A DNA stretch of 64,000 nucleotides, from the NCBI GenBank assembly GCA_021014945.1, contig MU266431.1, positions 1 through 64,000 of the forward strand. The letters are read 5' to 3'. The stretch is from Leucogyrophana mollusca (Eukaryota > Basidiomycota > Agaricomycetes > Boletales). Each line of letters begins with the position of its first letter. Positions within the stretch are counted from its first letter, which is position 1. Shown in pieces: positions 1 to 64,000 of the stretch. The notes beneath the pieces are model-generated. The model saw only the letters and a list, made by a program, of their open reading frames with translations, was not told the DNA's origin and searched no databases. The position numbers and the translations under genes were made by a program.

Positions 1-24
1 CTCCCCTCCCCTCCCCTTCCCCCA
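1..24. repeat. CT-rich simple repeat
   Basis: The window opens with a pyrimidine-only run of CTCCC/CCCCT units followed by a short C run. It is a small low-complexity tract cut by the window edge, and no gene overlaps it. Confidence 0.7.
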
Positions 25-744
25 CTTCGTCCAGTAGTACTAGGGGTGTCAGTATGTACGCTATATAGATAGACTATGCAATTGATCGACAGTTCTATCA
101 TATCTCATCTCTTGATAAGCACATGTGCACGGAGATCATGTCCAATCTGAGAGATAACGGCGATGCATGAGTTCTCGAACCGCCCGGACGTTTTAAAATC
201 AGTACAAATGGTACAAGGAGGTTCTCAATGGTACGGTACGGTACGTCGGCAAGAATTTGCTACTACACAGTCCCCTCGGCTGTCGTTTTCCTGATGTCGG
301 ACTCTGTTGAATGCTATTGTTGTGTGGTGTGGTACTTTGGGGTGCAGGTGGCGAGCTGGAATTGAACCCGATACTAACCACGACACGCCCCACAAAGTGA
401 TGTCAGGGGGGTCTCTATAAATCTTCAGCCTCTATCATCGCTGCTTAGCCTCTTTTTGAAGATGTTGTTACTTACTCAGAATTTGACGCGACAGATCCTG
501 CACCTTGTTCCACCTGGAATCCGCCAAGATTCGGATGTTGGAGCTTCGTCACTGGTGCCGGCGCCAAAAGTGGAGTGTGGAGTCTACTGCTGAGTGCTGT
601 TCGGGCCCAACATTTACTGTTATGTTCCGGCCATGATGTAATTCTCCTCACTTGATGCGCCTTTCGAGTTCGAGACGCGGCTCTCGTGCTAATTTCTTGA
701 AACTTTCCTGTCTCTCATAATATTTCAGCGAACGAACGAACATT
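25..744. other. Intergenic, no gene seen
   Basis: No reading frame here has coding character. A small GGTACGGTAC direct repeat lies near 233-245. The last part should hold the promoter and 5' leader of the hydrolase gene that follows. Confidence 0.6.
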
Positions 745-2036
745 ATGGCAGAACGCGGACTGACTCTCTGGGACAAGCTCAGCCTTATACCGGCTGCAAT
801 TTTGGCTGGTGCGTTCTGGCTTACAAATCTCAGGAGCTCTCGAATGTCCTGACCCGGAGAATCTCCATTCTTGCAGGATTTAGCCTCTCCTACACCATCA
901 TCTCTGCTCCGTTCCGAAGCCGAGCTAAGACCCTCGATCGCGAGCTTTCCATTGTCCTCGCGCGTGCCCTTAGGAATAGGTTGACTGTTCGCCAGCTACA
1001 AGCTTACCACGGATCCTCCGCCAGTGCCTGGGAGAGATGGGTCTCCACTCAGCCTGGAGATGTGGAATACGAGACCGAAGAGCTCGACGATGATGCAAAG
1101 TTACACTGGATCGGGGACAACGTACAATCTACGAAGATTATGCTTCATGTCCATGGTGAGGGCAATTAGTCTAGTGAAGGATGCCGTTGACGGATGGCAT
1201 CGACAAAAGGTGGAGGTTATGTCCTCCCGTTGACGGTTGAACACCTCAAACTCTTGAGCTACTTCCGGGACTGCGTCCAGCGCGACACAGGCGTCGAGAT
1301 GGCAGTCGCAGTTCTCGAGTACAGTGAGTTTGGTCCTGGGTAACTTTTCGCCCACGTTCACCATGATATATATACTCCACACGCAGCACTCGCACCCCAC
1401 GCATCTTACCCTACGCAATTCCATCAAATGAGCGCCGCGCTGCATCACCTCCTCAACGACGGCGTGATGCCCTCCAATTTGATTATATCTGGCGACTCAG
1501 AAGGTGCACACATCGCGTTATGTGCAATCTCACACATCCTCCACCAGCACTCGACGCTCGACGAACCGCCTTCCATGGTCGATGCGTTTGGGGGACTTCT
1601 CCTCATCTCTCCCCGTACAACGAATAGCCTCGTCGCGCGATCTTTCAATGGCAACACAGGCCGAGATATTGTTACTAAAGAAACCCTTGCACGCTGGGTA
1701 ACTGCTTTCCGCGCTCACAGTAGCATCAGCTCCGAGGAGGGACTTGAAGATGACAAGTACTACACCGAGCCGCTCCAAGCGCCGGATGAATGGTGGGACG
1801 GTCTGGCGAGCCAAGTCGTCAAGAAAGTATTCATATCCGCTGGGGAGGACGAGTGCCTTCGAGACGATATTGTTACATTTTCGGAGACCTGGAAAAGGTG
1901 TGGTGTAGACGTTACCAGGGTTGTTGAAGAACGTGGCGTACAAGCTTCTCCTATCTTGGATATTGGATCTGGGAGGCCACCTTCGGACCTCATGCTAGCC
2001 ATCGTAAGCTGGCTGACTGATGCAGTGAAGGCTTAG
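745..2036 (+). CDS. Alpha/beta hydrolase (hormone-sensitive-lipase-like)
   Basis: Probable esterase or lipase of the alpha/beta hydrolase fold-3 group. The start ATG at 745 reads MAERGLTLWDKL, and an intron follows after a few codons (about 806-877). Next come a helical N-terminal region and the oxyanion-hole segment HxHG-GGY, which is rebuilt across an intron at about 1158-1217 (HVHG ... GGYVLPL). A further intron lies at about 1321-1385. The nucleophile elbow is GDSEGAH near 1491, with serine in the usual place but Glu where GDSAG is typical. The reading frame then stays open to the TAG at 2036, with DxxxxxD and late His candidates for the rest of the triad. The natural substrate cannot be told. 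The neighbouring dehydrogenase is on the opposite strand and convergent. Confidence 0.78.
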
Positions 2037-2261
2037 TCCTTCCTAGCATGGTCGACACGTTGCCAAGTATCGAGGTAGCTCCTCACTCTTGCTTTCCATA
2101 TTGTACAAATCCAGAAACGAGATAGCCACGATCCTCATCACCTCAACTTGATTTTCTTGAGCAGATGTCTGGAGGTCAGACGCACTGTACCCAACATCGA
2201 TTTGGAGTCGAGTCATGGAGAAACGCATACATATTTACAGATTTACGGTCATGCCGTGTAA

Positions 2262-3511
2262 TCAGAGATCGTGAACTTGTTCTTCCATCCAATCCCAGAG
2301 CTTGGTCCCTATATCTTGTTCTTGCGTATCTCTTTGAGCTGCTCCGATGTTCGCCCATGGTACCAAGTACTGAGATGTAAACCGGTTTTAGCGTCCGTTG
2401 CTATCTTAAGAACTCGTAGCCCAAATGATAGCACGAACCTTTCCATTGAAGTCTGCGCCCTCAGCTGACGCACCAGCATAGAGTGGGGTGAGAGCCCCTC
2501 TCTCTGCGTTTGCGAATAATAGCTTTCCCTGCTCAAAGGATTTACGGGTGAGACCGATATGAGGTTACTTACCACACCAAAGAATGTTGCCAGCTTACCC
2601 CGACCTTTCTAGCTACACCTAACATATGCGAATGTAAGTCCGTTTCAATAGCGCCGGGGTGAACCGATGTTGAAACAATGCCGTTCTTCCCGTACCTTCG
2701 AGCGAGTTCTAGTGCAAATACGACGTTGGCGAATTTGCTCTGCGTATAGAGCCATGCCACGCTCTTTCTACGCCGCGCAGGACCATCTTTGAGAGTGTCA
2801 AACTGGATAGTAGTTCGGAAGGCGTGTAGTGATGAAGATAGGTTCACTATCCGCGTAGTGTTGGTGGGCGAAGATGACGCGGTGCGAAGCAATATAGGGA
2901 GGAGCTGTTTTGTGAAGAAAAAGTGTCCAAGAACATTGATGCCAAACTGAAGATCGAAACCGTCGGCGGTGATATCTTCTTTCGGTGGGGCCATTACTCC
3001 ACTGCGTCAGGGAAAGATGAGCACAGCGCGGCACGAAAAAGACGTGAACAGTACAGACGCGTTATTGAAGAGTACATCCAGTCTCGTCTCGTGACTGCGG
3101 AGACATAATGAGTGAAGCTCATAGACGTGTTCAGCAAAAGTCTAGAGTTACCTTAGAAACTCTTGGGCGGCAGTTTTGACTGCCTTCAAGTCCGATAGGT
3201 CCAGCTTCAGAAACAAAGCCTTTCGGCCTGTGAGGGTGAAGAGGTCATCGATAGCCTTCTGAGCCCTGCCATCATTGCGTGCCGCGAGATAAACTTTCGC
3301 ATTCTTCTCGAGGAGGACCTATCCCAAAGACATGAGGACGGCGCAGAAAAGACCGTCAGCGATACTGTACTTTGACGATCTCCTTCCCAATACCGCGGTT
3401 GGCGCCGGTCACTATAACCACTTTGCCCGCCATGTCTGGTATGTGGTTGACAGTGAAGGTTGTCTTCTTCGGCCATATTCCTTGTATCTGGTGGTTAATT
3501 GCAGAGAGCAT
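2262..3511 (-). CDS. Short-chain dehydrogenase/reductase (retinol-dehydrogenase-like)
   Basis: Classical SDR predicted to oxidise or reduce a small or lipophilic carbonyl/alcohol with NAD(P). Exons reconstructed from the minus strand begin at the ATG at 3511. They include the typical fungal leader ([18 protein letters not shown]), the nucleotide-binding motif TGANRGIG, the LAARN strand, the NNAG motif (split by an intron at about 3000-3040), NVLGHFFFT, and the active-site segment YTQSK with Tyr and Lys spaced as in YxxxK. The C-terminus ends in [14 protein letters not shown] before the stop at 2262-2264, which is how many basidiomycete members of this family end. At least five introns are needed. 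All recognised motifs are present, so it looks functional. The substrate is unknown. Confidence 0.82.
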
Positions 3512-4238
3512 CGTCAAGGGTGAGGACCAGCATGAGCACGGCGGGAATCACCCCCTTTTGAGAACGTGCCTTTGTACATGTACTAGTATCAGGGTTATTA
3601 TAGACTAGGGTCCATATGATTGCGAGTTCCAAGATGTGTCACAGAGCATGACTGAAACCACAATTCGGGTGCTGGGAAACGGTTTCGACCCCGACGGGGA
3701 GATCGTGATCAGTACCTATGAGCTCAATGCTGTTAATGACGACCCCGACACTGGGAATACGTACGAGGCCAATGAGTTGTCGTTGAGCAAATGAATCAAC
3801 ATTTGCCAAGACGGTCGGCGTGCGGCAGATAAGCCAGCCGCCTGCATTCGGATCCGAGTTCAAGGCTGGGATGGATATTTAGAGGTTGCCGCTAGCCTTG
3901 TCTGAGCCTTGAGCGCTGAGCGTGCGTTTGATTTGCCAGTGGGGTCGAACCCTTGATCAAAGAAGCCAACCTTGGACCACTCGCAGGCAAGAGCCGAAAT
4001 GAAATTTAATGAATCATTTTTCATTTTGTGCGCTTCGGTTTCCGCCCTGGCGCGTGGTAATCCAGAAGCGCGTTACACGTTACACCGTCCACACGAAACT
4101 TGTGTTAAGGTGTGTAGAATGCTTATAAACATCCTAACTCTGGGGCGCTTTACAACTGGTAATGAGCCTTTCGGACTGTTCTAGTGCTGTAGCAATGTCT
4201 CTCAGTTCATTAGCAACCAGGCGTGATGCCGACGTGGA
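3512..4238. other. Intergenic, no supported gene
   Basis: A 74-codon open frame on the minus strand (3639-3863) has no recognisable motif and no joining exon, so it is not called. Nothing else is visible. Confidence 0.5.
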
Positions 4239-6237
4239 TCAAAACCCGTACGGCGCCGTCCGCCGAATGCATTTCGGCTGCGGCCTCTTCCACTCATCGT
4301 TGTCGATGCTGGACCTTGGTTTTCCAAACATTGGAGGTTGCGTTTCTGGAGGAAACTCGAGTGGCCATGTTGGAAGGTAACAAATTTCCTGCAAAATCTA
4401 AGCTATGAGCGAACACGTCCAACTTCTGTGACAGTCATCTCGCGCCTCGATTGCCTGCCGATGCAGAACTCACCTCGAAGCCGCATTCTGGTCGGCACTT
4501 CACCCACACACTCCAGTCGAGCCAACTCATCAGTCCACTCAGATCGCCCCTCCATTGTCGCAAGACCTTTGCAATGTCGCTCATCTCTGCATCCACGGAC
4601 ACCGGCAGATAAGTGTCCATTCCGTTGACTACCCCTTCCGCTCACATCTGCACAACAACACGGCAGATCTCACGTGAGGTCTCCTGAGCGGCGCGCAGCA
4701 TCAGCCTCTCGGAAGATGTGAGCGCAGAGCCAAATTCGGAGACAATAGTTGCGGTATGTGTTGTCGCACACTCCCTGAATACAGGCTCGGCCCAGGTAAG
4801 ACCCGTCGCAGGGGAGCTTAAAGAATGCGTAGGAATAGACGAGTGTAGGATATATGGCGTGAGCATGATCCGCAGCTGTAGCTGGATCTTCGACGCTCGT
4901 TCCTTTTCGTCTTGATGGCGCCCGAAGTTGGAATTGGTTTCGCCGAGGAGGTATTGCAACAGCTCTAGTCTGTCCGCATATCGTTTGATGATTACACGAT
5001 ACAGTGTTCGCCAGTCAACTCCGCTTCCATCATGGTGTTCGCTCAGAGCTTTCGAAAGTCGCATTCGCACTGCTGCTATATCAATAGCGTCCGCACCCTG
5101 CAAGCGATGATCCCATCTTTCCTGACCGACGCGGTGGGCAACGAGGCTTGGAACGAGCTCAGTATCATAGAAGGAAATAAGGCGAGTGAGATCAAGGTGG
5201 ATGCGCTCATCACCCGGATAGCGGTTGTGCCAATGTCCACCATTCATCATCTCGAATGTGCGGAATGCAGCACGCCCTTTGCAACATTGTCACTGCGGAA
5301 GCTGAAGGGCCAGGAGGAAGTCAACCTACCACTGATCGGCGGCTGATCACTCTCCAAGGCTGGTAGGGCGGGGAGGTTCAGAAAAGAGACAACCCTAACT
5401 CCGTCGGATGTAAAGTTGCAGAGCATAATCTCGCTGGTCAGAACGGTCTATGGTGAGGGGAATCATTCCATTAGCAAAAAGTGAAGGAATTCTTACAAAT
5501 TCTCTTCCATTCTTTTCACAAACGTTCATGAATAAATCTTAAGAGGAAAGGTATACTATGGCGCACTTACCTCACGAAGCCATCCAGGGAATATTGCTTT
5601 CCCCATGCACACAGATCCGCAATCCGACCATGTTCATCAAACGTTCGATCAGGCCTGAGTTCGCCCCACGCGACGAAATCTTGAGCGTCCATCGTCCCGC
5701 CTTCAAAATCCGCTCCGCTGCTTCCATCGAAATACAGGAGTTGGAGGGGCCGGGTGGTTGCGAGGGTCAAGTGCCAGCATCCGGCCTCTATAGTTCCACG
5801 ACAGAAACCGAGCGAGTGTTCTGCGTCGGTTGCTACCCACTCAGGAACAGCGGGAACAACGCTTTGGAAGGTGCCGTGATAGAGCAGGGTGCCGGGTGGC
5901 ACAGTTGCTGGAACAATGGTATGTCCTGTGATGCTGATGGATGAGGGGCACGTTTAAGGGACGATATTCTAGCCTGATACTCACCATTTCGGTAGCGAGT
6001 GTTGGGCCAGTGCTGAAGCAACGAACTTACGGTTTCGAAGATAAGGTGCCCTGTTGCATTAGCGCTGGGAGGTTCGTCAAGGCGCCATTGCTCGGAACTG
6101 CCATCGGTGCCACCATCTTGGAATATCTTGATTGCTGGTGTTTCTTCAAAGGTCACACCCAAGGGGATCTGCACACCCCGCGCCCACGCAGCAGCGTTGT
6201 AGGTCAAGATGAGGGGAAGGAAATTCTCCCAGCGCAT
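4239..6237 (-). pseudogene. Secreted protein of unknown family, copy 1, with in-frame TGA
   Basis: Member of a basidiomycete family of unknown function (remembered as recurrent in Agaricomycetes; no function is known to me). The ATG at 6237 begins a signal-like leader (MRWENFLPLILTYNAAAWA). Next come the block around HWPNTRYRNG, an intron, and a very conserved domain (5567-5900) with LLYHGT, WHLTLATTRP and LYFDGSS. The helical domain (4642-5250) has SFYDTELVPSLV, ERWDHRLQG, DWRTLYRVIIKRYADRLEL and REICRVV. Last is a C-terminal block ending PQPKCIRRTAPYGF before the stop at 4239. At 4642-4644 the frame meets TGA where the related sequence at 6.6-7.1 kb has Trp (RMWAEG), and the homologous C-terminus stays readable downstream for another 400 bases. 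A splice solution around 5290-5330 is also hard to find. It is either a recent pseudogene or a C-terminally shortened protein. Confidence 0.68.
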
Positions 6238-6610
6238 GAAAAAGCAGGATCGAGGGTGACAGTTCAAATATCCGCTCAAGCGCAACTCAAGCGCACCTAG
6301 ATATCAACGAAGAATGTGCATAAGAATGTTCGGTAAATGTTATTATTGGCACTTATCTTCGGTAATGTAGAAGCGTCTTGCGGCTATCTATAGTTGACTT
6401 CTTGAAAGATAAGGCCTGAAGGAGGGAAACCGAATAGGAACCTTGTTAGAGGCAGTCCAGACGAGCACTCAGCTAGGCCAGTAGTGTCGCGCTATTTTCG
6501 CTTCTCCGGGATCACTGCAGCTCTCACATTTCCAAGCAGTGGACGCCAAGGTTGGAAGACAATAGTATGCACCTCAATCATATAACACTTTATGTTCGTC
6601 CTTAACCGAG
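6238..6610. other. Intergenic, no gene seen
   Basis: AT-rich spacer between the start of copy 1 of the secreted family and the 3' end of the interrupted copy. It should contain the copy 1 promoter. No other signal is seen. Confidence 0.5.
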
Positions 6611-7117
6611 TCAAAATCCATAGGGCTCTATTCGCCGAATGCATTTTGGCTGCGGTCTCTCCCATTCGTCATTGTCCGTTTGACCATGCACTTCCGCAAC
6701 TTTTCGTACGTCCCAATCTAGGGATGTCGGTTTCGGGGGATCGTCCTTCTCAGGCGGAAACCCGATTGGCCACGTCGGAAGGTAACACATCTCCTGTGTG
6801 AAGATAAGAATAAGTTGGCCCATCCAGTCATGAAGATACACTTTGTCAGATGATTGATGTCGCAATAACACATACCTCAAACCCACATGCAGGTATGCAC
6901 TTTATCCATACACTCCAATCAAGCCACATCATCAATCCACTCAACTCATCTCGCCACCCCCGCGTCAGTGTCGAGATGTTGGAGTGCACAGTCTCCACAG
7001 GTAGGTATGGATCCAACCCGCTCTCCACCCCCTCTGCCCACATTCGGACGATAACGCGGCAAATTTCACGTGTCGTTTCCCGGGTGGCCCGCAGCAGTAA
7101 TCTCTCAGAGGGTGTTA
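6611..7117 (-). pseudogene. 3' part of transposon-interrupted secreted-family gene (copy 2)
   Basis: This minus-strand segment encodes only the C-terminal part of the unknown secreted family. It starts abruptly at the transposon edge with LTPSERLLLRA, continues through REICRVIVRMWAEGV and WLDWSVWIKC, and after an intron (about 6790-6880) ends with CYLPTWP and PQPKCIRRIEPYGF before the stop at 6611. There is no N-terminal half next to it. The missing half is at 13317-14838 on the same strand, and the two halves meet in the same frame across the duplicated target site (ALTPS from the far side, LTPSERLLL here). The split is therefore read as caused by the insertion. Confidence 0.8.
7107..7117. 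repeat. Target-site duplication, left copy
   Basis: AGAGGGTGTTA here is identical to 13317-13327. The last two bases (TA) may belong to the element tip, because both terminal repeats begin TA. The true duplication is therefore 9 to 11 bp. Confidence 0.85.
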
Positions 7118-7240
7118 ATCTCGGCTCCAGATCCTAGGTGCGGCGGACTTTCAATCTGAGGCAAAAAACAGAAAAGATTCACGGGAGAAAGCGCCTACCT
7201 AGGATCTGGTGCATTTCGTGGAGAAGGGGGTAGATCAGCT
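7116..7240. repeat. Left terminal inverted repeat with internal hairpin arms
   Basis: About 125 bp aligning in inverted orientation with 13156-13316. Within it CCAGATCCTAGGT (7127-7139) has an exact inverted partner at 7197-7209, so the terminus can fold on itself. The DUF6589 gene starts about 40 bp inside this repeat, which probably also carries its promoter. Confidence 0.82.
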
Positions 7241-7281
7241 CGGGCCGGACAGCGCCACCTTGTACACTACTACTTTAACTT

Positions 7282-10005
7282 ATGGACGACTGCTACGAAT
7301 GGGAGGCGTTCGAGGCGTTCGAGGACGAAGAAGACTGTGATGACGACTGCCGCTGTGCAGGCTGCCTCTTCTCTGACAATACCAGTGATACCAGTGACTA
7401 TATTTCTGATTGCGAGGAGGAACCTGGTGACCCCATTCAAGTCGAGCACACTCGGAAACTCAGAGCTCAACTCGAGGGCAAAGATCTCACTCCGGCCCTT
7501 CTCAACATCATTTCCGCGATTAAAGCAGAAGGATTGAACCTCCCGCTCTTTCTCGATGCTGTATGCTATGGCTACGAGACTCCCAACGCCACCATCCGCT
7601 ATGCCCGAACGTCTCTTCTCGTTAGCGAGGAACTCCCCGCTATACTTGAGCGCTGCCTTCGGCCTCCACGGACCCATAATAAAGGCAAACGACCGGTTGG
7701 GGCAAAGCGCTCTCTTGAGCAGTTCTCTGTGCGCTGTGTCAAAGACTTGATTCAGCGTGACATGGAGAAGGTCTCCGTACATTTCCTTTCCCCTCCCGAA
7801 GAGCTAACACAGGAGCACCTCACCAGCTTTGACTTTGCGGAATTCATCGAGCTTGTCAAGAGTGAGGTCCCGCTTCTGTGGGATTTTCTTGATCACACGG
7901 CTTACAGTCAAAAACAGCGAGCGCGTAACTCGACGAAAGGCTCTGACATGGTAAGATTATCATAAATCATTCAGCACAACTCCTGATACTGACGTGCACG
8001 ATAGGTAACACTACAACTCTTGTCGCAGTCGCAGTATACACGTTCCCATCGTCGCGGGCGTATCACCAAACTGTGGGCTCTGTATCTTAAGGCTTGCGGT
8101 CTCTCTGCTCGTGCTTTCGACGCACTTCACGCACTCGGTGTGGTCATGAGTCACAAATGGACCGCGAACGCCTATGGCGATCTCTCCCGCACTGCTATGG
8201 ACGAAGCTCGACTGGAGATCCAGCGTTCTCCGTGGATTATCTCTCACGACAATGTGAATATCCCAATGCGCGTCTTCTCGCAGCGCCTCCACAACCAAAG
8301 TCATTTCATCAGTGGTTGCGCAGCCACAATCTGGGTCCTTCCTCGCGAAGCCCTTCTCCCCCCCGACACCAACCTTTCTTTCCAACAATATCGTGCCGAC
8401 AAATGCGGGGAGCCTTTTTCGTACGGCGATGTTCTTGACGGAGACCCAGTAGCCCTCGCCCGCATCAAAAAACGGCATATATACCATGTTTTACAGATAT
8501 TGCTTCAGTCTCCCGACTTTGTAGACTACGCTAGTCGCAATCATGACCTTTTTAAACCCCCACCTCCCGTTCGCGAGCTCCCCTGTGGACCCGAGTATAC
8601 TGTCAAGCAATTTATTCTCGGTACGGCCGATATTGAAGAAGCGAGTTACGAAGGCAATGACAAAGTCGTTGCAGAATGGTTCCGCCAGGGCGGTCTCGAT
8701 AGCGAAGAGGAGAAAAAGAAAACGGGAATGGCACGAGTAATCCCATGGATTGGCGACCAGATGACGGTGGAGAGATTGCGTGGGCTCTGGAGATACCGAC
8801 ACGAAGAATTCAATTCCTTCGACCGCATGGATTACCTGATCCCCGTGTTTGGGTGGTTCCATCTGGTCATGGCGTTCGCAAACTCCCTGCACAAGCAATA
8901 TCTTGGGACGTCAGCCGGCATCGGAGGACTGCAACAAGCCTTTGACGTACTTCAGCGTAAAGGGCTTCAGAAGGCGGAGACGAAGGGGCCGTTTTGGCAC
9001 CATCTCGATGAAGCTCTTCATCATGTCAGCGAGGCTCATTTGCGTGCGTGTTGGTTAGCTGTAGGGAAGGTGAAATCACTTACCGACCTCAAAACCAAAT
9101 CACCGAGAGATCTATATGATCTTGCAGTCAAGCTCGTCGACGAAAACGCGTCTCGCAAAGCGATTGCTCGCTTGGAGCATCTTCCCGAAAGCAATCGTGA
9201 CCATGTAAAGAGACAGTTCACGATGTTCAACCATGACGTGCTGGTGTACATAGAACTCACCGATGCTATTCGGAATGGTGATGTGGGGCGGATGGAGGAC
9301 TTGCTTCCCATCCTACTGATGCGCTTCGGTGGTGGTGGGAATTCCAAGTACACTATTGAGATGCTTGAGCTTCTCCAAGGACTGCGACGAGAATGGCCAG
9401 AAGTTATCAGGTAAGGGATCGGGGGTATGTTGGACCTGGTAACTATAGAACTCACCGCAGTGCAGAAATCATGTTCGCGACTATTGCTGGCTTATCAATC
9501 GGTCTGGAAAACGCTCCGGATTTTTGCCTATAGACCAAGGCCAAGAGCAAAACATTCGCGACATCAAGGTAAGCTGCACTGGCTTTATGCGATCACGAAC
9601 TTCACGACTCACAAATTTCAGGTGACATATCACTCCTTTGGTCCTGGTGCGACGTGGGCGTATCTGCACAAGGTGTCGCCTGCAATACCGACCTTGCGAG
9701 CATTACAGCGCCACATGGACAGTGAGTTTGAAACCATAACTCGAGGTGCACGCCATGGAGTCCCGCAGAAAGAGCTAGACGTGACAAAACTTACTGATCA
9801 GTATGTGAAATCGGGCCTACACGTGTATGATGCTGGACGACAGATCAAAAGTGCGAAAAACAAAGCCGAGGACTTCCTAACAAAAGGTGTGGTAGACCTG
9901 GAGCGTCTGGGGACCATAGATACCTGGTGGAAAAGCCGCTCGTATGCTCGATTCACCAGCCAGGATTGGAACGAGAGCACCCAAAGTCTAGCTGGTCAAT
10001 TTTGA
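7282..10005 (+). CDS. DUF6589 protein, candidate transposase of the element
   Basis: Four exons (7282-7950, 8005-9410, 9466-9568, 9622-10005) give an intact 853-residue protein. The N-terminus is very acidic and holds a cysteine cluster (C4, C19, C23, C25, C28). The body matches my recollection of DUF6589, a basidiomycete-expanded domain of unknown function: YTRSHRRGRITKLWALYLK, ALGVVMSHKWT, SHDNVNIPMRVFSQR, IPWIGDQMTVERLRG, FGWFHLVMAFANSLHKQYLG, HHVSEAHLRACW and FGPGATWAYLHK. Three acidic residues lie in conserved-looking blocks: D305 (SHDN), D474 (GDQ) and E566 (SEAHLR). They could form an RNase H-fold DDE centre, as in many cut-and-paste transposases; this is inference, not shown. It lies inside terminal inverted repeats, convergent with a RecQ helicase. 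Family membership is confident; the transposase role is likely but unproven. Confidence 0.85.
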
Positions 10006-10058
10006 AAGCATTATGTATGTACATCAGGGATAATACATCTGAATCGAAAGTCTGTTAA

Positions 10059-13043
10059 TTACGAAAGGTCTACCACGAACAAGCATAAAGTACTCACCAT
10101 GTTTGAATACGTCCCACGAGTATCAACGGCAGACGGCCAGGTGCGCAGCTGACCTGGAGTAGTACTCGTGGTGACTGAGTGCTGAGGATAAGCATGCTGA
10201 GTAACAGCGAATTCTCGTCCACCGCGAGAAATCCACGGTGTTCCACGAGTATCAGGCCAGCCCGGCAGACGTAACGGTTGTATGGTGGGCTCTGAGGGTG
10301 TAGATGGAGGAAGCGGATAAGCCGGGGTGCGAGAAAGGACTGAGGATTGTGGAAAGGACGTCTCGAAGTGGTTAGGTGTAGATGGAGTGAGAGGGTAAGC
10401 CAGAGTGCGAGGAAACACTGAAGACTGTGAAAAGTTGGCCTCGATGTGGTTGCGCTGAATTCGCACTTGATCGAATGGAGTGCTGGGTGGAGGCGGGAGT
10501 GCGGTGAGTGCGGTAGGTGCTGATACTGTAGATGGAGTAGATGGTGAAAGCGGGTACGGGCGGCTGCGGCTGTTCTGATGCGTAGGTACAATGTGGGTGG
10601 GGATGTGGGGATGTGGTGTATGCTGAGATAAAGGCGTCGCAAGAGGTTGGCATGGGGTAGAAGGGTACTGAAACCGTCTTGATGGGACATAGCAGGCAGA
10701 CATATTCAATGGAGGAGCAGCCGGAGTGGAGGTATTTTCACGAGCGCTGATGCTCTGAGGCATCAGTGGGTCCAGGGCTGGGAGGGATGCGTGGACAACA
10801 ACACCTTGATTTTGTGTGTCTGACTGGGTAAGCACCTTCGCTTTCTTCGAGCGTGATGGACGAGGCGGCTTGGGCTGGCTATCCTTGATGGCTTTGAGAC
10901 GGGCACGCTCAGCCTTCTCTGCCTCCTTCTGAGCCGCCTGACGCTGAGCTGTTTCCGACTTCTTCGCAGCTGCTCTTGCTTCCTGCTCTGCGGCCTTCGT
11001 CCTCTCATGGTCCTTGTCATACTCTTCTAACATCTTAACCACCGCCATCCCATGCTTCATTACACGACTCGAACTCCATCCGATTCCTATCAGGTCATCA
11101 ACGCTCTTGAGCCGACGACTGTTTGCGATCTTGGTGATGATTGCGTCCGGCAGCAAGCCCTCTGGTCCATAGGGCCCTTCAGAATACAACTCCATCCAAA
11201 CCTCGTACCTCCAATTCTCCAGCAATGTACGAGCACCTTTAAGATGCTCTTCTCGGCGAGAAGTCGGACCAGAAGGCTGGGCTTCTGTGACTGAGGTGCG
11301 TGCTGATACCATGATTCGTTTTCCGTTGCGCCCGGGGGTTTTGCTGGGAGTCGAAGTAGCAGATGAGCCGGGATGAATACAGATGTTTGGAGGGGTCTGT
11401 GGTCGTTCAGCGAGGGCTTTGGCAAGACAATTATCGCAGCAAGTGCCTGTAGGAGCTGTACGGTGGAGTTTGTGTTGCCACGTTAAGCACTTGAGCAAAC
11501 CTAACGCAATCACACGTCTAGCGCCGAACGTACGTTTTCTTTTTATCCCACTATCAAAATACTCATCTGCGACATCACGCCGGCACTCTTTCGTTTCGAT
11601 CCATTCTCGCAATCCATCCTCCACCTGTTTCACATATGTCACAGTGCCATCATCGTCATCTGGATCCTTCCCTTTCTTTGTGTGCTTTTCCTGAAAGACT
11701 GATGGTTGTACAAGTAGAATTGCGCGCGCTTGCATGATTGGTGACCTTCCTGCGCGACCAGCACGTTGCATCCAGATTGACAGTGATGCAGGAACCATGA
11801 ACTGGACAACCTGCACGATATGCGGCATGTCACATCCCTACACAATACTCGTAAGTTGACCGGTTCCATTCTCGCTACACAATGCTCTCACCATTCCTGC
11901 AGCCTCAGTCGTGAATAGCATCTTGATTTTACCTTCTTTAAAGAGCCGAAGGATGATCCGCTTTGCTGCAGGTGTACGTCTTGAATGATAGACTGCTACC
12001 TGGTGTCGAATGTCAGTAGGTGAGTTCTTGCGTATCCATTGACACGCGGCCATCGAGACGTTGATGTCATCGAAGAATACCAGGGACTGGTCATAGGTAT
12101 CTCCATCGACCTCCCCCCCACTGCTTTTTGGAAGCAGGAAAGAGAGAGACTCGAGGTCAGACTTTCCGTTCTTCATGTGTCGAACATGCCATGATATGTT
12201 CGGGCGGTCGGTACCTAGGTTGATATGGTACGAGTCCGAGGTTTGTATATGGGCCACGGTGCGGACCTGCGCAAGGGTAAGTGGGGGGAGTGTCGCAGAG
12301 GTGACCAGAAATGGGACATTGCTGGGAACAAATGCTCGTAAAGTACCCAGCTGCATGTAAAGTTCGCGAAATTTGTCTCCCCATTGGGAGATGCAGTGGG
12401 CCTCATCAATTACGATGGCTGCTATACGTGCAGCGAACTTGGGATTGCTGAGAAGCTGGCGGAATTTCTCGTGCTGCAAGCACATCTCTGGCGAGGTAAT
12501 GATGGCTTGAAATTTGTTATTTTCGAGCTCCTATATGGGGAAATGAGATACTGAAAGCAACACTACACTTCGAACTTGCCTTGTGTAGTGTAGTAGTATA
12601 AGTCTCCCCGTTGACTGCAACTGCTGTCAATTTCATTTTTCTGAACCTCTCAGCCTCGAAGGTCATCAGACAAAGAGATAAAGTTCGTGAAAGAGAGACT
12701 TTACCTGGTCCTCCTCTAGGGCATTCAGTGGAGATATCACTATGACAAGCTTTTCGGGATGCACAAACAATGGCATTACGAACGGCATTGTCTTGCCAGC
12801 TCCGGTACCCGCAATCACAGAGCAGTCTAACCCCAGTACAAGAGCTTCTGCAACGTCTATTTGCCAGCTGTGTGGGACCATATTGTTGTTGCGAGCCATA
12901 AACTCGTCACAGATCTTTTTCCGAGTTGCTGCAGAGTCATACTTACGACTCTTTTCTGCCTTGTTGCGTGCATCCTGCAATATTCTGGCTGCTTTCTCCT
13001 GGCTTCTCTCGTGAGAACTGATGCGAGAATGCACAGGGGCCAT
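10059..13043 (-). CDS. RecQ-type DEAH helicase carried by the transposon
   Basis: Superfamily 2 3'-5' DNA helicase. Exons 13043-12705, 12654-12580, 12530-11892 and 11837-10059 give about 943 residues. The motifs are an upstream Q motif (HSWQIDVAEALVLG), Walker A AGTGAGKT (residues 78-85), DEAH (180-183, in IDEAHCISQW), TSATLP, VFFDD, TEAAGMGCDMP, and motif VI QRAGRAGR (375-382). A zinc-like cysteine pair (TCCDNC) follows. The last 350 residues are an Ala/Lys/Glu coiled stretch and then a Pro/Ser/Thr-rich tail with two near-identical repeats around SSVxxRTxAYPLxPSTP. Intron 2 appears to be GC-AG (AAG before GCAAGT). A donor-like ATG/GTGAGT near 10098 could add a short last exon, so the C-terminus is uncertain. 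It is convergent with the DUF6589 gene. The role in transposition is unknown. Confidence 0.86.
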
Positions 13044-13155
13044 TTCGACAAAGAAGCAGACGTCCGAATGGAGAAAAAGCGGCCCAGAGACAGCGTGTAC
13101 GATGAAGTCAACAGGCCAAAGATAGCAAAGAAAAGCTGTGGGTCTTGCCCACGTG

Positions 13156-13316
13156 GTCTGATCTACCCCCTGCTATACAAAATGCACCAGACGTTATAGG
13201 GCACGAATCCCTGACAGAACTTTCCTTGTTTTTTGCCTCCGACTTCAAAGTCCGTACTGATAAGATTAGATAATATTCTGGCAGGGACGTGCCCTATAAC
13301 GTCGGGAACGAGACTA
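13156..13316. repeat. Right terminal inverted repeat with internal hairpin arms
   Basis: About 160 bp aligning in inverted orientation with the left end, and longer by a few insertions. It contains a perfect 16 bp inverted pair (GACGTTATAGGGCACG at 13190-13205 and its complement at 13288-13303). The positions correspond to the left-end arms although the sequence differs. It lies just upstream of the helicase gene start. Confidence 0.82.
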
Positions 13317-13327
13317 AGAGGGTGTTA
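13317..13327. repeat. Target-site duplication, right copy
   Basis: AGAGGGTGTTA directly follows the right terminal repeat and matches 7107-7117 base for base. Removing the element plus one copy restores a continuous frame of the interrupted gene at this point. Confidence 0.85.
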
Positions 13328-14838
13328 GTGCAAAGCCAGAGTCAGACACAATTGTTGATGTGTGTGACGTGCGCACTCTTTGAATACTGGTTCAGGCCAC
13401 GAAAGCCCTGAGGCGGAGAAGTTGGAAGTGGGTATAGGAATGGACGAATGAAGGATATATGGTGTGAGCATGATTCGAAGCTGTAGCTGAACCTTCGCCG
13501 CTCTCTCGTACTCATCGTGAAAAACCTCAGAATCGGAATTGGCATCATTGAGGAGGTATTGCACCAACTCTAGTCTTTCTGCGTACCGTTTGATGATCAC
13601 ACGGAATAATGTGCGCCAGTCGATTCCGCTAACCTCCAGGCGTTCGCTCACGAGGTCCCTTGCCAGTCGCCTCCGCACCGCTGCTATGTCCGCAGAATCT
13701 GCGCCCTGCAGGCGATGGTCCCAGCGTTCTTTGCCAATGCGGTCGGCGACAAGGCTCGGAACAAGGTCAATGTCATAGAATGAAATAAGCCTGGTGAGAT
13801 CGAGCCGGATGCGTTCCTCCCCAGGATAGCGGTCGTGCCAATGTCCAGCATTTATGGCCTCAAGAACCCGGAATGCCGCTTGGTCTTGAACGAGATCAGC
13901 GTTGCTGCTGCTAGGGGTTAGTGACTAGCACAGGCTCACTCTGACTTGGTGGTATACCCTTCTCCAGAGCCGGGAGTTCCGGGAGGTTCAAAAAAGAAAC
14001 AACTTTGGCTCCGGAAGTGAAGTTGCAGAGCATGATTTCACTTTGAACGACCCAAGGTCAGTGAAGCCGATATAGAAGAAGAGGGTTCTTACAAGTCCCA
14101 TTCCATCCTATCCACACATACATCAACTTAGAAACATTGAGTAGTGACCAGGTCACTACCTACCTTATGAAGGCGTCTAGCGAATATTGATGTCCCCACG
14201 CACAGAGGTCGGCAATTCGCTGACGTTCGTTGTATGTCCGCTCAGGCCTAACTTTGCCCCAGGCAACAATATCTTGGCTATCTAGTGGGCCGCCCATCAT
14301 CTTCGCTGCGCTACTCCCATCGAAATATAGCACTCGGAGCGGTCGAGTAGTCGCAAGAGTCAAGTGCCAACAACCTGCCTGCGTGGTTCCATGACAGAAG
14401 GCGTGCGAGTGTTCTGGATCTGTTGCAAGCCAGTCGGGGTGGTCGGGAACCACGTTGTGATTGGTGCCATGATAGAGAAGGGTGCCGGGGGATATGACTC
14501 CGGGAACAATACTATGCCCTGCAGTGAACAATGAGTCGCAAGTGATGGAGCGTACTAGTGCGACGCTCACCGTTCCGATAACGGGTGTTGGGCCAGTGCT
14601 GAAGCAACGAACTTACGGTTTCAAAAACAAGATGGCCAGTTGCGTTGGCAGCTGGTTCTTTAGAAAGCTGCCATTGCTCGACGCCGTTGTCGTGGTCATC
14701 TTGGAAGTCTTCAGGCCCGAAAGTTGAGCTCTCCGCAACGAAGTAGTGAATTTGGGCATCATTTATCGAGAGTGAGCTTGATAGGCTACTCAGGGTGCAA
14801 GTCATCAGGATAATGCAAAACGCATGCGTCCATCGCAT
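13317..14838 (-). pseudogene. 5' part of transposon-interrupted secreted-family gene (copy 2)
   Basis: The ATG at 14838 (MRWTHAFCIILMTCTLSSLS, a likely signal peptide) opens the second copy of the unknown secreted family. Its parts follow the same order as copy 1: ANATGHLVFETVSSLLQHW, then GTLLYHGTNHN, WHLTLATTRPLRVLYFDG, CAWGHQYSLDAF, a short exon (EIMLCNFTSGAKVV), and the helical domain with ERWDHRLQG and DWRTLFRVIIKRYAERLEL. Homology stops at the transposon edge at 13317. A one-base deletion near 13365 shifts the frame just after FKEC: the expected continuation (SHTSTIVSDSGFALTPS) is readable in the next frame. The gene is therefore broken twice. The rest is at 6611-7117. Confidence 0.8.
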
Positions 14839-15508
14839 GATGGAAGTATTACAGGCTGTGAGTGCCACCTTGAGGGCGTCGGGCTTGCTTCAGAAAAACC
14901 GCGGAATAAATCTGCGTCCAAGTGTCGTTGTCAGCTAGTATTGGGACTCTGGGAGGTTGGTTACTATGGATCAGTGCTGCCGAGCGCGTGTTCTCGTTTA
15001 TTATAGCGCTCGGTTCATGGTGCAATTATTCTATTGGGCACGTTCAGGACTGGCTAAATCATGATTGCACTACATGAATCGTTTGCGCTACAATGTGGTA
15101 TCGTTGTACAGGAGCGTGTCGCTATATATCTTGATGTTGAGTACGTGAGTCCAGAATCGATGTAAAGATGCTGGCGCAATGATAACTTTCTAGCACGTAT
15201 TCAAGTTCACAAGCTTCCAACTTCGAAGTCCACGCTTCTCCGACGCTCTACAGCCCGGCGCGCTCGTTGGTGCCATAATATAGTGAGTGCGGAGCGAATC
15301 ACCGGCTATTTTTAACGAAATGGAATGCTATGTGGGGTAGCCCGCATCATCTTCGACTTATCCACGGTAGTCAGGCGGGAACTGGCGGGAATATCTTTGG
15401 GACAGATAAGAATGTATGTGAACTGGAAGTACGTCCCAGCTTCATTCTGACTGACTGATTTCCAAGCGATCCAGCAAACTGAACTGCACCTTTAGGACAG
15501 CACCAATT
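14839..15508. other. Intergenic, divergent promoter region
   Basis: Lies between the divergent starts of the interrupted secreted gene and the F-box gene. No coding frame or repeat was recognised. Confidence 0.5.
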
Positions 15509-17719
15509 ATGCTGAGGATTCCTTCAGAATTGATCGAGAATGTGGTCGTCATCCTCGCATTACTCGAGTGTCCATCGGCCATCGCTGCACTGTCTCAAAC
15601 AAACAAGCAGCTTTTCGACCTAATCTATCGCTCACCCGATCACCACCTTTGGCGGGAGGTGTTCCTCACAACATACGACGACCCACGGCCCTCCTTGCAA
15701 CATATTCGCCGCTTATGCGACAAGCAGTCCGATCCTGTTGACAGCTTTGACTGGGCCTTCGAGTATCAGCGACGAGTTCAATGCGATAAGCTGGTCAGGG
15801 AAGAGGTAGCTCTAAAGAGATTGGTAGATGCCGTCGATCTCCTGAGGGAACGTAGCCGCCTCACGTTAGAGCAGGATCAGACATTTGCGCCCTCGCTTTT
15901 GTCCGTCGTGAAGACCTTACTTTCCATGATCGGCACGTCTACTCCTTTCCCGAGTTCGCCATCGTCGACACTCTCGCCGGATATCTCCTCCTTAAGAAAC
16001 GCACCTTTCTGTCCCTCTTATATACACCATCTTGCTCTGGGTACTCAGGAAGACCTAGGAAGCCTTAACGTTCACACACTTGAGCGCTACCTTGATAGAG
16101 GTTACCCGCCTCAGCTCACACGTACTTTGTTTGCAAGGATGACTATAGACGTGGAAGGATCCCCGCCATTCGTTCCCGGTTTAATGTCAGCATCGTACTG
16201 GGACAGGTCCGAGACAGCCCGTTTATTCCACAAGCTCGTCTTCCTCGCCGGCTTCAGACCTATTCGCGAACCCCTCCAAGTCACCCCCATTTCAGAGCCG
16301 GCCAGTGCTTCTTCTGAAGGCGATGTTGAAGCCGCCGATCCCCTTGCGAGCGTATCTCAGGAATCTGAGACGCCAATTCCCTTTCCTTCCAGCAAAGACC
16401 AATTCATTCAGGCTCGCGTTCTCGCTCGTAGGCGAGTATATGACATGCGCTATCTGTCACGGAATCGCATGTGGGGACCCTACTTACCCGTGCCTCGTGC
16501 CAATAGTCGTGGCGCGTCTTCCGGAGCGATGGGGACGAGGGGAGCACCTGGCTCAGAAGGCGGGGAGGGCGGTGACGATGAAGAAGGGGAATGGGAAGAT
16601 GAAGATGAGGACGATGATCTAGATGAAGATTTCTTGTCCATGATGATGCACATTCGGGGACCTGATGATACAAGGATGCCTCTCGATCCTCCAATCCAGC
16701 CATACGAACTTGTCCCGGACTATACCTGGTTGGCCTCTGCAAGGATCTCTGTGGAAGCCAGACTGAAGGACGTTCCCCGTGTAATAGTGGCTTCTTTGCC
16801 TGATATGTACTCCTCGGACGGTATCGTGGACGCTTTGCGTCATATGCATGCCACGCGCATAGGAAGTTCGCCGGGTTACTGGAATGCTCAACGGGTGCAA
16901 CCGAAGCGAGACGTGGCTGACGCTTCTAAAGGGAAAGGAAAAGAATTGGAGGTCGAGGGTTGGGATTGGGCTGGTGTAACTGGTATCTGGAGGTACATAC
17001 GCTTCTTCCATCCGCTGGCGACAAGTACCAATTCACCCGTTTCACTTCCAGACGATGTGTTTGCTGGTTGGGCTACCAGACTCTGCTGAGTGAGCCAAGT
17101 TGCCAGAATTGCTGTTATTTCTGCTGACCGTCGCACGGCTCCGGTACTCAGTGAACAATGTAAGTCACGCGGTAAACGGCCCTTCGCTTACTAAAGTCGT
17201 CTCCAGCTCTCTCTCGACAGATTCAACGAGGACTTTGTGAGCGAAGCTTGTCGGGTAATGCCCATGGCCCTGCGTATATCCGGATACTCTAGAGCACCCA
17301 CCCCTCCTTCCTCTACAACGAACGAATCCCTGTTACCCGTCATTCACTTAGAGGGTGAATCAATTGGCACGGATACCAGCTTGGACGATGTACGCAAAGT
17401 CACTGGGACAGTGAGTGTGATTGGAGATGGCGCGATTAGATGGTCAATGGTGCGTTGCATCTCGCTTGGGTATCCCTATAACCTACGACGTCTTGAACGT
17501 GTAGATATTCTCCGTCCCTGGCTCGGATAGGCCCCTTTGGTCGTCGGAAGGCATCCAAAGCGGACCTCCCGGTTCTGCCTGTGGAGTACTTGGAATGTGG
17601 ACGGGAGCGCAGCACGAGCGTAGGGACCCACTAGGTAAAGGTATCTCTTGTTAACTTGATTTGGGTTTCTGACGCATTTACATTGAACAGGTCCCTTCTG
17701 GATGTGGAAGGTGGCTTGA
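15509..17719 (+). CDS. F-box protein with C-terminal lectin-like/concanavalin-type region
   Basis: Substrate-receptor type protein, predicted to act through Skp1-cullin ubiquitin ligases. The ATG at 15509 gives MLRIPSELIENVVVILALL and an F-box-like helix set (SQTNKQLFDLIYRS, LWREVF). A linker and helical region follow, then an acidic low-complexity stretch (about 16560-16640, DDEEGEWEDEDEDDD). The C-terminal part is spliced: after about 16992 an intron removes a stop, then RIAVISADRR, then FNEDFVSEACRVMPMALR, VIHLEGES, VRKVTGTVSVIGDGAIRWSM and, after two more introns, GVLGMWTGAQHERRDPLGPFWMWKV before the TGA at 17719. That ending matches basidiomycete F-box proteins I recall. The exact junction near 17107-17221 is uncertain because the strongest donor does not keep the frame. 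The target is unknown. Confidence 0.78.
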
Positions 17720-18368
17720 TGCTGAACAGACAATGGACAACGGACAACATCTTTTCTAACACCGTGTCGTTCGATCATCACTTTGCTGACTGTTGGGATG
17801 ATCTCGCTGCAACCCTGTCTCCATGCTACAGCTGCAGTGCAGCATTCCAGCTCGACTGAACCGTATCAAGGGTTTGTTGGAATGTTAGAGAAATGAACGT
17901 GACCCGAAGCGTAGTTGCGTTTATCAAGATCTCGGGATCTTAGGGATGACCGGCGTTCTGTACATCCCTAGTCGCCACTTGGGATGCATCGCAATTTTGT
18001 GCCTTTGAAATGACTGGTATGTACTAGTCTTGTCGCGGTGTCACACGTGCTCCGAAGTACATGGCGTTCCTGATGCCACCTTGAACGGATACAAGTCACG
18101 ATGGGCGCTTGTGAATCACACTGACTCCTATTGACTCGTCTCGCCGGTACCGAAGGTCGCAGGTGACTCGGATACTTATGAATGATCGTGGTTCGAGGGG
18201 GACATTTGCAAAAGGGAAAGCCTGCGGCTTATGTTTCAGTGCCTCTCATTGGTCGAGGGCTGCGGAGCACATCACGTTCGAGTTTAAACGCGATTTCCGC
18301 CACCAACAGGCACAGTAGTCATGGTGTCTCCTAGGCCAAATGCTACAAAAGGGTGATACGCTGCAGCA
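17720..18368. other. Intergenic, no gene seen
   Basis: No coding frame of note. It holds the upstream region of the small repeat protein that follows. No structured repeat was found. Confidence 0.5.
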
Positions 18369-18857
18369 ATGCATCAAGTCAAATCTTCTCTACCTCCGTC
18401 TGAGTCCATCACCACTCGCAGAAATAGTACACTCGCATCCTTCATACCCGCCGATAGCACTATGAACAGCATCTCCACTACGACATTATTATCCACCACT
18501 TCGACCTGTGTCCCAGCACAGAAGGACTACGCGTCAGCGTTTTCTCAACTTCAATCGACCTACGGCGCGTGCGGACAATACCCCAATCCTGTCCCTCGCT
18601 CTGACACGTCCAGCTGGAAGAAGTGGCAACGTCGCGTTCGAGCATCCTCGCGGAGTACTTTGCGAGAGGAGCCATCCACCCCCTCTCCATCGCCTCCTTC
18701 TACCACCTGTCAGAAAGGACAGAAGGATTATGCGTCAGCCTTTGCTCACCTCCAGTCGACTTACGGCGCGTGTGGGCAATACCCCAGTCCAGTCTCGCAC
18801 TCTGAGGGGTTTAACTGGAAGAAGTGGCGGAGTGGTCATTACAAAGTACTTCGTTAA
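18369..18857 (+). CDS. Small protein with a duplicated KDYASAF...WKKW module
   Basis: Single-exon 162-residue protein without signal peptide or membrane segment. The N-terminal third is Ser/Thr-rich. Two copies of one module follow, separated by a Pro/Ser linker: QKDYASAFSQLQSTYGACGQ (residues about 52-71) and QKDYASAFAHLQSTYGACGQ (about 118-137). Each is followed by YPxPV, a short variable part and WKKW. The module resembles a short motif I recall from small Agaricomycete proteins (DYxxAFxxLQSxYG), whose function is unknown. Near-identity of the copies, at both DNA and protein level, points to a recent internal duplication under coding constraint. It may be a cytosolic or nuclear small regulatory protein, but nothing in the sequence decides that. 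Confidence 0.65.
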   Translation: MHQVKSSLPPSESITTRRNSTLASFIPADSTMNSISTTTLLSTTSTCVPAQKDYASAFSQLQSTYGACGQYPNPVPRSDTSSWKKWQRRVRASSRSTLREEPSTPSPSPPSTTCQKGQKDYASAFAHLQSTYGACGQYPSPVSHSEGFNWKKWRSGHYKVLR

Positions 18858-19698
18858 ATAAACCACCCAGTTCCTCTGCCTCACCTCTCACCTCTCACCT
18901 CTCAGAAGCAATGACCAGTCCTCGACATCTCCCGATACCTGGTTACCGGAGTTCTTGCTAAAAATACAGCCGATACTTTTTCCAATTGACCAATTCCCTC
19001 GAGCCTAGCTATGGTCGTGGTATGGGATCACCATTACTCCCTCTTTGCAGGTTCACTGATTTCTTCTTGCAGATAATCCCTCAAGAAGCCGTTAGGCCAG
19101 CCTTATGTATCACTGCTACACTGTCAGAACAGCACAGCTCCAGCCAACTCCTTTCCCCGTGTCTATGTGGCACGGGCATCAAGTAAAGGGTGGAGACGAA
19201 GATTGCGCCTGGGGTACTGCAGAGAAACAATGCCATAGGACGTCGGAAGTACGGCTAAGCTCAGTCGTGTGACATTCGCTCTACCACCTAAATCCCCCTA
19301 GCTTATTTGTCTAGTATGCATTATTTCCGCGAGTTTACCTCCCTAATTTATCCTATCCGCGTTGTTGTACGCGTCACTTATGCTACTCACTTGTCAATGA
19401 ACACGGCGATTTCGAATCATCGACGAGGCATACATATGAGATGAGTCTCCCAGAAAACCAATCTGTTTTGGGACCTTGCAATTTAGCTTCGAGAGGGCAA
19501 TAGCCTCTGAATTCAACAACACCAAACAACGCCGCCAGTGACTTTAGGGACATTCATACTGGTACCATGACTTTCCCGGCAGCGTTCGTATTGTCTCACG
19601 CATAGAGGTTCCCATCAATGTGAGCACTCCCGGTAGACAGTTCTATGTACCCTAGTTTACGTAGATGACTGAGCAAAGTCCCGATTTATATACCCCCC
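18858..19698. other. Intergenic with short CACCTCT tandem repeat
   Basis: A tandem of about three to four CACCTCT units lies near 18880-18903, just after the small gene's stop. The rest shows no gene and should hold the 3' ends of two convergent genes. Confidence 0.5.
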
Positions 19699-21705
19699 TC
19701 AAGCAACAACCACGAAAGCACCTGAACCAACGCTGCCTAAGGTAAACCCATCAGCACTTGTCTCCACACTCCCGCTCTCATAAACAGCTCTAGAGGCTAA
19801 GCCTATCAGCCCAATATCTTCCCAAGCTACCTTCGAGCTGGTATAATAGGTGTTCGCAGCAAGCACCAGCGTCTCGGACCCGACCTTCCACGTCGCCACA
19901 TCTACACCACCCACGACGAAGTTGCTACGTACAGCAGCAGGAGCGAAGAGGAATGGCGTGATGTTGGGGAGAGCGAGCGCAAATTCTGATGCGAATGTCT
20001 TGATATCCGCAGGGGTCGGATCGTCCCAGGGAACGACGCCCAACGCGCCTTGGTTGATCCCCATTATGCTCTGGACAACCCATTCTTCTCCTGTAGGCTC
20101 ACGGGGCCAGTATCTAGTTTCATATGGACGAGCGGTGAGTTGACTGATGAGAAGGAGGAGAGATATCGGTACTGACTCGGCACCACCAAACGCTTGCGAG
20201 ACGGTCCACACAGCTTTTGTTCGTTCCCATCCCATCACCTGAAGGCGATTCTTGAAGCTCGAAACACGGTCGCTGATGTCAAAGTACGAGCCGATTCCAC
20301 TGTTGGCAGGTACTGTGCCCTCGAAACCCGTGGGAGTGCTTCCAGGTAATGTTGAGTTGGGAGGAACCGAAAGATTATCCCCCGCAGGGATGCTCAAGCA
20401 GTTATCGCATCCACAATCACCGAAATCGGGCGTGCACGTGGTGTTCCACTCGTTCGACCAAGTGACATTGTTTGAAACCATGTATGCATCCTGCATGACA
20501 ATGTCCGTGCCAGAAGTATAGGATGCCCACTCGTAGTCTTGGCAGTTGAGCACAAGACTGACGGGGTGATATCCGTCCAAGCTATAGATCAAATCGTATG
20601 CAATAGATGTAGCGTTGAGCGGATCCGAAGTCCCATCGGGCTCATCGGCTGTGTACCACACGAGAAGGTTCGGGCGATTCTTGATGGCGTTCACTTGTTC
20701 GGTGACAGCCGTGTAGTTCATGTAGCTGAACCGCATGTCATACATAAGATACAGGCCGACCTCCTGCATCCTGTCTAGGACTTCTTCGAGAGCGGTCATG
20801 TTGTCGAACGTTGGCACGGGGTGAATCTGTGTGCATGAGGTGAGCAAGGGACTTCGGACAGAATGACCGCGCTGCATACGATGGTGAACCTAGACCGGTG
20901 ATCTTAGCGTGCGTACAAGTATTATTGACGAAAAGCCTACCCTTGCTCCTTCAGCTCATTGATCACCGAAAGATTGGTGGCGAGGTAACCATCGAAGCTC
21001 GTGTAAAAGCCAATTGGGAACACAGGGGCGTAGACCCCATCTTCGCCCGTGGCTGGTTTAGCCAGGATCGCACCCGTCCTCAAGTCCATCTTTGTGACGG
21101 AGCTATTGGTTGGGTTAGGTAAGAACGAAAGCGCCGCAGAAGAAGTGAATGTCTGTGGAGGTGCGAAAACGGCAGCGGAAGTCGCAGCAGAGTATGAGGC
21201 AACACATGTAAGATCGTACGCCGCCATCTGAGGCGTGAGCCCTTCCAGACTAAAGGGCAACTCGAACGCGGAAGCGTTAAGTGGCACTGCACCGCTCGCG
21301 AGAGTCCTCCCGTTCCAGCTGACGGTGACATCGAGCTTGCCTGCATTTGCAAGGGGGCCAGGAGCGAGGTTGATAGCCTTAGCGCCTGCGATATTGGAGT
21401 AAACGACAGGCGAATCGATCAATACGCCTGCGGGGGTATACACGTCCTCCGCAAGGTACGGCCGCATCGCTGGTGCACAACGGAAGGCAAGGAGAGGGTC
21501 TTCGGAAGCTGTGGGGAGAGGGAAGTTACCCCCTGGAGGCACAACTGGCTGGGTAGACATGTAGTTCTTATTACACCTGAGAAATGGCACTCCAACTAAG
21601 CGCTACTCTGTGAAGGTGAGTGATCAAGACTACATACCATGTCTGCGCGGACACCCCTGCGAGCGAAGAAGCACCCAGGAGGGCAGCAAGAACAACGCGC
21701 TGCAT
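19699..21705 (-). CDS. Secreted glycoside-hydrolase-like protein, copy 1
   Basis: Predicted secreted enzyme with an N-terminal beta-rich domain and a TIM-barrel-like C-terminal domain. The ATG at 21705 encodes a signal peptide (MQRVVLAALLGASSLAGVSA). After an intron follow CNKNYMSTQPVVPPGGNFPL, many N-glycosylation sequons (NPTNSS, NLSV, PNSTLPG) and the start of the barrel (VFPIGFYTSFDGYL). Next are NRPNLLVWYTADEPDG, a candidate catalytic Glu in a WYTxDEPDG strand, then CGCDNCLSIPAGDN, SSFKNRLQVMGWERTKAVW and INQGALGVVPWDD. The frame ends at 19699. Three to four introns are needed, including one removing about 65 nt near 20110-20175. It is a close relative of the gene at 29086-31101, in opposite orientation. 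The exact GH family and substrate are not recognised; a cell-wall glucan role is a guess. Confidence 0.75.
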
Positions 21706-23305
21706 GGCAGATATGGCACGGAGTCTTGAGTAGAAGGGAAAGACAGTGCAATCCCCTCGCCGTCCTGCGTGCCAATGATAAAGACCCGTAACTGCTTCTG
21801 CCGACCTGGTCCTGTGATCATGGTGGAAAAGTAGATATGTCAGATATAGCTCATGGAAGGTAATTGCTGGGAAACGAAAGGCGAGTTGATTCCTCGAGGC
21901 CGATGGAACCTAGTACACACACCAAGGCACTCTATAAATGGATCGTGGCAGAGTCATCGAATGCTGGATGAATTATCCAACCCGAGTCGCCGGCTCAACC
22001 CCATGAGTTCCCCGGAGGCGCACGAACAGCGATTATAGCCTCTACTTCCGTTCTCGCAGAGGCTCTAGAGAGTGAAAAAACGCGTTGGGGTCATGCACCT
22101 TGTGTTTTCTAACGCCGGTTTTGTCGTCGTACGAAAGCTAGACTAGGTATGAAGCGACGATAAATTTGCCAAACCACAAGTGTAGCGCATACGTATATAA
22201 CGGTGGCGGTTGCGAGCGGTATCTGTTGAGTCCCAGCATCATTGGAACACCGGAACGGCTAGTGCTCAAGGAATAAGACCAACGTGATGCCCAAGGCCAC
22301 GTAACCACGATAACCGAACAACTGTACTGGAGCGCACCAGAAGTTCTTCCGCGTTCGCTCAGATCGGCCATGATAAGCAGTTGTGCCATGATGTGATGAC
22401 TTTGGTTATTTCACGTAGTGGGTCGACCGCATGGAGTCTGACTCGGGCGTCCTGCCGGTCAGGCTTTCTGGTCCTTAGCATGTGGACCTTGACCTTGTAG
22501 TTAGTATTTATCTTGTAGTTCCACAGTATAGTACAGTAGTGATGACTTTCCGCAGGATCTGAGGACATTCCCAGAGGCAGATTTTGCTGCAGACCCATCA
22601 AGCCTAGCGCGCCGAATTGCCGATATTGCGCATCAAAAAGTTCCGTGAGAAGAGGCGTTTTCAGACTGAAATCTGGAGAGGGACGTCGACCCCCCCCCCT
22701 TCCAGATAAAAAAAAACCATCTCCAGAACGCATTTCGGGCTCCCCGTCTGGACGGTTTGACGTGTATCCGTGCGTCTTCGCCTTTTCCGGTGAAATTCGG
22801 CCGTGATTCGTCGCCAGAGGGCGGGTGACTTTTTGTGAACCAAATAGTTTTGCTGAATTCTACATCCTATTCTTCAGACCGAGGGGAAAGTCCGCCGAGA
22901 AAGTTTGAGGACAAGTCTGCAATCTCAGACTCTACGGAAAGTCAGCCAGTCTCACTTTCCCCCCCAACCGAGAGTTTACGCCAGTTCTCTTTGGATTCGA
23001 GTAAGATCTTTTCGTGTGACTAGTACTAAGTTCGACGAATCGTCATGCATGATCTGCCTACAACAGTGTGTAATTGCAAGCGATACAGAACGTCACATCG
23101 TTGGTTAGTTGGTTCGAATGTCTATGGGAGACATGTACAGATGAGGTATGATGGAACAAGAATGGCTATGCATGGCGCGACCGAGCATAAACAGGTCGCC
23201 AACCAGCTTCAAACTGAAGTTGAATCGTACGTACTTCCTTTAGCTGATAAGGTTATCCGAATTCACTGCAATCACTCTCACTACTCGATCTTCGATCACT
23301 ACAAA
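21706..23305. other. 1.6 kb divergent intergenic region with poly-C and poly-A tracts
   Basis: Separates the divergent glycoside-hydrolase-like gene and the first acireductone dioxygenase. Poly-C (about 22690-22700), poly-A (about 22709-22717) and a second poly-C (about 22960) mark a low-complexity island near 22.6-23.0 kb. Open frames here are short and have no recognisable product. Confidence 0.5.
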
Positions 23306-24025
23306 ATGCGTGCATACTACTTCGACAACCTCCCGGGTGATCAGCGTCTCCTCCACGACTCCGGCAACCATGTCGAGGACAAAGTTCTACACTCCCTTGG
23401 CGTCCGATACTGGCACATCCCCATCGACGCCGAAGGTCAGTATGAAAAATCCGTAGATGCCGTTGCGGAGGAAAGAGGGTACAAGAACCGGGACGTCATC
23501 ACAATCACGAAGGAGGGACTCGGTGATCTATACGAATCGAAACTAAAGAGCTTTTATGAAGAGTGAGCCCAGCTTCTGTGCGAACGCAGTCCTGGTCGCC
23601 TGGTTCTCACTGTTCACGCAGACATATGCACGAAGACGAAGAGATCAGATACATACTCGACGGCAGTGGCTTCTTCGACGTTCGTGGTGAGTACCGTTGA
23701 GATCTAATCAGAACAGGCTCATAGTGACACAAAACCGCAGAACATCCCACCGACTCCTGGATCCGTTGCCATCTAGGCGCCGGTGACCTCATGGTCCTGC
23801 CCGCTGGAATCTATCACCGGTTCACCCTCGACGAAAAGAATGTTATAAAGGCCATGAGGTTGTTCAAGGTGTGTACTTTACTCAGACTGAATCTGTATGG
23901 TCGTCGTTCTCACCCCAATGAATTTTCGAAAGGACGAACCCAAGTGGATTCCATACAATCGGGGAGCTGAGACAGACGTGAATCCATACCGGGCTGAGTA
24001 TCTTCAGACCATTGCAGTCAAGTAA
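23306..24025 (+). CDS. ADI1: Acireductone dioxygenase, copy 1
   Basis: Metal-dependent cupin enzyme of the methionine salvage pathway. It converts the acireductone from 5'-methylthioadenosine recycling into the keto acid precursor of methionine (Fe form) or an off-pathway product with CO (Ni form). The ATG at 23306 ([20 protein letters not shown]) is preferred because it aligns with copy 2; the frame is open further upstream. Four exons are split at about 23564-23621, 23681-23739 and 23870-23932. Metal ligands are the His-x-His-x3-Glu set in [12 protein letters not shown] and the later His in [10 protein letters not shown]. The C-terminus is AVK before the TAA at 24025. Full length and apparently functional. 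A second copy lies 3.5 kb downstream on the same strand with the same intron positions. Confidence 0.92.
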
Positions 24026-24343
24026 GAAGGGAAATGCCACCGTCGTTATGTACGAAGTGTATCACTAGTGTAACTTGGCAGCAGGTATGTTTGTAAGCGG
24101 AACTGTACTTGATTGATAGAATAGATAGTGTGCTCATGTTGGTCTGACTCAGTTCACCGAGAGATAGCCACTCCACCAGCTTTATCACTGCAATACAATC
24201 ACAAAGGACTAGAAGTAAAGGGCATAACCCAATATCCCAGTACGTATGCACAATTACAACCAAGATATACGCTACTTGTGTAGGGAATACATACCTCCAA
24301 TATAATTTAGATGTCCTTCAATCAAAATCCTTAGAAGCGTACT

Positions 24344-26581
24344 TCAGGAAGCTACTGTAGCGCCCTTTGTATCCAAGGCCGCCAAGGTTTTACTCCATTC
24401 AATTACTTTTGAATGAGCCAAAACCTATCACCATCGAAATCAGCGCAAGAGCCAACACAAGAAATCGGGGACCCACCTTCTTCGGATCAAATCTTAAAAC
24501 CTGCAACCCTTCCAGAGTAGCTGCCCTCGACAGCGCGACATAACTTTGTCCTGTGGATTTACAATACGCTCAACTCCTCCACGGGCCAATCGCGTTGAAG
24601 GACTTACCCTTCTCAAACACCTTTCCGAGGTCAACCTTGACGCGCTGGATGGTCTGTCCTTGGCTTTTGTGTATCGACATCGCCCACGCCAGTACAAGTG
24701 GGACCTGTGAGATGAACAGTTAGCTCCGGCCAAACGATGCCCTCAGGGGCAACAACATGCGTACCTGCATCCTCCTCGCAAGAACCTTTCCTTCCGAGTC
24801 CTCTACCCTGAATTCCTCCCTCATCACCAAAACAGCCTCTTTCCCGCCTTCCGCGGTGGGGAATTCGACCACAGGAAACCTCTCCTCTTGTGCTGCTACC
24901 TTTGACTTTCCTTTGGCGTCCGCATCCACATCCGCCTCCACGTTCTCTTTATCTGCTCCGCAATCCTTAACAGTAATCAGTCCCCCTTCAGTATCGATGG
25001 AGACATTTCGTATGACCCCCGTCGCCTTCGTGCTTCGTGTCCCTCCGGCCATTGCACACTTCACCTCTCTATAGGTATGAAATCCCACCACGCTCCCGAC
25101 ACAACCGTTCACGAGTATCTCGTCAATATTTTTTACTAGCATGACCTGCGCGCCTTTCTTTAGCTCTAGCTTCTTCTCAGCGAGAACGCCTGATAGAAGG
25201 CCTTCCCGCTTGTTCGGGACCGCAGGCTTATGTATTGACGACGACGGGGCGGGAGACGACACAGGTTTCGATAACCCAGGAAAAGTGTCGTTCGAGTGGA
25301 AGGTGTGAAGTGTGTGTGGTAAAGCCCGAAGTCGTGCTGAATTTGCGCTCGAAACTTCATGTCTAAGTGGAAATAGCTCCGTCGGAAGGACATTGGGCAT
25401 GGAAGGTGGAGGCCGTGGCAGTGGTCGCGAGAGAGACTTGAATGTCGATAGCGCTGCCGGCGATATTGTTCCCTGACGCGTTTCGTTGAGAATATTGACG
25501 AAATCTAGGGACATTGTTAGTATAAGTCTGATAACGAGTGAAGGGACATACGATCGTCTTTTTGTCTAAACACTTGGGTGAGGTTCACAGTATCCTCAAT
25601 GCATGCCTTCCAGGCTTCGCTCTCGAAGGCGAAGAAGGGCTCGCCTTTGCAGACAGGGGGCAGCTGGAAGAAATCCCCCGTTACGACAAGCTAAAAATAT
25701 CTGTCAGCAAGATATATCCCCGAAGTCGGAAAAGGTGCTTTGCCTGGATGCCACCGAACGGCTTGTCGGTTTTCTTGCGCAGGCGATTAGCAAGAGCTGC
25801 AAGAGTGTCGAAGAGCTGGCCGTCGACCATCGACACTGAAAGAGCGGTTCAACCTCCTGAGCAAGAAATTCCACTGAGTCTTACCTTCGTCGATGACAAG
25901 TACTTGGGTCTTCTTCCAACGCTGTAGCGCTGGTTTGCATACCTTGATACAGCTGATCTGCGCGTCGATGTTGTGGTTACCAGGGGTAACTGCACCCCAC
26001 GAGTGGATGGTCATGCCTGAGGGAACATGCGTCAGCCATGTACTAGGGTATCCGAGAACTATATAGAAAATGGCGGAATCGTATACTTCAGCAGAGGTGC
26101 CAAAGCGGAATCCGCGGAAAGAGCTCGGGACCGGAACTAGAACCGAGGTGGCTTGAAGATACGAACCTCCAATATTGGACGCGGCCATGCCAGTGCTAGC
26201 CGTTACAGAGACGACATCTGGCTTGTTTGCATGTTTCTTGCGGAGCGCGGAAATAATCGCACGCAAGAGTAGGGACTTGCCGGTTCCTAGAGCGAAACGC
26301 GTCGTAACACACACGACTCTAGTGCAATGGACATTACCTGCAGATCCGGTAAAGAATACACTCTTCCCCTCGTCCATCACCATGCGCAGGACCTTGTTCT
26401 GTTCGTCGCTTAATTTCGCGACGAACATCTTTTTTTCAGCGCCACATGTTGTGCTGAGCGAGACGCGCGGTGTAAAGAAGGAGTCAAGCTTCGGCTGCTT
26501 CGATGCCTTGAGAGCGTCCAGGTCGTCGCCTGATTTGCGTTTCTTTGAGGGCGCCTTTGGCGGCGGCGACTTGGTGGTCAT
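24344..26581 (-). CDS. PIF1: PIF1-family 5'-3' DNA helicase
   Basis: SF1B helicase acting on mitochondrial and nuclear DNA, telomerase and G-quadruplexes. The ATG at 26581 opens a basic Pro/Lys N-terminus that contains QPKLDSFF, a candidate PCNA-interacting box (residues 29-36). Helicase motifs follow: [19 protein letters not shown] joined across an intron to TGKS (Walker A), [34 protein letters not shown], a Lys/Glu-rich insertion near 24900-25000, [22 protein letters not shown] and [21 protein letters not shown]. The last exon gives [12 protein letters not shown] and ends at 24344. Many short introns. It lies between the two ADI1 copies, 318 bp from copy 1 with nothing visible between. The layout is that of a cellular PIF1; no Rep domain is attached, so it is not called a Helitron. 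Confidence 0.88.
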
Positions 26582-27527
26582 GGAAAGGCTTACGGCAAAT
26601 TCCTCCCCGAACAAGAAAATCAACCAGCACGACAACAACACCAAATAACACGGTGGTCATTTGGATTGACTTTGTATCCACATCGCACGATATCCCGGTC
26701 ATCCTGGACCTGCTCACAACAGCGCAAAGCGACGGCTGATGAACCGAGGTTCTCGACATCATACGCTTGGTCTGGGCTTTATGGAATTCTCTCTCCCGGC
26801 GGGCACCCGTGTCTTTTGCAGAGAATGGCGCCTTCTTGTCAGTCTGATTTCTTGAAAGGCCCACCTTTTTATCACCGGTTTGTCTCGACATACTTGCGTC
26901 CTTGATGTAGGTTCTGTATGTATATTTGGACCGCGGCCCCGTGGGGAAGTGTAAACTTTTGCTGGAGAGCTTTCTAGCGACCTTGGTTGGCGTGGGGTGC
27001 TCATCACAAGACCTCAAGAAGCTGGGTCGAGTGACGTTCACGGTGGGTTCTTACACCGACTAGCCAACGCTTCTACGAAATGGAATATGTGGCAAGGTCC
27101 CTTAGGTTTGTCCAGCTAGACCACCACACTGGACGACCTTCTGTTGGCATATCTTTTGCTGCAGGCCGCAAACACAAAGGGCAATGGTCCTCTCCAAGAT
27201 GTGTCTTGCCTTGTGGTTGCTGAGAGGATACTGATGACAAACGTCCCCAGAATACCTCCAGTGATGCTTTTAGAGTGTCTTCAACCAATCTCGGGAGGCT
27301 TCCTCTCGTCCAATGACCATCATTGCGGCCTCCGGGTAGCGCACGAGCTCTTTCCGGCTCCTCCGCTCCAGCAAAAGGGGTGTTCATAAAAATAGTAAGA
27401 TACCGAGCCACTTATTCTGGTCCAGGGCTCGGTGGCGCGTCATCAGCATATAAGGAGCTTATGATCGTCCAAAACCTATTACCCCATCCCCAACCAAAAC
27501 CTCGCTTCATCCTCCCAGGTTATCAGT
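26582..27527. other. Divergent intergenic region, no supported gene
   Basis: Lies between divergent PIF1 and the second ADI1. An open minus-strand frame (26484-27041) overlaps the PIF1 start and has no motif. It could be 5' leader sequence but is not called as coding. Confidence 0.45.
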
Positions 27528-28239
27528 ATGCGCGCCTACTACTTTGATGATTTGCCTGGCGACCAGCGTCTTCCCCATGACTCTGGAAAGTCTGTATCGG
27601 ACGAGACTCTCGAGGCCATTGGGGTCTTACACTGGCATATTCCCGTGGATGAAGCTGGTGGATTCAAAGCGGTAGACGCCGTCGCAACACAGCGGAACTA
27701 TAAAAACAGGGATGTCATTGTCATCACCAAGGAATCTCTCGGCGATGAATACGAAACCAAGATCAAGAACTTCTACAAAGAGTGCGTAACTTGTTTTGCT
27801 ACTTGGACCTCAGATTAAACCGAAAACCTTTCCAGGCACATGCATGAAGACGAGGAAATCAGGTACATCCTCGAAGGCAGCGGGTTTTTCGACGTTCGTG
27901 GTGAGTAGTCATCCATCATACTAGCGTCCGTCCGCACCTCATCCCCACTACGGCAGAGCACGCAACCGAATCATGGATTCGATGCCACATGAGTGCTGGA
28001 GACCTCATGGTGCTTCCAGCTGGCATCTACCACCGTTTCACCCTCGACGAGAAGAACCGGGTGAGGACCATGCGCTTGTTCAAGGTGAGTATTGTCTGGA
28101 TTTTTGTCGACGGATGATTACTCACTGTTATGTCATACAACCGCAGGATGAGCCCAAGTGGATCGCCTATAACCGAGGAATCGAGACCGATACAAGCCCA
28201 TACAGACTCGACTACCTCAAGAGCATCGAAGTCCATTAA
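27528..28239 (+). CDS. ADI1: Acireductone dioxygenase, copy 2
   Basis: Second methionine-salvage acireductone dioxygenase. Four exons give 179 residues. The start [20 protein letters not shown] follows a leader without an earlier in-frame ATG. The metal site is H86-M-H88-E-D-E-E92 and H132 ([10 protein letters not shown]), so all four ligands are present. Introns are at about 27782-27836, 27902-27957 and 28085-28146, matching copy 1. Divergence from copy 1 is highest in the loop after the HWHIPVDE segment. Keeping two copies could reflect dose, different metal use or different expression; the sequence cannot decide. Confidence 0.93.
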
Positions 28240-29085
28240 ATAACCGGAGATTCTTCTTAACCAACACCCAGCCCTATGTACATTATGCCGCGCAGTGTTT
28301 GAGGCCAAACATCATGATCAGCTACATAACCGCACTGCAACGGAGAGCTCTGCCCGTTTTCTTTCTCCTTGTTTCTTCCCCAGGCAAGACTTTGAAAGCA
28401 AGGTCATCCACATGACCAGCTAAGAGGGTCATTCAATCTCTTCAAGTTCTCGTGGTGAGCAGTACTCCCCGGACGGCGAAACATATATAGTGAACCAACA
28501 ACAAGCTATCTACCCTATGGCTCAACACGCGATTTCCAGGATCCGGACGTTCAGCGGAACCCATGGACCCGTGGTCTCGAAAGCATTTACCGCGTGGGCG
28601 GAATCACCCAACGTGCTCTGCGCCTGTCGTTAAAGAGACTTAGTCGGACTATGATGCACTGACGCGACGTCTTCATGATTGAGACCGAAATGACCGCAAT
28701 TGGAGTGGAGATTATCGTGAGAGCAATCACACACAATTGTAACACACGGGTTTGCTCCCCCGGGCTCCAACCGATCTTGAACTTGGGTATGCATCCTCAG
28801 GCCTCAGGCCTTATCTTACACTCGGCATGAGTTGCCTCTGTATCTGCCCGCACTGGTCGGGCTACTATTCTTAAATTTGCCGACGCGGGAAAGATAAAGG
28901 ACTCGCATCGTAGGGAGCCAATTGCGGCTTGCGCATGGTCCACCTTTTTGACACCCTAAGTTCATCACATGGTAGGAAGGAGCTTCGAGGAGTTTTTATT
29001 AACAGATGTCAGAGGCGAAAGGCTTAAAGCTACTTAACAGCGCTACGAGCTTGTCCTTTCCCCGAAGCTCTTCGCCCCCACCGTC
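28240..29085. other. Intergenic, no gene seen
   Basis: Spacer between the second ADI1 and the second glycoside-hydrolase-like gene, whose promoter must lie at its right end. No repeat or coding frame is supported. Confidence 0.5.
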
Positions 29086-31101
29086 ATGCAGCGCCTCGCA
29101 TCCGCTGTCTTCATCGGTGCCCAGTTGCTCACGATAGCATCTGCGCAGACATGGTACGCCCTTGCACTTCTGCACGTCGCAAACTTGCGCTAAGTCCAGC
29201 CCTCGTGCCCAGGTGCAATAAAAACTACATGTCTACCCAGCCTGTGGTACCCCCAGGCGGCAACTTTCCGCTTCCCGTATCTTCCAAAGATCCCCTTCTC
29301 GCGTTCCGCTGTGCGCCAGCAATACGGCCTTATCTCGCAGAGGATATCTCATCCCCATCAGCCGTCTTAATCGACTCACCAGTCGTTTATACCAAAATCG
29401 CAGGCGCTGAGCCCATAAACCTTGCCAATGGACCCCTAGCGAATGCGGGCAAACTGAATGTTACCATCAGCTTGAACGGAATGACCCTCGCGAATGGTCC
29501 CGTTCCACTCAATGCCTCCGCTTATGAGCTGCCATTCAGTCTCAAGGGGATCACGCCCCAAATGGCAGCGTACAATCTCACTTGTGTCGCTTCATACTTG
29601 GCAACGACTTCCGCTGCCGGAACATCCCCACCACAGACATTTACTTCTTCTGCAGCGCTATCGGTTCTGCCGAATCCGACCAATAGCTCTGTCACGAAGA
29701 TGGATCTGAGGACAGGTGCGATCCTGGCTAAGCCTGCGACAGGTAAAGGCGGCGACTATGCCCCTGTGTTCCCCATTGGCTTCTACACGACTTTTGACGG
29801 ATATCTGACGACCAACCTTTCGGTGATCAACGAGTTAAAAGCGCAAGGGTGAGTTGTAGGTTTTACTTGTCTTGTTAGATGCTAAAGTACCCGCTGTAGA
29901 TTTACCATAGTATGTTCCCAAGGAGATATTATAAAACGGTTGCATTACTGATGGCGTCTACCTGTAGATTCATATCGTGCCACCTACCCCGACATACGAC
30001 AACTTGACTGCGCTTGATGAGGTTCTGGACAGGATGCAGGAAGTCGGCATGTACCTCATGTACGACATGAGATACACCTATATGAATTCGACCTCGGTCA
30101 CAGAGCAGGTAAAATATGTCCAGAACCGCCCCAACCTCCTGCTCTGGTACACCGGTGACGAGCCCGACGGGACTTCTGATCCGCTCAATGCCACGACCAT
30201 CGCCTATGACTTAATTTACAGTCTTGACGGATACCATCCTGTTAGCCTCGTATTGAATTGCCAAGATTACGAGTGGGCATCATACACGGCTGGCACGGAC
30301 ATCGTTATGCAGGACGCGTACATGATTTCCAACAATGTCACTTGGTCAAACGAGTGGAACACCGCGTGCACGCCCGACTTCGGCGATTGTGGATGCGACA
30401 ATTGCTTGAGCATCCCTGCCGGGGACAACTCTGCAGTCCCTCCCAATTCAACTTTGCCTGGGAGCACTCTTACGGGCTTCGATGGCACTGTGCCAGCGAA
30501 CAGCGGGGTGGGCTCGTACTTCGATATCAGTAATCGTGTCTCGAGCTTCAAGAACCGACTCGAGGTAATGGGATGGGAGCGGACTAAAGCAGTGTGGACT
30601 GTACCACAAGCTTTCGGTGGCGAAGAGTTAGTCGTTTGAATTATTTTTGTGCTCGATCGACTTACTCAGTCGATATACACCATTAGGTACTGGTTGCGAG
30701 CGCCCACAGGCCCGGAATGGGTCGTGCAGAGCATCATGGGAATAAACCAGGGTGCTTTGGGCGTCGTTCCTTGGGTTGACCCCAACCCGACAGACATTAA
30801 GGAAGCTGCGTCTGCATTTGCGTACGCTCTGCCTAAGATCACGCCGTTCCTATTCAGCCCCGCCGCGACTCGGAGCAACTTCGTTGTCGGCAGTGTGGAC
30901 GTGGCGACTTGGGCGATGGGCCGAAGGACGCTGGTGCTTGCCACAAACACTGACTACGTCTCTGCGAACGTCGCTTGGACGGATATTGGGATGAAGGGTA
31001 TGGCATCCGTGACTGTGTTTGAGAGTGGGGCTGTGAAGGCGAGCGTAGATGAGTTTACATTGGGGAGTGTGGCCTCGGGAGCGTTTGTGCTCAGCGCCTG
31101 A
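29086..31101 (+). CDS. Secreted glycoside-hydrolase-like protein, copy 2
   Basis: Paralogue of the gene at 19699-21705, pointing the other way. The ATG at 29086 gives a signal peptide (MQRLASAVFIGAQLLTIASA). An intron to about 29212 leads to CNKNYMSTQPVVPPGGNFPL, identical to copy 1. The central part keeps VFPIGFYTTFDGYL, NRPNLLLWYTGDEPDG, MQDAYMISNNVTWSNEW, the CGCDNCLSIPAGDN cysteine cluster and RTKAVWTVPQAFGGEE. After an intron near 30625-30686 it continues with RAPTGPEWVVQSIMGINQG to the TGA at 31101. The N-terminal domain and glycosylation sites are conserved. The candidate catalytic Glu in DEPDG is present in both copies. Family and substrate are not recognised. Confidence 0.76.
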
Positions 31102-31965
31102 CAGACTACTAGAGGTGGCGTCATTACTTGCACACCCTGGCTCTAGTTTTGATCCTGTTATCTATGAGTTGTACAACCCGCAAGTGATGGCTGGTCGTCC
31201 CTCAGATCTCAGACTGTGACTATGTCACGTAATATCCGGGCGATTGTTTGTATTTATTGAATTCAGAGGCTATCGGTCTTAGCAGTGAGTCAGCACGTTC
31301 AGTCACGGTGTTCACTGTTAGTTCTGGCCCATTTCGCACGCGTCTGTTTGCGTATCTGTGATGCCTTGATTCAAGGCTTCATCGTTGTGATCCGGATGTC
31401 TCTTCTGCTATTGGCTGCCACCTTGCATGGGCGAACCCTGAACCGGGTCTTGCCCTGGTCTATGGTAGGGGTTCATCTATTTCGGTGGCCGAAATGAGGC
31501 GCGAAAACCATGTTAAAGGCGTGTGCTTATGTTAAAAACATCAGCTGGCAATGGATACGGGGCCGCCAACCCATATCCTGTCGGGGCTGTGGCCCATGGG
31601 CAAAAAAAGGGCTTCCACCACGCACACTGCGCATGTCTGTACGACATGACGCGGATTAGTGTTTCTAAGCCCTATCGTAAGTTCCATCTTCGACAGGTTG
31701 AAGGCAAAATTAACCCGTTCAGAGCGCTGTTGTGTCACGTCCTGCAAGGTCATGACCCCAATGGTCTTGCTTCCCTGGGCTTATCTGGTGGGTCGCATCA
31801 AATCTGGCTATATGCCTGCGGAGAATCCCCATTACTGCAAGCCCCATGTCAAAATTTGCACATGTGGTATAATCGTGCGTACTGCACCTACTTTACCACC
31901 TGCTTGGCTGCATTATAAAAGTGGGAGACTGCGAGCGCATCCCCAGGTCTGTTCGCCACTGTACT
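31102..31965. other. Intergenic, no gene seen
   Basis: Several open frames overlap each other here, but none has a recognisable motif or consistent splicing. It probably holds the 3' end of one gene and the promoter of the next. Confidence 0.5.
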
Positions 31966-34900
31966 ATGGATCCAGAGAAAACCCCGTTCGTACCCAGTCC
32001 CCGTCTTCCACCCGCTGGCTACTTCCAAGCTCAAAGTTCCTGTCGGTGTAAGAAGAGCAGTGGGTCCAGAAATCTCATCGTTTGTATCGATGGGACCTCC
32101 AATAAATTCGGAAAGAAGGTTTCTATCTTATAACAATCACTGGTTTCATAGCTCACTCCTCTTCATTAGAATACAAATATAATCCAACTTTACAGCCAAA
32201 TTATTAAGACTGATGGCCAGGGCACTTACTATAACAGCGGTATCGGCACATACGCAAGGCCATCTTGGCGGTCTTTGTCGTACCTGAGACAACTCATAAC
32301 CAACAAGATAGACCTCGCCATTGCTTGGTATGCCTGATGTTTATTTTTCTGCACGTATTCATGGCTTGTGTCTGCCCCCGGAATCACAGGAACGTGGAGA
32401 AAGTGATTCAGGCTGCTTATCGTTGGTATGTGTCAGGGACATTGTCAATTGTCGAAGATGACGAGTTTGGAGTAGGCTAGCAGACGAATATAGTCCGGGT
32501 GACCAGATATACCTCTTTGGTAGGGAGTCGCCTTCTTTCTCCTAGATCCGGGTCTGATCTCTGGCTCAGGTTTTTCGCGGGGCGCCTACCAAGTGCGAGC
32601 ACTGGCAGGCATGATTGAGCACGCATGTAATTTAATATTGTTGCTCAACCATCAATGCTGATTCTTGAACAGGTGGGACTATTGTATCCCGGAAATGCCG
32701 AGCAGATCCCATTCGCCTACGAACTTTATGCCTCTGTCGATAGCGCTAATGGGGAAAGCCTTGAGCTTGCAAAGACATTCAAAGATGCGTTTTCGAGGAC
32801 AGATGTGCGAGTACATTTCGTTGGAGTATGGTTCGTCTGGACGACGTCTATATAACCCTTGCGAATGTCATTTACAAGCTCCTATGTAGGGATACGGTCT
32901 CCTCGGTTGGCTTCATCAGGGGCAAGACGTTGCCATCGACGACCTCGTCGAGTGACCACATATGCTACTTTAGACATGCCTTGGCGCTTGACGAACGCCG
33001 TGTCAAGTTTCTCCCAGAGTATGTCTACGGAGGGAGAGCTGACGAGTCTAATACCGGCCATGTGAAAGAGGTATGGTTTGCGGGAAGCCATTCGGACGTG
33101 TACGTTCCTCACCGCAAATTCGATCATACTTGTCTGACGCATTCTTGTAGAGGAGGGGGAAACAGACTCAACGAGAAGCTACAGTTAGATACCATTCCGT
33201 TGCAGTGGATGCGTAGCGAGGCCATCACTGCAGGACTTCGTTTACATCCGGCGGAGATCACGTGGACGCTTGGAGACTTGGAGCAGGGAACCAGTAATTC
33301 CCTAACTCTAGGGTGGTGGCTCTTAGAGTTAATACCCTTCAAACGGCTTCTTTACTACAATTCCCAACGTCACACCTATCGGTAAGTAGCCTTCTTTATG
33401 AAACCCACCGAACTGCTGCACATTTTGTCAGGCCGCATTGGGGTGGGCCTCGCAAGATCCTCCCAGGTCAGAAGGTGCATGCGTCAGTTCTCTTCAAGAC
33501 CAACTATAAACCGAAGGCAAGGTTCTGGAAAAACTTGCAGCAGTGGGAGGAGCCAATGTACTGGAACGAACCCGACAGCCACAAACGTCTGTCGAAGCTT
33601 GGACCTACATGGGAGAAAGATATCTTTGACCCTTACGCGGCTCGAGAACTTCTCGATAGTCTCAGGACCAGAGAGACCCTCGACTTCGTCGACCGCTTAG
33701 CGTTCATGGCTGGTTTCGGTTCGTCCGAAGTCATTCCGTAATTAGTGGACACTAAAGTACTTTCATCAGACGAGGGCAGGAAGGCGATCAGTACGGTGTC
33801 CGATGCGATACAGATACTCACAAGGCTTCTTCGCAGCGAAGAACAACGTGTGCAGCTTAGCGCTGCTGTTGCCCTCTGCGAACTCGGTTTGTGGCCCAAT
33901 TTTTTTGTCCTATACCAGCATAACCAATTGCGTCCCAGACCTTATAATGGCTGGCCAACTTCTTCAAGGAAAGACCGATATGGTCCTCCGAATGCTCAAG
34001 AGTACCCACGTAAAATCACAAATTCGTGCTTGCGTTTCTCTCCCTTCCTTATGCAAACACGAGGCTCTCCGATCCACAATCCTGACTGACGATACACTTC
34101 GCACACTCAAGGATTTGTGTCGAAACGAGGACGCCGATACCATGTTGCAGGTGCAGAGCACCCAGGCCCTGTCCTTGCTCGTCGAAACTGGTCAGTCTGC
34201 TTTATATCACAACTATACCTTTTGATGATAACATATCGAAGCCGGCGTGACTTCCACGATTATTCGTATCAACGCTGTCTCAGAAATGGCCATGCTGCTG
34301 CATGATACGAAACGTAGGCTTTCCACCTAACTATGCTCTCAGCCTTATGCCTATTATTTCAGATGATCCTGTGAAAGTCGCGGTCATGAACATCCTCACG
34401 GCCTTGACTGGGAACGGTACGTCTTGTTCATCTCGTGTCTCGACGACCTTGACATGTGGATACTTAGGTGCTGCTCGAAGTGCGATACGCAATGCGAACG
34501 CCATACCGGCCCTTGTCAAACTGATGAAACGCAATGATCACTATGTCGCACCGGCCGCTGTCGAAGTGTTATGCGCGTTGTCTAGATATGGTACGTCGAC
34601 AGCCTGGTCACTCATCCACACGTGTGTCAATGACGAGTTGCGCCGAAGAGGATACCAGGGAGACGGTGCTCAGGTCCCGTGCACCCACTGTGCTCCTTGA
34701 CATGCTAGAGCACCCCTCTGGTGACGGTGAAAGTGTTGCCTGGCGATGTCTTGCGGTCCTCGGACAGTACGGTACGCACATTCACGAAAGATCACCAGAC
34801 GTAACTCTGATAGGTGCTCCAGGGGATGCACAAAAGGCACTGGTTGATTGTGGCCTTGTCGGGAAGCTTGCCAACTTATCCAAGAGTCGATTTTCTGACA

Positions 34901-36261
34901 AAAGCGAAAGCGCTATCCAAGCATTGATATCCCTAGCAGAGTACGACAGTGAGTTTCACGCTGCTTGCGGTTGTTGTTGACCTTCAATGATGTCAATCTC
35001 TCAGATTCCGTCCGCTCAATACTTGTGAGCTCTGGGGCTCTCAAGACAATGATCAAGCGCCTTCGTGATCAGAATCACTGCCTTTTTGCTGCACGTTCTC
35101 TGTGCAGTCTCATGCAGTTTGGTCTGTCCCATTCTTGTTATCTCTGCGCATTCATTCAACAGTTATTCAGAGGACATTCGGCCAATCGTGCTCAAGTCTG
35201 AGGCGCCTTCGTCCTTTGTCCGCATGCTGAAGCATGGCTGGTTTGACGAGGTTATAGACGACAAGGGACTCACGACATTACAGCATGTCCTGGATTACTG
35301 TTAGCTCATCTCAGTTCTGACTCTATTCCAGACTGACACGTTTCCAGCCGATCTGAGGGCCATCATGATTGACTCCCATGCCATGGAGACATTATCTCAA
35401 CTTCTACAGAACAACGATCCTCGAATAACCTTTGCCGGTCTCGAGTATCTCCGCACCTTTGCTAGATATGGTTGGTCACCAATGTAGAACACCTCGTAGG
35501 GTGCTTATATTCCCCTTGTAGACGATGGGATGCGTGCGCTCTCCGAAAAGGAGATGGTTGGACCAGTCATGTACACTCTCAGGAGTTCTCATCAGGCACT
35601 GCGGATCAGCGGCGCACGTACCCTCCACATACTAGCGAAGAATGGTGATATTTCTGAAGTTGTTTTCTCCACCCTAAAAAAAGACTAACAAATCTCGTTT
35701 GGTCAGCCCGTGTGCGAGCGACGATCGTGCATCTCGGCCGATTCGAACTTCTGAAGATGCTGAAAAGTGACAACGCTGACGCGATAATAGGTGCAGCCAC
35801 TGCTCTACGTGCTTTGTCGTGTCATGGTAAGAGCAACAGCCGTGGTTGTTGCATTTACAGCCCCGATATTCATCCTTGTACAGAGGAAATATGCGAACTT
35901 GTCCGCACACCCAATATTCTTAGGGGCCTCCGATACCAAGTTGAGGAGCCCCCAGCATCTCCTCAATCTCCCCAATCGCCACGCTACGTCTTCAAAGAAG
36001 GTGCGGCTACTACTATCTGATATTGTGAATCCCATTCACCATTTAATAGATGTATCAATAGCAATTAGTCGACTACTGACGAGCCTTGTTCACGGCATCG
36101 ACCTTGACACGGACCTCCCACATGAACCATTCGACGCGCCACGCAAAAGCAGTTCAGCCATCGTATGGGCCTGGGCCATTTCGACAGTGCTGTGCTGTCC
36201 TTGCCTCTTGCTTTGCGGCTTGGGCCAACTCGCGTATCAAGAGCTGTTGGAGGAGGAGTGA
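31966..36261 (+). CDS. DUF2235 hydrolase domain fused to armadillo-type repeats, tail membrane segment
   Basis: The N-terminal half is a DUF2235 (Tle1-like alpha/beta hydrolase) domain: NLIVCIDGTSNKFGKKNTNI, the nucleophile elbow GFSRGAYQVRALAG (rebuilt across an intron near 32520-32568), VHFVGVWDTVSSVG, RHALALDERRVKFLPE and WFAGSHSDVGGGN. These motifs are intact, so phospholipase or esterase activity is possible. From 33745 on, many short exons encode helical repeats of armadillo/HEAT type (AVALCELG, KVAVMNILTALTGN, AIPALVKLMKRND, APTVLLDMLEHPSG, AATALRALSCH). The last exon carries a hydrophobic segment (SSAIVWAWAISTVLCCPCLL) and ends at 36261. A TAA at 33739-33741 lies in frame at the junction. 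It may be a nonsense change, be removed by an unusually short intron, or separate two genes. Confidence 0.7.
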
Positions 36262-36492
36262 ACAACGCCCCCTTCTGACTACACGTCACCACGAACAGCT
36301 TATCTCTTGTTTGATATAGCATACATATGTCGCTCATATTCCTCTATTCCCCTTTTTGCTGGTAGTAGAGTGGGCCTACGTTACCCGTCACTTGTATATA
36401 TCACTACATAAGTAGTGTACTTGGTATAAGGTGTTTCAAGTTTAAGGAAAGACTCTCCCTTCTATACACATTCCGCCTACAGGGGATTAGTT

Positions 36493-38257
36493 TTAAGCCT
36501 TATCTGCCTGAGTACACAGCTCTTCCCATCGACTCTTGACAAGCTCCCAATCACGAAGGGACCCGCCCACACACTGCCATGCCCATTCTTCCTCGATGGA
36601 CGTACGGACATAGTCCATTTCCTCTGGGCTTCCCGCCGGGAAAAATGTGCCGTCGTTGAGTGGCTTCCGAAAGCAATACAGACGCCCGACGTTCTCTGAT
36701 TTTTGGAGGATATTGTTGGCGTATGGCAAGCGCACCTCCTCGTAGAGCCGCAAAGCTTCGGCTATGTTGTCTTTCTGTGTCGACTCGTGCGTGAGCAGGC
36801 GTCCTATGATGAATGCATCCTTAAACAGCCCATTCAATATTAAAATCAGGAAATACAGTGAACGGCGTACTTCGATGGCTTGGCCAGCGCCAGCACCGAA
36901 ATGAGGTTCCATGCCATGTGCCTAACGAACGATGACGCAAACCTGAGCCAAAACAACTCATCCGGGCACCAGGATACATACAGCATCGCCAAGGATTGCC
37001 ACACGGCCAGAGACATAATTCGGTAAGGTCTTAACAACATGTAACGCCCACCGCGATGGCTTTTCGACGCACTGTCATAGAAGTTTAGCAAACCTCATAG
37101 TGGGACCTGTTAAAACTGATCACTTGAACCAAGGCTCTAGCTGCTGGTTCCCAATCGGCATACTGATCAACGATTTCCTGCTCCGGAACCTCTGTCACCC
37201 AGCGACCTTCGAATTGCGTCGCATAGGCATCTGGGTTGTGAGAGAAAATGGCCACGTTGATAAGCCGACCTTGCGACACGGGATATGCTACAATGTGCTG
37301 CGGAACCTGTCAAAGGGGAGCCATTTGCGTCACTCAGGACTGACCTTGTTTCTGCCGAGATGCTACCAAAACTGTCACGATCTCTTCATATATGCTAGTG
37401 CCAGAGAGCTCACCATAGTCAACCCTTGTGGTGCAGCAACATCCGGAAAAGTTTTGTGTAGCTTCTCGGTAGAAATCAAGCACCTGTAGGCTAGAATTCC
37501 AGTCCAAATGGGGTCCATATATTGCGCTATCCACTTCTTGTACGCCGTATCTGAAGAGTTGTTGGCCATTTCCTGGAACATGGTCTTGCGTGTGGCAGAC
37601 CGAACTCCGTCAGCACCGATGAGGACGTCAGTCTTGGCGGAGGTTCCGTCCGCGAAGTTCATGACTAAAGAATTGGTCGCGTCGTCTTGAAAGTACGACA
37701 GGAGCTTCTTTGAAGTGTGAATGTTACAAGAAGCTGGCAGGTGTTGCAGTAATACGTTAATGAGATCCCGGCGATGGAGAGTCAAGGGGCCGACTACGAG
37801 GAGATATGTTTAGTTTGTCACGGACATAAGGTAAGGGGACTTGCTTTCTAAAATGCGCTTAAACCATTGATATCCGTCTTCCTGGTCCGATTTTCTGAAT
37901 GTAGGGCCTATGGGTGAGTCAGCTCAGACGACACAAAATTAGAGGACATGCATTGAGATAACTTCCCATCATTGTTCTGGGGAGGCCGGATAGCAAGCTG
38001 TGCTAACTCGTCATATAAACCGAGCTCTTTCATTATGTCCACTGTGCGAGAGAAAAACCCAATGCCAGCTCCGACTGTTTCGATCTCTGGGCCTGCCTCG
38101 AAGAGCTCGACGGGCAAAGATCCGTATTTCCCTAAAATCATGGCGAGAGCCAGACCGCCTATTCCTCCCCCGCTGCACATATACACTAGGTCTTCGAGGG
38201 CCAGTCATCAAATGAAACGACATACCATATCGCCACGCAAAAGCTCGATCCCGGCAT
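36493..38257 (-). CDS. FAD-dependent monooxygenase, salicylate-hydroxylase-like
   Basis: Single-component flavoprotein hydroxylase of the UbiH/salicylate 1-monooxygenase type, which uses NAD(P)H and O2 to hydroxylate an aromatic or related substrate. The first exon (ATG at 38257) encodes only a dozen residues and splices into VAICGGGIGGLAL, the FAD GxGxxG fold. Next come ELFEAGPEIETVGAGIGF, the RRDLINVLLQHLP segment, DVLIGADGVRSATRK (the DG motif), AYRCLI, HIVAYPVSQGRLINVAIF and RVAILGDAAHGMEPHFGAGAGQ (the second FAD motif), then a C-terminal helical tail. It ends at 36493. About seven short introns. All cofactor motifs are present. It is head-to-head with the METTL16-like gene. The substrate is unknown. 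Confidence 0.85.
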
Positions 38258-38918
38258 CCTGAGAGATATTGGCGTTTCAGTGGGCAAAAGAGCTAGTTGA
38301 TAACAAGGATCAGAAGCCTTGCGGTAGATATTGGTTCATCAACGTGCCTGGGTGGAGAAGGCCTGATCACGACCTCGGGGACATTCAAGCAAAAATACTG
38401 TCGCAAGCGGATCAGGAGACCGCCATTCACGAGTCACAACGAGCCTAGGCGCATTCCCGGTGCGACTTCGGCCATCTGGGCAAGGTCTTGCCCCGGAAAA
38501 ACGACTATGCTGGACATTCAAGGAAGAAGCCTTGAACCTGGCGTCGCGTTACACCCACTGGGTCTAGTACTGGCAGGTGTCTGGCAGAATGAACCACGTT
38601 AACCGCTTTAAAGAATCATGACTAATCAGCATCAAATGCACAGCCACCAAGTATAGACCACAACAGACTCCAAAACGATCACAACTGCATGTTTTGTTCT
38701 GCCTCGCACTTTGCATGATTCGACATTCAGCTTATTTACAGGCTACTTGAAGAGTGAAGTACGGGCGTTGAACGTTTATTTCCAAATATCTTAGAGCTTA
38801 CTCTCTGTGAGAATTGACCCTACTCCACACACAAACTGGTCATAATGTACTTGGCTGTACAGTGTATCCAAAAATCAGTCTGCGTCGTGTTCGCTCGCTG
38901 GTACTACACTCAATGGTC
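38258..38918. other. Divergent intergenic promoter region
   Basis: Separates the head-to-head FAD monooxygenase and methyltransferase genes. Overlapping open frames at 38297-38602 (plus) and 38339-38521 (minus) have no motif and are not called. Confidence 0.5.
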
Positions 38919-40857
38919 ATGCATTCCCGCAACCCATATCGCAATCCGCCAGATTTTGCTGCGCTAGCTAGACAGTATCTTCCACTTAAACCATAGTCCG
39001 TCCAGCAGTGGCTATTCACCCTACTCTTACTCATCGATATTATCCACCAGTGTATCGTCGGCACCCAACGGAACCAGCACCATTGATTTCAAAGATCCGG
39101 TCGCGCAAAGGTCAGAACGTTCCAGTATGCACCGTCCAAGCTCTTAAGACCGCCTCTGTCACATTGATAGACGTCTCACTGAGGCCCTACTTCAGCGCGA
39201 TTTTGACATTCAGCTGACCTTACCTGACGATCGTTTGTGTCCACCTGTGAGTATTTCATGCCCTTTTAGCAGCATGTTATATAGACAACGAGACGATTCC
39301 AGGTTCCTAATAGGCAGGCCTACTCTTCGCTACCCGGCTGTTCCCAAGTTGATCAAGTGCTTACCATCAAGGCTCAACTACGTCCTATGGCTCCAAGATA
39401 TTATCGAAGTCGTTTCTAGCAAAGTCGATGTTGTTAGGGGAGTTGACATGTAAGATGCTCCCAGATTGGCATTACCCTTGCTAACCGAATACTCCATCAG
39501 AGGAACAGGGGCTTCTGCCATTTACCCGTTGTTGGCCTGTAAACTCGATCCGTCGTGGATTATGACCGCCACAGGTGTGCATCTTTTCACCACTGGGGGC
39601 AGAAAACTGACGTCCAGCATCTTTAAGACATCGATGAAGCATCGCTACGTAGCGCCCGAGCGAACGTAGAGAGAAATAACCTTTGCGACCGAATAACAGT
39701 GCTGCAGGCTGCCCACAATGATCCCATCTTTTCGTTGCTTGATGTGGACATCAATACTCAGTAGGTCGCATGCTGTATGTTGCCAATCGAGCAATAGTTC
39801 ATCCGCGTTGCCCAGATTTGACTTTACAATGTGCAACCCTCCTTTCTACAGTAGTGCGGAGGAAATAGCCAGCTCTTCTGACGCGAAGGAATATGGTCCA
39901 AGTGCTGTAAGCGTTGGGCTGTTTTCCTATGGGTTCGTCTTGCTCAAATTACCCACCTAGGTCTGCACCGGCGTCGACGTGGAGATGATAACACCTGGAG
40001 GAGAGTCGGAATTTGTAACGCGGATGGTTACAGAAAGTCTACGACATAAAAGTAGATGCAGGTGGGTAAATCTCTTGCGCCGTTATTTCTTGATTGCAGA
40101 TGTTCATTTTACAAGATGGTTCACTTCAATGCTCGGCAAGATGTCCACGGTCCCAGTGGTTGTGGCTCTATTACGGCTCAACAAAGTAGGTACCCAGTAC
40201 ACTGCTTCGTCTGATACCCATATTTTTGGTTTCGGCAATATAGATCGATAACTACGCCATTACCGAGTTTGTGCAAGGCCAGACTCGCCGCTGGGCCATC
40301 GCATGGTCGTTTGGCACCAGTCGGTTGCCAGACGTGAGCGCCCAGCACTTCTATCGCCCAAGCTGACATATACTGATAGCACACAGACATTGGCCCGCAT
40401 CAGCCAACCAGCATTACAAGCCATCATGCCGTCTCGTAACACCTTACGACAACCTTTCCCGGACAGTCATTCTGTCGAGCACCTCGCCGAAGCCCTCAAA
40501 AGCGTGCTTGAGCTTATTGACGGTGTCCGATATACGCCTGTCGAGGCCGTCAGCACAGATTGCCGGCCATCAGCATTCACAGTGGAGGCAGCTACTAACT
40601 CGTGGTCTCGGGCGGCTCGTAGGAGGAAGGCCAGTGTTGAAGATGGCCAGACCCTGATGCCCACTTTTGCGGCGCTGCGATGCCGCATCGAGTGCCTCGA
40701 CAACTCTTGGCCAGGATCTGGCGAGCGAAGGGTTGTAGAGGGACCACGGTTCAAACTTGAGTTTGTCTGGGTTGAAGGCAAGGAGCGGACATTCTTTGAG
40801 AGCTTCGTGAGCCATGTCAGTAAGAAGGTAGGACTGGGTATCCTGGCTGCTGGATAG
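38919..40857 (+). CDS. METTL16-like U6 snRNA N6-adenosine methyltransferase
   Basis: S-adenosylmethionine-dependent methyltransferase of the METTL16/DUF890 family, which in other eukaryotes makes N6-methyladenosine in U6 snRNA. The start [20 protein letters not shown] is the family's typical N-terminus; an ATG two codons earlier (38913) is also possible. Spliced exons give [32 protein letters not shown] and [18 protein letters not shown] (joined over a GC-AG intron at 39314-39371). Then come [18 protein letters not shown] (SAM-binding), [11 protein letters not shown] (the catalytic NPPF tetrad), [11 protein letters not shown] and a C-terminal domain ending in LGILAAG at 40857. It looks complete. 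Exon edges between 39660 and 40090 are approximate. Confidence 0.87.
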
Positions 40858-41629
40858 TTGTGAAAGCCGTGTTTATTAATGGTCTAAATCTGAGTGGTCC
40901 TTGCGGCGGCGATGCCCACCCACCTCTGGTCCATGACAAGCACGCTTCGTGTCATTTCAATGTCCATTCGACAGCAAAAATGTTCGACCACCCAATCTTC
41001 AGCTGATACATAGGACCCCCACCTCAATAGTCGCACAGACAATGGATACACGAGATCCCCGGTTCAACGTCCAGTTATTTGGAGAAGGTGTGGTGCATAT
41101 TAGGCATAGTAATTAATCATTGTAGGCGGAAAGTTCTTCGCTGTACACATTGCACATTCTTATTGGTACTATACTAGAAGGAACGACTGTCTTCTTTCGA
41201 ATCTTTGGACTGCCTACGGGAGACTAGTACTATGCATACCACAGATATAAGAGCTGTTGCTGGGATCCTATTTTCCCTGTGGACTCAGCAGGAATCGTAC
41301 CCTTCGACACTGATAAAGCCCCCATTGCATCTCTTTTAAGATCTCGTGTTAGGTTGCATCGCTTCTTGGACTTCAACCGGTGGGATCCAGACTTGCTTTC
41401 GCTGCACGAACTTTGAGAGTAGGAAGGTATGACTTACAATAAACAATGTCACCTGAAGCGTCAGAGCTTACGAGTGAAAGTAGCTCTGTCACCGCACCAC
41501 ACGTTGTGTCATATTTGTTCGTCGGCGAGGCAGGAATCCAATCAATTGCACAGATCAGTGTAACGATACATTGACAATGTAGTGATACAAGTGTATGTCC
41601 AGATCCTTGTCTTTCTCCATAACAATACT
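40858..41629. other. Intergenic, no gene seen
   Basis: AT-rich spacer between two convergent genes. No coding frame or repeat was recognised. Confidence 0.5.
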
Positions 41630-43217
41630 TTAATCCTTCGAGATCTTGATAACGACCTTCCCAACATGCTTCTGGGACTCCAAGTATGAGTACGCTTCGA
41701 TGGCCTTCTCGAAGGGGAACACCGTATCGACGACAGGGTGAATCTGATGGGCCTTGATAAGGCGGTTCATGTCTTCAAACCTAGAGCGGAGCACCCTCAG
41801 TCGTGTTGACCCATTAGAGAGAACAAAGGACGGCTTACTGCTTGACTGAGCCAATTTGTATCCCGCGGAAGATCAAGGCCTTTCCGATGGCAGCGCGAAT
41901 GGGAAGATCCCCTTGTCCCTGTAGAGAAAATAAGATAGGAACGGGGGCTCATTTAGCCAGCGATGAACATTTCGTACCTGCGCAACAAAGCCGATAATGT
42001 GTATCCATCCAGCATATCGGACTGCCTTGATACATTTCTGGATTGTACCAGGCCCGCCAACCTGATCTCTGGGTCAACTTTGCAGATGTAATGAAATTCG
42101 AGATCTTACTTCAATGACGTGATCTACACCTTTACCCTCCGTCTAAGTAGGCAATAGAGTGAGTAACGGCATCATCAAGGCAAAGGAATGGCGAAATTGA
42201 CGCACAATCTTCAACACTACGTCATCCCAGTCAGGCGTCGTGTTGTAGTTGATGACATGATGAGCTCCGAGCTTTTTGGCGATCTCTAATTTCTCATCTG
42301 ACGAGGAGGTTGCAATGACCGTTGCCCCAGATGCAACAGCCAACTGCAGGCCGAAGCTGCATCGCCAAACAATGAGCCATTCCGTCCTAACGAAAGCAGC
42401 GTTTCATACGTACATAGATACACCTCCAGTTCCGAGAACAAGGACAAAGTCACCACCTTTGAGGGGTGTAGGCCCCAAAAGAGCGTTGTATGCTGTTAGA
42501 GCGGCGCAGCTGAAATAAATGATCAGTTAAGTCGAGGCGTTGCCACGCTAGGAGCTGGCATACGGGAGAGTCGAGCCCTCTTCGTATGAGAGGTGATCGG
42601 GGACGCGGACGAGGGACTATGACGTTGATCAGGGTACGCGTGAAGATAGTAATTTGGAGGGGCCGCACGTGGACAGGAACGTTAATGTATTCGCGGAGGA
42701 CACCATCGATCTGACCTCCAAGACCGGTTTGTTGGATATCATGGTTGACATCCCCGTGAATGTGATCCAAGGCAAAATTGGCGCAAACTCGGTCACCAAC
42801 TTTCCAGCCGGTTACATCTTGGCCGACAGCAGCGATTTCTCCCGCCATATCGGAACACGGGACGACGTCCTTCTTCTGACTGGAGTGGTCCCATCAATGA
42901 CGGCCCAAAAGTGCGAACGAGAGTGGACATACCCGGGGTATCTCCCCTTGCTTACCATTAGGTCACGGTACTGCATATTGTAAGTAGTCGACACGCGAAC
43001 TTAGGTAAGACACAAGAGGACGTACCTGCAAGGAAGCTGCGTGAATTTTGACTAAGACTTCATTCGCCTTTGGGCCGCTCAGGGGAGATTCCTGAAGTTT
43101 CAGGTTGGTGTGATGGTCGCCCTGGAACGAATATTAGATCAACTCTCGTCTCGCACAACTCGAACAAGTTCGACGCACCTGTGAACGGTACTCGCGAATA
43201 GTCTTCGGGATCGACAT
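41630..43217 (-). CDS. Medium-chain dehydrogenase/reductase (quinone-oxidoreductase/alcohol-dehydrogenase-like)
   Basis: NAD(P)-dependent MDR-superfamily enzyme. The ATG at 43217 gives [11 protein letters not shown]. Spliced exons then show [25 protein letters not shown], the catalytic-domain block [36 protein letters not shown] and [10 protein letters not shown]. The nucleotide-binding Rossmann part follows, with [26 protein letters not shown] and [12 protein letters not shown], then [20 protein letters not shown] and the usual MDR ending [19 protein letters not shown] before the stop at 41630. The substrate-binding loop around DHIHGD suggests the zinc-type family with changed ligands, but this was not worked out fully. 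Many 50-60 nt introns. It lies divergent from the FMO gene, so the two could be co-regulated. Confidence 0.83.
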
Positions 43218-44006
43218 GATGACGGCTTATCAAAAGGGTGTGATGACGGGTCTGAATCCAGCTTGTTCTTATAATGTAGAGTAAGGCTATGGGAAATCAA
43301 CGCGCCATAGCGAATGTCATGCTTTGGAATGCAGTGGAACATGTTTTTCCCGCCGGTGGGGAGAAGAGAGAATGGTTGGTTATTCATGCTAAGCGCTAAT
43401 CGACTAATCGTTGGCGTGACCTCATTCAATTTGGGCTAAATAATAGCCACGGCACAACCGGCATGGACCAAAATGTCAGAGGTTTGGTGTTAATTTTGTT
43501 TTGCCGGAAACTCCAGAAATGTACTTAGGTGACGTCAGGCCACGCCCAGCAAGCCTTTAGAGTCGTGCCATATTTGATCTCATGAAATTCGGTTCGCCCT
43601 CACGCCAAGATGTTGCGGGGATGCATGGCACCTACGGGTACAGGAACTGCCAATTATCACTCGTCAGCTATGTTTCCAGGTCCCCCGATCGCTTTACAGC
43701 TGCAGAGCGACTCCAGTTTGGCTTGTAAATTTCGCGGAAACAACACACAATGACTTCACAGCACCGTGACGGCCTCTTATACGTTATATGGGGATATCAC
43801 CCTTCGATGGACATAGTTGGGCCAAGCGTTCTTCAATAGCCCTCGATACTGATCCCATTCCCTCGATGGGATCCGCCTTGGACCCATTCCGAAGAGTTGC
43901 CAGCTCAAATACATATTAAAGCTCATTTGCGACATGCCAGTAAAGGACTCCCATTCACCCCCGGTGTAGCACTCCAGATACCGCAGTACTCAATCCCCAG
44001 TTGACT
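43218..44006. other. Divergent intergenic promoter region
   Basis: Nothing coding is seen between the divergent MDR and FMO genes. It should contain both promoters. Confidence 0.5.
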
Positions 44007-46153
44007 ATGGCGAATACACGAAACGTTTGTGTCATTGGTTCTGGAGCAGCCGGACTCATCACGGCGAAGACACTACTCGATGACGGCTTTGATGTAGAAA
44101 TTTTGTCCAGAGACAATTCCGCAGGAGGGGTATGGTCTGCCAACAGAGTCTACCCTGGGCTATACACCAATAAGTAAGTATATTCGGGATACCCGTAAAC
44201 TCATCGTGCGCAGTATACTAATCAACCTTCAAGTGTTAACGGGGAATATCAATTTTCTGCCCTGCCCATGCGACCGTTGTCGAAGGAGAGACCCTCAGGC
44301 ACAGAGATGTGTCAGTATATGGGAGAATTTGCCCATCGTTTCTTGGAAGGCAAGATACGCTTTAATACTCAAGTACTCAACATTCGCCGCAATGGTCTTG
44401 GACTCCACGGTTGGATCATCGCCGCGCGGAACACAATCAATGGTGGCGAAGAACAGCGGAGCTATGATGCTGTGGTGCTTTGCAGTGGGGTACGGCACAG
44501 TTGTTTGATAAAGTTCATTCTCTGATCTTTCTGTACAAGGGTTGCAGCGAGCCTCGTATACCTCTCGGTCTCTCTGCTGCGGATGCTGCTTCAGCTGGCT
44601 TCAATGGACCGGTTGTGCACGCCTCCCATTTTTCTTCCCAAGTGGAAGACATCCTCTCCAGAGTTAGACCTGTTAGTCACGCCAATCCCGGTCGCATTGT
44701 CGTGGTCGGGGGAGGCAAATCTGCCCAAGAGTATGTTTGACCAATATGTTTGGACCACATCACGCTCACAGCACACAATAGTATCGCCGCCTACCTCGCC
44801 AATGAAGGTCGGAGCGTATCAGTAGTTTTTTCCACTGCCGACACGGTTATTGCTTCCCCCATAACTCTCCCGCATTTCATTCGGAAGAGTAGGTGTGTGT
44901 AGTGGGGTTAATTCGTGTCAAGCATACTACTGATATATATCTGATTAGGCTCCTAACTCTGATGTCTCCTCATATTCACCTCAGAACTAGATTTGAGTAA
45001 GGAAATAACTCTACGTCACCTCTATGTTTTCTGATCTCCCACTTTAGACAATTTCTGCACACAACTTGGTTGGGAAGTAAAATTGTCCATGGCTTTTTGA
45101 GTGCTCTTGCTTGGTGCTCGGTACGCAAGTTCGCGCCTCAACCACAGTCGTATTCAACAAAAAGCATTATTTAGCTCAAATTCTTATCCGTCCCCAGCTC
45201 TTCTCCGCTATCCAATTCCTACTCAATGTTTTGGGGAGTGAGAACAAACGACGAAGGTGGTCCTCGGCCAAATAGGTTTCATTCACTGGTGAACTCAGGA
45301 AAAATCAAGCTGGTTGCGCCTTCGCGGGCGAAACGTTTCGGCCATGATGGTCGGTCAATTATTCTGGCCGACGGACGTGTTGTGGAGGCCGACGCACTCA
45401 TACTGGCAACTGGGTTTAATTCTTCTTGGGAAGGTCTATTTGATGGTCTGTTTCTCGTTGTAATATCCTAACATTAACTCAACGTCAAAATTCAGTTGAC
45501 ACGGCTCAAGAACTGGGTATCGACAAGCATACAATTGCTCCCGTTACAGCTAGTGAATCAGAATGGGGGTCATATAAAAGTATCGGAAATCCTCCCAAGA
45601 CCCTAGCTGATGATATCGAACCACGGGGACTGTTACTCTATCACGGGATGGTTCCAGCTCGCAATATATCTAGACGTGATTTTGCCATCAATGGCGCGGT
45701 GGTCAGTCTCCTTATTACAAAAGCGAAAAAAATCTCATTCTGTATGCAGTACACCGCGAACCCAGCTTACGTCTTCGAAGTTTCGTCTCATTGGATCTCT
45801 TCGTACCTGCTCTCTGATCCCTTCCTTCGGATCCCTTCGCCGGAGGAGGCAGCGGCCCAATGCGAGCGCGAAACTGAATGGATGAACATCCGATACCCGG
45901 GGATCCTAAACTGGGCGAACGAAAGTTTCAGCACGAGGATCAACTTCTGGGAGTAAGTTATTCTTGCAGTCTGCTGATCACTTGCTGACGTGTCTACAGT
46001 TACCCCCAGTTGGTAGATGACCTACTGGAGGAAATGAGTCTACCCATCATGCGCACCGGTGGAAATTGGTTCACATGGCCATTCATCCCTTTGTCAACCC
46101 AGGAATTCAAAACGCTTGGTGCAGAAAGAGCTGAGCTCAGGTCTGCGATTTGA
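44007..46153 (+). CDS. Flavin-containing monooxygenase (FMO-like)
   Basis: Class B flavoprotein monooxygenase that uses FAD and NADPH to oxygenate a soft nucleophile or carbonyl. The ATG at 44007 begins MANTRNVCVIGSGAAGLITA (FAD fold). Next are EILSRDNSAGGVWSANRVYP, MCQYMGEFAHRF, YDAVVLCSG, GPVVHASHFSSQ (the position of the family fingerprint), and the NADPH fold RIVVVGGGKSAQD rebuilt across an intron near 44731-44780. Then come HFIRKS, ADALILATGFNSSWEGLF (the ATG/DG motif), LLLYHGMVPARNISRRDFAI and a C-terminal domain ending at a TGA at 46153. Between 44890 and 45230 the exon structure is unclear. Transcript support would be needed before the middle part is trusted. Confidence 0.8.
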
Positions 46154-46442
46154 GCTTTCCTCGCCCCAGTTGGATCTAGTCTCCAGAGTCACCCTACACG
46201 CTTCCGCTGAAGTTGGTCGACGTGAGGTCGCCTCTCCTTTGTACATAATGTAGTACCAGTCTCTAGCTGGATCTGTTAGCGGTTTAAAAGGTTCAACTAT
46301 GTGACTAGCTGGCAAATTAAACCAAGAAAGGCGTACTTAAGAGGTCCTCAGGCTCTACGCCTTTAGGTATAATACACGTCGTGAAAGATCTCCCGTCTGG
46401 ATAAATAACGAAAGCAAATGGAACAAAGTCGCACAGTTTAGT

Positions 46443-49158
46443 CTACACCTGACTGAGAGGCTCGTATCCTCTCCTGTTCGATCCCATGCCCATCCTGAGA
46501 CCTAATTTCCCCAGAAGGCTCTTACCTCTCCCGCCATCATGGTCGTGATCAAATTCGCCCCTCTCTCTCTCCGCCTCTCTCCTCCTCTTCGCCTCTTCAA
46601 ACCCTTCCAGCGGCACATCATACACTTGACCATACTCCACACCCACCTCTCGCCCCATCGACCAGAAATCCCTACAGTTCCCAACCACGCCCAAATCGAA
46701 CGGGTTGCGCGCGCGGGAATTGGTCGGGGATGATGACGCGAGCGCAAGACCGTGTACAGCACGGCCACGAGTGAACCGGTCGAGCCCGAGGAGGTTGAGC
46801 AAGAACGCGGTGCACGTTCCAGGGGCTGTAAGCGCTGAACACAACCCACCACTGTGGCGATGATTATGCTTGTGTCCGGTCTCTCCTTCCCCTTCTCCCT
46901 CGCCGTCTCCGCCTTGACCTCCTGCGTGGTGGTGTCGATGGCCCATTTGCACGCCTGCACCGCCTCCGCCAGCTGCAAGGCCACCACGCCCCCCCATGAA
47001 CCCGAAACGTCCGAGGTTCGATACCTCGAAAGTCGTAAGTTGGCGCGCGACCTGCCAATACTGTGTTGCCAGCAGGACAATAGTCCATGTTAGCTGGAGG
47101 GTTGCCCACATCGAGACAGTCAGTAGGAAGGAGTCGACAGAAGCTGGTATGCAGAGAAGGGCGGAGCATTCTGACGATGATGGCTCAGGCTGCGCGACAG
47201 TGGCGAAGACTACGGCACGTGAGGAGATAGGTAAAATAGGAGAAAATGAGGACGTACATTCCCAAGTCAGATAATCAAACAGTGCGATACCAATGACAAG
47301 CGTCGTAACAAATAGCAGGAACTGGCGATGGTTATTGGCGCCCACTAGATAGCGCATGGGTTATTCTGCAGTAAAGCTCGAGGGGCTACTTACCGCAATT
47401 CCAAACCCACGGACAATGACTGCAGTAGTTTAATCAAGGTATGCTGGGCCGGTTTGAGGCACTCACTGATCACTCCGAGCCACACACCGATCGCACACTC
47501 GACAATGTTTCGAACGGAGAGGTTTTCGTGCCTACAAAGGCACGGTCATCGTCTGAAGCACCTCGAAGGAAGATACATACCATGCATTGTATGCAGAATG
47601 TCTGACCGTTCAGCCTTCCTTCTGATGCGAGGTCTTCAATAATCTATGCTGGCCCATAAGCATTAGCAGGTAACAAAGATAAAGGTCCCACCGCTTTTAG
47701 TTCTCCATCGTTTGCGGGCCGTGGACATGCGCCGGGGTCGAGAGTGATAGCGCGGAAGAAGTTATACGCGCACAATCCAAAAGTGAGTGCGAATATAAGA
47801 TGTGTAAAGGCATGCGATTGTGTCTCTGATAATGGGCGTTGGTGAAGTGCGCCTCCCAAGAACAATGCAAAACGTACGTTGAACGAGTCGAGTTATCCAG
47901 CAGTATCCGACCCAAATCATGGATCCAGCTATAATTCCTGCGAAATATGGGCTCTGGTTGACTGTGCCAACGTATGTGTCTTTGTTTAAGAGTACGCGGG
48001 TAACAATCTGTGATGCATCAGCACCGAATAATATAGAGATCCGGGAGACTCACGTGGTGCATCGCGAAAAACTCTGCCATGGCCAGTATTATTCCAGTGT
48101 ACCACGGTAGAATGGTCAAAGTGGTGAAGATGAGATATAGGAAGAGAGAGGGGAGGATGAATATCGCGACTTTGGTGTTTCGCTAGAGTGGTGAAGTTAG
48201 TGTCGTGTCACAGCCATATGAATTGGCAACCGACTTCATTCAAAGGTTTCGTCTTGCGGACACCGTACTCTGTCATCCCACCTTCCTCTAGAGCTCTCTT
48301 CCAAGCCCCAAGGCTTTTCAGCTCCACCGCCATATCCCTCGGCGTGCGTCCCTCGGTATCTTTCGCGTGGATGTCGGCTCCCATCTCGATCAAACGGCGC
48401 AAGATTACCCTATTTCCTCTTACTACTCCCCAGTGCAGCGGCGTCAATCCCATATCATCTTGCAAGTTCGGATTTGCGCCATGCTTGAGGAGGAGATCGA
48501 CAGACAGTGCATCGCCTTGGTATGCGGCCCACATCAAGGATGTATGGCCCTGCACATCTCGCGAGTCAACGTTGACGGGCTGGTGAAGGAGGTACAGCAG
48601 TGGCATGACAGAAGATGAGTGTGTGACGAGGTGTAGCGAATTATAACCTTGCGTGTCGGCGATGGTCGGGTCGGCATTATGGGATATGAGCAGCTGCACA
48701 ATATAAAGGTAGCCATTGCGGGCCGCCCACTGCAGGGGAGTGGCCTTCAGGTCGCCGCCTATCGCGTCGACTTCTGCACCTTGTTCAATGAGATAGCGAC
48801 ATGTTGCCAGTTGTGCGTTGATAGCCGCCCAATGAAGAGGGGTGCTGCGGGGTAAGTTGAGGAGCTTTCAAGGGCTTCCAAAGGACGTCACTTACACATT
48901 CTGGTCATCCCTGTCTGTAACACTAGCCTTTCCGGATTCCACAAGGTGACGAAGGGTCTCGAGGTCGCCCCGTTGGGCGGCTGTGATTATTTCTGCTTGC
49001 TGAAAGGGTTCAAGTGTCAGTTCTAACGCTGGAGGCCACGGAAATTAATTAATATTCACAGCTTGAGGAGGCTGCTGTGAGAAAGATAAATCTGTGGCCG
49101 TGGCTTGTTCATTATTGACTTGAGTCGTAGGGTCTGACTTTTTATTGGGCTCGTCCAT
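46443..49158 (-). CDS. AKR1: Ankyrin-repeat DHHC palmitoyltransferase (AKR1 type)
   Basis: Golgi/endosomal S-acyltransferase. The ATG at 49158 ([16 protein letters not shown]) leads into about six ankyrin repeats: [94 protein letters not shown] and [19 protein letters not shown]. Transmembrane segments start at [16 protein letters not shown]. The cysteine-rich catalytic domain is rebuilt over three exons as [24 protein letters not shown] and [10 protein letters not shown] (two overlapping pieces), followed by [20 protein letters not shown]. The active motif reads DHHC here. A glycine/histidine-rich cytosolic tail follows ([19 protein letters not shown]). It shares a 270 bp divergent promoter with the GPHR gene. 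Confidence 0.9.
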
Positions 49159-49427
49159 TCGTGAATGTTGTCGTTGTCGTCGCTGCTGAAAGTATTCCGA
49201 TGGCGATGCCGCACGGCTGTGCAACGATGAGACGGAAGGGGAGAGCCACGTGTCTGAGAACCCTAAGCCCGGGTTATGGTTATTGGCCTCAGGTTAGGGT
49301 TACCACGTTGCCGTCCCCATCGTTCTCTCGAACCTTGCTTTCATCCAGACCACCATTTCGTTGCGGTTGGCACCGTATCGGAGCCTCAGAATCGCTCTGC
49401 AGTGGCACCCCTTTTATACGGACATCC
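49159..49427. promoter_or_regulatory. Bidirectional promoter with E-box and inverted telomere-like motifs
   Basis: A 269 bp spacer separates the divergent starts of AKR1 and GPHR. It contains a palindromic CACGTG at 49247-49252. Next come AACCCTAA at 49259-49266 and its inverted copy TTAGGGTTA at 49294-49302, spaced by 27 bp. CACGTG is the classic bHLH (Pho4/Cbf1-type) site, and TTAGGG matches the fungal telomere unit that Tbf1/Rap1-like factors can bind. Function is inferred only. Confidence 0.5.
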
Positions 49428-51500
49428 ATGATCGCAACTGTATTATTTACGCTAGTGGCAAGGTCAGCCAGGTCATTGGTCATTCCGCTCAAGACGAATC
49501 CTAACAAAATCGTATCATTAGCGCTGTCTTGTTCTTATGTTGTCGTGTATTCTTGCAAAGAAAGCTTTACAGTGACTTGCAAAGCCTCACATCACAGGAG
49601 GCGCTGCCTCCGTCTGCGTCCACTCCAAAACCAAGTACTGCAAGATCATGGCATTCATATCTTGGACAATCATGCTTCTCCCTATGTTTCTCCGAGAGCA
49701 CCATCCTATTTGCGATGTTGATGTGCCAGGGCCTCGATTTGCTGGAAGACCAGTGAGTCTCGTGACAAACAGCAGCCATTCGGCGCACATCCGCAGTATG
49801 GCTGAAGAATTTTCTACAAGAGCACGTCTGCTCAGCTGGAGGATAGCACTGTTTCTCCTGCTAGCAACTATTCTTCTCTTTATACCAGCATCGTTCAGTC
49901 TAATTCTCACTCACCGTCCCGGTACGCCTGCCGCTGTACTAGGTCTACATTGAGAGTGTCGACTGATGGTAATACAACTCTAGACACTGCTGGTACAAGC
50001 CACAGTCGCACCCCATTGATTCGTATTATCCTAACTATCCTGCCTGTGCTGCTGTACATCTTCGTGCTGTCCTATATTCCACTCCCGGCCGCACTCACAT
50101 CATACAATCCCCTTACCGCTGCCACCGCCCGACTTGTAGTTCTTGGAACGACCGTTCTTGGACTATTGTCTGGTTTTGGAGCCGTGAGCGGTGGGTGGAG
50201 TGTTTTTAGTCGAAAAACGTGCGGTCCGTATTCTCACCACCTTCAAGTTATTCGCTGAGGAAAGCCCTGCCAGGACCATCCCCTCGGCGTCATCTATTGC
50301 ATCCGCCGAAAATGCTCTCGAGCGAGTAAAATCAGATTTACAAGACCGATCGCAAGACCTAGAGAGTTACTCGCCCTCTAATGTATGTTCTTCGCTGAAC
50401 CTTCCATGTATACACTCTCAAGTGCCCTTTCTCTAGCAAGCTCAATCAGAGGGGTCATGGGTATTACGAATGACCCCCTTCAAGCGCGACTCTCGTGAGT
50501 CTCCCCTTTTTCTCTTCGCCTCTGACCTTTGACACTTATGCACTAAACCAGAGCTCAGCTCATTACAACAAGAAGTAGCTGGCCTTCAAGCACTTGAGTC
50601 CCAGATGACAATGCGTCTCTCCGCCCTGAAACGCAACCGGAGGGCTGCCGAATTTGCTGATTCCTTTAAGGGGAAGGCGCTTAGCAGAACTTGGGCTGTA
50701 TATTGCGTGGCTAGGGTTTGTAGTGTGAGTGTGCTGCATATTTCCAGCTACCATTTCACATGCCTCGCTCATACTGACCCTATCCAGTCCATCATCAACA
50801 TTGCATCTCCTCCTTCGTCTGCTACCTCGCCTTCTTCATACGGAGACATCATGGCACACGTACTCGCCTATCTGGTGTCCCTGTTGCCGCTGGTACCCGA
50901 AGGCGAGACCACCGGCGGAAACCTGCATATCGATGTCCCGTCGCTATCGAGACAGATAAGTCTTGCATTGGTAGGAGTCATCATCCTTAGCAGTGTGAGA
51001 GTCGTGTTGAGAGGTGTCACGAGGGTATTTTTTCTTCCTCCCATCAACGGGGCTCCGATTAACCTCTGAGTTGTTCTGGTTGGTGTGGTCAGGCCTTCCG
51101 CATAACGTCCCGCAATGTCTCCGCATCGCTCATGCTTCTTGTCCTCGCTCAATTGATGGTGCGTATATCACACTTCCGCCACAGCTTCTGGTCTTATCTT
51201 AAATTCACGTCGCAGGGTATATATCTGTTGTCGACCCTCGTGCAGCTCCGCACAATGTTTCCGCCATCCCCATCCACTGTCTCTCTCCACATCGAGCCGC
51301 CTTCGTCTTCCAACTCCACCTTGACCACTCCCGAAAACACCCAACTGCCAGCTACCAATGCTACAAACCTCTTTCTCACACTGCCAGAATACTCTCTATT
51401 CGGTGGTTTGTTCGACTGGTCGTTTCTCCTTGGCGCTTGTGCGTGTGCAGTCAGTCGCTGGGCTGGCGGGTTGTTTGGAGCGGATGGTATGGACATGTAG
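49428..51500 (+). CDS. Golgi pH regulator / GPR89-family membrane protein
   Basis: Multi-pass membrane protein of the GPHR/GPR89 (plant GTG) family, implicated in anion conductance and luminal pH control in Golgi. The proposed start is ATG 49428 (MIATVLFTLVARSARSLVIP); exons upstream of 49600 are the least certain. Then come LQRKLYSDLQSLTSQEALPP, a hydrophobic segment (LLSWRIALFLLLATILLFIP) and another (IRIILTILPVLLYIFVLSY). The family hallmark helical loop is next: ALRTFKLFAEESPARTIPS with SSLQQEVAGLQALESQMTMR and RAAEFADSFKGKALSRTW. The C-terminal membrane half follows: SRQISLALVGVIILSSVRVV, SASLMLLVLAQLMGIYLLST and FDWSFLLGACACAVSRW, ending at 51500. About eight introns. Confidence 0.82.
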
Positions 51501-51653
51501 TGCTTGTGTAGGACAGAAGGTGGTTTAGGACAGATTTAAGCTAGACGTACCAAACGGCCTGTACGATAGGATCAGATAAAGCAGTATTACACCGGTCCCA
51601 CGATAACGTATGGCGGACATATACAACGATGGTCAATGACCCATGGAAATCAA

Positions 51654-54600
51654 TTAAGGTATCGCGTTGACCAAGTCCATATCGATGTAAATATCATCTT
51701 GGAGCGTCATCTCACCCTCGGCAAAGAGCTGTCCAAGATTGACTAAGGCACCAGTACTACTGGGTACACTGCGGCCAGAAACGTCGTCGATACGATACAA
51801 CGATATTTTTGTGGTGAGTCCTGTCCGAAAGAATGTGGGCCGATGCGAGGGACTGAAGGGCATTCGAGCGCGTTCAAGGATATCTGTTCGAACCACGAAT
51901 CCCTTCTTCAGGCCTGTTTGAAAGGCTGTGTCGTCTACTTCTGGGAGCGCGAGGACCACTCGTCCATGCATTTGCGCATTGGGAGCGTGGACGAGGATAT
52001 GCTCGATATAGGCATCCGAAGGGGACCCATAGAGGTAGAACATCATTGTCTCCGGGTAAGCGATCTGCAGGTGTTTTCTGCCAAGAGGCGAGAAGTGGAG
52101 AAGATTTATGTTGGTGATTTCGCACGACATCAGTAGACTGACACAAATTTAAAAACCAGAGCTTCTTAGAGAAATTGGACGCTCACCTGGGTATTGAAGA
52201 ACTGGTGATTTGGACCCTTGCTCGGCCCCTTGAGATAAGAGGCAGTATTTCGGATGGCTCTGTCGTTCTCATTTCGAAACTTGCGCCTGGATGTTGCTTT
52301 CGGACAACAATATACGCTCGCCTCTCCGCCTCTGACATATCCCCCGTTATGGCGAGCTGATACTGGTGACTTGCGATATTGAACGACGCTGAGTATGTCA
52401 TGAAAAGGCGTTCTTCTCCGTGCATCACAAAACTGTGTAAAGAAGGAATGACTGTACTCCTCCGCAAGGCCTTCTGGACATCGAACTAGTTAAGTAAAAT
52501 GAACGGGTGACAAATTTAAGTAACAGCTTACTTCTGCCTCTTCTTCGGCCGCTTTTTGTACCAGATTCGCTATCTTCGCCGTTGTATCCGCCGGGCACGG
52601 GTATGGTGACATGGTAACGAACCGCAAGACAAAAACTGGACCATCTCCAACCAGACCGATGCGTTTCTTGAAATGCACCAAGCTAGCTCCATACTTCTCC
52701 GGAACCAAAAGCGAGGACCCAACGAACAAATCCAAATCATGTATGCAGTCCTCGGGACGTTGCAATGAGAATTTGCCATGTATGCGTGTATTGAGTGCGT
52801 TGGCCTCTACAATGTCTTCGTTGAGCGTTCCGTCAGCTCGGCGGAAGTTAACCGCGAAAGACTGGACGACCAGTTCAGGACCAATTTTCTGGATTAAATC
52901 CCGAGCCTCTGGATTACTGAGGATCTCGTCGTCCGAGCGTCCGACTATCGCATCGAAGATAGCCTGTGTCTCAGCGGCAATCTCCACCTCAGCTTTGCCT
53001 TCAAGCTCGGTGGGTAACATGATGAAAGGAGTAACTGTGACCCGCGAGCTTCTTAATCCCATCGTTACCCACTGGCTATATATCTATCCGCACGGCAACA
53101 TGTTAGTGTGTCACGCGATCAGGGGAACGGACCAAGGTACCTTCACACTGGTGAACATGGCTTCTCCGAGTATGAGTCCATATCCGCCCCGATGCAGGCC
53201 GATTGTCTCATGCGATAACCACGCAGCGACGGCCGCCGCCCCAGGTTTACTGCGGAGGTAAAATGAGCGAGGTCCAACGTGAACATCTTGGATCACCATA
53301 CACACCTTCCTTCCACGCCGAAAATTCCCATTGTGCTACTGTCGGAGTAGCAATGTTCGTCGATGTATGGGGCCGATTTCATCACCAGATACTTCATGTT
53401 GCCGTTCCGATAGCAAAGTGACCCGGCGGGAAAGACGATATACCCTGACTTGTGCGGATCAATTGTGATAGAATCGGTGTAGCGAAGGTGTTCGAGCTCG
53501 TGTTTAGTCCTTGCAGAAAGCGCTATCGTCGGATCATATGTGCCCTTCGCATGATTGGTGCGATCGCCCGCCGGAGCCGACGCAAGAAGGGACGTGAAGT
53601 ACCCTCCCCAAGCAGCGTCTGCGTGAATCAAAAAAGAAAGACCGAGGGCCTGATACTTCCGTCGGAGGCCTATTATGGAAGAAAGTGGGTCAACGAGGCC
53701 CTGTTCGGTGGAGCCGACGATGGCGACAACACCGTAAACTGCTCGTTGGTTATCTAGGCATTCGGCAAGTATATTGTCGAGGCTATCGATATCCATGTGT
53801 CCGGTATAAGCCAGCGGAACCCCCACAATATTTCCCTCTCCAATTCCAGTAAGTGCTCGAAATAGATTTTTATCAGACGGGTATACGACCGAAAAGCGAT
53901 CCGCTCACCAGCCGCTTTGGGCCAAGAGTAGTGCATTGCCTGCGAGATAAGGTATCGAGCTGGGAGCTTTATGTCAAAGTGCGCCTCTAGGGCCTGCTTG
54001 CCCACTGTATCGATCAAATAGGGATTTAAGACTTTTTGCACATGGATCCCCGAGAAGCCAAACTCGTGACAGATGCGGACTCGTAATGCAATGACCTCGT
54101 CGGGGACAAGATTAAGGAGCTCCCACGCGCTGCAGTCGCAGATGGACTTGGTGACACCAGTGCAAAGCACAACTTTGAAGGCAGAAGCGATGGCTTCTAG
54201 GGGGTTGCCGCCCTCGGAAGCCCACTTGAGTGAGAGGGGCAGAAATTTACAATTCCTAGCTAGAAGGTGTTTCAGAAATAATGCAGGAAACGGGTCGTTA
54301 CAGCCTACCAGCCCTATGACAGAAATACCGTGTTAGTGCCCGCGATTGCAAGAATTGCCAGGGTAAATGCCCACCACATAGACTCCAAGTTGGCGACAGT
54401 GCCTCCAGACGTGAGATGGCCCCAAGCATAAATCTTGCCATCAACGGTACCCTCTGGCAGCCTGACGGCATACCCCAGCATACCACAGAGCTGTTGCCCC
54501 ACGACATATTCCAGATGACTCGTGTAGGGCGCGGAATCCGGCGAGATATTATTTGGGTTGTGAATGAGAGCGGCAATGTAGCCAAGCATCCCAGGTAGTG

Positions 54601-55001
54601 TCGTGTCGGCAGCCATGTGTGCGGACCATCGTCGAGAATACAACGGGATGGCTTTCTCGTATAATCGAGAAACGGTCGCTGCCAAATTTCTGACAAGGCG
54701 ATCCTGGTTCCTCTTGTAACCCTCTGAGGATTGTACGCCTGAACTACCGACGGACAACTGTGATCCACACCAACCCGTCCGTCAAATACTTTAGCTCCAT
54801 TAAAGATAGTTTGCTTGCCTTATCTTCCAAATACCCGTCTTGTCGCTTGTGCAAGACGCCATTGAGGATGAGCTCAAGGCAGAGCCTCATTGTCCCGCAA
54901 TTTTCGGCCCTTGGACCTAAGAACCACGCAGCCGTTTCATATCTGCTCGAGCTGACGATACCCTCAGCAGAAGTGGCCATTGCGTGGGTGGTAGATACCA
55001 T
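51654..55001 (-). CDS. Non-canonical aromatic L-amino acid decarboxylase with C-terminal appendage
   Basis: PLP-dependent group II decarboxylase that likely makes tryptamine, tyramine or a related amine from an aromatic amino acid. The ATG at 55001 leads to RYETAAWFLGPRAENCGT, then YTSHLEYVVGQQLCGMLGYA, WGHLTSGGTVANLESMWWAF, STEQGLVDPLSSI and HADAAWGGYF (PLP-ring Asp). TIDPHKSGYIVFPAGSL contains the Schiff-base Lys in the DPHK motif. Beyond the usual length of the family a long appendage continues (FAVNFRRADGTLNED, MTYSASFNIASHQYQLAIT, EITNINLLHFSPLGRKHLQI) to 51654. This fits the calcium-activatable decarboxylase reported from Psilocybe and relatives, as I recall it. Near 54750-54775 the frame shifts by one base between TDG and GWCGSQLSVGSS without a normal intron. 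It may be a sequence error or a defect. Confidence 0.8.
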
Positions 55002-56012
55002 AGAGCGAGTTGCACGAACGCCGTCTCAAGAAACGAGGGATAAGTGACCGACTCGGTCTGTGGGCCAAAGGCTGAGCCGATGAAGTGGCGACGCGAGGTA
55101 TATGAGGTACTGAGTCGGGGAGCGAAAAGAGTGCATGTAGGTATGTAATGAGGTGAGTGTTGATGTAAAACAACACGGAGCGTACAGCTAATCGTGATAT
55201 GCCGACCGTAAGCAGGTTGCAGCCCGAGTTCAAGTTGATCGGGGGACACACCCACACCTGTTGAGGGGGTTCGCCGAGTCGGGGGGCCAGGAGTCTTCTG
55301 GATGGCAAATTGCTAAGTTCCTCGCCCAGGACGCGGAGGAAAGCTAGGAGCCGTATACCGCTCAACCAGTCTCCTTCATGTGTCTTCTCGCGACTTTATT
55401 GCGCTGGCCATCACCATGTATCCAATATCACAGTTCTAAGTCAGTCATACGAAACGTCAAAGAGCTGACAGAAAAGATATTTAGATACAACCAGCAAGAG
55501 TGAGCAGCAAATCAAATGAGAGCTGACGTGGATTGTTGGGTGCAAGTGGTGGTGGGCCCGGATACACCTCCGTTCAGCTCTGCCGGGCACTCTCCACCCG
55601 CCCCCGGCGTCAAATTGGGGACCTCCCTACTCTGAAAGCAAACTTGCTTTCATAGTATAAGACTGGTTACGAGCCATATTGAGGATGAAACTACCACAAG
55701 TCGTTGTTATTCATGGCTTGTTCACGGCAGCAAGTCTCTTCACGCGTCACGCGGTGCAACTGCGTTTTTATTATTACCGAGATTGATGCAAGGGAAACAT
55801 TTGTCTCAGAGAGGCCAGCTTCAGTCCGGTCCCACATCCCAACCCCAAAGCAGCTCAGGCAAATCCCAGTTGTCCATCTCGGATACTTTGCCAGAAGTCA
55901 GGGAGTGCAGATTTTCTGACATGTAAATTTCAAAAGCTCCAACCTGCTCCAACTCGGTCCATCCGACCGAAGGAAAGTGGTGACAGCCTATGATAGCTAA
56001 TCAGAAGTACGA
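55002..56012. other. Intergenic, no supported gene
   Basis: A 1 kb spacer with open frames that overlap the decarboxylase 5' end (54917-55365, minus) but show no motif. It probably holds the decarboxylase promoter and the 3' region of the next gene. Confidence 0.5.
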
Positions 56013-57615
56013 TCATGACAGAGCGCCCCAAGCCGCTAGTCCCGCAAAGAAGGACATCAGACCCGCCAGCACTCCAACGTAGGCAGCGGTATGCACGCCA
56101 ATCCGCGGTAGGACGGAGGGCGTGTAGAGCATCGCAAGTGATGTGTGTACCACAAGTACAAGGGGCAAGGTCGCAGAGATTGGTGTGTAGGAATATGCCG
56201 TGGAATGCGTTTGCGAGTAGTCGGAGGCCGGTAATGATAGCGGAGAGCGAAGATAGGAGGACGAAAGTAGAAGTGTCAGTCCGAGCGAGAGAATAATAGA
56301 ATTGAAACGCTGAAGGCAAGAAATGAATATCGGGATTTTCTACCAAACGACCGGTCATGAGTTGATAAATCAACGGAGTGGGATAAAAACACGAACCACA
56401 ACAGGTAAGCCATAGATCTCTTCCAACTCCTCCCGCGATTTAAACGCAAGAAGCTGGTCAAAGTCACGATCTATCTGCGATCCTAAGACCGTTTCACTCC
56501 TCCAAGCCGGCCTAGGTGCCGGTAGGTCTTCCTCGACGTCCCGAGTTTCGTTAAGAACCTGTCTCGAATCCTGGAAGGCATACGAATCCCCCACGTCTGA
56601 CATCCGCACGTTGTCGTTCTTTAAGCGTTCCAGGAACTCGTGAGCCCTGCCTTCAGGAACCATGACGTCACGGTAGAGGCCAATTTGGCCGTATGCTTGT
56701 ACCAGCGCTACCAGGACCTCTGAAATATTGAGCGCGAGCCACCACACAGTGCGGAATGCGGGATCTTGCCAAGTCGGGACGGGGTGATCCATGGTATGGC
56801 GCACTTGGAGGAGCGCAAGGGCAGCAAGGCGCAGGAGGTTCGTGAGAAGCACGTGGAGGAGGGTGGAAAGGAGAGCGGCGGCAGCAGGCCTGAGGAGGAA
56901 GGAACAGAGAGAGAAAAGGGGTACTCGAAGGAGGTGGGCTAGGCTGAACATGGACGCTGAGAGGACGATCTCCGGAAGGGGATGTGGAAACCCTGGTGGA
57001 TAATGGGATGCAGAGCCCGAAATGGGCCATATAAGCCCAGGCAAGAGCCCCAACAGAGTGAATGCTACGAGAACAGTTGCGGGTACAAACGAGTACATCG
57101 CAACGAAACGAGAGTATGAACCTTTGGAGAACAAGTCAATGCATATTTCCTGGCAGATGCTGAGGATTCCTAAGGACTGGTGGACACATACCACTGTAGA
57201 GCCCATTCTGTTCTAGTTCCCATTCCTCGTCTTCGAGCTCGTTACCAAGGTTGTCCTCGTCGGGCTGAGGAAATTGCACGCTGGCATTAGGTCCATCTTC
57301 CTCTGGGACACTACCAAGCAGACTGTTCCTCCGCATACTTTCGGGGCTCATCCGCAGCCTTTCATGTTCGTCCGCGCTTGACCCACTCAAAACACTACTG
57401 GCGCCGGGTGAACTCATCCGTCTCCACAATGGTCTCGAGGGGCGGGAATGGTCGTTGGTATCGACTTCAAGGTTGTGGTTCAAGGTCCTTCTGTTCCCAA
57501 GCACGGTGACATCCCGTTCGGTGGTACCCTCGTCGGGTAAGGCGTTTTCCGCGTTCCAAGGTTTTTGACCCCGCCAAATTTGTGGCACAACAGCAGCGAC
57601 GACTCTTCTGTGCAT
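56013..57615 (-). CDS. Multi-pass membrane protein of unknown function
   Basis: The ATG at 57615 gives MHRRVVAAVVPQIWRGQKPW. A long polar, Ser/Glu-rich cytosolic region follows (SSPGASSVLSGSSADEHERL, EDEEWELEQNGLYSG). After an intron come hydrophobic segments: SFVPATVLVAFTLLGLLPGL, FPHPLPEIVLSASMFSLAHL, LLSTLLHVLLTNLLRLAALA and VWWLALNISEVLVALVQAYG. A charged loop is next (EFLERLKNDNVRMSDVGDS, ASKSREELEEIYG-like), then more membrane helices. The spliced C-terminus is GVHTAAYVGVLAGLMSFFAG before the stop at 56013. I recall fungal proteins with the same ending but no function for them. Two or three introns. It is not a recognised transporter family, and its membrane is unknown. Confidence 0.7.
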
Positions 57616-58819
57616 TGCAACTTACAGTAAACGCTGAAGAGACGGCTACCTCCAGACCATTGTACTCTATTATATATTCTCCCTAGAAGAAGCGCTCGTG
57701 CTGTAAAATAGCCTCTTGCGTGCTACCGCGCGACTTTCCTCACGATTCCCGTCAGCCTGTTATTCAAGTACTTGGCAACTACAGTGCCAAAAAATGCTGT
57801 AAAATGGTCTCGTGCTGATGTTCTCTTGGTCCAGGCAGGTGAAGAGAGCGCAACGCAGCGGAATCAATCTTAACGAAAGCGGACAGAAGCAAGGGCAGTG
57901 GAATATGTAAATTCCCAGCGTGGAGCAGTGTTACAAAGTTACAGATGTTCATAAAGGGGAGGTGCGTGAAGCATGAAGTATCACCATGATCATCAGTTGC
58001 ACCGCGTTCGTGAATTGAAAGTACCTGAAATAAGTGCTGTGGTCAGCATTTGCGTTCCGAGGATCATCAGATGATTCAAGAATGAAAGAGGACAAATCAG
58101 GTTTCGATGCGTTTCAACAAGTACCCTCGCCGTCTCCACATTGTACACCGGGAGACTGTATGGAAAGAGCACGTTCGGTCCGCCCATCGAGTAATTTTCA
58201 TCAATAGCAAAAATGACGCAAAAAAGGAGGCGATCAAGACGATGAAAACCACACACCTTGTCTTGTACGAACGTGGGTCGGTGTGTCAATGAAATCCTTA
58301 CCGAACCTGCAGTATTAGATCAGTCACTTGATAACAAATATGGATGATTTCGAGGCAGGAAAGGTCAGACAAGGCTGAAATCAATGGTTTTGTCCACACA
58401 GTATTTTCGGAATGTGGTAAAACGTATGGTAAATTGTGATTCATCACAAGTGGATAGGAACGAAGAAAGCGGGCACTGAACACTTACAAGTCAAATGGAA
58501 ACCCATCTCGCGCTTCGAAGACTTTTCTAGCGATCGCAGACGTGAACGTCAACCATCAAACGAAAAGGGAAAAAAGCTGGAGGGTTATATCAGACGACGT
58601 TAAGGCTCCGCTTGACTCCGCCGTTTTGCCGATGAAGTGGCTCATTTTCGCTGGGTATGAAGTTGTAATCTTTTCTGCACACCACCCAAAAGGGAGGAGC
58701 AGCGATGATTCTGGCATCTTCTCAGTGTATTCTGCGTACATAAGTTACCCTTGGTCGCTGCTGTGCAGTACTTTTTCTTGCACCTTTCCCATCTACTTAC
58801 AACACCGATCACACCAGCC
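57616..58819. other. 1.2 kb intergenic region, divergent promoters
   Basis: Lies between the divergent starts of the membrane protein and FES1. Short open frames (58107-58292 plus; 57993-58289 minus) show no motif. No tRNA- or snRNA-like element was recognised. Confidence 0.5.
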
Positions 58820-60172
58820 ATGGAATCTCTCCTGCGATGGGGCATCGAGAATTCTACACCTAGCTCGGGAGGCAGCGCACCCCCACCTGCACCTAGACGT
58901 GACCTTGATCCCGCTATAATTGACCACATACTTGGCAAGCCAGATGCACAGCTAATGAAAGAGGCGCTTGAAGTCGCCGTTGACGACGCCAAAGCCGAGG
59001 ATGCACGGCTGGCTGCTTTGGATGATCTCGAAATGGTGGGTTCAATCCTCTCATGTGCCGTGGCCATGCGATTGCGAACCAACTTGCTAATAATCCTGTC
59101 AAATTATGTAGTTGGTGGAAAACATCGACAATGCGAATGGTATGTATCTTTGCCCTAATATCCGCGGCGGAACACCTTGTAAGACGTCAATGGTAGACCT
59201 TAAGAAGCTCAAGATGTGGGAGCCCCTGCAAAAACTACTCACCGCTTCTGGATCAACCGACGCAATAAAGACACAAACCTTGTGGGTGATAGGCACGGCA
59301 CTGCAGAATAATCCTGCAGCACAGCAAGCAGTAAGCACAGTCTTCCCCGTTCTTAGAGTTTAGTTATTCACTCTGACAGAAGTCATTTGGCAGTATCTCA
59401 CCATAGATCCCCTCCCAACTCTGCTTGCATCGCTATCACCAGCATCGTGCTCAGCACAAATGCGATCAAAGGCATTGTATACGCTCTCCGGACTGCTGAA
59501 ACACAACGCAGTAGCTGTCAAACAACTCGTTGACATAGATGGGTGGACAGCGTTCCGCGGAGCACTCGAAGGTCACATACACCACCTCCCTTTTTGTGTA
59601 ATTGCTCAATTCCATGGCTACCACAGACTCGAATATAAACGTCCGGCGCAAAACCGCGTTTCTCCTAAACACCCTCCTAGTGCCTACTTCTGACCTTCCA
59701 GATTCCGCGTCCTCGCCGGACATCCACACCCCTTCCTCTGCAGCTGCCCCTGTTCATGCGAATTCTCACGCCTCGATGCTATCTGACCCTGACTCAGTCT
59801 CAACTTCTGGTCCAACGTTGCAAGCACTAATAGCTGAGAACACCGTCGAGGGTTCATCTCTCCTGGACGCCGTAATATCTGCGCTCTCTGAGCCCGTTCC
59901 ATTTGGTCCAGACGGAGAAAGCGAGCGAGATGTCGATTTCGAGGACAACGTCGTCCGGTAGGTAGCCCCTTTTTTGTGAATTTGTGTAGATGGCCGACCG
60001 CTCACCCACTTTCTGGTGCAGACTACTACACACATACGTGGCACAGTGTCGGAAGGAATTCGCCGGTGTCCAGAAACATGGTTTGCGAGGGTACTTTGGG
60101 GATGCGAAGGACGACAACCGGTGGGGGCTCAGCGCGGATGAACTCACTGCACTGAAGAGCGCAATGACATGA
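58820..60172 (+). CDS. FES1: Hsp70 nucleotide exchange factor FES1 (HspBP1 type)
   Basis: Armadillo-repeat nucleotide exchange factor for cytosolic Hsp70, which releases ADP and helps send misfolded clients to degradation. The ATG at 58820 gives MESLLRWGIENSTPSSGG, the typical FES1 N-terminus. Then come DLDPAIIDHILGKPDAQLMK, ALDDLEM joined by a short exon to LVENIDNAN, LKKLKMWEPLQKLL, IKTQTLWVIGTALQNNPAAQ and KALYTLSGLLKHNAVAVKQL, covering the core repeats. An inserted Ser/Pro-rich stretch (about 59690-59810) follows in a loop between repeats. The last exon gives YVAQCRKEFAGVQKHGLRGY and ends at 60172. Six or so introns. All core repeats are present, so it appears functional. Confidence 0.92.
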
Positions 60173-61077
60173 TGGCAGACATTTTTGAAATCTAAACGAA
60201 AGTGTAGTCTGTAGGAGTTGCAGCGTTTACTGGTCTGTGCTGGTAGGCTAGGGTGCAGCAAGGGCTTGCTGAGGCTGGCCATGTCGCTTGAAACCGGCCC
60301 ATCTGACCTTCTGACGGGTGCATCCCCCGCGTACGCCCCTGCTGTATGTAGAGATGGTGACTTTTCATTTGTAGTCACGAACCATTGCTTCCCAGAAAGT
60401 CTGATGGGTTTCCAGAAGATGATCGTGGGCTTTCCCTTCAACCTTGCGGTTCTTGTGTGAGTGTAGATTGTGGGTCACCAAACTGTGGAGCTCTTTCACC
60501 CGCCATAGACGCTGCATGCGCCATCAGACACCTTCAACATTGCCTGCCAGGTCCAACTCACGACTTCGCGGAACTGCGAGACCTCTGAATCTCTACTGAG
60601 GTGAACGACTAATCTGATAAATGCATAACAAAAAGCTTATCGGAATCATGGTGAGAGTTACGTGAAGGCTGTCCGTGAGATTCAATATAACGGGCGGAAT
60701 GAGGAGATTGAGTGGTTCTAGCGTCGGGATATATGATCGCTCCAGGGTAGCTGCCGTTCTCCGCACGCTAACCTTTGACTAACAAACTATATAGTGCAGG
60801 TTCGCGTTTCCGCTGAGATGTTCACTTAGTTTCAGCTTGCACATCGTTGACCGTCAGCCAAGCTGTGAGTGCCCTTTTCGATCCCCGGGCGCGGTGAGAC
60901 TCTGATCTACGTAGACACTGACTTCGTGTTGCAGTGTCAGATAAGTATATCTTACTTTCTTTTGACTTGAAGTCAACTTTGTTCGACCGGTAAGCCTTTT
61001 TCTGTGGTGAAAAGCTGCGCGATCAGTGTCTGACACTGCTCGCAGGTACCCCTGCCCTGCCCCGTGATCCCCTCCTT
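60173..61077. other. Intergenic, no gene seen
   Basis: Open frames are short and without motifs. It holds the FES1 3' region and the promoter of the downstream membrane-protein gene. Confidence 0.5.
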
Positions 61078-63252
61078 ATGGCTGCCTTATTCCTCCACCA
61101 CGCTCTTTTCACCCCAGATATGCCCGCTACACAAGCCCCGTCCCACTCTGTTGCGCCGCTACTCACACCAGCTTCCGACCCGGGGCAACCCAGTAGTCCA
61201 ACATCACCTGCCTTCAAATCAGCCGCCTATCTTGACCTCATAGCCCGACAGCCAACCCATCCTGATGGTCCACACTCCGGGTGGGATCTCGGTCTAAACC
61301 TCTTGGGTGACCCCCCTACTGCTGCGGAATGTAAGAGTCTAGAAGAACGACATATAAAGAGGCGTTTGCGTCGACTACAGGCGGCAACTATAGCCCTGGA
61401 GCTCGTGCTTGGTAATTGATTAGCGCACGTCAGTACTTGTTCAAAGCTAACAGTTTCGTATAGGTGTATGGGCAGTATACTCCACCATTCGCTATTGCCT
61501 AACGCTCGCCACCACAACTGTGGCTTCCGCTCGTGTTCCGGCACTCGCACTGGGGATAACTGCCGCAATCTCCACGGCAGTTATCATTCTCTCGCTTCTC
61601 TCGCCTCTGTTTCCTGCACATACCTGCGTACGCGCTTGGTCGCACTCACGCACGATTCTTCGCGCGTTTTCTTCCCTTCTTCTTTTCACCACAGCCATCG
61701 TGAACGTCGTCCTTGTCGCTCTATGGCATCCCACAAACAGCTGTGGATGGGACATCGATGTCGTATGGACTGACTCACCTCTAGCACCGATCTCTGCTTC
61801 TAGATGCTCCACGACATTTTCAGCGTGGGCCGGTGCTGCAGTTTTGCGTCTTGTTATAACTTTGGCTGTTATTGTACGTGCTCGGGCTTCCGTGCTAGTA
61901 TTTAGACCTCTACCACAAGCTAATCTCGTAATGACCCTTCTGCTTCTGCGCAGGTTCTTTATCTATTCACCGCTCGCGCATACTACGTTGCTCGCCACCC
62001 GTCCGAAGCAAACAGGATTCGGCGGATATACCGACCGTCCTTTGTTGTCTCCAATCAGGATGATGCCTCACCCATGTCCACTCTTCCGTCTTCTTCCAGT
62101 TCGCACTTCAAGTTCATGCGATCCAAGAACACACTTGTCCGCTCCAGCTCAACTCTCGCACTTACGAACTCGAGTACCACACTCGCCCCGTCACTATCCC
62201 TTTCCAGCCAGTCGCATCCCTATTTGGGCCCTTCCACGCTGGTCTCCCATCACGCTGCTACACCTACCAACACGTATCGCCCAACACCTATCTGGCCCAC
62301 TAGGAGCAATTCACCCCCAGATTCGGAAACGCAAGCGCCTCCTACTGCTCCAAACCAGAATCGCCACTCTGCCACTCCAAGGGCGCTTCGCCGTATGAGC
62401 CGCATATCGAGTGAGCAGCTGAACCAACGTACTGGCTCGTCCGGCCCCGCCGAGAGCGGCTATCTTGCTGCCTCTTCTGGTTTTGATATCCCCGAAATTA
62501 ATATCATCGGTGGCGCCTCAGGTGACTATAATGGCTCCTCGGAGCACCGTCCGACGCGATCAGCATGGAATGCCGGCGAAGGCTCGCAGACTACGGGTTC
62601 ATCAAAAGGAGTTGATACCAAAAGTGACAGTCCAGTATACTCGTACGGCTATGGCTCCGTGGGCCCAACCTACCCCTATCTATCCGTCTATAACAGCGAT
62701 GATGCCCTTCAACCTAAAGCCGCCGCTAGCTCATCATCTGAACTTCACGAATGTGACGTCGTGTCACCTCAACCTCGGCAGTCCATGACTTCTCCCATCT
62801 TCCCGGAGCTTGCAACGTCTCCCGAACCGCTTGTCAGAGACGATAGTGCAGAAGAAGACGAATGCGTACCCATAATGGGTGGCTTTGTCCGGCGCATGGC
62901 CACCATCGAGTCGCTCGGCTCACGTGAGGCGGCCTCGTTATCGACACGGTCCACGTCTACGCGAAGGTCACAAACACCAGCCTCGCAGATATCGTCGCTA
63001 CGCTTCGCCACTTATACCCCTTCGCTCTCAGGCTCTTCTCCCAGCAGGAGCAATTCGCTCAACAACGCCTATACCTCGATGACGTCGACGAGTGGTGGGT
63101 CCATGACAAACGCTGGGAGAGTCAACGAGAGGGGCGAGCTGCTTCCCGATGCGAGGATGGCTAGTCCCCTCTCGTACAGTCGGTACTACTATATGCCAGG
63201 AAATGGGAATGGTCATGGACTTACCACCCCCTTGGAGGAGGAAGAAAGATAA
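61078..63252 (+). CDS. Membrane protein with long Ser-rich cytosolic tail, unknown function
   Basis: The ATG at 61078 gives MAALFLHHALFTPDMPATQA and a polar leader. A block with DLGLNLLGDPPTAAE and KRRLRRLQAATIALELVLG comes next, where an intron (about 61418-61463) joins to VWAVYSTIRYCLTLATTTVA. About four hydrophobic segments follow: ALALGITAAISTAVIILSLL, ILRAFSSLLLFTTAIVNVVL, AAVLRLVITLAVIV and LYLFTARAYYVARH. After a further intron near 61876-61953 a 400-residue Ser/Thr/Pro-rich tail runs to 63252 (RSSSTLALTNSSTTL, TRSTSTRRSQTP). The tail is likely phosphorylated or a sorting region; this is inference. I recognise the general pattern of a basidiomycete integral membrane protein but no function. 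Confidence 0.68.
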
Positions 63253-64000
63253 TCTAGAATCGCCACCCTGACACGATGGGCTAACGACGACGTTGTTTTC
63301 CGGGAGATTTACTTCTACTTATGATACAAGCTTATGATCTAGACAACCCCCATGATAATTATACCTGTCATCTGCGACACTTTCTCTTGTTTGGGTGGAT
63401 TGTAATCTTATCTAGTGTGCTGCACTACGCTGTGGACAAGAACTGTTGTATTCGCTGGTCTTATTTATGTGCTCTGCTTCGACCGCGGTCTCTCCTTCAC
63501 TTATCTTGTTACCATTGTACTTTTGGACAATCGCAACTTGGGTACTATAACACGTACGGAACCCACGCTTGCTGCTGGAACCATCCTCATGGAGCAAACA
63601 TATAAGCCAGGAAGGCTGATGAAACTCAGGACCTCTATGGTCCACGAGGAATGCGCATAATGATTGTCACCGGCGGAAGAAGTTGGCTGCATCAATGCCC
63701 CTCTAAATTCAAGAACTCTGCGTAAATCGATCAGGCTCGCGATACAATTCAAACCTCGGTTCGTCTTAAGCCCGTATCCACGGAGTTAGGCAGGAAGGCG
63801 ACTAAGGAGAGAAAGAGCTTTGCATATCCACAAGCATCACCTGCATGCGAATACTTGGGGGTGCCCAGAGGTTAAGCAAACCAATTCATCGTCTACGAGT
63901 TCCAGACCAAAGGGATTGGCCCAGAGCTACCTTATTACCGCCATACGTTGTCTGTGTGACGTCAAGGGACTTGAACAGCGCGAACAGTCGAGAATCGCGT
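63253..64000. other. Intergenic, cut by the window end
   Basis: Short open frames at 63321-63660 have no motif and look non-coding. No repeat was seen. Confidence 0.45.

Follow-up and report, generated by a model that had tools for sequence, protein, structure and literature searches.

Positions 7116-13316 of the window (the whole 64,000-nt stretch of DNA analysed here), located on contig C105 of the 32.3-Mb, 545-contig genome of Leucogyrophana mollusca, are a complete DNA transposon spanning 6,201 bp. With a probability of about 0.87, we consider that this element is moved by its DUF6589 protein, a predicted cut-and-paste transposase of the DDE type that would cut at TARTCTCG termini with a 9-bp stagger, probably aided by the RecQ helicase encoded beside it, and that it is a probable AcademH member. 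The borders and terminal motifs were read from the sequence, and the subterminal repeats came from inverted-repeat comparison:

7107-7115, unstranded: left target-site duplication, 9 bp, AGAGGGTGT
7116-7123, plus strand: left terminal motif TAATCTCG
7205-7238, plus strand: left copy of the subterminal inverted repeat, 34 nt, 88%
13158-13191, minus strand: right copy of this repeat, partner of 7205-7238
13309-13316, minus strand: right terminal motif TAGTCTCG, reading inward on the minus strand
13317-13325, unstranded: right target-site duplication, 9 bp, AGAGGGTGT

The inverted terminal structure proposed in the initial annotation is present, made up of the 34-nt block, a second block joining the two ends (7155-7170/13227-13242, 16 nt, 94%) and the terminal TAATCTCG/TAGTCTCG motifs. 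The same annotation gave an 11-bp flanking duplication. Positions 7107-7117 do equal 13317-13327 over 11 bp, but the true duplication is only 9 bp long, because a second full-length element (C70) and five short copies show exactly 9 bp, which rules out an 11-bp target duplication. The two extra bases are the TA that opens the left terminus and by chance also follows the right duplication.

Searching the genome for further copies recovered this one additional full-length element and five short copies; each has TARTCTCG/TAGGCTCG-type ends, and the duplication outside them is 9 bp and exact. The C70 element, a relative of 5,433 bp, carries TAGTCTCG at each end and the duplication GGTGCCGAC. Exact duplications also flank the short copies C49, C79, C84 and C219 as well as C396, a 113-bp copy with a sister terminus, and in C90 and C107 the duplication matches at 8 of 9 positions. 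Including the window element, the 9-bp duplication is exact in seven independent copies and preserved at eight of nine bases in two more. The pattern TARTCTCGN{2,5}CCAGACG matched 16 times in the genome (reversed control: 1), the looser TARTCTCGN{2,5}CCNGAC 30 times (control: 4) and the sister terminus TAGGCTCGN{2,5}CCAGCCG nine times (control: 0). Among the 16 pattern ends, a partner end with a 9-bp duplication was not found for C17, C29, C74, C188:38620 and C225; C50, C220 and C188:52123 had no partner with a duplication in the DNA examined. The window element's own family has one full copy; in addition, C342 holds a short, degraded relic in which both kinds of end are present and a clean duplication is absent.

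Single copies showed further peculiarities. C49, a short copy of 132 bp, is near-palindromic from end to end. A copy of 84 bp occurs nearly unchanged on both C84 and C121, each time with the same 9-bp duplication; this probably reflects either duplication of the segment or allelism of the contigs, and C121 was not counted apart from C84. At C220:3428-4350, an 855-bp insertion is nested in the end of a related element and divides that end in two; the insertion shows a repeated TA along with inverted ends CTACACGGCC and inverted repeats in its interior.

The element interrupts a host gene, whose two parts were delimited by sequence and paralogue comparison and whose nearby paralogue was identified by sequence comparison:

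6846-7106, minus strand: downstream part of the host gene, left of the element
13326-13924, minus strand: upstream part of the host gene, right of the element
4756-5280, minus strand: paralogue with 69% identity to the interrupted gene

Further paralogues lie on C44, C29 and C143 and, among the paralogue loci read, two on C44 and one on C29 cross the insertion point in a single frame. When the flanks are joined with one copy of the 9 bp, they continue the paralogue sequence (ALTPSERLLLRA...); hence uninterrupted paralogous sites exist and, together with the copies elsewhere that have related ends and 9-bp duplications, they bear out the original reading of the locus as a transposon. The proposal that a host gene is split at the element's borders held in so far as the joined flanks continue the paralogue sequence, but this host copy also contains a frameshift, separate from the insertion and just upstream of it. 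Two pieces of the host-gene family were scanned against Pfam, with no match above its cut-off. Neighbouring members of this fungal family occupy 4756-5280, 5567-6303 and 13326-14900 of the window.

Between its ends the element carries two convergent genes, which after splicing by hand are intact and free of internal stops, as had been annotated initially. The first was assigned by its Pfam match, the second by profile and structure matches:

7282-10005, plus strand: DUF6589 gene, predicted DDE transposase, 853 aa; exons 7282-7950, 8005-9410, 9466-9568 and 9622-10005
10059-13043, minus strand: RecQ-family helicase gene, 941 aa; exons 13043-12705, 12648-12580, 12530-11892 and 11837-10059

The 941-aa protein contains the helicase motifs GTGAGKT, DEAH and QRAGRAGR and matches TIGR00614 (recQ_fam) with E 4e-48, under the curated cut-off of that model; among solved structures in the PDB, WRN was the best match (E 7e-29), and BLM and RecQ were matched as well. 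Its gene ends in a proline- and serine-rich tail containing an imperfect 77-bp repeat in two copies (10297-10451, 78%).

DDE transposases share an RNase H-like fold with three acidic residues. The 853-aa protein matches PF20231 (DUF6589) with E 6e-100 in Pfam, and its sequence gave no match below E 0.08 to solved structures. For the catalytic region of DUF6589, the fold was predicted and compared on the C70 relative P0109, whose coding sequence starts a little inside the left end of the C70 element, instead of the window protein; it matched best the DDE transposases Hermes, P element and RAG1. DUF6589 is therefore very likely a transposase, as judged from structure prediction, and the fold together with conserved acids, for which equivalents of D285, D456 and E656/E659 are the candidates, suggests DDE catalysis. 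One window query yielded 347 relatives at E <= 0.001 (7,998 candidates scored), and the named organisms among the 120 DUF6589 matches listed are mushroom-forming fungi. Viral and prokaryotic collections gave 36 and 75 pattern stretches, respectively, of which none was confirmed as a relative.

A Pfam search of the genome returned 33 DUF6589 matches, from which we count at least 15 loci, spread over 14 contigs. With two helicase queries, relatives turned up on 10 contigs, 8 of which also carry DUF6589. Eight of the 15 DUF6589 loci have their own helicase relative within about 3 kb, and the pairing anticipated from the single locus thus recurs in the genome. Five pairs are convergent (C105, C70, C188, C244, C514) and three divergent (C406, C471, C306). 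The second C188 locus was left out of this count, its nearest helicase being 2.1 kb away with an element end at 52123 in between. No helicase of their own was detected for that locus (2.6 kb of contig left), for C220 and C94 (both at contig ends) or for the DUF6589 genes of C541, C204, C466 and C402. The lists of DUF6589 and helicase matches, with 119 and 117 contig sizes, have three sizes in common (3627, 8164, 9937; jittered-size control: mean 0.48, at least 3 in 20 of 2000), a weak lead. C406 and C471 share 5,281 identical bases and split at the right end of the element into different right flanks. Sequence comparison suggests that this divergent-gene subfamily moved recently.

We infer from these data that the DUF6589 protein, a predicted DDE transposase, has the TARTCTCG termini as its likely cleavage sites and would insert the element with a 9-bp stagger. 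The helicase probably aids transposition and may do so by opening the ends or by processing them. Recognition of stem-loops, if any, would be a further conditional step. Fold and repeat comparison and arm scores delimited such structures at both ends of the window element:

7127-7139, plus strand: outer arm of the left end stem-loop, 13-bp perfect stem
7197-7209, plus strand: inner arm of the left end stem-loop
13187-13205, minus strand: inner arm of the right end stem-loop, perfect part 13190-13205
13288-13306, minus strand: outer arm of the right end stem-loop, 16-bp perfect stem 13288-13303

Both ends thus carry a self-complementary stem that starts about 9-12 nt from the tip. Pairing the left outer arm with the right inner arm gave a score of 6.0, the level of random DNA, and over the 12 columns compared between the left and right stems, five have changed on both arms and still pair, six are unchanged and one falls in neither class. 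In an arm-swap test of ten ends picked by eye, the mean score was 14.2 for own arms, 8.4 for swapped arms and 5.9 for the outer arm against random DNA (maximum 10.0 in 300); the own arm was best in four of the ten rows, tied for best in four and not best in two. Folding z-scores for seven long-copy ends were modest (-2.3 to -5.1), with an equal number of pairs in 1 to 19 of 200 shuffles. Some long copies keep the complementarity within an end while its sequence differs, which points to either selection on structure or arm-to-arm copying.

A uniform count covered 27 ends, i.e., 25 from the two terminus patterns (16 + 9) plus the two window ends; C84R was too short, leaving 26 scored. The threshold of 12.0, the maximum among 400 random window stretches, was exceeded by eight (C105L, C105R, C70L, C70R, C188R, C50 and the identical pair C406R/C471R). 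The remaining 18 scored 5.0-9.0 and did not rise above random DNA. They include short and solo ends, the ends C541 (8.0) and C402 (8.5) on DUF6589 contigs, C63/C106/C262 (9.0, one sequence family), C482 (5.0) and C220, which scored 9.0 as it stands and 16.5 with the nested insert skipped. At the C188 left end only the inner arm is left. Among the seven short copies with duplications, whose left and right ends are alike over at least 17 nt, a clear own stem was found at 4 of 14 ends, C79R being marginal (14 of 300 shuffles). This excludes the stem-loop as a general rule for ends, and it is not strictly required, because the 18 ends, including those of short copies that moved, do not exceed random DNA.

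The count of 8 in 26 weakens the notion that the ends are recognised as structures and strengthens the idea that the stem-loops are a functionless by-product, in which template switching or hairpin-primed repair would have made one arm a copy of the other. Arm copying alone would yield well matched arms with free sequence drift, as between the ends of the window element, and it fits the 18 ends without a stem above random DNA, but at the eight strong ends the stem lies 9-12 nt from the tip and starts at or beside a CCAG-like motif. We give this explanation slightly less than an even chance. Recognition as extruded hairpins, in which RecQ would open the terminus, the subterminal stem would fold and the DDE transposase would read its structure over its sequence, appears doubtful; it would account for two ends with private, covarying stems because structure and not stem sequence would be read. 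If true, the element would be a structure-guided DDE transposon. Structure-guided end recognition is otherwise known from HUH single-strand transposons. By title or opening of the abstract, none of the papers listed in the literature searched deals with Academ ends, which Kojima 2020 may nevertheless describe; end stem-loops with covarying arms may be a new feature.

Whatever the role of the stems, the element has parallels in print. In fungi, 1,568 of 1,938 Academ copies contain domains that can be recognised, DEAD and recQ_fam among them, and their annotation as host genes is frequent (PMC6416283); a RecQ helicase carried by Academ is also stated in the consulted part of PMC3627910. These accounts do not support the assumption that RecQ helicases are not standard cargo. 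AcademH, a part of the Academ superfamily introduced by Kojima 2020 (Mob DNA 11:15) and represented here through citing papers, is characterized by a helicase and 9- or 10-bp duplications (PMC10045372) and by low copy numbers in Basidiomycota, Ascomycota and Mucoromycota (PMC10799480). The window element agrees in its SF2/RecQ-type helicase (recQ_fam, WRN, BLM and RecQ matches), in its 9-bp duplication, in its host from the Boletales and in its family of one full copy and one relic. The AcademH accounts consulted mention neither stem-loops at the ends nor a divergent gene order like that found here in C406, C471 and C306. By analogy in gene content, duplication length and host, as distinct from transposase homology, we place the element probably in AcademH; as a kind, its description as apparently undescribed in the initial annotation is not borne out, since RecQ-bearing Academ elements were already published (PMC10045372, PMC3627910, PMC6416283).

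We think it rather improbable that DUF6589 elements form a superfamily separate from Academ and gained a RecQ helicase independently, as KolobokH did. Such helicases do occur in more than one superfamily (KolobokH, in the part of PMC9587614 consulted), PF20231 is still listed with unknown function in Pfam, and in the literature searched the name DUF6589 was not met and PF20231 had an unrelated mention only; against this, AcademH as cited agrees with every testable feature of the window element.

Kolobok elements duplicate TTAA. All nine duplications here are 9 bp long and lack TTAA, which makes membership in KolobokH very improbable, despite the fungal host and the combination of a fungal DDE transposase with a RecQ helicase that it shares with the window element (PMC9587614). 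The KolobokH helicase lies downstream of the transposase domain, whereas here its gene stands apart from the transposase gene and is read from the other strand; gene strand alone does not decide, because in a red-algal Kolobok the helicase lies on the complementary strand (same source, in part).

Other candidates fit poorly. MULEs make 9-bp duplications, as does the window element, but the window exons scanned gave no Pfam match to PF10551, the MULE transposase domain, at E 1 or better and DUF6589 stands in its place, so that a MULE is hardly credible. hAT and P elements duplicate 8 bp and RAG1/Transib 5 bp. Despite the resemblance of the predicted DUF6589 catalytic fold to hAT (Hermes), P element and RAG1/Transib, those lengths differ from the 9 bp found here, which excludes hAT, and DUF6589 lacks sequence matches to their structures below the E-value given above. 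Helitrons make no target duplication and have a Helitron_like_N domain; the 9-bp duplications, and the lack of this domain among the Pfam matches, exclude them. Subtelomeric fungal RecQ genes resemble the window element as RecQ-family helicases in repeated fungal DNA (PMC4522978, PMC5576322, in part), but the window helicase lies between transposon ends and has DUF6589 as its partner. An ordinary host gene pair with chance flanking repeats is ruled out for practical purposes by the multiple copies with related ends and duplications, the excess of end patterns and the interrupted host gene.

The assignment of DUF6589 as the transposase of RecQ-carrying elements may be new, and the main value of the element lies in a probable function for this large unannotated protein family. 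If DUF6589 is indeed such a DDE transposase, these genes would no longer be counted as host genes, a confusion already noted for Academ (PMC6416283). Finally, the privately matched stems at the ends raise the question of what use a RecQ helicase is to a DDE transposon.
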